Source of the DNA: Clostridiales bacterium
GTDB taxonomy: Bacteria > Bacillota > Clostridia > Christensenellales > Pumilibacteraceae
Length of the DNA: 45,793 nucleotides
Direction: 5' to 3'
NCBI GenBank assembly: GCA_029066805.1
Contig: JAIEFT010000021.1
Location: 1-45,793, forward strand
Part shown: one piece after another, positions 1 through 45,793 of the stretch
Layout: every line of letters starts with the position of its first letter
Position numbering within the stretch: the first letter of the stretch is position 1
Notes under the pieces: model-generated
Database searches by the model: none
Told to the model about the DNA's origin: nothing
Seen by the model: the letters and a program-made list of their open reading frames with translations, nothing else
Translations under genes and position numbers: made by a program

Positions 1-34
1 TTGGACACTTCACCTTTAAATTCTATCATAAATT

Positions 35-499
35 TTACTCCTCATCTGTCAAATCAGCTTCTTCGTTTCCAATTACGCCGTCAGCAATAACATCCGTATT
101 GCTTGCTTCCTCATTCGGTTGAGGATTTTTGCGCCGTACAATCGATACGGCAAGGGTCTCGCTTATCGCGTATATAACCATTTGGAATAATGCGAATAGC
201 ATCCACACTATAGGTATCAATGCCAACAATACTACCCCATAGATATTGACAATAATAAATGCATAAAGGAAAATTACGAACAAATCACTAATGCATTTAG
301 CAATACTCCAACCCAAAAACCAATGGAACGGCTTATTAGTGCCTTTCCACGCAGGAAAAAACTCTACTGTTTTCCCTTCTCTTATCCATTTTTTATGATT
401 TTGATAAATAATAATTGCCTCCATTGCACCACACAATATTAGCATTGTCAATAAGCCCATAACAAAATCAACTGTATCAATATTCAAAATAAAATACAT
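35..499 (-). CDS. Hypothetical membrane protein, last gene of the RHS locus
   Basis: A 154-residue protein I do not recognise. It has a hydrophobic helix near residues 14-31 and a long hydrophobic stretch at about 60-115 that could hold two or three helices, then an acidic, probably cytosolic tail ending in ADLTDEE. It is the most distal minus-strand gene behind the RHS toxin-like gene, where membrane immunity proteins often sit, but nothing else ties it to that role. The start is uncertain: AAGGAG runs directly into the ATG at 499, which is too close for a normal ribosome binding site, so a TTG at about 487 or a later ATG may be used. It lies near the window edge, so what follows it is unseen. 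Confidence 0.6.
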   Translation of the reverse strand: MYFILNIDTVDFVMGLLTMLILCGAMEAIIIYQNHKKWIREGKTVEFFPAWKGTNKPFHWFLGWSIAKCISDLFVIFLYAFIIVNIYGVVLLALIPIVWMLFALFQMVIYAISETLAVSIVRRKNPQPNEEASNTDVIADGVIGNEEADLTDEE

Positions 500-525
500 C
501 TCCTTGCATAACCTAATTTTTTACT

Positions 526-738
526 TTATCCAAATATGGACTCAAAAAATTCTTCTGAGTACGACAATAGTGTAGCAAAAAATGATCCTATAATTGTAGC
601 ACAATCATTCCATCCTGAAACCATCCCATTAAGAATCCCGCCTGTCGCTGCCATAAATAAATCCTTTACATTCGGCTTTTCTCCGGAAATCACGCTCGAG
701 AGAAGATATGAACCGGAATAAATAAGCGTGTTAATCAT
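526..738 (-). CDS. Small glycine-rich hydrophobic protein, RHS C-terminal tip relic
   Basis: Seventy residues with a GG-x-x-NG-x-x-SGW motif and alternating small and hydrophobic residues. This resembles the glycine-rich hydrophobic tip of the upstream RHS protein (its residues about 1860-2057, with GGFVNEANGG and GGWVEGS). RHS loci commonly keep displaced alternative C-terminal tips downstream of the main gene, and this fits such an orphan tip or a small remnant. No clear Shine-Dalgarno sequence precedes the ATG at 738, so expression is doubtful. It could also be a short membrane peptide unrelated to RHS. Confidence 0.45.
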   Translation of the reverse strand: MINTLIYSGSYLLSSVISGEKPNVKDLFMAATGGILNGMVSGWNDCATIIGSFFATLLSYSEEFFESIFG

Positions 739-880
739 TATTTGCTTAACTTCATTATATTGTTAACCCTATAATTCTCAATACCTTTAGCTACACCATA
801 TGTAATTCTTTGCTAAAATCTTACATTCAACATAATTTCAAATTCATATGGCGCGTACTGTCATTATTTAAAACTAAAAT

Positions 881-1363
881 TTACCATGACGAATTAAAAC
901 GCCATTCTTCGCATTTCTTCTTTTCTTCTTTAACCACTTCGGTAAATTTAGAGGGTTGTAATACTCTTATCATTCTGGTCATATGCCTAGAGTTACATAG
1001 GCCCATGTGAAGTATATTCTTTTCATCGTTTATTATAAGCATACACCACTGATGGTGACGCACAGGTATTATATTTTCTATCTTAATATCGTCAAGATAT
1101 ATAGTTCTGGTCTTAAAATGCCTATGCCATGTAATTTTATCTGAATAAATTATTATCTTCGTCAACCTTCCTGTATAAATTAAGTAAACAAATGCCACAA
1201 GCCAACAGCAAGTACTAATAGCGGTCAATGAAATTACTACAACATTCGGCTGTACAATAATTATAATCCATAAAATTGCAAGCAAAAAACCAACAACAAC
1301 TACTGGGACTAAACGAAAAAAATCGTTGATAAATGTAGTTTTAGTTCTTAATTTTCTATCCAT
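881..1363 (-). CDS. Two-helix membrane protein with bPH-like domain, possible immunity protein
   Basis: A 160-residue protein. Two adjacent transmembrane helices span about residues 14-37 and 41-64. A cytosolic part of about 90 residues follows, with a beta-rich pattern (IIIYSDKITWHRHFKTRTI, then IKIENIIPV) typical of bacterial PH-like membrane proteins. The C terminus is basic and charged. It begins 4 bp after the stop codon of the RHS gene, so it is almost certainly cotranslated with it. That position is where immunity genes sit in polymorphic-toxin loci, and a membrane immunity protein would suit a hydrophobic, pore-like toxin tip. The immunity role is inferred from position only. Confidence 0.65.
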   Translation of the reverse strand: MDRKLRTKTTFINDFFRLVPVVVVGFLLAILWIIIIVQPNVVVISLTAISTCCWLVAFVYLIYTGRLTKIIIYSDKITWHRHFKTRTIYLDDIKIENIIPVRHHQWCMLIINDEKNILHMGLCNSRHMTRMIRVLQPSKFTEVVKEEKKKCEEWRFNSSW

Positions 1364-1367
1364 AAAG

Positions 1368-4300
1368 TTATACCCCCAAGTATCGACCTATAAAACTCGC
1401 TGCCCAATTATAGAAATTATCTATCGCTGTCACCATAGCCTTAGTGAGTGTACTATTTACTATATCGCTATAATTCACGCCTACAATAAAACGGAATAAT
1501 CCGCCCAACAATAGAGAGGAGCATGCCGCAATTTCTCCGTTTAATGTTGCGTTAAACCACACATTATCATTACGCCCCAAAAGCTTATTATCAATTGCCG
1601 TTCTTGCTGCCGTGCCCAAGAACGAGCCTAATCCACTTCCAAACGAAGATGCCACATGCCATAATCCGGTTGGCATAGATATCGTACTAAAAGCGTATGA
1701 AACAATGCCAGAAATAGAACCCTCAACCCATCCTCCAATAAAAGAGCCCCCATTTGCCTCATTTACGAAACCTCCAATCAATGAGGTAATCCCCGCAGTT
1801 ACTAATCCACCACCTATAGTTCCTGCTCCTACTGCTGTTAGCGCAACTCCGCCTATAATCTCTGCAACACTTGTTGTACATGCTAATATTTTTAATCCTG
1901 TATCTAGAAACCAATTACCTACATCATTCCAAAAGCTACTCCAACTATTTCCACCATTATCAACATTCATTACAGGATTATTGCCGCAGTATGCGTACAA
2001 ATTCATGCCGCTAATGCTTGCTGGGTCTAAGTACTCTATACTGTCGGGCGAAATAAATCTGCCGACTTCTGGGTCGTAATATCGGCTCTTTAGGTAATAC
2101 AGCTTAAACTCCCTATCCCAATAATATCCGCGGTATCTGATGGGATTTTGGCTGCCTACCGAATTGTAATTATCTTCTATTTCGTTACCGTCTTTGTCGT
2201 ATATTTTATGATTGCCCCAGGCGTCGTACACATACCTACACACCAATTCGCCTAACGCATTGTATATCGCGCACACGTCGCCGAGCATATTCTTTTGGAA
2301 ATAATAATCCGATCCGTTACATTCAATTCCGCACACGCCGCTTTCGTCGTAGTAAAAATATATCGGATGATTTCGCGTGCTGTCTCGTTCCATTCTCAAG
2401 CTATTGCCTTGCCAAAAATACCGCGTGGTGCCCTTTTGCACGCGCAAGCCGTTGTAGTCGTATTCCATATCCGTGCCGTCTATATCTACAAGCCTGCGCC
2501 CGTTCCATGTCATCCGTTTGCCAAGGTAGTCTGTCGGATTGCCATACTCGTCATACTTGATGACCTTGCCGTTATACTTCTTTAACTGATTGCCCCACGC
2601 CGCATTTTGCCCGCATCCGTCGGTAACAGAAGAATAATCATACTTAAGCGTTCTTATTATTCCGGTTGCGCTTGACGACATATCGTAAACCGTTTTGGAT
2701 AATAAATTGCCGTTTACGTCATATTTATAATAGTACAATTCTTGGAAATATCTGTTTGATTCACTTATAATTCTGCCGTAATTGTCGTATTCGAAAACGG
2801 CATAGGACTTACCGTTTAAATTTATAGTGGAAATATTCCCGCTTTTATAGTAAAAATAATGGAATTCGTCTTGTTGGACGTTTCTGACAAACAATTTTTC
2901 CGACAGTAATCTTGAATAATCCCAGTTATCATCAATGCCGGTACAATATTCATATTCCGTTTTGAATTTTGCGGGAGCGAGGGTCGTGCTTTTGCTTTTT
3001 AGGCGGTAAAGCTCGTCGTATTCATATGTGCTTGACGCGCCGTTCAATTCTCTTTTAAGTTCGATAATCTGTCCGTTTCTATCCACAACGGTTTTTGTGC
3101 GCTCAAACGGCGTTGCCGTATTGTCGGTGTAAATTTCCGTTGTGGAAATATTGCCCGCGCCGTTCAAGGCAAGTCCTACGACTTTTAATATCGTTCTGTC
3201 GTAACCGTCAAAGCTCGCGGTGTACTCGCTAGTCTTTCCGTCCTTGTTGATCGTTCTGCTTTGGTATTTCAATCCGTTTGTGTCGGTTACGGTAACGGCG
3301 TCATCGGCGTTATCACTATAAGATATTTCTGCGGCATATTCATCGCCTTCGTTGATTGCCGTTATTCTGTTCTTGCTGTCATAAGTGTATTCGACGCTGC
3401 CGCCGTTGGCGTATGTGACTTTGTTTAAATGCTTGTAATCGTATTCAAGTGAGACCAAATCTGTCGTACCGATAAGTGCCTTACTCATGTTTCCGAAACT
3501 ATCGTACTCAAATGATATTTGGGATTGACTACCGGAAGACTGCGAATTTCCGTACTGCGCCGATGTTAGCGCGCCTGTCGCATTGTAAGTGAGTTTATTG
3601 ATATATTCGTTTGAGCTGACCTGCTTTACGGCATTGGAATCTGTGTAGTAGGTGTTTTTCACAGTCACGCTCGGGCTGTTGGACTCATCACTCCGTGCTA
3701 CAGTTTGCACCCAATCCATGCCTTCGCTGTATTCGGTTATATTGTCGTTTATATCGATAGTTTTTGATTGTACGTAATCGGTATAGGCATAAGCTTCTTC
3801 AAAGTAATTATTGCCCGTGCCGTACGCCTTGGTGCGGACGAGTAATCCGTCATTATTATAGTCGTAAACTGCCCTGCTGTGCGGCGCGCCGTTTACGGTT
3901 ACAATTCTTTCCGTTAATTGATGTGCGGCGTTATACTTGTACTCAGTACAAGTGACCTTACCGTCAACAGGGCTATACGCATATTCCTTTTTTATATTAC
4001 CAAATGCATTATACTCGGATTCCGGCATATCATCCGGCGTTTCGTAAGGAGCTTTAGTCAAGCGCACGTCGTCTAAAAATAATACGTCATTACCGGCAAC
4101 CTCTATCGTTATCGTTTCGTCATTACAAACTCTGCCAAGACAAAACGCCGTAAATTGCCACAGATTCATTAGTCCGCTATCCAGCTTATGCGTAAATTCG
4201 CCCGAGCCTCGAGCGCCATCTATTTTTACGGTTACGGTGATTCGCCCGCTCGAATTTGCCCACATCGATAGGTATAATGTTTCCCCGTCATTTTTATCTG

Positions 4301-7300
4301 TATGAAAAGTATAGCTTTTGCGCAATTTGCTATAACTTTCAAGACTTTTCGTTCCGCTAATGCATCTGCCTGTAGTCAAATATCCGCCGCTCCAATTACA
4401 TGCATTGCTTTCAAAATCGTCATGAAAAATATCTAAAGTGTCCGAATAGTTGTCTGCAAGAGACATATAATCGAACCCGCACGACACGGCGCTATTCACC
4501 TTTTTGGGTTTATCATACGTGCCGTCTTCGCATTTTTCATACGAATATGACGCGGCGGCGCACAAAGAGTTAAACGACGTTACGGACAGCGTTCCGTTAT
4601 ACTCGGTGTAACACGACGCGACAATGTTCGTTACGGGATTTTCCTTGTCGGAAGACTTTATTATACCCGTGTAATTAACATTTGTGGTCTCCCTATCGCT
4701 TTCGCCGTACCCGACCGAAATCGCACTCACTCTTGCGTTGTCATCAAACGAGTAAATCAAGCTTTTACAATTATCCGCGCGGTCTTTTGAACTTAAGTCC
4801 TCAACGATAAAGCTGCTGTCCGTTTTATGAAATTTTGTAATTGCGGAATAATTAATAATCACATTCCCGTTGCACTTTTTAATCGAAATTAGGTTGTTGC
4901 CGCTATACTCATATTCGGCTACGACCGTACTGTTCGCAAAGTTGTATGTTAGACCGGTAAGCAAACCGTTAGTATAATTAAACTGTACGGTGCGCCGCTT
5001 TCCGCCTATCTCTCGACCCGCAGCCACATTATATATATATCCGGTTGACACATCATACGCGATATCCATTGAATATGCGCCGATAGGCTTATCCGGAGTA
5101 GATGGATATTGATGCACGGCAACAAGTCGATAAACACCCTTAATAATCTTAAATAAAAGCGTATTATTATTTCGGTCGACAAGCCGTATTTTATTGCGAT
5201 CATTAAACAAATCAAGTCCGAGCGTTTCGTTTCTTATTGCACTGCGTCCGTCGTCGGTTGAAAATCCACCGGCGAATATATGTTCTTTGCCGTTTTTGTC
5301 TATGTACTTCCACTGCCCATTCTTTTCAACAAGCTCTTGCTGCAAATTAAGCCGCCAGCCTTTACCTGCACCGCAATTATCGGCGTCCATGTCGTAAACC
5401 CGTGAAATCGTAATGGGGAAAGTCGCGTCCGAGCATGCAAAATCCGTAAATCTGTATGTCAATCTGCCCGAACTCATATTGACCGAACCCGTACCGCAGC
5501 CTCCAAAATCCTGCGTCATGTCGCAATCATCTATTTCCGCGCCGGTTTTTTTGTAAACGGACAACCCTGTCTCTATTTTGACTCCGTTTTCTGTGTACGC
5601 AATCATGACGATCGCAGATGTCTTTCCGTCTCCAAACTTGATTATATCGGGCGTAGCAATTAATTGCCCGTTAGGGATCGTTTCCTCAAAGCCATCCCAA
5701 TATACCGCATTTACAATCATTCCCGTATTGTTAAATCTATCCCCATTGCTATACATTAATTTATTAGGACGGGACTTTATATAAATAGCTACCAATTTAT
5801 CATGCACCATTATTTTTGCCGTGCATGTATATTTTTTGCCGTCATCAATATATTCTATGTTAACATAATACTCGCCCGCTGATTCAAGCTTAGGATTGGT
5901 TATTTCGAAATTATCGATTCTTTTTGCAGAGCCATCATTATATTCTAACAGTACGGTAAAGTCGCTGTTTTTAAGAGTACTTCCTTTGTAATAATAGTTG
6001 AATACAGGAGTGGCGCTTATTCCGACTATCTTCCGTTTGACTACATTAACTTTTTGAGTTGTCCTATATTCTTTACCGTCATAATTGTAAACTATTGTTA
6101 CGACCTGTTCCCCGATATATTTAAAAGTAGTAGGATACCAGCTATATCCGTTAATAACACGAGTCGTATTATTACTATAATGCCCCACTACTTTCATTCC
6201 CGCCGGCGAAAACAGTTCATCCTCAAAATACTCGAGTTTTTGCGGAGGATTTGATACTTCTATAGATTCCAGTTTAACAGGTTGCAAGTCGCCACCGCCG
6301 CCACTGCCACCGCTGCCGCCGATATAGTCTCCACCGCCGCTTGACGCATATCCATAAAAAGTGTCGTATGCATCCTCCGCCGTTGTTTGCCCGGTTACCA
6401 CCTCTTTTGACAAATTCTCTATAAGCTGCGTTGCTTGCTGCGTATACTCACCGTATTCTATTGCCGGAATATCCTTAAGCAAGCTTGCCAAAAACTCCGG
6501 AACATTCTGCACAAAACAACCGTTGTTTAAACCCTCAAAACTGCCGGCAGGGATGGGCGTTACAGAGACCCAACCGTTCCACGCCATCCTCCACGTTGAT
6601 TCATAATTCGAGATGAACGCCCACTTTAATAAATCTACTAATTTTTCACATATTTCCTCATCGTCTTTTTTAATAATCATGCATCCTGCGTCGCTTAAGC
6701 TGACATTGTACACAAACGGACTCCGTTGCGGGATTTTACTGACCGCCCAGTATTGTTCCAATTTGTCGTCTTCTACAATTTGCTTTATATTCTTGCACCA
6801 ATAATAGCCGCCGATAACGCCGCAGACCGATCCGTTTGCAAGCAGATACATATAATCGTCAATCGTATTGGCGTCACAACATATAACGCCGCTTTCCCGC
6901 AACGCGTCTAAAAACTCAAACCACTCCTGCACATTATCGGCAACAAGGTTACCGCTTCCGTCATAAAACAGCTGACCTGTGGACAGCATAAAAATTCGCG
7001 CCAACTCGTCGTAATATGCAATAATATATTTTCCGGTCTCATCTTTTAGTCTCTTTGCATAATCCATGAATTCTTCAATCGAGAGGCTTTCAAACCTGTG
7101 TATTCCGCATTGCTCAAAATCATCAATATTATAATAAAAAGCCGCAATATAGCTTGCAACCGGCAATGCGTATAATTGCCCCTCTATACAACAGCTGCTA
7201 ATTGCACCATCCGATGTGAATATACTCCTATCCACATAATCGTCAAACGGCATTAGTAGATCGGGAATTAATCGCAATACTGCTCCGATATCTTCCGTAA

Positions 7301-7541
7301 ATACTATATTGGGAAGTCTCGATAACGACGAATCCATAAGTATACTACTATGCAAGTCAATCGAGTTGGAAAAATACTCTACATTGAATTTCACATAAGG
7401 ACCGGCAATCTTATTATATTCTTCAGTTAAATAGTCAAATAATTCCTTGAAATTTTCCGTACACCAAATAACAACATTTTTAGTCCCGCTGCCCCACGGT
7501 TCTTCCGACTTTGTCCCTGTGTCATCACCGATTTTAGACAT
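1368..7541 (-). CDS. Giant RHS-repeat protein with solute-binding-like N-terminus
   Basis: A 2057-residue multidomain protein. Residues about 1-395 resemble family 1 extracellular solute-binding proteins (periplasmic-binding fold, with LYALPVASYIAAFYYN and later VTPIPAG). A glycine/serine linker lies at about 397-417. Ig-like repeats run from 418 to 660 (LESIEVSNPP, IVGISATPVF, LVAIYIKSRP each start a repeat). A DUF6531-like RHS entry segment begins at about 680, a jelly-roll carbohydrate-binding-like insert lies at about 1037-1163, and YD/RHS repeats follow to about 1800. The RHS core signature (LYYLKSRYYDPEVGRFISPD) is at about 1815-1835. The last ~195 residues are a glycine-rich hydrophobic tip with no enzymatic toxin motif that I recognise. 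The start is well supported by AAAGGAGG before the ATG, yet no signal peptide is visible, which is odd for such a protein. Confidence 0.88.
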   Translation of the reverse strand: MSKIGDDTGTKSEEPWGSGTKNVVIWCTENFKELFDYLTEEYNKIAGPYVKFNVEYFSNSIDLHSSILMDSSLSRLPNIVFTEDIGAVLRLIPDLLMPFDDYVDRSIFTSDGAISSCCIEGQLYALPVASYIAAFYYNIDDFEQCGIHRFESLSIEEFMDYAKRLKDETGKYIIAYYDELARIFMLSTGQLFYDGSGNLVADNVQEWFEFLDALRESGVICCDANTIDDYMYLLANGSVCGVIGGYYWCKNIKQIVEDDKLEQYWAVSKIPQRSPFVYNVSLSDAGCMIIKKDDEEICEKLVDLLKWAFISNYESTWRMAWNGWVSVTPIPAGSFEGLNNGCFVQNVPEFLASLLKDIPAIEYGEYTQQATQLIENLSKEVVTGQTTAEDAYDTFYGYASSGGGDYIGGSGGSGGGGDLQPVKLESIEVSNPPQKLEYFEDELFSPAGMKVVGHYSNNTTRVINGYSWYPTTFKYIGEQVVTIVYNYDGKEYRTTQKVNVVKRKIVGISATPVFNYYYKGSTLKNSDFTVLLEYNDGSAKRIDNFEITNPKLESAGEYYVNIEYIDDGKKYTCTAKIMVHDKLVAIYIKSRPNKLMYSNGDRFNNTGMIVNAVYWDGFEETIPNGQLIATPDIIKFGDGKTSAIVMIAYTENGVKIETGLSVYKKTGAEIDDCDMTQDFGGCGTGSVNMSSGRLTYRFTDFACSDATFPITISRVYDMDADNCGAGKGWRLNLQQELVEKNGQWKYIDKNGKEHIFAGGFSTDDGRSAIRNETLGLDLFNDRNKIRLVDRNNNTLLFKIIKGVYRLVAVHQYPSTPDKPIGAYSMDIAYDVSTGYIYNVAAGREIGGKRRTVQFNYTNGLLTGLTYNFANSTVVAEYEYSGNNLISIKKCNGNVIINYSAITKFHKTDSSFIVEDLSSKDRADNCKSLIYSFDDNARVSAISVGYGESDRETTNVNYTGIIKSSDKENPVTNIVASCYTEYNGTLSVTSFNSLCAAASYSYEKCEDGTYDKPKKVNSAVSCGFDYMSLADNYSDTLDIFHDDFESNACNWSGGYLTTGRCISGTKSLESYSKLRKSYTFHTDKNDGETLYLSMWANSSGRITVTVKIDGARGSGEFTHKLDSGLMNLWQFTAFCLGRVCNDETITIEVAGNDVLFLDDVRLTKAPYETPDDMPESEYNAFGNIKKEYAYSPVDGKVTCTEYKYNAAHQLTERIVTVNGAPHSRAVYDYNNDGLLVRTKAYGTGNNYFEEAYAYTDYVQSKTIDINDNITEYSEGMDWVQTVARSDESNSPSVTVKNTYYTDSNAVKQVSSNEYINKLTYNATGALTSAQYGNSQSSGSQSQISFEYDSFGNMSKALIGTTDLVSLEYDYKHLNKVTYANGGSVEYTYDSKNRITAINEGDEYAAEISYSDNADDAVTVTDTNGLKYQSRTINKDGKTSEYTASFDGYDRTILKVVGLALNGAGNISTTEIYTDNTATPFERTKTVVDRNGQIIELKRELNGASSTYEYDELYRLKSKSTTLAPAKFKTEYEYCTGIDDNWDYSRLLSEKLFVRNVQQDEFHYFYYKSGNISTINLNGKSYAVFEYDNYGRIISESNRYFQELYYYKYDVNGNLLSKTVYDMSSSATGIIRTLKYDYSSVTDGCGQNAAWGNQLKKYNGKVIKYDEYGNPTDYLGKRMTWNGRRLVDIDGTDMEYDYNGLRVQKGTTRYFWQGNSLRMERDSTRNHPIYFYYDESGVCGIECNGSDYYFQKNMLGDVCAIYNALGELVCRYVYDAWGNHKIYDKDGNEIEDNYNSVGSQNPIRYRGYYWDREFKLYYLKSRYYDPEVGRFISPDSIEYLDPASISGMNLYAYCGNNPVMNVDNGGNSWSSFWNDVGNWFLDTGLKILACTTSVAEIIGGVALTAVGAGTIGGGLVTAGITSLIGGFVNEANGGSFIGGWVEGSISGIVSYAFSTISMPTGLWHVASSFGSGLGSFLGTAARTAIDNKLLGRNDNVWFNATLNGEIAACSSLLLGGLFRFIVGVNYSDIVNSTLTKAMVTAIDNFYNWAASFIGRYLGV

Positions 7542-7562
7542 AGTTTCCTCCTTTTATATCGT

Positions 7563-7591
7563 ATTATATAATTAACATAAAAGTATGTCAT
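7563..7591 (-). promoter_or_regulatory. Sigma-A type promoter of the RHS operon
   Basis: On the minus strand, ATGACA (7586-7591) and TATAAT (7563-7568) are separated by 17 bp. The start codon at 7541 and its strong AAAGGAGG site follow at normal distance. Confidence 0.55.
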
Positions 7592-7682
7592 TTATATCTA
7601 CACTAAAAGCGGCAATAATTTTTCCACTATTCTAAAAGTTTTTTTAATTTTTTGAAAAGCTTTGTACAATTTAAGATATCTC

Positions 7683-7711
7683 TTGCAAAATCTAGCTATT
7701 GCTGATATAAT
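7683..7711 (+). promoter_or_regulatory. Sigma-A type promoter of the HIT gene
   Basis: TTGCAA (7683-7688), a 17-bp spacer and TATAAT (7706-7711) precede a leader of about 33 nt that ends in GGGAGA before the ATG at 7751. Confidence 0.6.
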
Positions 7712-7750
7712 GGAAGCGGTTATCTTATCACTATTTTCGGGAGAAATATC

Positions 7751-8209
7751 ATGTGCTTGATTTGCGACAGAATTCAAATGATAAAGGACGGTACAAATCC
7801 GTACTTCGTTAAAGAGCTCCAAACCGGCTACGTTGTTATCGGCGACCACCAGCACTTTAAGGGTTACTCGCTGTTTTTGTACAAACAGCACAAGACCGAG
7901 CTGTTCCAATTGGACATGGATGAGCGCAGTCTGTTTTTGCGGGAAATGTCGATCGTTGCCGAAGCGACAGCCAAGGCGTTTGGCGCACAAAAGATGAACT
8001 ACGAGCTGCTCGGCATGGGCGACAGTCACTTGCACTGGCATTTGTTCCCGCGCGCGTTTGGGGACTTGGGCGAATACGGCGTAAACGGCAACGGTCCGGT
8101 CTGGTGGTATCCCAAAGACAAGTTTTACGACGACAGCGTTCGCCCGACGCAAGACGAGCTTGACCGTATGCGCTTCTCCCTGCTTACCGAGCTGAACAAG
8201 CTTATATAA
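7751..8209 (+). CDS. HIT family hydrolase/transferase-like protein
   Basis: A 152-residue histidine-triad protein. The family signature HLHWHLFPR lies at about residues 94-102, matching H-phi-H-phi-H; the central histidine would form a covalent nucleotidyl intermediate during hydrolysis of a dinucleotide or AMP conjugate. The N-terminal CLIC motif may bind zinc, as in many HIT proteins. The C-terminal extension is aspartate-rich. The length is normal for the family. The gene has its own promoter and RBS and is 46 bp upstream of the AlbA-type gene on the same strand. The physiological substrate cannot be read from sequence. Confidence 0.9.
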   Translation: MCLICDRIQMIKDGTNPYFVKELQTGYVVIGDHQHFKGYSLFLYKQHKTELFQLDMDERSLFLREMSIVAEATAKAFGAQKMNYELLGMGDSHLHWHLFPRAFGDLGEYGVNGNGPVWWYPKDKFYDDSVRPTQDELDRMRFSLLTELNKLI

Positions 8210-8255
8210 CCACTGCTTACAACACAAAACGGTTAGGAGTGCGCTTTGGTATTAA

Positions 8256-9644
8256 ATGATTGATTTACGCAACCTTGCAAGCTATAGCGAGAACAACCGC
8301 ATCGAGGCGAAGCGTGCCGTCGGCGGGTTTCCGCGCAGCGTTTGGGAAACGTACTCCGCGTTTGCAAACACGCTTGGCGGGATTATTCTGCTCGGCGTAA
8401 AGGAGCAGACCGACCATTCGCTTGTAGCCGTCGACCTGCCCGAGCCCGAAGCGTTAGTCGCCGAATTTTGGGCGACCGTGAACGACCCGACCAAGGTGAG
8501 CGTAAACATTTTATCTCGCCGCGACATTTCCGTCGAAACGGTGGACGGCAAGCGCATTGTAGTAGTAACCGTTCCGCGCGCACAACGCACAGACAGACCG
8601 GTATATATCGACAATAATCCGACGTGCGGCACATACCGCAGAAACGGCGAAGGCGATTACAGGTGCAGCGCGGAAGAAGTAAAAGCGATGCAACGCGACG
8701 CCGTGCTTAAAAGCCACGACATGCACGTACTGCAAAATTCCGACATTTCCGCGCTCGATATGAACAGCGTTTTGTCTTATCGCGCGCGCATGAAAAAATG
8801 CCGACCCGGGCACGCCCTACTGTCGCTATCGGACGAGGAATTTTTGCTCGGGCTTGACGCAGTCGGGTACGGCGACGACGGTCGGCTATACCCCACCGCC
8901 GCGGGATTATTGATGTTCGGCTATCACCAAGAAATAATCAAAAAATACCCGCACTATAGTCTCATATTTAAAGACGTATCGCGCGCGCGACGCGCGGTCA
9001 TGCATATCAAAAACGTTTATCGCTTCTACTTCGACGTAGCGAGAGCGCTGTGCAAAGTTTCGGCTACCGACGTCGATGGCAACACACGCATGCACAAGGC
9101 GCTTTGCGAGGCGCTTGCCAACAGCATTATAAATGCCGACTACCGCGGCAGCGGCGGGATTGTCGTCGCCGAACAGCGTGGGCTAATCGCCTTTTCTAAC
9201 CCGGGCGCATTTCGTATAGATATAGCGGCGGCAAGGACCGGCGGCGTGTCCGACCCGCGCAACGCCGCGCTCAAAAAGATGTTCAACCTCATCGACGTCG
9301 GGCAAGGCTCGGGCAGCGGCATTCCGAGTATTTATGCAGTATGGAAAAGTTTAGGCTTGCCGCCGCCGCAGATTGCGGAAAGCTTCGAGCCCGAGCGCAT
9401 AACGCTGTCGCTCGCGATTGAAAAGTCGGACGCGCCCACAGCTTCGACCAAGTCCGCCGCCGCGCACATAACGCAAAAAGCGGCGATCGTGGAGTACCTG
9501 ACCGACCACGCAAGCGCAACGCCCGCCGACCTCGCCGTGCTTCTCGGCGTTAAGCCGGCGCGAATACAAGTCCTGCTATCCGAGCTGATCTCGGCTGACA
9601 TCGTCATTTCGGACGACCACGTCGCCTACAGGCTAAAGCGATAA
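8256..9644 (+). CDS. AlbA_2/Schlafen-type ATP-binding protein with C-terminal winged helix
   Basis: A 462-residue protein. The N-terminal AlbA_2 domain (about residues 8-130) has the diagnostic NNRIEAKRA and FANTLGGIILLGV motifs. A central segment and a GHKL-like ATP-binding region (about 270-380, with LCEALANSIINADYR and GQGSGSGIPSIY) follow, then a helix-turn-helix at about 415-455. Such proteins are usually described as putative transcriptional regulators or nucleic-acid-binding ATPases, and some relatives act in phage defence. The ATG at 8256 is the earliest possible start because a TAA precedes it in frame; the nearest AGGAG is about 16 nt upstream, farther than usual. The GC-rich codon use resembles core genes nearby rather than the AT-rich island. 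Confidence 0.82.
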   Translation: MIDLRNLASYSENNRIEAKRAVGGFPRSVWETYSAFANTLGGIILLGVKEQTDHSLVAVDLPEPEALVAEFWATVNDPTKVSVNILSRRDISVETVDGKRIVVVTVPRAQRTDRPVYIDNNPTCGTYRRNGEGDYRCSAEEVKAMQRDAVLKSHDMHVLQNSDISALDMNSVLSYRARMKKCRPGHALLSLSDEEFLLGLDAVGYGDDGRLYPTAAGLLMFGYHQEIIKKYPHYSLIFKDVSRARRAVMHIKNVYRFYFDVARALCKVSATDVDGNTRMHKALCEALANSIINADYRGSGGIVVAEQRGLIAFSNPGAFRIDIAAARTGGVSDPRNAALKKMFNLIDVGQGSGSGIPSIYAVWKSLGLPPPQIAESFEPERITLSLAIEKSDAPTASTKSAAAHITQKAAIVEYLTDHASATPADLAVLLGVKPARIQVLLSELISADIVISDDHVAYRLKR

Positions 9645-9668
9645 TAGCATATTGAAATATTTGTAATC

Positions 9669-9710
9669 AAAAAATTGCCGCACGATTTATAAACTACGCG
9701 GCAATTTTTT
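9669..9710. terminator. Bidirectional intrinsic terminator between convergent genes
   Basis: A hairpin with a GC-rich GCCGC/GCGGC core and A-rich/T-rich flanks (arms 9669-9681 and 9698-9710, loop 16 nt) works in both directions. The right arm overlaps the stop codon of the Fic gene. Confidence 0.8.
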
Positions 9711-10602
9711 AATTATATTTTATTCGGAAATATTCCAGATATTGCTTGAACTTATCTTGTGCGGCAAGGCACGTATCGCGCAAATATCCGCGCTCATTGT
9801 TCCACTCTTGCAAGCCACGGTAATAAAACAGCTTGAGCTCCTCATCGATAATAAACGGCACAACGCAATACTTTAGGCAATCCTTAAAGAGCAGTAATCT
9901 GCCGACTCTGCCGTTGCCGTCCTGAAACGGATGTATGCGCTCAAACCTATAATGAAAGTCCAAAATGTCGTCAAGCGATTTATTCTTTTTAGCATTGTAA
10001 TCGCTTAACAACGCCTTAACTTTTTCGGACACTTCCTCGGGCTGTGCCGTCGGCATATCCACTACCGTGTTTGGAAGCTTTTTATAGTCACCCACCGCGA
10101 ACCAATCCTTGCGCGCGTCGGTCGTGCTGCTTTTAAGCGTGCGGTGCAGCTCTTTTATAAACGCCTCGGTTATAGGCTTTTGGGCGTTTTCGATAACCAT
10201 ATCTATGCATTTAAAATGGTTTGCCGTTTCAACAATATCGTCCACGCGTACCGCGCCGCCGTCAATGCCTATAGTGTTGGTCTCGAATATAAACCGAGTC
10301 TGGTCGTGCGACAGCCTGCTTCCCTCTATATGATTGGAATTGTATGTCAGCTCTATCTGAACTTTATGGTAAATGCCGCCGGATAGCTTTACCGCCTTTT
10401 CCTCCGCAAGAATTTCCAATAATGTGGGCGGCGTTTCGCACTTTTTGTTTGCTCGGCTCGGTTTTTCGGCATTTTCCGGGATGTACCAAGTTTTACCACG
10501 CAAAACTGCACCTGCGATTTTTCCGATTGCGCAATAGTTGCGCACGCTCCGCTCGGACACACCCCATTTATTCGCCGTTTCCGCTACAGATAAGTATTCC
10601 AT
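9709..10602 (-). CDS. Fic family protein with N-terminal helix-turn-helix
   Basis: A 297-residue Fic-domain protein from the ATG at 10602. An excisionase/MerR-like HTH (AETANKWGVSERSVRNYC) occupies residues about 5-50. The inhibitory helix motif SNHIEG ([S/T]xxxE[G/N]) at about 100-105 marks a class II Fic protein with a built-in inhibitor that blocks ATP binding. The active-site loop HPFQDGNGRVGR is intact, so AMP transfer to protein targets is expected once inhibition is relieved. I chose this start because a perfect promoter ends 6 nt before the ATG and family members commonly begin with MEYLSV; longer ORF starts at 10620 or 10629 would lie inside the promoter. The HTH suggests that it binds its own operator. 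Confidence 0.88.
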   Translation of the reverse strand: MEYLSVAETANKWGVSERSVRNYCAIGKIAGAVLRGKTWYIPENAEKPSRANKKCETPPTLLEILAEEKAVKLSGGIYHKVQIELTYNSNHIEGSRLSHDQTRFIFETNTIGIDGGAVRVDDIVETANHFKCIDMVIENAQKPITEAFIKELHRTLKSSTTDARKDWFAVGDYKKLPNTVVDMPTAQPEEVSEKVKALLSDYNAKKNKSLDDILDFHYRFERIHPFQDGNGRVGRLLLFKDCLKYCVVPFIIDEELKLFYYRGLQEWNNERGYLRDTCLAAQDKFKQYLEYFRIKYN

Positions 10603-10608
10603 AGCAAA

Positions 10609-10637
10609 ATTATACTTCATTATCGGCAAAAAGTCAA
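10609..10637 (-). promoter_or_regulatory. Leaderless promoter of the fic gene
   Basis: On the minus strand, TTGACT (10632-10637), a 17-bp spacer and TATAAT (10609-10614) are followed by 6 nt and the ATG at 10602. Transcription would start at or next to the start codon. No Shine-Dalgarno sequence is present. Confidence 0.7.
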
Positions 10638-10676
10638 TAGCCTACAGCATATAAATTGAATAGTTTTTGCCGATAA
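10620..10676. promoter_or_regulatory. 13-bp inverted-repeat operator flanking the fic promoter
   Basis: Perfect 13-bp arms TTATCGGCAAAAA (10620-10632) and TTTTTGCCGATAA (10664-10676) are separated by 31 bp. The left arm fills most of the spacer between the fic -35 and -10, so a bound protein would block the promoter. Confidence 0.65.
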
Positions 10677-10689
10677 CACCGTGTTTAAA

Positions 10690-11430
10690 TTATTTTTTTG
10701 CGCTACGCAGTTTTTCCAATACCGCCACAATCGCGATTATCGCGACTATATAGAACAGCAGATACAGCACGTGCGGATAGATACAGCCAGCGCCGACTGT
10801 CTGAAGCTCGCTCGCTATCAGCACCGAATGCCCGAACGGCAAAAGGTTTACAAATGTAGCGAACCCGCCGCCGAATGCGTTGAGCGGCATGAACACTCCA
10901 CCGAAAATCCCGGTCAGCGATATGAATATCGACGAAATCGGTCCGGTCTGTTTATCGTTGGAACACAGCGCGCCGATCAACATTCCTATACACACATAAA
11001 ATACCGCCGACGGCAAAAGGTACACAATGCTAAGCACGAAGTTGGCGTCAAACGGAAATCCGAATATAAGCGCCGTCAAATAGAATAACACGGTCTGCGC
11101 CACGGCTATCGGCAGTGCCGACACAAAAAAGCTCAAGTAGTAAGTAAGCTTGTTTATCGGCGCAATGTTAATTCGCTTGATGAACGAGGAGTTTTTGTCC
11201 GAGGATATTTGCATAGCCACAAACAGACTTGTAAACGTGAACCCAAAAACGCAAATCCCGCTCGCGTAGTTCTTTATTGCAAAATTATCCGGAACAAACT
11301 CCATGCTTTTGAATATCAACTGCATAAGCAGCAGCATTACCATGGGAAAACCCAAACAGAAAACCAGACTTAACGGCTCGCGCAGCATTTCTTTTATATT
11401 GCGCTGCGCCAAAATGAAACACTTTTTCAT
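10690..11430 (-). CDS. ABC-2 type transporter permease
   Basis: A 246-residue integral membrane protein with about six hydrophobic helices and the ABC-2 permease layout: a short cytosolic N terminus, a first helix at residues about 22-42, and paired helices toward the end. It overlaps the ATPase gene by 4 bp (11427-11430), so the two are translationally coupled and form one exporter. The family moves drugs, lipids, polysaccharide precursors or peptides; the cargo here is unknown. It sits last in an AbrB-ATPase-permease operon, suggesting that the AbrB-like protein controls the exporter. The length is normal. Confidence 0.87.
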   Translation of the reverse strand: MKKCFILAQRNIKEMLREPLSLVFCLGFPMVMLLLMQLIFKSMEFVPDNFAIKNYASGICVFGFTFTSLFVAMQISSDKNSSFIKRINIAPINKLTYYLSFFVSALPIAVAQTVLFYLTALIFGFPFDANFVLSIVYLLPSAVFYVCIGMLIGALCSNDKQTGPISSIFISLTGIFGGVFMPLNAFGGGFATFVNLLPFGHSVLIASELQTVGAGCIYPHVLYLLFYIVAIIAIVAVLEKLRSAKK

Positions 11431-12140
11431 TGCTCTTCCTCCGCCAAATTAAGGAACGCGTTTTCGAGCGTGTCTGATTCGGTCATGCTCAAAATCTCGC
11501 CGCGCGTGCCGATCGCCTTCATTTTTCCGCGGCTGATAATTCCTATGCGGTCGGCCAAAAACTCGACTTCTTCCAGATAGTGCGTGGTGAGCAGTATCGT
11601 CAGCTTGCTCTTTAGCTCGCCTATTATGTCCCACAATATTTTGCGCGACTTGACGTCCAGACCGAGCGTCGGCTCATCAAGGAAAAGCACTTGCGGCTCG
11701 GTTATCATGGCAAGCGCAATGCTCACCCGCCGCATCTGTCCGCCGCTCAGCTTTTTGCACCGCACGTCCGCCTTTTCCTCAAGATTGAACTTTTTTATGA
11801 TCTCGTCGATTTTGGCGGCTTTGTTTTCTATGCCGTACAGCTCCGCCATTAGATTCAAGTTCTCGCGCACGGTCAGATTTTTAGCGACGGCGCTCTCCTG
11901 CGGCGAGATGTTTATGATCTTGCGCACGCTGTCGCTGTCTTTAATAATGTCAAACCCGTTTACCGTAGCCGTACCGTCCGTCGGTAATATGCTCGTCGAC
12001 AAAACGTTGATGAGCGTGGTCTTGCCCGCGCCGTTCAGCCCGAGCAGAGCAAAGCACTCGTTGTCGCGTATGTCGAACGACACATCGTTCACCGCAACGA
12101 GCTTGGCGTACTTTTTGGTTATGCCTCTAATTTCTATCAT
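11427..12140 (-). CDS. ABC transporter ATP-binding protein
   Basis: A 237-residue ABC ATPase from the ATG at 12140. Walker A GLNGAGKTT is at about residues 37-45, the signature LSGGQMRR at about 135-142, Walker B VLFLDEP at about 155-161, and the switch histidine is in LLTTH. It pairs with the downstream ABC-2 permease as a two-component exporter of the drug-export type. An open frame continues upstream to 12209, but the extra residues have no family match and this ATG lies where the domain begins. The start lies 14 nt inside the upstream AbrB-like gene, so the three genes are tightly coupled. Confidence 0.92.
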   Translation of the reverse strand: MIEIRGITKKYAKLVAVNDVSFDIRDNECFALLGLNGAGKTTLINVLSTSILPTDGTATVNGFDIIKDSDSVRKIINISPQESAVAKNLTVRENLNLMAELYGIENKAAKIDEIIKKFNLEEKADVRCKKLSGGQMRRVSIALAMITEPQVLFLDEPTLGLDVKSRKILWDIIGELKSKLTILLTTHYLEEVEFLADRIGIISRGKMKAIGTRGEILSMTESDTLENAFLNLAEEEQ

Positions 12141-12348
12141 CCGTGCCCCCCTTCGCCTGGAAAATCGCCTCGGCAAACTTGAGATAATCGTCGTACTTGG
12201 CAATGGCAATGCCCCGCTCGGTATCGCCTAAAAGAATGAGCGTGTCGCCCTCTTTGAACCCAAACACCTCGCGCGCCTGCTTGGGGATAACGATCTGCCC
12301 CTTGCTAGTCATCGTGGTAGTCCATACAAACTTGCTTTGTTCAGCCAT
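12127..12348 (-). CDS. AbrB/MazE/SpoVT-type DNA-binding protein
   Basis: A 73-residue swapped-hairpin AbrB domain protein: TTMTSKGQIVIPKQAREVFGFKEGD is the diagnostic strand-turn-strand, and the short C terminus is probably for dimer contacts. The start is ATG 12348, 7 nt after AAGGAG; an open frame extends further upstream but runs through tandem repeats and the promoter. It is the first gene of the operon with the ABC exporter and is probably its autoregulator. A MazE-like antitoxin role is unlikely because the partner genes are a transporter, not a toxin. Confidence 0.88.
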   Translation of the reverse strand: MAEQSKFVWTTTMTSKGQIVIPKQAREVFGFKEGDTLILLGDTERGIAIAKYDDYLKFAEAIFQAKGGTDDRN

Positions 12349-12359
12349 TGCATTGCTCC

Positions 12360-12395
12360 TTGTCTTACTAATCTTACTTTTCTTACTTGTCTTAC
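12360..12395 (-). repeat. Four tandem 9-bp repeats in the abrB-like leader
   Basis: Read on the minus strand, the units are GTAAGACAA, GTAAGAAAA, GTAAGATTA and GTAAGACAA. They fill the space between the predicted transcription start and the ribosome binding site. Their period and position suit cooperative binding by AbrB-like dimers or another repressor. Confidence 0.75.
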
Positions 12396-12398
12396 TGC

Positions 12399-12428
12399 AT
12401 GATACCACAATCGTATTATTATTGTCAA
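12399..12428 (-). promoter_or_regulatory. Promoter of the abrB-ABC exporter operon
   Basis: TTGACA (12423-12428) and TATCAT (12399-12404) on the minus strand are separated by 18 bp, directly upstream of the tandem repeats. The remaining sequence to 12624 (about 195 bp) shows no gene I can support. Confidence 0.6.
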
Positions 12429-12624
12429 GGGGTTTTAGGTACAATAGCGAAAATAACTTTGCTCAAAAAATATTCCATGCAAAAATTCATCCTACGAATA
12501 ACCGTAGGATATTCGGAGTATTACCTGCGCCGAGCAACCTCATCCTTATTATTCATTCTGCTCCTTAATTCCGCATGTCCTGCATTGCATATGATTGCAT
12601 TTATCATAGATATAACTATAATAA

Positions 12625-12653
12625 TTGATTTATTTTTCGAGCTCTGTTATAAT
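12625..12653 (+). promoter_or_regulatory. Leaderless promoter of the AraC-type gene
   Basis: TTGATT (12625-12630), a 17-bp spacer and TATAAT (12648-12653) are followed by 6 nt and the ATG at 12660. No Shine-Dalgarno sequence is visible. Confidence 0.65.
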
Positions 12654-12659
12654 TGTTAT

Positions 12660-13418
12660 ATGAATAGGAATGTGCGATACTTTTACGATTCAACACAGCG
12701 AGTAGAGATAATTCTTTGTGAAAACTCGAATATAACTTATCCGCTGCATAATCACGTTTCCGTTATAACGATCGGTATAGTGTTAAGCGGTTCTATTTCT
12801 CTTACTACTAAACAAGGGACATCTATTTATAAAACAAATCAAATTTTTGCCGTCCACCCCTATGAGCCGCACAGTATATCAACGGATAACTATTATACAT
12901 TACTTACAATATGTATCGATAAAAACATTGTACATTCTACACCTATGATATCAATCAAAAATGATATAGCTTCCGCACTTTCGGCGGCGTTCCGCAATAG
13001 TAGCATAGACCGAAAGTACTCGATACAAGTTTTAAATCAAATGAGCGCGATTGCTGCTTTATTTTCCACGACAGAATTTAACGAATCGCTCGTCACGGAA
13101 TTCACAAAGCAGTTGGAATTACGTCCCGAATGCAAGACAAGCATTCAAGATATGGCGCATGCCACTTTTTTAAGTAAATATCATTTTATCCGTCGTTTCA
13201 AAGCGGAAGTGGGACTGACTCCACATCAATTTCAAATCCAAAATCGTGTACGCAAGGCGCAGAGACTGCTAAACAGTACAAGAACTTTAACAGACGTGGC
13301 TTTATCCGCAGGCTTTTACGACCAAAGCCACTTTACAAAGCAGTTTGAAAAATATGTAGGCTTAACGCCATTATCCTACAAATCGGCTATCGTAACGTTC
13401 CCGAATAAAATAGATTAG
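12660..13418 (+). CDS. AraC family transcriptional regulator
   Basis: A 252-residue one-component regulator. An N-terminal cupin-like sensor (about residues 1-140; YPLHNHVSVITIGIVLSGSI is the typical first strand pair) precedes two helix-turn-helix motifs at about 150-245, including FLSKYHFIRRFKAEVGLTP and AGFYDQSHFTKQFEKYVGLTP. The start is the ATG at 12660, 6 nt downstream of the -10; the open frame upstream is promoter sequence. It converges with the cupin gene, their stop codons overlapping. The ligand is unknown, but sensor cupins of this type often bind sugars or small aromatic compounds. Confidence 0.9.
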   Translation: MNRNVRYFYDSTQRVEIILCENSNITYPLHNHVSVITIGIVLSGSISLTTKQGTSIYKTNQIFAVHPYEPHSISTDNYYTLLTICIDKNIVHSTPMISIKNDIASALSAAFRNSSIDRKYSIQVLNQMSAIAALFSTTEFNESLVTEFTKQLELRPECKTSIQDMAHATFLSKYHFIRRFKAEVGLTPHQFQIQNRVRKAQRLLNSTRTLTDVALSAGFYDQSHFTKQFEKYVGLTPLSYKSAIVTFPNKID

Positions 13419-13810
13419 CATAATGCGGGAATAAATTTTGCGAATAAATATAACCCATTATCTCCGGCAATCACTTCGTGCGGTATTCCCATAGGCAAAA
13501 TGGAAATCACCCCCGATTGATAAACAAGCCGGTTACCGTCGGTTACGCAAACGCCGCAGCCTGCAATTACTTCGTGTGTTTCTAATTGTTTTTCGTGAAT
13601 ATGATTGCCGATTTTTTTGTTAGGCGCTACTCTTACAAGGTGATAACTGAATTGTCCGTTAGTGTGCTTAGAAGTAACAATATGCTTTAATTCTACCCCT
13701 TCAAAAGTAGGATGCTTTGACCAGCAAATAGAACTAAAGTCAATGACCGCATCTGCCGAAAGCAATTTGCCGTTTTTGTTAAATCTGTCAAACAAGGTTT
13801 TGTAATTCAT
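13415..13810 (-). CDS. Cupin domain protein
   Basis: A 131-residue single-domain cupin. The metal-binding motif is partly visible: IGNHIHEKQLETHEVIAG holds the two histidines and the glutamate of cupin motif 1, and GIPHEV carries the histidine of motif 2. Small proteins like this may be sugar isomerases, dioxygenases or sensors; the reaction cannot be told. The ATG at 13810 follows AAAGGA at a fair distance; an upstream in-frame extension has no cupin features. It is convergent with the AraC-type gene, which has a related sensor fold, but the two need not act together. Confidence 0.8.
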   Translation of the reverse strand: MNYKTLFDRFNKNGKLLSADAVIDFSSICWSKHPTFEGVELKHIVTSKHTNGQFSYHLVRVAPNKKIGNHIHEKQLETHEVIAGCGVCVTDGNRLVYQSGVISILPMGIPHEVIAGDNGLYLFAKFIPALC

Positions 13811-14032
13811 AATTTTATTTCCTTTTTTTATTTTTATTGACAAACATCTGTCTATCCGGATTATATAATAAAGCATAAAAAAAGTATTGTAAAAAATTGC
13901 TCATTATCGGCTTTATAATTAAAGAAAGCAAAGTTGATTTAAGAGCAAACAAATATTATTTAGGTGTTTATTGCTGTCAAATTTTTATTGTTTTTGCATC
14001 AGATTGCCGCACCCTATGACAAGTATCTTAAA

Positions 14033-14824
14033 TTACTCATACCGACATTTCAACAAAAAATTTTCCAAGCATATATTAAATTCTTCCGGTTTATCCATAT
14101 TTGCACAATGCCCCGCTTCCGGCAATATGACCTTATCGCAATTTTCGCATGCCGCCCACTCGTTCACTATCTCGATTTCCATGGGGATATCTTGTTCGCC
14201 GCAACCGACTAATAATTTATATTGCCGTTGCTTTTTAGGATATTTATTAACAAGATTTTGCAATTTGGCTAAATACATAAAGGATTTTTTCTTGAACTCG
14301 ATATTCATATTATAAAACTCTTCTTGCGCCTCGCTTGTATATGCGGAAATTTTTTTGTTGGATTTAGCAAACCATTTTATCGAAAAAAGCGCTTTTAGCA
14401 TCATTTTCATTTGACCTTTGGAATTGCTCTTTTGCTTTTTGAGGTCAAAATTATTGACGTCATATCCGCCAAAGCACGCAAGCGATAGAACTTTGTTTTC
14501 GTACTTATTGGCAAAATCTTGTATGAATACCGAGCCTAACGATACACCTACAAAATGCGCGGCAGGTATATTGTGCTTTTGAAAGATTTGGTCTATCCAA
14601 TAAGACATTTTTTCAACGCTATCGCCTTTGCGCGTGTGCGTAGATTTTCCGTGCCCGATAATATCAACGGTGAGCAAATTATATTTGCCCGAAAAATAGC
14701 CGAACTGCTTTTCAAACATTCTATGATCGACAAAAGCAGCATGCATAAATACGATCCAATCGTTATTTGCCGAATCGTCTATGTAATACGTAATAGGACT
14801 GTTTTCAAGATATAATGCGTTCAT
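14033..14824 (-). CDS. Alpha/beta hydrolase
   Basis: A 263-residue alpha/beta-hydrolase-fold protein. The nucleophile elbow GVSLGS (about residues 94-99) carries the serine; the loop HAAFVDHRMF near residue 28 provides the oxyanion-hole region; LLVGCGEQDIPM supplies the acid and EAGHCANMDKPEEF the catalytic histidine near residue 240. There is no signal peptide, so it is cytosolic. Its ATG directly follows the stop of the PadR gene, so it is cotranslated with it and is the likely target of PadR repression. It resembles esterases or haloperoxidase-like hydrolases, with unknown substrate. Confidence 0.9.
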   Translation of the reverse strand: MNALYLENSPITYYIDDSANNDWIVFMHAAFVDHRMFEKQFGYFSGKYNLLTVDIIGHGKSTHTRKGDSVEKMSYWIDQIFQKHNIPAAHFVGVSLGSVFIQDFANKYENKVLSLACFGGYDVNNFDLKKQKSNSKGQMKMMLKALFSIKWFAKSNKKISAYTSEAQEEFYNMNIEFKKKSFMYLAKLQNLVNKYPKKQRQYKLLVGCGEQDIPMEIEIVNEWAACENCDKVILPEAGHCANMDKPEEFNICLENFLLKCRYE

Positions 14825-15358
14825 TTAGTTCTCTCTAATATTTTCCAATAATTTATTATACCAATCGATATTAAATCGAATTAAATCACGCCCGTATTTT
14901 GCGGTTTGAAGTTGATAAAACAAGATATCGTTTTCTTGCGAATCGGCAAGTATGTCCTCCCCATCCTCGCATATATTTTCCAAAGTCGACAGCGCGTTTT
15001 GCAGTTCATGAATGTGATTTTGTATCAGCTTTATTCGATTATCCTTTTCGGAAAAACCCATAAAATAAACCTTTGCAAGCTCGGGATTTTTACCCGCATT
15101 ATTATCAATAGCGCTATTTACCCAAGCATTAAATTGCGTCTTTCCTGCTTCGGTAATGCTGTACAGCTTTTTTTGCTTGCCGTTTTCGACAATTTCATCA
15201 ACTCTGATATATCCGCTTTTCAGCAGTTTTTTAATGGCGGCTTGTATGCTGCCTGTACTACAGCTGTACATTAAATTCAAGCCTTCGTTAATACGCTTTC
15301 GTAATTGATAAATCGTCCTCGACTGCAATAAGAGTAAACCCAATATTATGTATTCCAT
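14825..15358 (-). CDS. PadR family transcriptional regulator
   Basis: A 177-residue PadR-type repressor. The winged helix is at residues about 3-85 (ILGLLLLQSRTIYQLRKRI, then SIQAAIKKLLKSGYI and KKLYSITEAGK), and a C-terminal helical dimerisation domain follows. The start is ATG 15358, 5 nt after GGAGG. The gene heads an operon with the alpha/beta hydrolase. Its promoter -10 is covered by a perfect palindrome with the ATGT...ACAT arms typical of PadR operators, so it very likely represses itself and the hydrolase, relieved by an unknown (often phenolic) ligand. Confidence 0.9.
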   Translation of the reverse strand: MEYIILGLLLLQSRTIYQLRKRINEGLNLMYSCSTGSIQAAIKKLLKSGYIRVDEIVENGKQKKLYSITEAGKTQFNAWVNSAIDNNAGKNPELAKVYFMGFSEKDNRIKLIQNHIHELQNALSTLENICEDGEDILADSQENDILFYQLQTAKYGRDLIRFNIDWYNKLLENIREN

Positions 15359-15371
15359 TTTTTGTCCTCCA

Positions 15372-15390
15372 ATGTTACTAATAGTAACAT
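15372..15390. promoter_or_regulatory. PadR operator palindrome
   Basis: The 19-bp sequence ATGTTACTATTAGTAACAT (minus strand) is a perfect palindrome about a central base. It overlaps the -10 of the padR promoter and keeps the ATGT/ACAT ends seen in known PadR sites. Confidence 0.75.
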
Positions 15391-15409
15391 ATTTAGTCAA
15401 CGTTGTCAA
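15381..15409 (-). promoter_or_regulatory. Promoter of the padR-hydrolase operon
   Basis: TTGACA (15404-15409), a 17-bp spacer and TACTAT (15381-15386) on the minus strand. The -10 lies inside the palindromic operator. Confidence 0.7.
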
Positions 15410-15418
15410 GAGAATAAT

Positions 15419-15453
15419 AAAAGACTCCCGGACGAAAATTTCCAAGAGTCTTT
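15419..15453. terminator. Intrinsic terminator downstream of the HAD operon
   Basis: Hairpin with AAAGACTC and GAGTCTTT arms plus an inner GGA/TCC pairing. It lies between the end of the HAD gene (15483) and the padR promoter, so it would stop readthrough from the upstream operon. Confidence 0.65.
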
Positions 15454-15482
15454 CACTCTGCATTTATATATTGAATCATTTA

Positions 15483-16196
15483 TTAATCACATTTAAGCGC
15501 CTTTAAAAATTCGACCAGCTCGCCCGCGTCGCCGTGCGGGAATGCGGAAATATCCATCCCGTTTTTATTGATAAGGCAATCGGTAATCAAAAACACTTTC
15601 ATGCCGATTTTTGCGGCGGTCATGTCGTCCGAGGTGTCGTTGCCTATCATAAGGCATTCCTCGGGACGGCAGTTCAGCACGTTTGCTATGTCTATATAGT
15701 ATTCGGGGCGCGGCTTGCAGTAGCGCGAATTTTCATACGACGTGATAAACGCAAAGTCGTTAGGGTCTACGCCCGCCCACTCCGCACGCTTTGCTTGCGC
15801 CTCGACCGGGAATATCGGATTGGTCGCAAGCACTACAGGCACGCCGTGCGCCTTTGCCGCCTTGACCGCCGCATTCGCCTTGTCGGTATAGCCGCAAGTT
15901 TCCTTTGTCTCGTCAAAGCCGTGCGCATAGAAATCATCAAACAACGGTTTTATCTCCGCCTTGCTCTTTCCGAACTCCGCCTCGAATACACGCCAGAACA
16001 CATTCTCGTTGGTGTCCTCGCCTTTGTTCTTGAGCATGGCAACCGTACCCTTCCACACGCAATCTACCGTCAGCTTGGGGTCGCAGCCGCGGCGCGCGTG
16101 ATTCTTTGCCAGCGCATCAAAATACTTCTTTGTAAAAACATCTTGATCGACGGGCAACAGCGTGCCGTCCAAATCGAAAAGAATAGCTTTAATCAT
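15483..16196 (-). CDS. HAD family hydrolase
   Basis: A 237-residue haloacid-dehalogenase-type phosphatase. Motif I ILFDLDGTLLP (residues about 4-14) holds the nucleophile aspartate pair, motif II is VVLATNP, the motif III lysine is near CKPRPEYY, and motif IV is MIGNDTSDDM. The helical cap lies between motifs I and II. The substrate is probably a small phosphorylated metabolite. It overlaps the upstream 167-residue gene by 4 bp (ATGA), so it is the last gene of a four-gene minus-strand operon that starts at 17479. Confidence 0.9.
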   Translation of the reverse strand: MIKAILFDLDGTLLPVDQDVFTKKYFDALAKNHARRGCDPKLTVDCVWKGTVAMLKNKGEDTNENVFWRVFEAEFGKSKAEIKPLFDDFYAHGFDETKETCGYTDKANAAVKAAKAHGVPVVLATNPIFPVEAQAKRAEWAGVDPNDFAFITSYENSRYCKPRPEYYIDIANVLNCRPEECLMIGNDTSDDMTAAKIGMKVFLITDCLINKNGMDISAFPHGDAGELVEFLKALKCD

Positions 16197-16696
16197 ACTT
16201 GCACCTCCGGCGCAGGGGTGATTGTGACGTCTTTGCAGATAATCCTAACATCTCGCGGCACATATTGCCCCGAATAATTGCTAAACGTAAATGAAACGGC
16301 AATATTGCCGTCAGGCAATAAATCGACGTCCTCGCGTTGGCAATACAATTTTTCGTTGGTCAATGCGGTCAAACTCTTATAAATACAGTCAACAACGCCT
16401 TCAAATCTAATTCTGAACGGACAATCAAAGCCGCGCCAGGCTTTGTAGCTTTGCATGACAATTTGGCAATCGGATTTATCCAAATTCACATAAATCAAAT
16501 CATCGTCGTGAAATCCTTTTACTACATAACGCACTCCGATCGATTTTTGCATAAGGTCGCAAAACGTTTTATCTAAATTATTTTCCGCTATTATTTTGCC
16601 GATCTTTTTGCGTGCGCTTGTCTCGTCGCCTCCGGCATCGATTTCATCCAAGAGCTCTGCTATTTCATAATAATATCTATAAAGTTCGATTTTCAT
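16193..16696 (-). CDS. Hypothetical cytosolic protein
   Basis: A 167-residue protein without signal peptide or transmembrane segments that I do not recognise. The N-terminal third is helical and charged; the rest alternates strands, with VRIICKDVTI near the end, similar in layout to the C-terminal part of the DUF4085 protein at 33.4 kb (TCRDIKIEL). A common beta-domain is possible but unproven. It lies 1 bp after the membrane-protein gene and overlaps the HAD gene by 4 bp, so it belongs to the same transcript. Confidence 0.7.
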   Translation of the reverse strand: MKIELYRYYYEIAELLDEIDAGGDETSARKKIGKIIAENNLDKTFCDLMQKSIGVRYVVKGFHDDDLIYVNLDKSDCQIVMQSYKAWRGFDCPFRIRFEGVVDCIYKSLTALTNEKLYCQREDVDLLPDGNIAVSFTFSNYSGQYVPRDVRIICKDVTITPAPEVQV

Positions 16697-16697
16697 A

Positions 16698-17156
16698 TTA
16701 CAAATCTCCTAATGCCGCATTTTTGTAGCTAATCAGAATATGCGTTGCGGCAAACAGCGCCGCAAAAACAATGAGCGGGATATTAGCTAATATTATTCCA
16801 CAGAACAGAAAAACGCACGACGGAATTACGGAAAGCGACAACGCTTTCAGCTTGCCGTTGCTGTTCCGACACATTATCCAAAAAATCAGATACGCAAGGC
16901 ACAGCGCGCCGTTGACAGACAAATATACTATAAGCGCATGCTCGAACCAAAAATTAAAATATGTATACGGGATATTAAATATCATCAGCACAAAACAGCC
17001 GTACCTGCCGATTTGTTCCGCAACAATAACCGCCTTATTGTTATAAGCGCCCGCCGCCGCTTTATGCTTAACGGCATAAACGATATTAGGTATCATGATG
17101 ATTGCCATAACGGCAAGTCCGTAATAATTAAACCAATCCATAAAATAATTAATCAC
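16698..17156 (-). CDS. Hypothetical four-helix membrane protein
   Basis: A 152-residue protein with four predicted transmembrane helices: about residues 10-26, 50-68, 77-95 and a long hydrophobic stretch at 108-142 that may form the last one or two. No catalytic motif is seen. The frame opens with GTG at 17156; an ATG at 17141 is an alternative, and neither has a strong ribosome binding site. It sits in the operon between the deoxyribosyltransferase-like gene and the 167-residue protein. The function is unknown. Confidence 0.65.
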   Translation of the reverse strand: MINYFMDWFNYYGLAVMAIIMIPNIVYAVKHKAAAGAYNNKAVIVAEQIGRYGCFVLMIFNIPYTYFNFWFEHALIVYLSVNGALCLAYLIFWIMCRNSNGKLKALSLSVIPSCVFLFCGIILANIPLIVFAALFAATHILISYKNAALGDL

Positions 17157-17188
17157 AGCTCAACGATTTTTTCAAGCGTTAAGTTGTA

Positions 17189-17479
17189 TCAGACTTCGTG
17201 GAAAATTATTTCTTTGCCGTGTTCCTTTGCGTACTGCAACTCTTGTGTGACCGAATTGCCTATATAGCCGCCGATGTTGACGATGTACACGGCGTCCGAT
17301 AAGTCGATCTTTTTATAGTGCGCGGCGGCTAAGCATTTCAAATCCTCCGCGCTCAACTCAGTATTCGCGTCGCCGATCGGCTGAAAAACGCACCATCCGC
17401 GCTTGGTTTCGAGCTCAACCTCAATATCTTGCATTTGTTTTGCAAACCGCATGCTCCCGCAAATCGTAACTGTTTTCAT
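17189..17479 (-). CDS. Nucleoside 2-deoxyribosyltransferase-like small protein
   Basis: A 96-residue Rossmann-like protein. It begins VTICGSMRFAKQM, as in the nucleoside deoxyribosyltransferase/SLOG superfamily, and continues with DLSDAVYIVN and GYIGNSVTQELQYA, where the glutamate corresponds to the usual catalytic residue. It may cleave or transfer N-glycosidic bonds or simply bind nucleotides. The ATG at 17479 follows GAGGT by 7 nt; the open frame upstream has no family features. It is the first gene of the operon leading to the HAD phosphatase, which hints at nucleotide salvage or cleaning. Confidence 0.75.
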   Translation of the reverse strand: MKTVTICGSMRFAKQMQDIEVELETKRGWCVFQPIGDANTELSAEDLKCLAAAHYKKIDLSDAVYIVNIGGYIGNSVTQELQYAKEHGKEIIFHEV

Positions 17480-17568
17480 GTTAATTACCTCAAAACTGTT
17501 TCGCATAAGTATTATAACATATTTCAAACTATATATCAATAAGTTTATATGCCGATAAATCGAATAAA

Positions 17569-18762
17569 TTACGCCGACAAAATTTCGCTCAAAAATTCTT
17601 CAAAGGTCTCGAAAGTGCCAACGTCAGACGCGTCTTCGGAAAAGAAATAAACCTTTTTGTCGTCGGGATTTCCTGAAAAGGCGTAATAAGTGCCGTCGTT
17701 GTCTATACCGATAAAATAGTAATCGGCATACCTATCTTTATAATCCTTAATGATGTCTTTTGCGCTCTCTGTTTGATCGCCGTCAGAATAGATCGGAGCT
17801 TGCTCATTCAATAATCCTATATCTATCCAATCCAAATCGGCACGACCGACCTCGCTCAAAAATTGGATATAGCTTTCGGGCAAGAACGGATTGGCTTGCT
17901 TTATCGACTCAACCTCTTCGTCGCTTACCGCTATTGTGTTATATTGCTTGCGTTTGATCCTGCCGATCAAATAATCAATGTCGTGCGCTTGTCCGCCCGC
18001 GTCCTTTTTCAGTTCTACCACGCCCTCGACCGTGTCGCACAGTCCGTAAGGCACTTTCAACAAAAAGTGTACCGTTAGTATATCGTTCTCGTATTTCAGA
18101 ATTTTTACAAACCCATAATCGACGTCATCCCCTTCCGCCGTCCAAACATTTGCGACGTAACCGCTATCCGAGGTTAGCGTTATCGTCTTATCAACCGAAT
18201 TCTCCGGCGTATCTTTCAAGATTACGCCGTTATCGTTTGCGTATTTTTCCAAAGCCTCGCCGTCGTGGTAGCCGACCGAAACAAGAACTCCGGTGCCTTC
18301 GATATCGCAAACGTCTTCGTAATCTTTGGGCATTATTTTAAGCTTTGTGGCGGTAATTTCAAATGCAAGGTGATTGCCGGGGATATTCTTGAAATCCTTT
18401 TCGCACACGTATCTACCTTTGGCGCTGAATACAATGCCTTCGTTGACAAGCATAAGCGTATTGGTTTGGGGATAATCGGTTTTGTGCCTAAACTCCTGTC
18501 GCGCCTCGTCGATTATATTTTCTTTTTCCCAGCGCGCTATATTTTCTTTCTGCCGCTTCTTTTTATTTGTGAAATGCGCAACAGCAATTATATATAGGCG
18601 GAACAGAAAGACAAACGCACCGATGAAGAATAAAAACGCGCCCAATGTGCCCAGCGTATTGTATTCGTAAAAACCCATCATTAAAACGCCCGCAATAGAT
18701 ACTATAGGCATACCTATAAGAGTCAACAGATTCAAATAAAAATCCTTTTTCTTTTTATCCAT
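17569..18762 (-). CDS. Membrane-anchored SMI1/KNR4 (SUKH) domain protein
   Basis: A 397-residue protein. Two N-terminal transmembrane helices (about residues 8-30 and 34-60) are followed by a long beta-rich cytosolic region and a C-terminal SUKH domain (about 275-395). That domain shows VESIKQANPFLPESYIQFL and, near its end, YYFIGIDNDGTYYAFSG with TFEEFLSEIL, the usual SMI1/KNR4 landmarks. SUKH proteins are common immunity proteins of polymorphic toxin systems, but this one stands alone. AAGGAG precedes the ATG at 18762. The membrane tether combined with SUKH is uncommon. Confidence 0.85.
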   Translation of the reverse strand: MDKKKKDFYLNLLTLIGMPIVSIAGVLMMGFYEYNTLGTLGAFLFFIGAFVFLFRLYIIAVAHFTNKKKRQKENIARWEKENIIDEARQEFRHKTDYPQTNTLMLVNEGIVFSAKGRYVCEKDFKNIPGNHLAFEITATKLKIMPKDYEDVCDIEGTGVLVSVGYHDGEALEKYANDNGVILKDTPENSVDKTITLTSDSGYVANVWTAEGDDVDYGFVKILKYENDILTVHFLLKVPYGLCDTVEGVVELKKDAGGQAHDIDYLIGRIKRKQYNTIAVSDEEVESIKQANPFLPESYIQFLSEVGRADLDWIDIGLLNEQAPIYSDGDQTESAKDIIKDYKDRYADYYFIGIDNDGTYYAFSGNPDDKKVYFFSEDASDVGTFETFEEFLSEILSA

Positions 18763-18892
18763 AGCCGACTCCTTTTTGCAATTTTAAGTGACGTAAAAGT
18801 ATTATAACACATGCAAAGTGATTTAAAGGCACGCTATCGCGTGCCGTATGCTTGGTGGCGCGACCGTAATCTAAAATAAATATTATGTTTGA

Positions 18893-19687
18893 TTATATAA
18901 AATCAATAAGCCTTCCGTATGCGCTGCCGATCAATCCGCCGCTAATAAGATATTTCTTCATATTTTTTTGCAGCTCTGTTTTTTCGGGCAGTCGGTCATA
19001 TTCAATGTCGGTTTTCCCATACACCCATTGCAAAAATTCATTTTCGGTTTTGTTCCAACTTGCTATATCGAAACAGTTTTTGAACCTGATAATTTTTGAT
19101 TGCGGCGGAAGCAGTTCATCCAACGCCGGCGACAATAGCCACGAGTTGCAAACGATAGGATAACTTTTTTCCGGGAAGTATTTAGCCGTAAAAGAATTAA
19201 ATTCATTCAAAGACTTTTTACAATTTTCTATACTGATATCAGAGCCCGACGGGATATGCAGGTGAATAACCTTTTCGTCGTCGCGATATTCGTACTCGAG
19301 CTCGCCTATTTTGAATAAAACGCAGGACAATTGACGATACGTCCACCATCCGCGGTCAAAACCATAAGTGCCGTAGCTCGCGTGGTGTTCTTTGGCAAAT
19401 CGCGTAAAACAATACATCGTATCAAAAAATATCTTATCACTTATGCCGTAATGACGGTATTTTTCATAGGTTATCGTTGCGGCATTAAGCATACATGCAA
19501 ACATCTTAAGCCCATTATCATCATTACCGAGAAGCTCTTTAAGTCGCTGATATCCGGTAAGCGCCATACCGATATCCGTCAACGATTGCAACACTTCCGC
19601 CGGCACAAGCTTTTCCGAAATGAACCGCAACATCTCTTGCGGCACATTTATTTTTTCGCATATCTCAATTACGTTCATTTTACGCAA
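18893..19687 (-). CDS. Acyltransferase domain protein (GNAT_C type)
   Basis: A 264-residue protein resembling the two-part NAT_N/GNAT_C family seen in Clostridia: a helical N-terminal half, then HHASYGTYGFDRGWWTYRQ and a beta-rich acyltransferase-like half with VIHLHIPSGSDIS. No substrate is known. The preferred start is TTG at 19687, because AGGAG sits 5 nt before it; the ATG three codons later is 14 nt from that site. It stands alone between the MerR terminator and the SUKH gene. Confidence 0.72.
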   Translation of the reverse strand: MRKMNVIEICEKINVPQEMLRFISEKLVPAEVLQSLTDIGMALTGYQRLKELLGNDDNGLKMFACMLNAATITYEKYRHYGISDKIFFDTMYCFTRFAKEHHASYGTYGFDRGWWTYRQLSCVLFKIGELEYEYRDDEKVIHLHIPSGSDISIENCKKSLNEFNSFTAKYFPEKSYPIVCNSWLLSPALDELLPPQSKIIRFKNCFDIASWNKTENEFLQWVYGKTDIEYDRLPEKTELQKNMKKYLISGGLIGSAYGRLIDFI

Positions 19688-19805
19688 TTACACTCCTATC
19701 GATTCATGCTTATATATTACCATTATAATATCAAAAAATCAAGTGCAAACATCACAAAAACTTTGCCGGAGCTCAAGGCAAAAAATTAGCGCTTGTTTTA
19801 TAGAA

Positions 19806-19831
19806 AAAGAACGCCCGTTTAGGCGTTCTTT
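19806..19831 (-). terminator. Intrinsic terminator of the MerR-type gene
   Basis: A 10-bp perfect stem (AAAGAACGCC/GGCGTTCTTT) with a 6-nt loop, followed on the minus strand by a T-run. It lies just past the MerR stop codon. Confidence 0.85.
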
Positions 19832-19866
19832 ATATTTGTGCTTATAATTCCGTTATTGATTAACAC

Positions 19867-20685
19867 TTATTTCTTCTTTACGGGGAAACAAATTTCAGTT
19901 ACATAATCTTCGGGATTTTTTGTTTCATAAGGGCTTTTGTGATATATCCAAAAAACTGCCCCGCAGAATTCATATCCGTTTTCGTTTGCCCATTTAGCAA
20001 TAGCCTCGTTTACGGCGGTAATCTGTTCGTAACCGCCTTTGAACGTGCAAGCGGCGACCTCAACGGCGGGAATTTTTTTGAATTTTATCTCGCCCGCATC
20101 GTTATAATTGCCATCGACGGCAAAACGCACCTCGACGTCGGCGTTACTTTCAACGAATCCTTTGTCGTGATATACAGACATAGCATAACAAGGCGTTGTC
20201 GCTTTACATTTTTGTTTGCCGACTTCCGGCATAAGCAACGACCAAAGCTCGCCCTCTGCCATATAATTCGCAATAACTTTCCTTACGCTCGCAACATACA
20301 ATTCGGGTATTGTTTTGAGATTTACAACATAATTCATAAAACTACCTTCCTGTTTTAAAATTTTAATTGCGCTGTCAATATACCTTATCCTCTCACGAAG
20401 TTCTGCTTCTTCCGATACAAGTTCAGCTTGCCGAATTTTTAACAATTTCTCTATTTCGGTATAATCATTAAAATTCGTAAGCACTTCTTTTATAGCCGAT
20501 AGCCCGAAACCGAGATTTTTCAGCAGTTGAATTTTGTTTGCAGTCAGAAGCTGCGCCTCGTCATAATACCTATATCCCGTCCATTCGTCAACGGTTTGGG
20601 GAGTAAGTAAGTCTATCTCGTCATAATGGCGTAACATACGTATTGTTATGCGGGATAGTTTGGAAAAATCGCCTATTTTCAGCAT
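19867..20685 (-). CDS. MerR family regulator with GyrI-like effector domain
   Basis: A 272-residue regulator of the BmrR/TipA type. The MerR HTH is at residues 2-70 (IGDFSKLSRITIRMLRHYDEIDLL, TGYRYYDEAQL), a coiled-coil linker at 75-115, and a GyrI-like multidrug-binding domain at 125-270 ending in DYVTEICFPV. The ATG at 20685 is preceded by GAGGT. The promoter carries the 19-bp spacer characteristic of MerR-activated promoters, so the gene is probably autoregulated. No transporter gene is adjacent, so the drug-response target lies elsewhere. Confidence 0.92.
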   Translation of the reverse strand: MLKIGDFSKLSRITIRMLRHYDEIDLLTPQTVDEWTGYRYYDEAQLLTANKIQLLKNLGFGLSAIKEVLTNFNDYTEIEKLLKIRQAELVSEEAELRERIRYIDSAIKILKQEGSFMNYVVNLKTIPELYVASVRKVIANYMAEGELWSLLMPEVGKQKCKATTPCYAMSVYHDKGFVESNADVEVRFAVDGNYNDAGEIKFKKIPAVEVAACTFKGGYEQITAVNEAIAKWANENGYEFCGAVFWIYHKSPYETKNPEDYVTEICFPVKKK

Positions 20686-20694
20686 TGTGCTACC

Positions 20695-20708
20695 TCATAC
20701 AAGTATGA
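20695..20708. promoter_or_regulatory. Short palindrome in the merR-like leader
   Basis: Arms TCATAC and GTATGA flank an AA centre just upstream of the MerR start codon. It may be a secondary regulatory site; the evidence is only its symmetry. Confidence 0.35.
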
Positions 20709-20726
20709 ATATTTGAGCTCGCGATT

Positions 20727-20757
20727 ATTATAAAGCCTACCATAATGTGAGTGTCAA
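20727..20757 (-). promoter_or_regulatory. MerR-type promoter with 19-bp spacer
   Basis: TTGACA (20752-20757) and TATAAT (20727-20732) on the minus strand are separated by 19 bp instead of 17. This overlong spacer is the hallmark of promoters that MerR proteins untwist to activate. Confidence 0.75.
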
Positions 20758-20813
20758 GAGGTTTTTCAAAAATTTTCTTACTTTTTTGCTGCTTTTGATT
20801 ATGGCGCTTAAAG

Positions 20814-20993
20814 CTAAAGATTTATTCTGTTGTTAGACTTTGTCTGATAATATTTTTGAATAGTTATTTTGCAGTCCCTGATTTCAATAATCATTTTTGC
20901 CTTGCATTTCGGGCAATAGATTTCTAAGTTTGAGCCGTCGCCAGCTTTTAACAATTTGTACCCGCAGTCGGGGCAAACGGTGTAGTAGGTCAT
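20814..20993 (-). CDS. Small Cys-rich KTR-type zinc-ribbon protein
   Basis: A 59-residue gene. Two CxxC knuckles are clear: VCPDCGYK at the start and YCPKCKAK in the middle, separated by a KAGDGSN turn, followed by a basic asparagine-rich tail. This matches the layout of the cysteine-rich KTR family, whose members are small zinc ribbons often found on Firmicute mobile elements. Its ATG overlaps the stop of the membrane gene upstream (ATGA at 20990-20993), so it is translationally coupled and shares the TetR-controlled promoter. Its role is unknown; it may bind nucleic acid or protein. Confidence 0.8.
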   Translation of the reverse strand: MTYYTVCPDCGYKLLKAGDGSNLEIYCPKCKAKMIIEIRDCKITIQKYYQTKSNNRINL

Positions 20994-21706
20994 AACGCTT
21001 GTCCTTCTTTTTTATTATCAGATAATTCATTATGACTATAACGGATAGAATAAATTAGAAACATCATAAACGTAATAAATAACGCTATGCTTTGTTGCCC
21101 CCAAGCAAAAACACCATTTACGACTTTATTTGCAGGCAAAAATTTTGACAAAATAATTAACAACAACATTATTAATAAGGGGTTAAAAATTGACAACCAT
21201 TTTTTATTGTCAAATTTGCCCGTAATGCTTGCAATAAACATATACACAGATAAACCGACAAAAGCCACCGCAGCCAATGCTGAAACCCCGATAAAAGTAA
21301 AAAATAGTTGTTCCGCAATTTGCTTTGCTTCTAATACTTGTAAACTAGAAAGTTTGTTGTAAATATAAGCAGTCATAGCAAAAACGCAATGATATAAAGT
21401 GCCGACTGAAACAAAAACAAAAGCACAGATAATAAACAATTTTGAATATTTACATTTTTTTGCTAACATTAAGCGATATATGCCGTAAAAACCGCAAATC
21501 ATTAATAGCAAGGCAATTACCCCAAATAATCCACCAAAGATAAATCTAAACGGACTTGAATTTGCCCATTCGTCTGAAAACGGCGGAAATATAACGGAGT
21601 TTCCAAAGCCGCTTGTCGGCGTATAACAGCCTAAAAGCATATCACCAACAAAACATAAAACAGAACCTATAATACCCACAATCAATAGTTTTTTGTTTGT
21701 GCTCAT
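20990..21706 (-). CDS. Multi-helix membrane protein (DUF6796-like)
   Basis: A 238-residue protein with six likely transmembrane helices and short charged loops, similar to the DUF6796-type proteins of Clostridia. The start is ATG 21706 (MSTNKK), preceded by GGAGA at 6 nt; the frame opens ten codons earlier inside the operator region. It is transcribed divergently from the TetR gene, with a TetR-type operator between its -10 and RBS, so it is the probable regulated target. TetR-controlled membrane proteins are often efflux or stress proteins, but no transport motif is visible. Confidence 0.78.
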   Translation of the reverse strand: MSTNKKLLIVGIIGSVLCFVGDMLLGCYTPTSGFGNSVIFPPFSDEWANSSPFRFIFGGLFGVIALLLMICGFYGIYRLMLAKKCKYSKLFIICAFVFVSVGTLYHCVFAMTAYIYNKLSSLQVLEAKQIAEQLFFTFIGVSALAAVAFVGLSVYMFIASITGKFDNKKWLSIFNPLLIMLLLIILSKFLPANKVVNGVFAWGQQSIALFITFMMFLIYSIRYSHNELSDNKKEGQAL

Positions 21707-21721
21707 AAATATTCTCCAACC

Positions 21722-21735
21722 TGAAATATATTTCA
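21722..21735. promoter_or_regulatory. TetR operator site 1
   Basis: Perfect palindrome TGAAATATATTTCA, located at the predicted transcription start of the membrane-protein operon. It shares the TGAAA...ATTTCA pattern with site 2. Confidence 0.65.
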
Positions 21736-21741
21736 AGTTAG

Positions 21742-21770
21742 ATTATACATTATCGCAACAATAAAGTCAA
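21742..21770 (-). promoter_or_regulatory. Promoter of the membrane protein/zinc-ribbon operon
   Basis: TTGACT (21765-21770), a 17-bp spacer and TATAAT (21742-21747) on the minus strand, flanked by the two TetR-type palindromes. Confidence 0.7.
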
Positions 21771-21772
21771 GT

Positions 21773-21794
21773 AATCTGAAACTTATTTCAGATT
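21773..21794. promoter_or_regulatory. TetR operator site 2
   Basis: Perfect 9-bp arms AATCTGAAA and TTTCAGATT around a 4-nt centre. Its core TGAAACTTATTTCA (21777-21790) matches site 1 in all but the three centre bases. It abuts the -35 of both divergent promoters. Confidence 0.7.
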
Positions 21795-21796
21795 AG

Positions 21797-21825
21797 TAGA
21801 CAAATCGAAAATGTTTTGGTACAAT
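21797..21825 (+). promoter_or_regulatory. Promoter of the TetR-type gene
   Basis: TAGACA (21797-21802), a 17-bp spacer and TACAAT (21820-21825). The ATG at 21835 is only 9 nt past the -10, so the transcript would have almost no leader. Confidence 0.5.
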
Positions 21826-21834
21826 ATGTTTACT

Positions 21835-22434
21835 ATGGTAGAAATCAGACAACCGATTAAAAGAACTTCCATTGAAAAAAAGCAAAAGATTATCACAGCG
21901 GGCTTAAAAGTTTTTAGCGAAAAAGGCTATTACAACACTACAACCGCCGAGATAGCCCAAATTGCAGGCGTATCAACGGGAATAGTGTATAATTATTTCA
22001 AAGATAAAAAAGACATTTTATTGCATTCGTTAAAACAGTTTTTTGAAACTGCTTTTGCCCCTATACTTGATACACTCAAACAATATAAACTACCGTTTAA
22101 TTTTGACAATATCTTGCGTGAATTTATTCCTTTATGTCTTAAAGCGCACATTGATAATAAAAAGGCGCATCAAGAATTTGTAAGTATGTGTATGTTAGAC
22201 CAAGACGCGGGTTTACTCTTGCGACAAATGGAAAGAAACGCTATACAATGTATTTGTGAGTATCTTTTGTCAAATGGCATAGACTTGCCATATTTAACAG
22301 AAAAAACACAAATAGCCTATCACATTATAGAAGAATATTGCCACGACGTTATGTTTGCAAAGTATTCTCAAACTAATTTTGAAATAATGTTTGAGGAAGT
22401 GATAAAAATAGTAAAAAATATTTATGTGCAATAA
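21835..22434 (+). CDS. TetR/AcrR family transcriptional regulator
   Basis: A 199-residue regulator. The TetR DNA-binding domain covers residues about 12-60 (KKQKIITAGLKVFSEKGYYNTTTAEIA, then GVSTGIVYNYFKDKKDIL), and an all-helical ligand-binding domain follows. I start it at ATG 21835 (MVEIRQ); an ATG at 21826 is also possible, while the frame opens at 21811 upstream of the promoter -10. It is divergent from the membrane-protein operon, with two matching palindromes in the shared region, so it probably represses both that operon and itself. Confidence 0.92.
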   Translation: MVEIRQPIKRTSIEKKQKIITAGLKVFSEKGYYNTTTAEIAQIAGVSTGIVYNYFKDKKDILLHSLKQFFETAFAPILDTLKQYKLPFNFDNILREFIPLCLKAHIDNKKAHQEFVSMCMLDQDAGLLLRQMERNAIQCICEYLLSNGIDLPYLTEKTQIAYHIIEEYCHDVMFAKYSQTNFEIMFEEVIKIVKNIYVQ

Positions 22435-22448
22435 ATAACTGTTTTCTC

Positions 22449-22621
22449 GTTCGCTTGTGCTTACCGTCTGGGGACGGAATACGCCGCCTTGAAAAATTGT
22501 CAAGGGCGGCTATTTATTTCCCGTAGGGCATAAAGCCGCCGTCGCCTACGGCGCAAACCCTTGACAATTTTCCTGCGACGGCATTTTTTGCTGGTTAAGA
22601 CGGGTAAGCACCAAAGCGAAC
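22449..22621 (+). ncRNA. Structured leader element of recombinase 1 (copy L)
   Basis: A 173-bp element with nested pairing. The outer stem is GTTCGCTT-GTGCTTACC (22449-22465) with GGTAAGCAC (22603-22611) and AAGCGAAC (22614-22621). Hairpin 1 is CCGTC/GACGG (22464-22477). Stem A is AAAATTGTCAAGGG (22493-22506) with CCCTTGACAATTTT (22558-22571). Inside it lie CGGCT/AGCCG (22507-22511 with 22534-22538), a CCCGTAGGG hairpin (22520-22528) and CGCC/GGCG (22543-22553). A near copy precedes recombinase 2 in inverted orientation, with compensatory changes in two helices. It may be a leader RNA or a recombination site; I do not know a named family for it. Confidence 0.6.
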
Positions 22622-22672
22622 AACAAAATTTTTTAAGCCGCAGTCCGCACGGACGGCGCAAAGGAGCAGACA

Positions 22673-24241
22673 ATGAAAAACGCAGTTATTTACGCCCGTT
22701 TCAGTTCACACAGCCAAAACGAGCAGTCCATTGAGGGGCAATTAGCCGAGTGCTACGCTTTTGCACAGCGGAGCGAATTGCGCATAGTCCACGAGTACAT
22801 AGACCGCGCATTGACGGGTACGACGGACAAACGCCCCGAATTTTTGCAAATGGTTGAGGACAGCAAGCGCAAAGGCTTTCAGTACGTTATCGTTTACCAG
22901 CTTGACCGCTTTGCCCGTAACCGCTATGATAGCGCAACGTACAAAGCAAAGCTGAAAAAGAACGGCGTGCGCGTGCTGTCGGCAAAAGAGAATATCACGG
23001 ACGACGCCAGCGGTATTTTGGTTGAGGGCGTTTTGGAAAGTATGGCGGAATATTACAGCGCGGAATTGTCGCAAAAGATAAAGCGCGGTATAGCTATATC
23101 CGCCTCGAAATGCAAATTTTTCGGCGGCAAAGTCCCGCTCGGCTACAAGGTGGACGAACAAAAGAATTACATAATTGACGAGGACACCGCGCCCATCGTC
23201 AGAAAGGCGTTTGAAATGTTTGTCGCGGGCTACAACTATGCGGACATAGCGCGGTATATGAACGAGCGCGGAATAGCCACCTCGACGGGCGGCAAGTGGA
23301 ACAAGAACAGTTTTCGCAGACTTTTCAATAATAGGCGGTATTTGGGCAAGTACATTTATCACGACGAGGAAATAGACGGCGGTATGCCTCGCATTATCGA
23401 CGACAAGCTGTTTGACGAGGTGCAAGAGGTTTTGCGGAAATATGCCGCCGCGCCGTCGAGGGGCAAAGCAAAAGTCGAATATCTTTTGTCTGAAAAGCTG
23501 ATTTGCGGCAAATGCGCAAGCAAAATGACGGGTATAAGCTCGACGAGCAAAAGCGGCAAAATACACCATTATTACAAGTGAGTAGGCACGACAAAAGGCG
23601 TATGCGACAAACGGACAGTCCGCAAGCAGTTTATTGAGGACGAAATTGTAACCGCCTTGACGGGCGACGGCTCGGAGCAAAACCCGCACGGCGTTTTGAC
23701 CGACGAATTTATATATATGCTTGCCGCCGAAACCTATTTAATGATACAAGCGGAACGGAACGACAGCGAGATAAAACGGCTTGAAAGTGCCGTTGCGGAT
23801 AATCAAAAGGCAATAAACAACTTAATGCAGGCGTTAATGCTGGGCAAAATCGCCGACACGATTTTGGCGCAAATCGAAAAGCTGGAAAGCGAAAACAAGG
23901 AGTTGAACGACACCATAGCCAGCGAAAAGGCTTTACAAATCAATTACAGCTATGCGGACATTCGCAAGTGGTTGCTACATTTCCGCACGCTGGACTACTC
24001 AAAGACCAAAAACCGCAAAGACCTTATCGACACGTTTATTTATAGGGTACTTTTGTACGACGATAAAATGAAAGTCATATTCCACTTGAAAGGCGGTCAG
24101 AAAAACGAATTGCTTTTGAATTTGATTTTCCCCGATTACCCAGACGGCGGCGAGGACGAAACCAGCACAAAAGAAAAAGAAACCGCAAATGCGATTTCTC
24201 TTTCAGAGGGGTGTGCGTATACCCCCGTAATGGTGGACTAA
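22673..24241 (+). pseudogene. Large serine recombinase with in-frame TGA (recombinase 1)
   Basis: It would encode a 522-residue large serine recombinase. The catalytic domain at residues 1-140 has the YARFSSHSQNEQS motif with the nucleophile serine and QLDRFARNRYD. A Recombinase domain (about 150-260) and zinc ribbon (CGKC...HHYYK) follow, then a coiled coil (about 345-430). Codon 303 (23579-23581) is TGA exactly where the third zinc-ribbon cysteine belongs: recombinase 2 reads YYYACKQ at the aligned position. The frame is open on both sides of the stop. A TGC/TGT-to-TGA change is the simplest explanation; readthrough is conceivable but unsupported. AAAGGAG precedes the ATG. Its 3' end overlaps recombinase 2 tail to tail by 39 bp. 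Confidence 0.85.
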
Positions 24242-25760
24242 TGGTGATTGAGTTTGAACACCTTTCAAGCGTTCCAGCACCTCGTTTGTTTCGTCCAGTC
24301 GTACCCGTTCGATAGACTTATCAACGCCTAAATTCAGATAATTAACAACCTTGATATGTTCGTCGTCATAAAAATACACCATAAACACCAGATTGTCAAT
24401 GATTTTTCGCTGGTAGTCTTTGTCGGCTGGGTTGCCCTTGATAAGCTCTGCGACAAACGACAGTATGTCTTTCGCGGTAACTTTGCGCCCGCGCTCTAAT
24501 TCGATTTGCGACTTTTGCCCTTGTAGGTCATTCAACAGTATTTCGTACTCATTCATTTTCTTTTCAATGTTCGCACGGAGCAAAGCGTTTCGCGCCTCGA
24601 TAAATGCGTTTTTCTTGCTGGGCTTGTGCGATGCGCGTTTCAATGCTTTTCATTCCGTCGTCGCCCGTGCGTTTCTCATAGTAGGCGATAGTGTCGGCGG
24701 CGGCTCTCTCGGCGTTCTGCTTGTTACTTAAAAACTCTTGCACTTGCTTTACAACACGCATTTCCAGTTCGTCTTTGTTTTCACGCGCCTTGTCACATTT
24801 GCCTTTTTTCTTTTGCTTGCAAGCGTAATAGTAATGCTTTTTGCCGTTTTTGCCCGTGCCACCGTCGGCAACCATAGGCGTTTCGCAATGCCCGCAAAAC
24901 GCTTTGCCCGTAAGCAAATACGGCTCGACTGCTGAATTTGCGCCCGCCAAAATCTTGTTTTGGGCTAACCGCTTTTGCACGTCGGCAAACATTAACTTGT
25001 CAATGATTTGGGGGTAAACTGTGGTGCATAGCCTTTCGCCAAAGTAAAATTCGCCCGTATATTTCGGGTTGCTCAACCACTTGTCAAAAGTGCGCCCCTT
25101 GAACGGCTTGCCGTTAAAACGCAAACCTTTTGCGTTGAGTGCGGCGGCAATTTCGATTTTGTCCGTACCTTTGGCGTATTCGGTGAAAATGTAGCGGACG
25201 ATTTCGGCTTGCTCCTCGTCGATAGCGACTTTATGTATTATACCTTTTTTGCCCGTGCGGTCGGTGTCAACCAGCTTGTAGCCGTATATAAGCCGTGCGC
25301 CCGTAAACGTGCCGTTTTCCACGCTCGTGGTTAAACCGTCGCGTATGCGGACAGATAGCCGCTGGCTGTATTTCTCGTCGTTCCACTCGACAAACATTTC
25401 GTACAGTTCGCCGCCCTCGTCGTCGCTGACTGGCTCTAACGCTGACAAAACCTTAACGCCGTACTGCTCTTTGAGCTGGTGTTTTAACATCATGCTTTCA
25501 AAACGGTTGCGCTCGAAACGGTCAAACTTGTAAACTATGATATTCTGAAACGTGCGGCTCTGCGCGTCATGTAGCATTTGCTTAAACGACTTGCGCTTGT
25601 GCGTGTCTTTGGACGCGCTCTTTGCTTTCTCGGTGTAAACCTTGATAACATTTAGCCCTCTGCTTTGGGCGTACTCGGTGCAAATGCGTATTTGCCCCTC
25701 GATAGTCATTTCGTTCTGCGAGTGCGAACTGAAACGTGCGTAAATAACTGCGTTGTTCAT
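24203..25760 (-). pseudogene. Large serine recombinase with frameshift (recombinase 2)
   Basis: A second large serine recombinase, in convergent orientation. The N-terminal catalytic domain (YARFSSHSQNEM, YKFDRFERNRFE), Recombinase domain and a complete zinc ribbon (CGHC...YYYACKQ...KCDK) are intact. At about residue 383 the frame breaks in a run of five A on the minus strand (T-run 24609-24613); six A would restore QQEKNAFIEARN and join the C-terminal coiled coil that stays open to 24203. The lesion could be a real deletion, a sequencing or assembly slip at a homopolymer, or regulated slippage. By eye the protein is only distantly similar to recombinase 1, although the DNA leaders are nearly the same. 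It starts at ATG 25760 after AAAGGAG. Confidence 0.85.
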
Positions 25761-25809
25761 TTGTTGCTCCTTTGCGCCGTCCGTTGCGGACTGCGGCTTA
25801 AAAATTTGT

Positions 25810-25984
25810 GTTCGCTTGGGTGCTTACCAGCCTTAGCCAGCAAAAAATACCGACTAAGGAAAATTGTCAAGGGTTTGCCCCGTAGGGGTCGGCGGCTTTA
25901 TGCCTAACGGGAGATAAATAGCCGCCCTTGACAATTTTTCGAGGCGGTGATACCCCCGCCCTAAGGCGGTAAGCACACGCGAAT
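25810..25984 (-). ncRNA. Structured leader element of recombinase 2 (copy R)
   Basis: The inverted counterpart of the element at 22449-22621. It keeps the outer stem (GTGCTTACC at 25820-25828, GGTAAGCAC at 25968-25976), stem A (25860-25873 with 25925-25938) and the hairpins, and contains the same ATTTTTTGCTGG segment. Hairpin 1 is CCGCC/GGCGG (25956-25969) where copy L has CCGTC/GACGG. The second hairpin is CCCC/GGGG (25878-25888) where copy L has CGCC/GGCG. Both differences keep base pairing. It ends 50 bp before the recombinase 2 start codon. Confidence 0.6.
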
Positions 25985-26100
25985 ACAAAACTATTTGACT
26001 ATTATTGAAAACGAATAATCGCCAAAATGATTTTAGCAGAAATAGAACAAGAGAATTTATCGCAATATTGCTAATTAAGTCGTTTATTGTAATCATATAC

Positions 26101-26129
26101 TTGAAAAATACATTTATTTTTGCTATAAT
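26101..26129 (+). promoter_or_regulatory. Promoter of the methyltransferase-nuclease pair
   Basis: TTGAAA (26101-26106), a 17-bp spacer and TATAAT (26124-26129), leaving a short leader before the ATG at 26158. From 25985 to 26100 the DNA is AT-rich without a supported gene. Confidence 0.65.
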
Positions 26130-26157
26130 AAAAACAATACAAGTTTGTAGGTGCAAA

Positions 26158-27360
26158 ATGGCGAATATAAATCTATCAAAAGCAAAAAGCGCAAAAAACG
26201 ACGAGTTTTATACTCAATACGACGATATACAACGGGAAGTAAACGCATACCTCGAATACAACCCTGACGCATTTAGAGGGAAAACCGTATTGCTACCTTG
26301 CGACGACCCCGAGTGGAGCAACTTTACAAGATTTTTTGCACAAAATTTCGAGTTTTTTGGGCTTAAAAAATTGATAAGCACAAGCTATGCGGCTGATAGT
26401 AAACCGACTTTTATTCCGTATCAACTTTCTTTTTTTGAAACGGAAAGTCCGAAATTCGACGAGAAAAAGACACGCTCGCACGGCAAAATATTTACACTCA
26501 CGCACGATACAAATAATTCGGGCAGAATAGATATAGACGACTTGCAATGGGAATATTTAGATGGCGACGGCGATTTTCGGAGCGATGAGGTAAAGAAGTA
26601 CCGCGACGAGGCAGATATAATTATTACAAATCCGCCGTTCTCTCTGTTCCGCGAGTTCTTGGCTTGGATAGTAGAAAGCGGCAAACAGTTTGCCATAATC
26701 GGCAATATGAACGCAATCACATATAAAGAAGTCTTTCCGCTCATAAAGGGAAACAAGATGTGGTTAGGTGCAACAGCTAACGGTAGCGATATGGTGTTTG
26801 GTGTTCCAGAGGGTTACGAAGTTGCCGAGAAAGACAAAGAAAAAGCAGAACGGCTTGGATATAAAGGCAACTATACGCGGCTCGGCAATTCGTGCTGGTA
26901 CACTTCTATTGAACACGGGCGCAGACACCAGCCGTTAAGCCTTATGACAATGGAAGATAATATTGCGTTTAGTAGGCATAAAGAAATACGCGGTACTGGG
27001 TATAGAAAGTATGATAATTATGACGCAATCGAAGTGCCTTTTGTGGACGCCATACCGAGCGACTATGACGGTGTAATGGGTGTGCCGATTAGCTTTTTGG
27101 ATAAGTACAACCCCGAGCAATTTGTAATTTTGGGTGCAACGCAAAGAGGTTGTCATAATGAAGTCCCCGATACAAAACGATATGACGATTTTTGGGAAGT
27201 TCGACAGGACGGCAGTAAGACAGGCGCAACGGGTGTCAAGACAAATGAGAACGCAAATTTAGCGCAAAATGACGGCAAGCATAATTATTTTGTTAATAGT
27301 CAAGGCGTTATGATACAATCTGCCTATCAAAGAATTTTTATAAGATTTAAGCGAGGATAA
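26158..27360 (+). CDS. EcoRI-type adenine-specific DNA methyltransferase
   Basis: A 400-residue protein of the EcoRI methyltransferase family. It begins [19 protein letters not shown], then [20 protein letters not shown] (a SAM-binding region), and carries the catalytic motif [11 protein letters not shown] at about residue 158, diagnostic of N6-adenine methylation. The start is ATG 26158; the frame extends upstream through promoter sequence. The length is full. It is followed after 4 bp by a DUF262-HNH nuclease gene rather than by an EcoRI-like restriction enzyme, so the pair may form a restriction-modification-like or methylation-sensing system. The recognition site is unknown. Confidence 0.88.
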
Positions 27361-27364
27361 GCAA

Positions 27365-28525
27365 ATGAAAACTACGCTCAAAACTGAAATCACAGTAGAG
27401 GAAATCTGCAAAGGCTTTGTCTATAATGAGTACGAGGGCAAAGGTCTGTTCGGTCTTTCGGGCAAGCTCACGATACAGCCCGAATATCAACGTAACTACA
27501 TATACGCCGACGGCAAGCGCGACGTGGCGGTTATTTATTCCGTGCTAAAAGGCTATCCGCTCGGACTTATATACTTTACCAAAGTAGCCGACGATAAGTT
27601 TGAGGTTTTAGACGGTCAACAACGCATTACCAGTTTGGGGCGTTATTTAACAAACAAATTCAAAATCATTATCGACGGGAAAGAGGTCTATTTTTCGGGG
27701 CTTGCCGCCGACTTGCAAGCAAAGATACTGCAAACCAAACTTTTGATTTACGAGTGCGAAGGCACGGAAAGCGAAATCAAAGAGTGGTTTAGGACTATAA
27801 ATATAGCAGGCGTACCGCTCAACGAGCAAGAATTATCCAACGCAATCCACAGCGGTCCGTTCGTAACGAAAGCAAAAGAGGAATTTAGCAACAGTCAAAA
27901 CGCGAATATTCAAAAGTGGAGCGCGTTTATTGCCGGCAACGTAAATCGTCAAGATTATTTGCGTACTGCTTTTGACTGGGTAAGTAAAGGTCATATCGAC
28001 GAGTATATGAGTTTGCACCGCTACGACGATAATATAACGGAATTAAAAACGTATTTTAATACGGTTATAGATTGGGCACGGAGCGTATTCCGCAACATAG
28101 AAAAAGAAATGTGTGGTCTTCCGTGGGGCGAGCTTTATGAACAATATCATACGACAGCATATAATCCGCAAACCGTTGCGGATCAAGTAAAGAAATTATA
28201 TGCCGACCCGTATGTTAAAAACCGCAAGGGCATATTCGAGTATATATTAGGTGGTTGTACTGACGGCAAATTGCTTGATGTTCGCGTGTTCGACGACGCA
28301 ACCAAACAATCGGTGTATCGCAAGCAAACTGCGGACGCGACAGCGCATAGCGTTTCTAACTGTCCTCTTTGCGCTCTCGGCTCTGACGCTAACAAAACGC
28401 GAATTTGGAAATTAAACGAAATGGACGCCGACCATATAACAGCTTGGAGTAAAGGCGGCGCAACAGATATTGCAAACTGTCAAATGTTATGCAAGACACA
28501 CAATCGCGCAAAAGGCAATAGATAA
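27365..28525 (+). CDS. DUF262 and HNH endonuclease domain protein
   Basis: A 386-residue protein. The N-terminal DUF262 (ParB/sulfiredoxin-like) domain shows [16 protein letters not shown] at about residues 37-52 and the [13 protein letters not shown] motif at about 85-97, used for nucleotide-driven activity in GmrS-like proteins. The C-terminal HNH nuclease has CPLC, then [16 protein letters not shown], then [14 protein letters not shown]. This order resembles a GmrSD-type modification-dependent nuclease joined in one chain. Its start lies 4 bp after the methyltransferase stop, with GAGGA inside the end of that gene, so the two are cotranslated. It is the probable cutting partner of a defence cassette. 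Confidence 0.87.
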
Positions 28526-28544
28526 TTACTTATTAGTATTACTT

Positions 28545-28667
28545 TATACGCCACCCCGTAACACTGTAACACTTTTGCAAAAAAGAACGGCATAGGCGTG
28601 GCGGCGACAGCCGCCACGCTGTGGCGTATAGTATTACCACGCCACCCCGTAACGTGTAACACTTTTG
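28545..28667. repeat. Nested hairpin with duplicated flanks
   Basis: A perfect outer inverted repeat, TATACGCCAC (28545-28554) and GTGGCGTATA (28621-28630), encloses a perfect GC-rich 10-bp hairpin, GCGTGGCGGC-GACA-GCCGCCACGC (28596-28619). A 30-bp segment (28548-28577: CGCCACCCCGTAAC and GTAACACTTTTG with small differences) is repeated at 28639-28667. It lies between the nuclease and the next gene. It may be a small repeat element, a terminator-like barrier or an RNA; minus-strand frames through it are not credible genes. Confidence 0.7.
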
Positions 28668-28698
28668 GCGTAAATACAAAAAATAGAGCGAAAGAATA

Positions 28699-29511
28699 AT
28701 GGTTGATATATCAAAATACTTAAACAATGAAACATTTTTGATAAATGATAAAAGCACGTGGCATCAAAATTTGCTGGACTTGATAGAAAGCAATAAGTCG
28801 CTTATTAGAAACTATAACTATATTGAAACTTATAATTCTAATTTGCGTGAAAAAGCAAAAAAATGCACGCCAGTTAATTATTTAGATTTACATAGAACAA
28901 ATCCGTATTATGATGATTTAGGATATGTAAAAGAATGTGTAAAATCCGAATTGCAGAAATTAACGATAATAGGTTATCACGCAACAAGACTAACAAATGA
29001 AGAAATTGTTAAAATCAAAAATGGCGGTTTGATAACTTCAAGTAAAGAAAATTGCTATGAACGAGCTGATAATTTGCTTTTACACGGATATATCTCAAAG
29101 AATGAATGTGATTATATAAAAAGTCATTGCATTCTAAATGTTCCATTAGAAGCAAATAGAATTGGGCAAATTTGGTTTCTTGCTGGTAGTTGTGATATTT
29201 CAACAAAAGATACGGGGTTAAATAATTTATATAAAGACTACGGCGGTGAAACTATTAGAAATGGAATTGAGAATACGCCGCTTTTAGAGAAACTGAACGC
29301 AATAAGTAAACCGTGTAGCGTTATTTCGTATGTTCAATTAAATACTGTTCCTTATTATCTCATTGATACATTGGCGGAAAAATTATTGTTAAAAAGCAAT
29401 AAAAGAGATATAAGCAAAATTTCCTTTGAATTGTATTCACAAAGTAAAACAATTCCAGTTATAGATATAATTTATGTGAATGAACATACCAAATTAAAAA
29501 TTAAGAAATAA
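28699..29511 (+). CDS. Unrecognised AT-rich cargo gene, ADP-ribosyltransferase-like motif
   Basis: A 270-residue protein with no signal peptide or membrane helices and clearly more AT-rich codons than its neighbours, a sign of transfer. At about residue 94 it has IIGYHATRLTNEEIVKIKNG, where YHATR followed by a helix and a small loop recalls the first strand of H-Y-E type ADP-ribosyltransferases; no second and third motif is certain. Polar residues dominate the rest. It follows the hairpin repeat rather than the nuclease directly, so membership of the defence cassette is possible but open. No strong Shine-Dalgarno sequence is seen (GAGCGAAAG lies upstream). Confidence 0.6.
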   Translation: MVDISKYLNNETFLINDKSTWHQNLLDLIESNKSLIRNYNYIETYNSNLREKAKKCTPVNYLDLHRTNPYYDDLGYVKECVKSELQKLTIIGYHATRLTNEEIVKIKNGGLITSSKENCYERADNLLLHGYISKNECDYIKSHCILNVPLEANRIGQIWFLAGSCDISTKDTGLNNLYKDYGGETIRNGIENTPLLEKLNAISKPCSVISYVQLNTVPYYLIDTLAEKLLLKSNKRDISKISFELYSQSKTIPVIDIIYVNEHTKLKIKK

Positions 29512-29548
29512 AGTTGATAAAATGTTCTTTCCACTATGATAGCAATAG

Positions 29549-29580
29549 AAAAAGCACAAGGAATATACCTTGTGCTTTTT
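29549..29580. terminator. Strong bidirectional terminator at the island edge
   Basis: A perfect 13-bp stem (AAAAAGCACAAGG/CCTTGTGCTTTTT) with a 6-nt loop separates the AT-rich gene from tRNA-Ala and can act on either strand. The rest of 29581-29661 shows no gene. Confidence 0.88.
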
Positions 29581-29661
29581 CCTTACTGGTATGCGACAAA
29601 ACCTGCAACACCGTTGACGAAAATGTATTCGTATTTCGTGGTGTTCAAACTTTGACGACAA

Positions 29662-29737
29662 TGGTGGAGATAGTGGGACTCGAACCCATGACCTATGCGT
29701 TGCGAACGCATCGCTCTACCAACTGAGCTATATCCCC
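29662..29737 (-). tRNA. tRNA-Ala (anticodon CGC)
   Basis: A 76-nt cloverleaf with encoded CCA. The acceptor stem is GGGGATA/TATCTCC with the G3:U70 pair that marks alanine tRNAs. The anticodon loop TTCGCAA within an ATGCG/CGCAT stem gives CGC, reading GCG. The T-arm has the standard GGTTCGAGTCC. It lies at the right edge of the AT-rich island. Confidence 0.95.
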
Positions 29738-29801
29738 ATGAACGGTTTATTCGAGAAGCAAATTTGCGACGAAGACAAATTAGGTTTAATACCTGTTTTA
29801 T

Positions 29802-29830
29802 AGTTTAGCACAACCAAATTCATTTGTAAA
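29802..29830 (-). promoter_or_regulatory. Possible promoter of tRNA-Ala
   Basis: TTTACA (29825-29830), a 17-bp spacer and TAAACT (29802-29807) on the minus strand, about 60 nt upstream of the mature tRNA end. Confidence 0.45.
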
Positions 29831-29887
29831 GTAAAATCGCGGGGAATTTTCAGTTTTACTCAAAGCGGCTTTTTGCGCTGTCGTAAG

Positions 29888-30607
29888 TTAATTGAGCTTT
29901 GTACTTTTTCCGTTTGTTATTAGGTACACGTCGCCGCGGTATTGTTTTTGCCCGTCCCTATCTATCATTATATACGAACCGTTGGGCAAGCCTATAAACA
30001 CGCGTCCGTTCGACATGGGCAAGATATAGTCTCTTGCAATATCGAAGTCCTCGCAAGGAAACTGATAGCTATCCGTTTTTCCGTCGTAATGCGGAATGAT
30101 TATTTCATCCGCAAGCCCCATGCCCTCTAACCATCTCGGCTCTTTTAGGTCGGATAGCTCCTCCGGAAAATTTGCTATTTGTTTGCAAAGGTTCATCGCG
30201 CCGGCCGAAACGCCTATAACGATCCCGTCGTAATTTTTTATAATTTTCTTAAGCCCTACCTCGCCGAAAAACTCGGCTTGGCAAACGCACTTGCCGCCGC
30301 TTAGTATAACGACGTCTGCGCCCGATATAACTTCCCCCGCCTCACGTTTGTTGCGTGCGTCGAGCATTATTTTCTCTTTAAAATTCAACCCTGCCAAACG
30401 AAAGCTCTCGCAAACGGTAGCGAGCTTATCGTCGTTGTCTGCGCTATCGTTTGGGTCGTTTGCAACCACAACCAATCTACTCGTACACTTTAGGTTTTTC
30501 CGAATATTGGAAAGTATATCATTTTCGTCGTAAAATGCGATCGGAACTCTTCCGCCGTTGTCGTAGTAATAATGCGTGCGTAATAGGCTTGTCAAGAATA
30601 AAACCAT
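29888..30607 (-). CDS. Peptidase E-like (S51 family) protein
   Basis: A 239-residue class I glutamine-amidotransferase-fold protein of the S51 dipeptidase E group. The nucleophile serine is in GVSAGAMNLCKQ at about residues 132-143, preceded by the DVVILSGGKC turn at about 104-113. A histidine in IPHYDGKTDSY is the probable catalytic base. Family enzymes cleave N-terminal aspartyl dipeptides, but close relatives process other peptides. It has no signal peptide and a GGAGA site before the ATG at 30607. It is divergent from the YcaQ-like gene. Confidence 0.85.
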   Translation of the reverse strand: MVLFLTSLLRTHYYYDNGGRVPIAFYDENDILSNIRKNLKCTSRLVVVANDPNDSADNDDKLATVCESFRLAGLNFKEKIMLDARNKREAGEVISGADVVILSGGKCVCQAEFFGEVGLKKIIKNYDGIVIGVSAGAMNLCKQIANFPEELSDLKEPRWLEGMGLADEIIIPHYDGKTDSYQFPCEDFDIARDYILPMSNGRVFIGLPNGSYIMIDRDGQKQYRGDVYLITNGKSTKLN

Positions 30608-30675
30608 GATTTGTCTCCTTTCGGTATTTTATCACATTCGCCGCAAAATTTCAATAAATAATTTCCGCGTTCCCA

Positions 30676-30704
30676 TTGCCACTATTCAACTTTTATGATA
30701 CAAT
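30676..30704 (+). promoter_or_regulatory. Leaderless promoter of the YcaQ-like gene
   Basis: TTGCCA (30676-30681), a 17-bp spacer and TACAAT (30699-30704) are followed by 6 nt and the ATG at 30711, with no Shine-Dalgarno sequence. Confidence 0.6.
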
Positions 30705-30710
30705 ATAAGA

Positions 30711-31910
30711 ATGAATGACACTCCCATCGAGATAACAAAAGAGCAATTGCGAAATTTTTACATAAACTACCACTTCGGCGGGCTGTTTGACTTGAGCGAA
30801 CAAACCGCCATTGACGGAATAATGGACCGCATCCAGACAGTCCAATTCGACCCGCTGAACGTTGTGGGGCGCAACGCCGAGCTTGTTATGTTTTCGCGCA
30901 ACGCCAACGTTACGCGCGAAACGCTATATAACGCGCTATATCGGGATCGCACACTCGTGGACGGCTGGGACAAGATGATGAGCATATTCCCGTCGCGGTT
31001 TTTTCCGCATTTCCGTCACGTGCGCGAGCAGTCGGTGCATCAATACGAATGCGTTATGGCGTGGCGTCGTCAACAAGATTGCTATGCGTACATGGACGAT
31101 ACATTTGCTTACATACAAGAGCACGGACCTGTACTCGTCACCGATATCCCGTCCCAAAAGACTAACAACTGCAACTGGGGTCCGTCAAAGGTGGCGGGCG
31201 TATGCTGCGAGTATTTGTGGAACGCGGGCAAGATATGCGTATCCGATAAAAAAGGCGTGGTCAAGTATTATGACACGACCGAAAAGCTGTTAGGCGACTT
31301 GGCCGCACAAACGGTATTTTCGGACGAGCATGAATTTTTGCTGTGGTACGTAAAGCGCCGCATTGCCGCAATCGGCGCGGTATGGGACAAAAACGGCGGA
31401 GCGTGGCTCGGGCTGTTTATAGAAAAAGGCGAAGGGCGCACTCCGATAATAAACGAGCTTACCCGGCGCGGCGAGTTGCTCCCGGTTCACGTCGATGGCG
31501 AAAAAACGCCGTTTTACATTTGCCGCGAGGCACGTGAGCTTTTGGACGCACCGCCGCCCGCCCGCGACCGCGCAATACTGATTGCTCCGCTCGACAACAT
31601 GATCTGGGACAGGAAGCTGACAAAAAATATATTCGGCTTTGATTATTCGTGGGAGGTATACGTTCCCGCGGCAAAGCGCAAATTCGGATATTACGTTTTG
31701 CCGATCGTAATAGGCAATCGTTTTGTGGGACGGCTCGAACCCGCGCAGTATAAGCCAAACGAGAAGCTCACGATCAAAAACATTTGGTGGGAGCAAGACT
31801 ACTCGCCGACCGCCGCCGATATCGACCTGATAACAGCAGAGCTCGCTCGGCTTGCGCGCTTCCTCGGCGTGGAGCTTGACACGAAAGTAAAAGATATGCT
31901 ATCATACTAA
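30711..31910 (+). CDS. YcaQ/AlkZ-family winged-helix DNA glycosylase
   Basis: A 399-residue winged-helix protein of the HTH_42 family that includes the interstrand-crosslink glycosylases AlkZ and YcaQ/AlkX. The motif IQTVQFDPLNVVGRNAELVMF at about residues 40-60 contains the Q-phi-D catalytic signature (VQFD) of the YcaQ branch. Further family landmarks are the DGWDKMMSIFPSRFFPHFR segment and LIAPLDNMIWDRK near residue 290. It would excise alkylated bases from crosslinked or N-alkylated DNA. It starts an operon with the Nudix and DUF4085 genes and uses a leaderless promoter. Confidence 0.88.
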   Translation: MNDTPIEITKEQLRNFYINYHFGGLFDLSEQTAIDGIMDRIQTVQFDPLNVVGRNAELVMFSRNANVTRETLYNALYRDRTLVDGWDKMMSIFPSRFFPHFRHVREQSVHQYECVMAWRRQQDCYAYMDDTFAYIQEHGPVLVTDIPSQKTNNCNWGPSKVAGVCCEYLWNAGKICVSDKKGVVKYYDTTEKLLGDLAAQTVFSDEHEFLLWYVKRRIAAIGAVWDKNGGAWLGLFIEKGEGRTPIINELTRRGELLPVHVDGEKTPFYICREARELLDAPPPARDRAILIAPLDNMIWDRKLTKNIFGFDYSWEVYVPAAKRKFGYYVLPIVIGNRFVGRLEPAQYKPNEKLTIKNIWWEQDYSPTAADIDLITAELARLARFLGVELDTKVKDMLSY

Positions 31911-31951
31911 GCGCTCAAATAAGACAAAAAAACCATTTGGAGGGGTGATAT

Positions 31952-32494
31952 ATGGAACTATTTGATTTATACGACGTAAACCGCAGACCGCTTGGCACGA
32001 CCATGGAGCGCGGCGGAGCTCAGCCGCGTGGGGCGTATCGCCTGGTCGTGCATGTTTGCATATTTTCGAGCGACGGCAAAATGCTGTGCCAACGCCGCGT
32101 GAAAACCAAAAAGGTATATCCCGATATGTGGGATATTTCGTGCGGCGGATGCGTGGACAGCGGCGAAACTTCCGCACAAGGCGCGATTCGCGAAGTGCGC
32201 GAGGAATTAGGTCTAAACCTTCCCGACGACATAACGCCGTCGCTTACCGTGCACTTCAACTACGGCTTTGACGATATTTACTGCATAACCATTGACGTGG
32301 ACGAAAAAACCGTGGTTCTGCAGGCCGAAGAGGTTGCCGAGGTCAAATGGCTGACTGCCGAACAGATAAAATCGATGCTCGATGAAAAGACCTTCATCCC
32401 CTACGACAAATCGTACATAGACTATCTTTTTTACTGTCAAAATCACAGAGGCTTGACCGACAAGGAAACACCACTTAAAGGTGATAGAAAGTAA
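31952..32494 (+). CDS. Nudix hydrolase
   Basis: A 180-residue Nudix protein of the type related to isopentenyl-diphosphate isomerase (starts MELFDLYDVNRRPLG, then QPRGAYRLVVHVCIF). The Nudix box is complete: GGCVDSG-E-T, then AIREVREELGL (GX5EX7REUXEEXGU) at about residues 66-88. It would hydrolyse a nucleoside diphosphate linked to another moiety with Mg2+. The start has a strong GGAGGGG site. It is 41 bp behind the YcaQ-like gene, so a shared role in cleaning damaged nucleotides is plausible but unproven. Confidence 0.92.
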   Translation: MELFDLYDVNRRPLGTTMERGGAQPRGAYRLVVHVCIFSSDGKMLCQRRVKTKKVYPDMWDISCGGCVDSGETSAQGAIREVREELGLNLPDDITPSLTVHFNYGFDDIYCITIDVDEKTVVLQAEEVAEVKWLTAEQIKSMLDEKTFIPYDKSYIDYLFYCQNHRGLTDKETPLKGDRK

Positions 32495-32527
32495 TAAAAA
32501 ATCAAAAGCAGCAGGAATTATCCTAAA

Positions 32528-33463
32528 ATGAAATACTTTACAAAAGAGTGGTACAACCTAATGCAACAACTGCACTACACACTGTGCATGCGTTCAGTTG
32601 CAGACAAGGATTACACCGACGCTGAGATCGAGGCGTTGTATAAGCGCAAGCTCGCCGCGAGCATTAAGCACGACCGCTTAGCATACAACGAGCCGCCGAG
32701 CAGGACGGAAATCAACTTTGACGACTTGGACGTGGAGGATTTTGCCATGTTCGACGGCGAAAAGCTTGTCACTCCGAAGTCCATGGACGAGGTCAAGCGC
32801 AACTACGAAGAGGAATATCGCCGCGCAAAGCAAGAGTTCGATTCTCGCCCGCCGTTTGACACGTCGGGAACTGTAGAAATGTTCAAGCGCATGTACGAGG
32901 GCGGGCTCAAATACGGCTACTCTAACTTTCCCGATTGGGTCAAGGACAAAGTCGACATCCGCCTCATCGCGCTCGGGTATCTGCCCAAAAGCGTTTACGA
33001 CCGACTTAAAGTCGAGCAAAAGCGCAACCGTTGCGAATTTAACAAGATAGAGCGCGAAGCGAAAAAAGCGCTTGCCAAACAAGCCGAAAAAATCCCCGAA
33101 AGGATCATGCAACAATTCGGATTCCACGACGGAGAAATTGTGTCGCTCAAAAAAATCGGCGACGACCTTATTATGACAATCAAAGTAGACTGCGTGCCGT
33201 TTGAAGACGAAACGCCTTACGCGCGAGTCACTTTTGTGGGCGGAAATGTTGCCGAGCGCGACGACAATCTAAAGTTTGAGCACCGCAAAGTAAAATACGA
33301 CGAGGTGGAATACGACGCGCACTGCACTTGGCTGTACGAGGAGCTGTACAAAACCGAGGACGGCTACGAAGCGCACATGCTGCTTACCGAGGGTGCGCTC
33401 GGGTATCTCACAATCACTTGCCGCGACATAAAAATCGAGCTTAACATCGCATGCGCGGAGTAA
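32528..33463 (+). CDS. DUF4085 family protein
   Basis: A 311-residue cytosolic protein. It opens with MKYFTKEWYNLMQQLHYT, as DUF4085 members do, and continues with a charged helical middle part (about residues 60-185) and a beta-rich C-terminal domain (QQFGFHDGEIVSLKKIGDDL, then LGYLTITCRDIKIEL). The function of the family is unknown. It lies 33 bp behind the Nudix gene and probably shares its transcript. A weak AGGAA precedes the ATG. The C-terminal layout loosely resembles the unknown protein at 16193-16696. Confidence 0.8.
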   Translation: MKYFTKEWYNLMQQLHYTLCMRSVADKDYTDAEIEALYKRKLAASIKHDRLAYNEPPSRTEINFDDLDVEDFAMFDGEKLVTPKSMDEVKRNYEEEYRRAKQEFDSRPPFDTSGTVEMFKRMYEGGLKYGYSNFPDWVKDKVDIRLIALGYLPKSVYDRLKVEQKRNRCEFNKIEREAKKALAKQAEKIPERIMQQFGFHDGEIVSLKKIGDDLIMTIKVDCVPFEDETPYARVTFVGGNVAERDDNLKFEHRKVKYDEVEYDAHCTWLYEELYKTEDGYEAHMLLTEGALGYLTITCRDIKIELNIACAE

Positions 33464-33506
33464 CGCGCTATTCATTCGCTGCGGGGCATGGAATTTATTA
33501 ACCTCC

Positions 33507-33535
33507 TTGACTTAATCTGTTTTCCATGTTATACT
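33507..33535 (+). promoter_or_regulatory. Leaderless promoter of the GH3 gene
   Basis: TTGACT (33507-33512), a 17-bp spacer and TATACT (33530-33535) lie 7 nt before the ATG at 33543. No Shine-Dalgarno sequence is present. Confidence 0.65.
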
Positions 33536-33542
33536 GTCCGTG

Positions 33543-35855
33543 ATGGAAGCTGAAAGACTGGATATACAAAAGACTTTGGCGTATCTTACGCGTGAGGAAA
33601 AACTGCGCATGCTGTCTGGCGACGGCATGTGGCATACTTTTGCCACGGGCGAACTTCCGCGCGTGCGCATGTCGGACGGACCTTGCGGACTGCGCATGAC
33701 GGGCGGAGCGGGCACAAACGTTGCAATACCCGCCACGTGCTATCCAACGCCCGGCATGCTCGCTTGCAGCTGGGACGCCGCGCTGTGCTACAGCGTGGGT
33801 GCGGCTATCGGCAGAGAAGCTACCGCTATGGGCGTGAATATTCTGCTCGCGCCCGGGCTTAACATAAAACGCAATCCGCTCGGCGGGCGCAACTTTGAAT
33901 ATTTTTCCGAAGACCCGCTTCTCGCGGGCGAGCTTGGCAAGGCGTATGTTGCGGGCGTTCAGTCCACGGGCGTGGGCGCGTGCATCAAACATTTTGCCGC
34001 AAACAGTCAGGAAGGAATGCGAATGTATTCGGACTCCGTAGTAGACGAGCGCGCGCTTCGCGAAATCTATCTGCGCCCGTTTCGACTGGCGCTTGCCGCT
34101 TCGCCCACCGCGGTCATGTGCGCATACAATAAGCTCAACGGAAATTACTGCTCGGAGAGCGAATATCTGTTAAAGAAAATCCTACGCGACGAGTGGAAGT
34201 ATAACGGCGTTACCGTTTCCGACTGGGGCGCTGTGCACGACCGCGCAAAGTCGCTCAAGGCAGGGCTCGATCTTGCCATGCCCTGCTCGGACGATAGGTA
34301 CTTCACCCAACTGGACGAAGCGAGCAAAAGCGGCGAGATAACCGAAGCCGAAATCGACGACGCGCTCAGCCGAATACTGCGAATGGTTGACGACACGTAT
34401 CTCGAGCCGTACGGCGACATAGACGCCGACATGCACGAACGAGTAGCATACAATGCCGCCGCCGCAAGCCTTGTGCTTTTGAAAAACGACGCCGGCTTTC
34501 TCCCGCTCACCAAGGACATGAAAGTCGCTGTTTGCGGCGAACTATTCGACACCGCGCCCATTCAGGGCGGCGGAAGCTCGCACGTAACCGCTGTAAAAAG
34601 CATATCCCCGCGCGCGGCGTTCACTCAGCGCGCGATCGACATTAATTATATAAACGAAGATGACGACGCAGTAGCCGCAACCGAAGGGTACGACGCGGTA
34701 ATAGTGTACGTAGGACAGCCCGCGCCCACCGAGGGCATAGACCGCGAAACGCTGTCCCTCCCCGCAAGCCAAGACAAGCTGATAAACGAGCTGACCGCCG
34801 CCGGGCGCAAGGTCGCAGTCGTGCTGTGTTCGGCAGGTCCTGTGCTCATGCCCTGGATCAACCGTGTTCACGCAGCGCTGTACGCAGGGCTTAACGGCGA
34901 ATGCGGCGCGCTCGCGGCAGTGGACGCACTGTACGGCAGGATCAATCCGTGCGGGCGGCTTGCCGAAACCTTCCCCGAAGCCACCGAAGATTTCGGTTCT
35001 GACTTCGGCGGCATTCTATCGCAGTACCGCGAAAGCATTTATGTAGGCTACCGCTATTACGACGCGACCGAAAAACGCGTACTGTTCCCGTTCGGGCACG
35101 GATTGTCGTTCTGCGATATTAGTTACGACGACATGCACGTCAAGCGTTACGACGACGGTGCGTTTGACGTGACGGTTACTCTGACCAATAATTCGGTGCG
35201 CGACGCGTACGAGACAGTTCAAATCTATATATCCGACCGCACCGGACGCATAATGTGCGCAAAAAAACAACTCGCCGGCTACGCCAAGGTTTTCATCGAA
35301 GGTCAAACCTCGACGACCGCTACGATACGGCTAGCCAAAAGTGCGTTCGAGTTTTTCAACGTAAACGCCCGCACGTTTGACGTTTGCGACGGCGAATACA
35401 AGATAATCGCGGCGGCCTCCGCCACCGACATAAAAAAGCAGATCTCTGTCAAGGTGAACGGCAATTTCTTCGGACATACCGTTGGCGAGCAGTACCTAAA
35501 TAATTCCCGCGCCGACATAACCGACGAGCAGTTTGCCGCACTGTACGGCGCGCCGATCGCTCCCGCCGAGCGAACGAGCCGCGGAGACTTTACGCTCGAC
35601 TGTTGTGTGGACGACATAAAAAACACGTTTATAGGCAAGCTGGTAAAACACTTTGTTATGCGCCGTGCCAAGTCCGCAGGCGCAGCGGGTTCGACAGACC
35701 GCAAAGCGTTTATTGCTTTCGGCATGTTCACACCGCTGTACGCCGTAAGCGCCATGTCGGACGGCGACCTTCCGCTCTCCCGCGCTATGGGCATAGTGGA
35801 AATGGCGAACGGGCATTTCTTCAAGGGATTAAAGCTCATTCTCAAAAAGAGATAG
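33543..35855 (+). CDS. Glycoside hydrolase family 3 beta-glucosidase
   Basis: A 770-residue GH3 enzyme. The TIM-barrel domain (about residues 10-300) includes GLNIKRNPLGGRNFEYFSEDP, CIKHFAANSQE and the nucleophile aspartate in VTVSDWGAVHDR at about residue 227. The alpha/beta sandwich domain (about 300-530) and a fibronectin III-like domain (about 540-640) follow; the last ~120 residues are an extension without clear family match. It has no signal peptide, so it acts in the cytosol on imported beta-linked oligosaccharides. Start: ATG 33543, with an adjacent in-frame GTG at 33540 as an alternative. No transporter genes flank it. Confidence 0.93.
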   Translation: MEAERLDIQKTLAYLTREEKLRMLSGDGMWHTFATGELPRVRMSDGPCGLRMTGGAGTNVAIPATCYPTPGMLACSWDAALCYSVGAAIGREATAMGVNILLAPGLNIKRNPLGGRNFEYFSEDPLLAGELGKAYVAGVQSTGVGACIKHFAANSQEGMRMYSDSVVDERALREIYLRPFRLALAASPTAVMCAYNKLNGNYCSESEYLLKKILRDEWKYNGVTVSDWGAVHDRAKSLKAGLDLAMPCSDDRYFTQLDEASKSGEITEAEIDDALSRILRMVDDTYLEPYGDIDADMHERVAYNAAAASLVLLKNDAGFLPLTKDMKVAVCGELFDTAPIQGGGSSHVTAVKSISPRAAFTQRAIDINYINEDDDAVAATEGYDAVIVYVGQPAPTEGIDRETLSLPASQDKLINELTAAGRKVAVVLCSAGPVLMPWINRVHAALYAGLNGECGALAAVDALYGRINPCGRLAETFPEATEDFGSDFGGILSQYRESIYVGYRYYDATEKRVLFPFGHGLSFCDISYDDMHVKRYDDGAFDVTVTLTNNSVRDAYETVQIYISDRTGRIMCAKKQLAGYAKVFIEGQTSTTATIRLAKSAFEFFNVNARTFDVCDGEYKIIAAASATDIKKQISVKVNGNFFGHTVGEQYLNNSRADITDEQFAALYGAPIAPAERTSRGDFTLDCCVDDIKNTFIGKLVKHFVMRRAKSAGAAGSTDRKAFIAFGMFTPLYAVSAMSDGDLPLSRAMGIVEMANGHFFKGLKLILKKR

Positions 35856-35956
35856 GTTTTTTTAATCCTAAAAGCTTGAACGGCTACCACTTCCATTGGT
35901 TAAAATATTTTCCATAATTCCGAATTCATAGTTCATAAATTAAATAAGGTGGATTG

Positions 35957-37234
35957 ATGTCTAAACTCGAAATATTTGATTACATAGAACGCGCCGCAGC
36001 CGTACTCGACGAAAATCTTGTCAAGTTTACGCACGCCGCGGACAAGCTCACCGAATATCTGACCGCAAAGTTCGGGGATATCGACGCGACAATCGGCGTT
36101 ACCTCGCGCATAAAAACGCGCGACAGCCTGAAAGAAAAAATCCTGCGCAACAACCTTTACCGCGACACCTCGCCCGAACGGCTTGTCTACGAAATGCATG
36201 ACATAATCGGCGTAAAAATCGAATGTCGGTTCTTCAAGGACGAGGCTTATCTGTTTGATATATTGCGCGAAGTGTTTTGCGTCGACCTCGGCGACGGCAT
36301 GTTCTGCCCCGATGGCAAAAAAGCTATAAAGCTCAAGCTGGGCACGCCCCAGCCCGAATACCAAAAGAACGGCTACGCCATTTACCGTATCGACGGCAAC
36401 GTGACGTACGCAAGCGAAAATTACAACTTCGAGCTTCAAATAAAATCGCTGGTCAACAGCTTTTGGTCGGAAATCGAGCACAAGCTGATTTACAAGAACA
36501 ATCGGCTCAATCAGTTTGACAACCTGATGAAAGAAATGCTCCACTACACGCACGAAAGCTTATCCGGAATTGACCACCAGCTAAACCTGATTTTCAACCG
36601 CCTATCCGGCAACGCCATTGTAAATCAGGAGGAACAGCTTAAAAACATGCTTGCGCTTGGACTTAACGAGATGTTCACATCCATAGTCAAAGCCAACACA
36701 GGCATATCGGTGGGCATTACCGAGTACACCGACGCCATTGTGGAATACCTTACCACCGCGTCGTCGTACACCAAAGACATGGGCGGCGAGTCTTTGCTTA
36801 AGACGCTTAAGGATAAAATAGATAACGTGACCTCCGCGCCCGAGCGCAATATCGTCATGAGCGAGGATAACTATACCGGACTGTTTGTCAGCCTTATGAA
36901 GTGGTTGCGCGAAATCGACTACAGCACCATCGCTATCGGCGAGGACATAACGCTTTGCGCCAAGCTCGACGGGACGTACGAAGAGGTGGCAAAGCTGTTT
37001 GTGCGCGACATAAACAACGACTTCTATCTGAACACGTTTTTCCACATTTACTTCTCGCTCGAACGCGGCACGGACGACGAGGATTTTGTCGACTACATTC
37101 ACTACTACACCGATGCGATCATGGCGGGCAAAACGCAGGAACAAATTTACCGCACGCTCGCTCGCCTATCCGAGCTTCCCGCCAACAAGCTGCCATTGCT
37201 CGACACAATGCAAATGCTAAAGAATATCGGATAA
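35957..37234 (+). CDS. RelA/SpoT-domain (p)ppGpp synthetase-like protein
   Basis: A 425-residue protein with an N-terminal RelA/SpoT nucleotidyltransferase domain (about residues 20-200). Seen are TSRIKTRDSLKEKIL, the EMHDIIGVKIECRF strand carrying the metal-binding acidic residue, and ELQIKSLVNSFWSEIEHKLIYKN, the classical E-Q and EH-YK motifs of pyrophosphokinases. There is no HD hydrolase domain, so it resembles a small alarmone synthetase, but a helical C-terminal half of about 220 residues is unusual for that group and could be regulatory. Start: ATG 35957 with AAGGTGG; an upstream TTG is less likely. Confidence 0.85.
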   Translation: MSKLEIFDYIERAAAVLDENLVKFTHAADKLTEYLTAKFGDIDATIGVTSRIKTRDSLKEKILRNNLYRDTSPERLVYEMHDIIGVKIECRFFKDEAYLFDILREVFCVDLGDGMFCPDGKKAIKLKLGTPQPEYQKNGYAIYRIDGNVTYASENYNFELQIKSLVNSFWSEIEHKLIYKNNRLNQFDNLMKEMLHYTHESLSGIDHQLNLIFNRLSGNAIVNQEEQLKNMLALGLNEMFTSIVKANTGISVGITEYTDAIVEYLTTASSYTKDMGGESLLKTLKDKIDNVTSAPERNIVMSEDNYTGLFVSLMKWLREIDYSTIAIGEDITLCAKLDGTYEEVAKLFVRDINNDFYLNTFFHIYFSLERGTDDEDFVDYIHYYTDAIMAGKTQEQIYRTLARLSELPANKLPLLDTMQMLKNIG

Positions 37235-37296
37235 AAATAATATCTACTAAAATAATTTTTTACATAGAGGAATTTCGCAAACAAATACAAACATAA

Positions 37297-37331
37297 AGCC
37301 CACTATCTTCGCAGGTGAAGCATAGTGGGCT
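37297..37331. terminator. Bidirectional terminator
   Basis: A 10-bp stem (AGCCCACTAT/ATAGTGGGCT) with an inner CTTC/GAAG pair separates the convergent RelA/SpoT gene and the dnaN-led operon. Confidence 0.8.
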
Positions 37332-37367
37332 ATTCTTTATCAATTCAGCCACAAAACGGATTAGATT

Positions 37368-37691
37368 TTATCGCTTGATAACATAATCAAAATATTGTTC
37401 TTGAAAATGTACTTGCTTTGCTATTTCTTCGTCGCTGAAATCTGTTCCGACGGGAGCTACAACCCATTTTTCTTCTACATCATTATAACGGTGGATAATT
37501 GCAATTATTTTTCCCGTGAATTCTTTAACGGCAGTATCCACTCCCAAAACATAGGCGTCTTGTTCCTCACCGTCGGGCGCTATTATTCCCTCTATATATC
37601 CGTAGTTAATAGGATAAATTATGTCGTCGTGGTTTGGATGCCTACTCCCAAGCGGTCGGTCTATAGTTACTTTAACAATGCTTCCGATCAT
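37368..37691 (-). CDS. Inorganic pyrophosphatase-like protein
   Basis: A 107-residue protein matching the family I pyrophosphatase core: DIIYPINYGYIEG (residues about 20-32) and DGEEQDAYVLGVD (about 36-48) give the substrate- and metal-binding acidic residues. It is shorter than usual enzymes of about 170 residues, so it may be a compact relative with altered substrate. The preferred start is ATG 37691, 5 nt after GGAGG; a TTG five codons upstream is poorer. It is the last gene of the operon and is 21 bp from the membrane-protein gene. Confidence 0.8.
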   Translation of the reverse strand: MIGSIVKVTIDRPLGSRHPNHDDIIYPINYGYIEGIIAPDGEEQDAYVLGVDTAVKEFTGKIIAIIHRYNDVEEKWVVAPVGTDFSDEEIAKQVHFQEQYFDYVIKR

Positions 37692-37712
37692 AAACGCCTC
37701 CGTCAAAAAATT

Positions 37713-38366
37713 TTATTGTTCCGTCGGCGCGGATATAAGCTCCGCGTCCTTTAATGTTCTGTGCGTTATTTCCCTTGCCGCCACCGCCGCGCCGAGCGAC
37801 GCCAAGCACACAAAGAATGCGCCCAGCCCCCACCCGTCGAACTTGAAGCACACAAACGACAATTCGAATGCCGCCATGATCGCCATAGAAGCCATAAACA
37901 ATTCTTGTCCGAAGTACGCTCTGTTCTTGAACCCGTTTTTAGGCGCGTGCTCAGCCACAATACGCTTTTGGATCTTGTATCTGACTATGTTCATTATCAT
38001 TAACCAGATCCACACACAACCCACGCCGAATATTACAAACAGCACATAAAACAGCCCTAAGGAAGCTACGTTGTCGCTGACGTATGCCGTACCAGCTTGA
38101 GGGAAAAGCAACACCACTAATTGCAGTAAAAGCGCTATTATCGTAAGCGTTGTCCGCGCAAACGACATTGTCGCCAAATGCTGCTCGTCCTTATCCACGT
38201 AATAATACGCGCCCGAATACTTCGCCTTTTTTTTCTTTTCGTTTTTTGGCGTTTGGGCGTTATCGTCCGCAGGCGCTTGCTCGGCGTTTTCCGCCGCACC
38301 GTCCGCGCTCATTTTTTCGGGCTCGTCCAGCTTTACGTATTCGGATTGATCGTGCGGATTTTTCAC
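37713..38366 (-). CDS. Four-helix membrane protein with charged N-terminal tail
   Basis: A 217-residue protein. The first ~65 residues are charged and low-complexity (DDNAQTPKNEKKKKAKY), then four transmembrane helices follow at about 75-92, 103-128, 155-172 and 178-196. I do not recognise the family. The start is GTG 38366, overlapping the Sel1 gene's TGA (GTGA), so it is translationally coupled; the frame opens six codons earlier at a TTG inside the Sel1 gene. It belongs to the dnaN-led operon. Confidence 0.7.
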   Translation of the reverse strand: MKNPHDQSEYVKLDEPEKMSADGAAENAEQAPADDNAQTPKNEKKKKAKYSGAYYYVDKDEQHLATMSFARTTLTIIALLLQLVVLLFPQAGTAYVSDNVASLGLFYVLFVIFGVGCVWIWLMIMNIVRYKIQKRIVAEHAPKNGFKNRAYFGQELFMASMAIMAAFELSFVCFKFDGWGLGAFFVCLASLGAAVAAREITHRTLKDAELISAPTEQ

Positions 38367-38782
38367 TTTGCGAGCGACTTCCAAAAATTATATTCTTTGC
38401 GATTGCCTTTGGATTTGTAGTACGCGGCAAGCGCGGCGCATGCGGACTTGACCCCGCTTTCGGCAAGCTCTTCCAGCTCGCGCATGGCAGTGTGCTCGTC
38501 CTCGTCGAGGTTGATGATGGCAAGCTTAACGGCGCAGTCCATCAATCCGCCCTTTGCGCCTGTCTTGTAGTAGTGCCTGGCGCGTTCCATATCGCCGAGC
38601 GCGTGAAACTTATCGCCCATAACTTCCGACGCTTCGGGATTGCCGAGCTGGGCGGCAAGCACGATATACTTGTTCGCCTCCGCCTCGTCCGTCGCGCGGA
38701 TCGCTTGTGCGTAAACATACATGGCGATCGGGTCGTCCATGTCAACGCGTTCTTTTAAATGTGCAAGTTCCTTTTCGGTCAT
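38363..38782 (-). CDS. Sel1/TPR-like repeat protein
   Basis: A 139-residue helical repeat protein. Repeating patterns of A-x-x-x-G-x-x-x-A with paired helices are visible (DPIAMYVYAQAIRATDEAEA, GNPEASEVMGDKFHALGDME, GAKGGLMDCAVKLAIINLDE, SGVKSACAALAAYYKSKGN), as in Sel1 repeats; about three to four units. Such proteins act as scaffolds. It starts 9 bp after the GalT-like gene and overlaps the next gene by 4 bp, so it is part of the dnaN operon. Confidence 0.78.
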   Translation of the reverse strand: MTEKELAHLKERVDMDDPIAMYVYAQAIRATDEAEANKYIVLAAQLGNPEASEVMGDKFHALGDMERARHYYKTGAKGGLMDCAVKLAIINLDEDEHTAMRELEELAESGVKSACAALAAYYKSKGNRKEYNFWKSLAK

Positions 38783-38791
38783 AGGTTAGTT

Positions 38792-39916
38792 CTAATTGGT
38801 CGATGCCAAGCCTGTCGCCTGCTCTTCCGTAGCGGACGCCGCAGCCGTCAAAAGCGGCAGATACATACCGACAAGAGCTTCGCCAAGCGCATTCGCGGCT
38901 TTAGCGCCGTGCTTGACCCCGCCTATCTTGTCATATATCGGTTTAAACTCACTTAAGTCGGTGGAAAGCGCCGTGCCTTTTTCGAGCACCGACATGAGCG
39001 GTGTGCAATTCTTAGTACAAACCACTCCGCATGCGGCAAGCGCGTTGTTTCCGATAATAAACTCGTTTTGCTTGAGCTCACCCGCGAACACCACATAGTA
39101 CGTAACGCCGTTTTTATTGTCCGCCGCGACTACGCAGGCAATGTTCTGTTCGGCGGCGGCTTTTATTACCTTTACCACCTCGCGCTGAACGGAATTTTTG
39201 GCAATGCCGTTAAAGCTGAGCGCGGGAACAGGATAGTCCAAAAGCGTGACCTTGACCGCGCCGTCCGCTACCTGCTTTTTCGCTTTTGCTCCGCTTATTG
39301 CCGCGGTCGCACAGCACATGTAGTCCGCACCCTCGCCGATACGCGCGGCTATAACTCCGCCAAAGTCGGTTACGTACGCCGCAAGCCTTTTTACAATATC
39401 GTCGGAAAGGATATCGGGGTTTTGGAGCGTCGCCACGTGATTGCCTACCGCAATCGGCGTGTACGCAAGCTGCTCGCCGCCCACGCTGAGCGCCGCTTGA
39501 GCAGTGGGAGTTACACCGCCCGCGCAGTAGCAAAGGTATCCGTTCTCGCCTACGGCGGGAGCAACCGATACCGCGTTATATCCGTGCGCATAAAGGTCGA
39601 ACAAAAAGTCAAACGCTTTGTCTGCGCCGCGCGCGAGCTTACTGTCGAGATAGTAATTTATGGTGCGCGGCATGGGGAACAGAATGTCCGTTATTGCCGC
39701 TTTATCAACCTGCGGAAGCGCTGCGGCAAGCTCATCGAGCAATGCGCCGATAGTTGCGTCGCCGTAGTCTGCGTCATAGTCGAGCTTGGGCTCGGCAAGT
39801 CCGCACACGGTAGCCAATCTGTTGAGCGTGTAAGTCTGGTCGAGCGGGTCGAGCAAAAGATTGTCTATCGCGTATGCGGTGAGTTTATTAAGTATTATGT
39901 TGATGTCGGTTTTCAT
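38792..39916 (-). CDS. GalT class II-like N-terminal domain protein, divergent
   Basis: A 374-residue protein. Its first ~120 residues resemble the N-terminal domain of class II galactose-1-phosphate uridylyltransferases: NKLTAYAIDNLLLDPLDQTY, NRLATVCGL, LLDELAAAL and a segment like the RPS-x-x-x-x-x-F region (FPMPRTINYYL). The rest is alanine/valine-rich and I cannot see the catalytic HPH motif of GalT, so activity is doubtful. A structural or nucleotide-binding role is possible. It is 30 bp downstream of dnaN. An alternative is an unrelated protein with a similar helical start. Confidence 0.5.
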   Translation of the reverse strand: MKTDINIILNKLTAYAIDNLLLDPLDQTYTLNRLATVCGLAEPKLDYDADYGDATIGALLDELAAALPQVDKAAITDILFPMPRTINYYLDSKLARGADKAFDFLFDLYAHGYNAVSVAPAVGENGYLCYCAGGVTPTAQAALSVGGEQLAYTPIAVGNHVATLQNPDILSDDIVKRLAAYVTDFGGVIAARIGEGADYMCCATAAISGAKAKKQVADGAVKVTLLDYPVPALSFNGIAKNSVQREVVKVIKAAAEQNIACVVAADNKNGVTYYVVFAGELKQNEFIIGNNALAACGVVCTKNCTPLMSVLEKGTALSTDLSEFKPIYDKIGGVKHGAKAANALGEALVGMYLPLLTAAASATEEQATGLASTN

Positions 39917-39946
39917 AAAAACTCCTAAAATGTCGATAAAGCAGGA

Positions 39947-41050
39947 TTAAATACTGCGCACGGGCAGAACCAAATAGATGTAGTCCTCGCTGTCGCCTAC
40001 AGGCGAAACCACACACACAGAGGTTGAGTTAGTCAGGTTGAGCACAACCGTTTCACAGGTCATGCAGTGCAAAAACTCGGTAAAGTACCGCGCGTTAAAC
40101 GATATTGCAAGGTCAGTGCCGTCGGTATTGACGGGAATGTTCTCCTCGACGTTGCCCGCCTCGCTGTGCGAGCTGACCGTCATGTTTGTCTGCGAAATGT
40201 CAAAGCGTACAAGGTTGTTGTTCTTTTCCGAACGCGCCATAAGCACCGCGCGGTCGATAGCGTCCTCGAAGAACGCTTTGGGAATGTACACCTGCGTGTC
40301 GAAGTGCTGAGGAATGATTTGGCGGTAGTTGACGAATGTGCCGTCAATAAGTCGCGTCGTGATCGTGGTAGCGTCAATCTGCGCCATAAGATAGTTCTTG
40401 TGCAGGTACAGCTTGACAGAATCGTCGTTGTCGGGCAAAAGCCGCGATATTTCCATCACCGCACGCACGGGCACCGTTATGCTTGTGGACGCAGTGGTCG
40501 CTACAAGCGGCTTGACGCATTTGGCAAGACGGTAACCGTCGGTAGTAACCGCAACAACGCTGCCCTCGGCTATCTCGAGCAAAACGCCCTTAAGCGTAGG
40601 GTGCGAATCGTCCGTGCACACGGAGAATGCAACTTTGTTAACAAGGTCTTTCAGGTCGGAGCTCTTCAGTTCAAAATGCTGCGTGTCCTCTATGCGATTG
40701 ACCTCCGGAAACTGTTCGGCGGGATAGCAGCCGAACTCGCCCTCGCTGCGCTCGTAGTCGATTTTGAGCCGCGACGAAGTAGCCGTAAGTACAATGTTCT
40801 GCGACGTAAGCTTTTTGACGAAATCGCCGAACAGCTTGCCGGGCACAACCGCCTCACCCGCTTCTATAATGCTTGCGCGGATCATGTGCTCGATCGAAAG
40901 TTCAAGATCGGTCGCGGTAAGCGTGAGCGTGCCGTCCTCGGCAACCAATCGTATGCCCTCAAGAATGGGATTGGTCGAGCGAGCAGGTACTGCTTTAATA
41001 ACCTTTGCGACCGCGTCGCATAAATCATTGCCATTACATTCGATTTTCAT
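39947..41050 (-). CDS. dnaN: DNA polymerase III subunit beta (sliding clamp)
   Basis: A 367-residue beta clamp. Three tandem clamp folds are recognisable: it begins MKIECNGNDLCDAVAKVIKAVPARSTNPILEGI as DnaN proteins do, and ends with the IYLVLPVRSI tail, a short variant of the usual LxMPMR(L/I) terminus. The ring tethers DNA polymerase III to the template. CAGGAG precedes the ATG. dnaA is not adjacent, unlike the common dnaA-dnaN order, and the downstream genes are not the usual recF/gyrB. Confidence 0.97.
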   Translation of the reverse strand: MKIECNGNDLCDAVAKVIKAVPARSTNPILEGIRLVAEDGTLTLTATDLELSIEHMIRASIIEAGEAVVPGKLFGDFVKKLTSQNIVLTATSSRLKIDYERSEGEFGCYPAEQFPEVNRIEDTQHFELKSSDLKDLVNKVAFSVCTDDSHPTLKGVLLEIAEGSVVAVTTDGYRLAKCVKPLVATTASTSITVPVRAVMEISRLLPDNDDSVKLYLHKNYLMAQIDATTITTRLIDGTFVNYRQIIPQHFDTQVYIPKAFFEDAIDRAVLMARSEKNNNLVRFDISQTNMTVSSHSEAGNVEENIPVNTDGTDLAISFNARYFTEFLHCMTCETVVLNLTNSTSVCVVSPVGDSEDYIYLVLPVRSI

Positions 41051-41083
41051 AAGTTTCTCCTGTACATATCTTTTCTATTTTAC

Positions 41084-41112
41084 ATTATACAGTACGTCCG
41101 TCCAAAAGTCAA
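41084..41112 (-). promoter_or_regulatory. Promoter of the dnaN operon
   Basis: TTGACT (41107-41112), a 17-bp spacer and TATAAT (41084-41089) on the minus strand, about 35 nt upstream of the dnaN start. Confidence 0.75.
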
Positions 41113-41185
41113 TCTTATTCGAGGAGTAAATTTGCTTGCTTGCAAGGGCAAATTTAAGTATGTTATTCTTAATTCTAAAAACCGC

Positions 41186-41214
41186 TTTACATTACAATAA
41201 AAAAATGGTAAAAT
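41186..41214 (+). promoter_or_regulatory. Possible promoter of the DtxR-like gene
   Basis: TTTACA (41186-41191), a 17-bp spacer and TAAAAT (41209-41214). The leader to 41331 contains a genomic repeat fragment. Confidence 0.45.
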
Positions 41215-41262
41215 TAAATTATAAAAGCGAGCGCACCGCCACACGCTTTTGTCCTGTTGCAT

Positions 41263-41293
41263 TTGTCATCCCGAGCGAAGCGAAGGATCTCAT
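41263..41293 (+). repeat. Intergenic repeat fragment starting TTGTCATCCCGA
   Basis: TTGTCATCCCGA (41263-41274) is an exact inverted match to the right end of the palindromic region at 42459-42470, and it continues to GGATCTC as that region does. It lies in the leader of the DtxR-like gene and probably belongs to the same family. Confidence 0.5.
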
Positions 41294-41330
41294 CCTTATT
41301 AATAATTCCGCATTGTACAATAGGTGCTTC

Positions 41331-41699
41331 ATGAAAGACCACGAATCCGAAGAAATGTATTTGGAAACCATACTCGTGCTCAAAGGCGAACGTCCGGCTG
41401 TTCGCTCTATAGACATTGCCGAAAAATTAGGCTATGCCAAGTCCAGCGTGTCGCGCGGCGTAAGCCTGCTGCAAGACCGTGGCTACATCAAGGTGGGCGA
41501 CGACGGGTTTATCGACTTCACCGAAAAGGGTGAAAAAAAAGCGAACGGTATTTACGAGCGGCATAATATACTAACCGAGTTTTTCGTAGAGCTCGGCGCG
41601 AGCGAAGAGCTGGCCGAAACCAACGCCTGCCGTATAGAACACGTAATCGACGACCAAATCTTCGAGCTGATAAAGCAGCACGTAAATAACAACCACTAA
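41331..41699 (+). CDS. DtxR/MntR-like metal-dependent regulator, short form
   Basis: A 122-residue protein with the DtxR HTH (SIDIAEKLGYAKSSVSRGVSLLQDRGYI at about 30-57) and dimerisation/metal-binding helices (MYLETILVL at the N-terminus; EKKANGIYERHNILTEFFVELGAS, then CRIEHVIDDQIF). Residues of the family's metal site are visible as E in MYLE, H in RHNI, and C, E and H in the CRIEH segment. It lacks the SH3-like domain, as MntR does. It would sense Mn2+ or Fe2+. AGGTG precedes the ATG. Confidence 0.88.
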   Translation: MKDHESEEMYLETILVLKGERPAVRSIDIAEKLGYAKSSVSRGVSLLQDRGYIKVGDDGFIDFTEKGEKKANGIYERHNILTEFFVELGASEELAETNACRIEHVIDDQIFELIKQHVNNNH

Positions 41700-41716
41700 A
41701 ATCTTTGCAAAAAAGA

Positions 41717-41745
41717 TTGACAACGCAAAAGCAATATAGTATAAT
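41717..41745 (+). promoter_or_regulatory. Promoter of tRNA-Thr
   Basis: Consensus TTGACA (41717-41722), a 17-bp spacer and TATAAT (41740-41745), about 30 nt before the tRNA. Confidence 0.85.
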
Positions 41746-41774
41746 ATTCAAGCTTGTGATACATCCTACAATGC

Positions 41775-41850
41775 GCTGCTATGGCTCAGCAGGTAGAGCA
41801 CGTCCTTGGTAAGGACGAGGTCACCGGTTCGAATCCGGTTAGCAGCTCCA
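41775..41850 (+). tRNA. tRNA-Thr (anticodon GGT)
   Basis: A 76-nt cloverleaf with encoded CCA. Acceptor stem GCTGCTA/TAGCAGC, anticodon loop TTGGTAA in a CGTCC/GGACG stem, T-arm GGTTCGAATCC. It reads ACC and ACU. Confidence 0.96.
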
Positions 41851-41856
41851 AACGAC

Positions 41857-41883
41857 AAAAAGGGCGCGTTTTGCGCCCTTTTT
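41857..41883 (+). terminator. Intrinsic terminator of tRNA-Thr
   Basis: An 11-bp stem (AAAAAGGGCGC/GCGCCCTTTTT) with a 5-nt loop, 6 nt past the tRNA. Confidence 0.92.
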
Positions 41884-42230
41884 GCGTGTTTCGGTTTCGT
41901 CGATTTGCGTCTTGTTTGCGCGATAAATTGAAATTTATCTTTCTTTATACCCTACAATGTACACACGAACAAGCTCCTCACTAATGCACAATACTCCTAA
42001 CGATTTGCCCTTTTGTTCTTTTCGGGTATCTTTACGCTCTCTGGTCTTTTCATTCTGTACCTCTACTATATAGACGTTTGAAAATGCCAAAATGTTAGTG
42101 GATTTTTTTAAAATTTTTAGCAAGTCTTTTGCGAGTCTCTCTTACGAAGCAACCGCAGGTTATCCACTGCATGCGATCACCCCCCCCCCACACACACAGG
42201 GAATGGGGATGGCGTCTCGGCTTTTCTTCT

Positions 42231-42470
42231 TTTGTCATGCCGAGCAGTAGTAGTTTTTTGCTGTTATAATGCTTTCTCCGAGGCATCTCGCTTGAAAATA
42301 ATTATTAATGCGTTATGTAAATCGTCCCCTCCTTCAAACAGAATACTGATTTGTAAAGCGCGTAAAATATTGGATGACGATTAACTTTTCTATTCTAAAC
42401 AGCTTTTCAAACGAGATCCCTCAGAGCCAGCCGATTCACTCGCTCAAGCCACAACTGTTCGGGATGACAA
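42231..42470. repeat. Decayed long inverted repeat (MITE-like)
   Basis: Ends TTGTCATGCCGA (42232-42243) and TCGGGATGACAA (42459-42470) pair with one mismatch. Inside, an 18-bp segment (42280-42297: GAGGCATCTCG, CTTGAAA) pairs with 42405-42422 with two mismatches. The layout suggests a small non-autonomous element or two REP-like units in inverted orientation. The central part shows nothing coding. Confidence 0.55.
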
Positions 42471-42584
42471 GCGGAACTAAGCTAATAAAAGTAAATATAT
42501 TTTATACGAGTAATCCTCGTAAGTCAAGATTTTTTACAAAAATTCATGTATAATTTTAACATGCCGTTCCTTGGTTGCGACACT

Positions 42585-42620
42585 AAAACTCCCCTCCTCA
42601 CTTTTTAATGGGGGAGTTTT
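42585..42620. terminator. Terminator-like hairpin
   Basis: A 10-bp stem AAAACTCCCC/GGGGAGTTTT (42585-42594 with 42611-42620) with T-runs on both sides. No nearby gene clearly needs it. Confidence 0.6.
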
Positions 42621-42788
42621 TATGTGAAAATTATTTTTAAAAGTGCTGACAGATTCGTCATAACGGCGTCTAATAACATTATAGTCAAACGTTCCTAGGA
42701 CTTTCGGGAATTGTACCCGTATCGCACCGAAAACGTTTTGGCTCTTTTTTATTGCAATATAGCAAGCCGCAATTATATTTTTACGACA

Positions 42789-42822
42789 CAAAAAAGTCCC
42801 GATACTTACTCGGGACTTGATT
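42789..42822 (-). terminator. Intrinsic terminator of the ribosomal protein/rpoA operon
   Basis: On the minus strand a hairpin AAGTCCCGA/TCGGGACTT is followed by a T-run, 22 bp past the rplQ stop. Confidence 0.88.
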
Positions 42823-42843
42823 TGTTTTGCGATATTGTTGTGA

Positions 42844-43353
42844 TTACACCAACTCGATAAGCGCTTCTTCCGCGCCGTCGCCGCGGCGTGCGCCTAATTT
42901 AAGCACACGGGTATAACCGCCCGACGAGTTGTTGTCGTGATTGCGCTGAGAATAGCGAATCGCATAGATATTGAAGATCTTTTCGATCAGCGGATGCTGA
43001 ATATCTTCGGTGCGCGCACGGAACGCAGGACCTGTCTCGCCCGGCTGTTTTACTTCGGGCGGATCGTACACCATAGCCATGATCTTGCGACGAGCGGCAA
43101 GGCGCTTTTCGCCGTCGAGGATTACTTCGACATTTACCGGCTTGCCCTTTTTGTCAACAGTCTGCTTGACTTCCTTTTTGACGTCAAGCACGGTATCGAC
43201 AGCAAGCTGAATGATCTTATCGGCAAGGCGCGAAACCTCTTTTGCACGTGCGTAAGTGGTGGTTATTTTTTCGTTCCACAACAGCGCCGTAACCTGGTTG
43301 CGCAAAAGCGCGGCGCGCTGGTCGGTAGGACGGGAAAGTTTTCTCTGTTCCAT
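42844..43353 (-). CDS. rplQ: 50S ribosomal protein L17 with internal insertion
   Basis: A 169-residue L17. The N-terminal signature RKLSRPTDQRAALLRNQVTA and the C-terminal RRGDGAEEALIELV with TRVLKLGARRGD are canonical. Usual bacterial L17 is about 115-130 residues; here about 40-50 extra residues lie between the halves, including KKEVKQTVDKKGKPVNVEV and a segment with VYDPPEVKQPGETGPAFRA. L17 sits near the 50S exit-tunnel side, so an insertion would protrude at the surface. Last gene of the operon, 36 bp after rpoA. Confidence 0.95.
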   Translation of the reverse strand: MEQRKLSRPTDQRAALLRNQVTALLWNEKITTTYARAKEVSRLADKIIQLAVDTVLDVKKEVKQTVDKKGKPVNVEVILDGEKRLAARRKIMAMVYDPPEVKQPGETGPAFRARTEDIQHPLIEKIFNIYAIRYSQRNHDNNSSGGYTRVLKLGARRGDGAEEALIELV

Positions 43354-43389
43354 AGTGATTTAATCTCCTATTTCAGTGTTGTCTAAGGC

Positions 43390-44343
43390 TTAGTCCTCAG
43401 ATGCTTTGAGGTCTAATCCAAGTCCGCGCAGTTTGGCGATAACCTCGTCCAAAGACTTTCTGCCAAGGTTGCGGACTTTGAGCATGTCCTCCTCGGTCTT
43501 GCGCGTGAGGTCGGCAACGGTGTGGATGCCGGCGCGCTTCAAGCAGTTGTAGCTGCGCACCGAAAGATCCATTTCCTCGATGTTCATTTCCAATACTTTT
43601 GCCTGACGGTCTTCCGAGCGCGAAACAAGAATATCCATGCCGGATATCGTGTCGGACAGCGCGACAAACAGCTTTACGTGGTCCTCGAGCGCTTTGGCGG
43701 CAAGGCTGAGTACGTCCTTGGCGGAAAGCGAGCCGTCGGTCTTTACGTTGAGCGTGAGCTTGTCGTAGTCCATGGACTGACCTACGCGCGTGGGCTCTAC
43801 CGAGTACGACGCAAACTTGACAGGCGTAAATATGGCGTCAATCGGGATATATCCGATTGGACGTGACGGATCTTTAAGCTCGTCCGCAACGACATAGCCT
43901 CTGCCCTTGCCTACGTACAGCGTTACGTCCAGCTTTGCGCCCTCGTCGAGCGTACAAAGATACAGGTCGGGGTTGAGAATGTCAATTTCCGGATCGACGT
44001 CTATATCCGCGGCGGTAACTGCGCCGGGCGTCGTCTTTTGGATATGCAATTCCTTGACGAGCGTTTTGTCGGTATAGTTAGCCTTTAAGTTGAGCGATTT
44101 AAGGTTGAGGATGATTTCGGTCACGTCCTCCTTAACGCCCTTTACGGTCGAGAATTCGTGGTCGACGCCTTCTATCATTATGCCAATGACAGCCGCGCCG
44201 GGAAGATTGGACAGCAGCACTCTGCGGAGCGCGTTACCGAGCGTGTGTCCGTAGCCGCGGTCGAGCGGTTCTACGACAAACTTGCCGGTGCGGTAGCTGT
44301 CGGTTTCTTCCATAGAAATTCTCGGCATTTCGATTTCCATCAT
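43390..44343 (-). CDS. rpoA: DNA-directed RNA polymerase subunit alpha
   Basis: A 317-residue alpha subunit. The N-terminal assembly domain contains FVVEPLDRGYGHTLGNALRR and VLLSNLPGAAV; the C-terminal domain ends with the helix-hairpin-helix region (NCLKRAGIHTVADLTRKTEED, LGRKSLDEVIAKLRGLGL) that binds UP elements and activators. The length is typical. ATG 44343 is adjacent to another in-frame ATG (44340), so the start may differ by one codon. In the normal order between rpsD and rplQ. Confidence 0.98.
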   Translation of the reverse strand: MMEIEMPRISMEETDSYRTGKFVVEPLDRGYGHTLGNALRRVLLSNLPGAAVIGIMIEGVDHEFSTVKGVKEDVTEIILNLKSLNLKANYTDKTLVKELHIQKTTPGAVTAADIDVDPEIDILNPDLYLCTLDEGAKLDVTLYVGKGRGYVVADELKDPSRPIGYIPIDAIFTPVKFASYSVEPTRVGQSMDYDKLTLNVKTDGSLSAKDVLSLAAKALEDHVKLFVALSDTISGMDILVSRSEDRQAKVLEMNIEEMDLSVRSYNCLKRAGIHTVADLTRKTEEDMLKVRNLGRKSLDEVIAKLRGLGLDLKASED

Positions 44344-44359
44344 GTCCTGATACTCCTTA

Positions 44360-44980
44360 TTACTTGGAATACAACTCGACGATGAGCTGCTCGTTGATAT
44401 TGAGATCTATGTCGTCGCGCTTGGGATTGTCTACGATTTTGCCGACGAAGTTTTCGGTGTCGAACGTGACCCACTTGGGCATAACGATTTTTGCGCCGCG
44501 CAGTTCTTTGAAGAGCGCGTTGTCACGGCTGGTCTCCTTGATCGTGATCTCGTCGCCCAGCTTGACTTGGTAGGACGGAATATCCACGCGCTTGCCGTTG
44601 ACAAGGATGTGCCCATGGTTGACAATCTGACGCGACATCTTGCGCGACGCGCCGATGCCCATGCGGTACACAACGTTATCCAAACGCTTCTCGAGCATAG
44701 CAAGCATGTTCTCGCCGGTTACGCCTTTTTGCGCAACACCCTTTTCGTAGTATTCGCGGAACTGCTTTTCGAGCACGCCGTAAGCGCGTTTTACCTTTTG
44801 CTTTTCGCGGAGCTGCATATTGTACTCACTGTTTTTGCGGCGAGCCATTGCGTGCATGCCCGGGGGAACGGGACGGCGCTCCATAGCGCATTTTTTAGAT
44901 ACACAGCGTTCGCCCTTTAGGAACAGCTTTTGTCCTTCGCGGCGGCACTGTCTGCAATCTGCACAAATATTTCTTGCCAT
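44360..44980 (-). CDS. rpsD: 30S ribosomal protein S4 (zinc-ribbon form)
   Basis: A 206-residue S4. The N-terminus carries cysteines in ICADCRQCRREG and CVSKKCAMERR, the zinc-binding C+ form of S4; the S4 RNA-binding domain (LDNVVYRMGIGASRKMSRQ, NHGHILVNGKRVDIPSY) follows. S4 nucleates 30S assembly and in many bacteria represses its own operon. Located between rpsK and rpoA. Confidence 0.97.
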   Translation of the reverse strand: MARNICADCRQCRREGQKLFLKGERCVSKKCAMERRPVPPGMHAMARRKNSEYNMQLREKQKVKRAYGVLEKQFREYYEKGVAQKGVTGENMLAMLEKRLDNVVYRMGIGASRKMSRQIVNHGHILVNGKRVDIPSYQVKLGDEITIKETSRDNALFKELRGAKIVMPKWVTFDTENFVGKIVDNPKRDDIDLNINEQLIVELYSK

Positions 44981-44997
44981 AGTTTATGCTACTCTCC

Positions 44998-45387
44998 TTA
45001 TACTCTTCTACGCTTGGGCGGTCTGCAACCGTTGTGCGGGATAGGCGACACGTCGTTGATTTCGGTCACCTGCAAGCCTACTACTTCCATAGCGCGGATA
45101 GCCGATTCTCTGCCCGAGCCCGGACCTTTTACGAACACCTTGACCGAACGCAAGCCGTGCTCCATTGCGCGCTTAGCCGCTTCCTCAGCAGCCATCTGTG
45201 CGGCGTACGGAGTGGACTTACGCGAGCCACGGAATTTGAGTGCGCCCGCCGAGCATGCTGCAATCGCGTTGCCTTGCTCGTCGGTGACAGTAACAATCGT
45301 GTTGTTGAACGACGCGTGAATGTGCACGCAACCTTTGTCGATATTCTTCGTTACCTTCTTTTTGGTAGCGGTTTTCTTGACTGCCAT
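44998..45387 (-). CDS. rpsK: 30S ribosomal protein S11
   Basis: A 129-residue S11 with the classical core: [23 protein letters not shown]-like [17 protein letters not shown] and the C-terminal [12 protein letters not shown]11 forms the 30S platform and contacts mRNA near the E site. It starts 3 bp after the rpsM stop codon; the usual alpha-operon order is kept. Confidence 0.98.
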
Positions 45388-45390
45388 GCG

Positions 45391-45768
45391 TTATCTCTCC
45401 TTCTTCTTGCTGCGAGAAACAGTGCGCTTAGGACCCTTGCGAGTGCGCGCGTTCTGCTTGGTGTTTTGACCGCGAACAGGCAAGTTTTTACGATGCCGCA
45501 CGCCGCGGTAGCAACCTATATCTTTAAGGCGCTTGATGTTAAGTTCGACCTCGCGGTGAAGATCGCCTTCCGTCTTGATATTTTTGTCGATATAAGTACG
45601 GAGCGCGTTTTCCTGATCGCCGGTCAAGTCTTTTACACGAACGTCGGGGCTGATGCCCGTCGCTTTAAGAATTTTGTTTGCCGTAGGACGACCGATACCG
45701 TAAATATAGGTAAGTCCTATCTCGATACGTTTTTCCTTGGGCAAATCAATACCTGCTATTCTTGCCAC
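45391..45768 (-). CDS. rpsM: 30S ribosomal protein S13
   Basis: A 125-residue S13: [20 protein letters not shown] at the start, the helix-turn segment [13 protein letters not shown], the [14 protein letters not shown] loop and the basic tail ending SRSKKKER. S13 sits in the 30S head and forms bridges to the 50S subunit. AAGGAG lies 12 nt before the ATG. The upstream genes of the operon (normally infA and rpmJ) are outside the window. Confidence 0.98.
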
Positions 45769-45793
45769 TTTTGAAACTCCTTAATGGTTTTTT

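Follow-up and report, generated by a model that had tools for sequence, protein, structure and literature searches.

The window, a stretch of 45,793 nucleotides from a Clostridiales bacterium, contains two large serine recombinase (LSR) genes on opposite strands, and an element of ~170 bp precedes each of them (Table 1). The element was found as the inverted pair that the original prediction described, at 22449–22621 on the plus strand and 25810–25984 on the minus strand. Alignment of copy 1 with copy 2 spans the element, a spacer of ~60 nt, and the first ~30 codons, with about 86% identity; a third copy lies on contig C41 of the same genome. Both recombinases carry PF00239/PF07508; these neighboring genes encode serine recombinases and not the IS110 recombinase beside which a bridge RNA would be expected. 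Both genes are broken, recombinase 1 by an in-frame TGA and recombinase 2 by a split over two frames. The two proteins are dissimilar, as predicted, but not to the point of sharing mainly motifs; because they are ~34% identical over ~380 amino acids, they have more than motifs in common.

The 3′ ends of the two recombinase genes have an attachment core in common. Because the other half-site lies at the 3′ end of a tRNA-Ala gene, positions 24231–29661 read as a single 5.4-kb integrated element. The attachment sites that were mapped lie at the opposite end of the recombinase gene from the ~170-bp element, often at tRNA 3′ ends.

Table 1. Features of the element copies and their surroundings in the window
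Feature	Position	Strand	Basis or remark
Element copy 1, outer stem to outer stem	22450..22620	+	alignment, pairing
Outer stem P1, 5′ strand TTCGCTTGTGCTTACC	22450..22465	+	partner is 22603-22620
Candidate −10 TATTCC, weak	22476..22481	-	16 nt from TTGACA; 3/6 matches, equal to the null mean
Stem A, 5′ arm AAAATTGTCAAGGG	22493..22506	+	TTGACA on minus strand (22498-22503) is the proposed −35; non-template arm
Core hairpin TTTATTTCCCGTAGGGCATAAA, consensus TTTATYTCCCGTNNGGCATAAA	22513..22534	+	core matches in relatives
Small hairpin CGCCTACGGCG	22543..22553	+	compensatory changes
Stem A, 3′ arm CCCTTGACAATTTT	22558..22571	+	TTGAC nearly invariant among relatives (57/66 elements)
Partly conserved unpaired ATTTTTTGCTGG	22583..22594	+	internal loop facing the candidate −10
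Outer stem P1, 3′ strand GGTAAGCACCAAAGCGAA	22603..22620	+	pairing over leaders
Likely ribosome-binding site AAAGGAG of recombinase 1	22660..22666	+	sequence
Recombinase 1, LSR: Resolvase, Recombinase, start of Zn ribbon	22673..24241	+	broken by TGA 23579-23581
Recombinase 2, LSR	24203..25760	-	two frames: 25760-24564 and 24643-24203
Attachment core TGGTGGA common to 3′ ends of both recombinase genes	24231..24237	+	
Element copy 2	25816..25984	-	22-mer core at 25897-25918
Cargo of the 5.4-kb element: EcoRI-type methylase and GmrSD_N/HNH protein	26158..28525	+	
Other attachment half-site, tRNA-Ala 3′ end	29641..29668	+	

Structure and covariation

Pairing was examined over 31 leaders. The structure contains 51 pairs, with 96.8% of 1575 cells paired and double changes at eight pairs, and its covariation score was reached by none of 500 shuffles. 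This test bears out the selection on pairing that the original prediction read from compensatory changes. The outer stem and the 14-bp stem A were recovered as predicted, and the change in the small hairpin (CGCC/GGCG versus CCCC/GGGG) recurred as GC in 17 leaders, CG in 13, and UA in one. The predicted CCGTC/GACGG helix was weaker: 83.2% of its cells were paired, and at four of its five pairs 4–7 of the 31 sequences were unpaired. Its left strand pairs better with a distal GAC/GGC, which extends the outer stem; the varying pair of this arrangement was UA in 22 leaders, CG in seven, and unpaired in two. The segment ATTTTTTGCTGG is unpaired, as predicted, but its conservation is only partial (ATTTTTTGCTGG, GTTTTTGGCTAA and similar).

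The TTGACA stem, written as the two arm strings TGTCAAGG/CCTTGACA, is kept while tips and integrase types change. Nine of the 66 near arms (those nearer the gene) lack TTGAC: six are truncated, that of L063 is degenerate, in L107 it is farther off, and L167 has GTGAC and is the true exception. In the core itself, C-G was swapped to G-C in four of the eight Patescibacteria copies. As a single strand, the element forms a long stable stem-loop, with DNA-parameter z of −2.9 to −9.6 over the two strands of all 20 representatives. The template strand was the slightly better folder (14/20 with DNA and 13/20 with RNA parameters), and the sense strand gave the less stable fold in 51 of 67 elements; folding energy leans weakly to the antisense strand. 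The wobble asymmetry, 23 A.C versus 6 G.T cells, is weak because these occupy only 9 versus 6 pair columns.

Distribution, neighboring genes, and strand orientation

An exact search for the core in genomes of 84,980 species gave 70 matches, with an LSR next in 41, including L079, in which the 3′ half of the element is lost. The core begins 129–194 nt ahead of the recombinase match in 37 of these 41 cases; in L052, L098, and L107 the LSR is more distant (482–547 nt). Some of the remaining matches lie before tyrosine integrases or RadC genes and some between phage Rep and Zot-type genes, so the element is not tied to serine recombinases as had been proposed. The observation named as refuting the original prediction, copies without recombinase genes, was made in part: 20 of the 70 matches belong neither to the LSR nor to the truncated-LSR or contig-end class. 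These 20 include six degenerate copies and four that appear chance-like by eye, and most others are in or beside mobile-element genes. The folding, TTGAC, and −10 counts omit L069, L072, L094, and L099, which on visual inspection looked like coding or chance matches.

In two Patescibacteria genomes all eight copies lie ~100 nt ahead of an ORF whose start has a ribosome-binding site, and these ORFs are RadC or small genes; one Patescibacteria genome has six copies, every one ahead of a gene. The phage loci L060, L091, and L104 had no sense ORF of at least 40 amino acids close downstream of the core. At L050/L122 an intact element lacks a recombinase and has left-type flanks on either side.

Within the family, 12 of 74 genomes had element matches, the window's own genome counted; a class-level search matched that genome only (1/391). 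More distant LSRs of the same order lacked the element. With one or two mismatches allowed in the 22-mer, the 16 loci examined were chance-like and without the stem, L129 and L169 (GA for GT) being exceptions. Two patterns gave no matches in the viral collection and two Rep queries no relative there, and copy 1 had no DNA match in the plasmid (72,556 records) or phage collections. In agreement with the claim that no named RNA family fits, no family in Rfam release 15 reached the gathering threshold, and nothing relevant appeared at E up to 10. The pattern TGTCAAGGN{45,75}CCTTGACA was found in 22 genomes; because it also picks up a dispersed hairpin repeat in three of them, as well as likely chance or coding matches, not all 22 are carriers of the family.

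The best-mapped carrier, a locus of Anaerocaecibacter muris, encodes a CRESS Rep (PF02407, 2.7e-18), membrane proteins, and a P-loop ATPase that is a relative of L091's Zot-like protein, and has a tRNA-Ala attachment site. The cultured strain CLA-AA-M11 of this species has, at L030/L148, a prophage-like locus whose recombinase frame is open. L104 encodes a G2P-type Rep (PF23343), and L060 and L247 encode CRESS Reps. The core was antisense to all phage-type genes found, in 18 of 18 records and 16 of 16 distinct loci, nine of the 16 resting on a sigma-like gene alone. We take the packaged strand to be the sense strand of the phage genes; because the core is antisense to these genes, the strand presumed to be packaged would serve as template for the LSR.

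Promoter signals and alternative explanations

TTGACA is the −35 consensus, and −10 matches were scored 15–18 nt from it, in clusters (<75% identity) that are still related and against a null that preserves single-base composition only. Matches on the far arm averaged 3.71 versus 2.98 for the null (26 clusters, 0/500); among elements in which no divergent gene was seen to the left, they averaged 3.89 versus 2.78 (nine clusters, seven with a co-directional left gene and two with none, 0/500). These counts retain L059, L068, L073, and L105+6167, for which the rule-chosen −35 is wrong. The excess was confined to the far arm: near-arm matches were not above chance (3.00 versus 3.11; 20 clusters, 363/500), and an earlier version of the test gave 0/300 for the far and 217/300 for the near arm. 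Elements that do not belong to the rec1/rec2 class showed a weaker excess on the far arm (10 clusters, 7/500). The left flank of LSR leaders showed no promoter signal toward the element (20 clusters, 170/300). In the window, copy 1 scored 3.0, which is the null mean, and copy 2 scored 3.5; L104, L059, L068, and L108 scored below the null mean, and L053, L056, and L107 at it. By eye, L170 reads TTGACC-16-TATAAT and L232 reads TTGACA-18-TATAAC, and the far-arm −10 of the eight Patescibacteria copies, better than that of copy 1, reads TATAAT, TAAAAT, or TACAAT.

In many LSR copies the neighboring gene on the left is divergent (TetR, methylase), and an ordinary promoter could act for it. On that basis, and from the match of TTGACA to the consensus, the far arm might be the promoter or operator of this neighbor, acting in double-stranded DNA, with the repeat arising from paired binding sites. 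However, the −10 excess was found in the nine clusters without a divergent gene, and several helices covary, small tips too; we judge this explanation quite improbable. The original prediction had offered a role as RNA or as a recombination site. Nothing was found in favor of a guide or scaffold RNA. A cis-acting leader RNA, with the element as a transcribed 5′ UTR whose fold controls the recombinase through attenuation or translation, would suit the strong compensatory pairing and the position of the core before the LSRs and the Patescibacteria ORFs; the EGeRS1 leaders of pLS20 are likewise structured, and they block read-through (PMC8708921). It leaves the far-arm −10 matches unexplained, however, and is opposed by the lack of a promoter signal toward the element in the left flank, by the less stable folding of the sense strand, and by the three phage loci that lack a close downstream sense ORF. 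The leader RNA is the main rival of the reading preferred below but, in our view, an unlikely one.

Two further explanations concern the element as DNA. A packaging signal, in which coat or cap proteins bind a hairpin of the viral strand, would fit the filamentous-phage-like context and the retention of the element by the satellite-like 5.4-kb element, and a hairpin serves this role in M13 (PMC10480500, in the part available). We regard it as improbable, because the tip varies while TTGACA is constant, one Patescibacteria genome has its six copies each ahead of a gene, and no matching stem or tip was seen in the M13 intergenic region. An LSR attachment site would be consistent with the inverted-repeat ends and with the intact element that lacks a recombinase at L050/L122. 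This reading is largely refuted by the mapped half-sites, whose cores are at recombinase 3′ ends and tRNA genes: because the attachment site lies at the other end of the gene wherever ends were mapped, the folded recombination site of the original prediction is disfavored. The same core also occurs ahead of tyrosine integrases and RadC, and the chance that the element is such a site appears very slight.

A candidate promoter of single-stranded DNA

In the explanation we prefer, which has about an even chance of being correct, the element is a Frpo-like promoter of single-stranded DNA, perhaps also a complementary-strand origin. It would belong to filamentous-phage-like elements that integrate into the genomes of Clostridia, and to smaller derivatives of these. 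On entering the cell, the strand that had been packaged (or transferred) would fold into a hairpin, whose stem would supply a double-stranded −35 (TTGACA) for the host RNA polymerase; the arm far from the gene would give the non-template −10, facing unpaired template. RNA polymerase would leave the base of the hairpin toward the recombinase or integrase gene, with the entering strand as template, and its transcript could also serve as primer for the complementary strand. In double-stranded DNA the −35 and −10 boxes face away from the gene, so that expression would stop when the second strand is made. The structure, its covariation, the phage-like setting, the orientation, and a −10 excess confined to the far arm were observed; we infer the polarity of the packaged strand, that the element folds in vivo and is bound by RNA polymerase, and the timing. 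Promoter function leaves the near-invariance of the 22-mer tip unexplained.

More tentatively, we propose that the elements form an undescribed family of promoters that act only on single strands. Temperate filamentous phages and their satellites might thereby make integrase straight from the infecting strand, so that integration would depend on the DNA being single-stranded. The module would have passed between integrases of the serine, tyrosine, and transposase types and, in Patescibacteria, would have reached RadC genes. To our knowledge, integrase timing in temperate filamentous phages has been little studied. If the proposal is true, the integrase gene would be transcribed solely from the entering single strand, until synthesis of the second strand switched it off; single-strand promoters would extend from conjugative plasmids to phages, and a searchable signature would be gained.

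The closest known systems are the Frpo/ssi regions of the conjugative plasmids F and ColIb-P9, in which the entering strand folds and rebuilds −35 and −10 (PMC11541004 and PMC9849209, in the parts available). They likewise place a long hairpin ahead of early genes, and Frpo2 of F folds as a long stem with an A/T-rich tip. However, no sequence relation was found: the best core match within 48–67 kb of F has five mismatches, and the stretch taken as F Frpo2 contains no exact TTGACA or TATAAT. In contrast to Frpo/ssi, the element described here sits in filamentous-phage-like carriers ahead of integrase genes; its tip, a 22-mer, is nearly invariant, and copies of the LSR class have a weak −10. EGeRS1 of the pLS20-family plasmids (400–600 bp) is also a structured region directly ahead of establishment genes; in the available part of PMC8708921 its authors found no double-strand promoter and argue that the transferred strand is the non-template strand. 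The 22-mer had no match at up to three mismatches in the 50 of 65.8 kb of pLS20 that were examined. The M13 intergenic region, which has a complementary-strand origin and a packaging signal, is similar in placing hairpins in filamentous-phage non-coding DNA. Among inovirus prophages, a figure legend in PMC6813254 mentions serine recombinases as well as one RCR family carrying the S3H motif, and the words hairpin and intergenic are absent from the main text of that paper. The carriers described here resemble inovirus prophages with serine recombinases and a CRESS-type Rep.

Fold of the leaders and their recombinases

The element belongs to a conserved, covarying family of hairpins carried within phage-like mobile elements, mostly before integrases. 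Both copies in the window lie where the original prediction placed them, and a third is present on contig C41 of the same genome. The similarity reported before the two recombinase genes is also real; the common part comprises the element, the spacer, and the first ∼30 codons. The proteins are large serine recombinases (LSRs) of two types, ∼34% identical. Recombinase 1 contains an in-frame TGA at an apparent zinc-ribbon cysteine position, the remainder of its 522-codon frame being open, and the coding sequence of recombinase 2 is spread over two frames.

In 31 leaders, the fold composed of the outer stem, stem A (which holds TTGACA), the core hairpin, and a small hairpin had 96.8% standard pairs in 1575 cells, with both-sided changes at 8 pairs. 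Its covariation score was reached by none of 500 shuffles, a statistic that ignores kinship among the sequences, and all slid controls scored below it. The core hairpin was invariant across this set. The outer stem is prolonged by GTC/GAC or GCC/GGC, and this extension (98.7% of cells paired) fits better than the local CCGTC/GACGG helix for which compensatory changes had been claimed, which survived in a weaker form (83.2%). The left CCGTC/CCGCC has two possible partners, one in the local hairpin and the other the distal GAC/GGC, so that two folds compete for one strand. The segment ATTTTTTGCTGG, previously called unpaired, sits in LSR leaders in the loop facing the weak −10.

Positions of features in the window and loci of the core matches in the "other" class
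Feature	Location	Remark
Element copy 1	window 22450–22620 (+)	
Element copy 2	window 25816–25984 (−)	
Recombinase 1	window 22673–24241 (+)	
Recombinase 2	window 24203–25760 (−)	
TGA in recombinase 1	window 23579–23581	
Competing-fold segments	window 22464–22468, 22472–22478, 22600–22604	alignment A4 columns 14–18, 24–28, 159–164
Putative integrated element	window 24231–29661	
MobV-like gene	L037, 13458–14201	by eye
Other: tyrosine integrases	L047, L068	
Other: loci with phage Rep or Zot genes	L060, L091, L104	
Other: Patescibacteria	L073, L097, L105 (twice)	
Other: intact element without recombinase	L050	
Other: degenerate or truncated (six copies)	L053, L081, L083, L106, L108, L114	sorted by eye
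Other: four without stem	L069, L072, L094, L099	sorted by eye

Distribution of the core and of related stems

An exact search for the 22-mer core TTTATNTCCCGTNNGGCATAAA in the genomes of 84,980 species gave 70 matches in 69 stretches. An LSR started within 600 nt after the core in 41 of the 70 (24 rec1-like and 17 rec2-like), and in 37 of these 41 the distance was 129–194 nt. The remaining matches comprised 4 truncated LSRs, 5 at a contig end, and 20 others. Leaders have passed from one recombinase type to another: at least three changes of type are needed to explain a quick tree built from 28 leaders. The element was not found at the more distant LSRs of the same order that were examined.

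The intact element of L122/L050 is flanked by two TetR genes and has no recombinase; it looks as though a window-like locus had lost both recombinases together with copy 2 between direct outer-stem repeats. The five truncated elements in L036, L037, L039, L040, and L041 retain only the 5′ half of the hairpin, the 3′ half being missing along with part of the recombinase; L038 has lost the middle. The MobV-type relaxase-like gene of L037 lies 6 kb from the truncated element of that locus. In L098 and L143 a 128-aa serine-recombinase-like ORF separates leader and LSR.

Similar stems occur with other tips. Leaders of rec1-type LSRs in genome G069 have similar outer and TTGACA stems and a different tip, and that of G070 has the TTGACA stem with a tip different again. 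The stem pattern was also found ahead of an LSR of another kind in L241, close to a CRESS Rep in L247, and upstream of transposase-like genes in L240, L243, and L244 (two scanned, with HTH_38 or rve_3 scoring below Pfam cut-offs). It occurred in 22 of 297 genomes of the order versus 2 for a reversed control, some of the 22 being dispersed repeats or likely chance. A dispersed 62–65-bp hairpin, TGTCAAGG...CCTTGACA, has 22, 10, and 8 copies in G219, G241, and G318 (loci L257, L259, and L260); it adjoins a GC-rich terminator-like hairpin in the loci read and is REP- or MITE-like.

Promoter-like boxes and presumed strand polarity

Judged from sequence, the family carries promoter-like boxes on the arm that would be usable for the downstream gene only by the folded strand. 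In a folded template strand, the far arm, away from the gene, would act as the non-template arm. On this arm, −10-like hexamers 15–18 nt past the −35 scored a mean of 3.71 versus 2.98 for the null (26 clusters, 0/500 null sets). The result held without a divergent left gene (3.89 versus 2.78, 9 clusters, 0/500), for the rec1/rec2 class alone (16 clusters, 0/500), and more weakly for the other classes (10 clusters, 7/500). On the near arm the −10 was not above chance (20 clusters, 363/500 null sets). Window copies 1 and 2 scored only 3.0 and 3.5, so the window adds little to the promoter case. Eight Patescibacteria copies have TATAAT, TAAAAT, or TACAAT at 16–18 nt; in four of them (L163, L167, L172, and L173) the left ORF is co-directional, so that a leftward promoter would serve no obvious purpose while the DNA is double-stranded. 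The left flank of LSR leaders gave no promoter signal directed at the element (20 clusters, 170/300).

The core was antisense to a phage-type gene in all 18 records having one, and in 16/16 after two duplicates were dropped (L027, L028, L029, L030, L035, L046, L059, L060, L083, L088, L091, L096, L104, L111, L112, and L113), nine of these being scored from a sigma-like gene alone. Known inoviruses package the sense strand of their phage genes. Provided that this polarity applies, the antisense core would make the packaged strand the LSR template.

The closest functional model is provided by the Frpo promoters that F and ColIb-P9 carry (PMC11541004, PMC9849209), and F Frpo2 likewise forms a long stem when folded. 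Since the sequences showed no kinship, and neither TTGACA nor TATAAT occurs exactly in the stretch of Frpo2 taken, we did not class the element as a Frpo member. The EGeRS1 leaders of pLS20 are an analogue, for which the authors reject a single-stranded-DNA reading (PMC8708921). A search of open papers for work on structured RNA leaders upstream of serine recombinases gave no result, and Roux et al. (2019) use neither "hairpin" nor "intergenic" in their main text; these searches yielded no account of the element.

Host elements

A ∼12-kb prophage-like region of Anaerocaecibacter muris is closed by the LSR. Its order is tRNA-Ala, CRESS Rep (PF02407, 2.7e-18), a P-loop ATPase followed by small proteins, three proteins assigned by eye as membrane proteins, a sigma-70 region-4 protein, TetR, element, and LSR. 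The membrane proteins have homologues in L027, L029, and L088. No Pfam family matched any of the small or membrane proteins that were scanned, and PHROGs recognized neither the ATPase nor the single membrane protein scanned; we therefore call the host elements filamentous-phage-like from gene order, Rep, and an ATPase that resembles the Zot-like protein encoded in L091.

The attachment half-sites have inverted arms and were located at the tRNA-Ala and the recombinase 3′ end. Because the same half-sites were found in the window, the stretch between them reads as a 5.4-kb integrated element, which contains recombinase 2 with its leader, a methylase of the EcoRI type, and a GmrSD_N/HNH protein. 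No phage gene among those sought was found within it, and it is perhaps a phage satellite with a defence system (methylase plus GmrSD/HNH).

A small sigma-70 region-4 protein recurs beside LSR elements (L027, L028, L029, L030, L035, L046, L059, L083, L088, L096, L111, L112, and L113). In L167, from Patescibacteria, a gene that by eye is reverse-transcriptase-like lies 138–1217 nt upstream of the core, just before the leader-bearing RadC gene.
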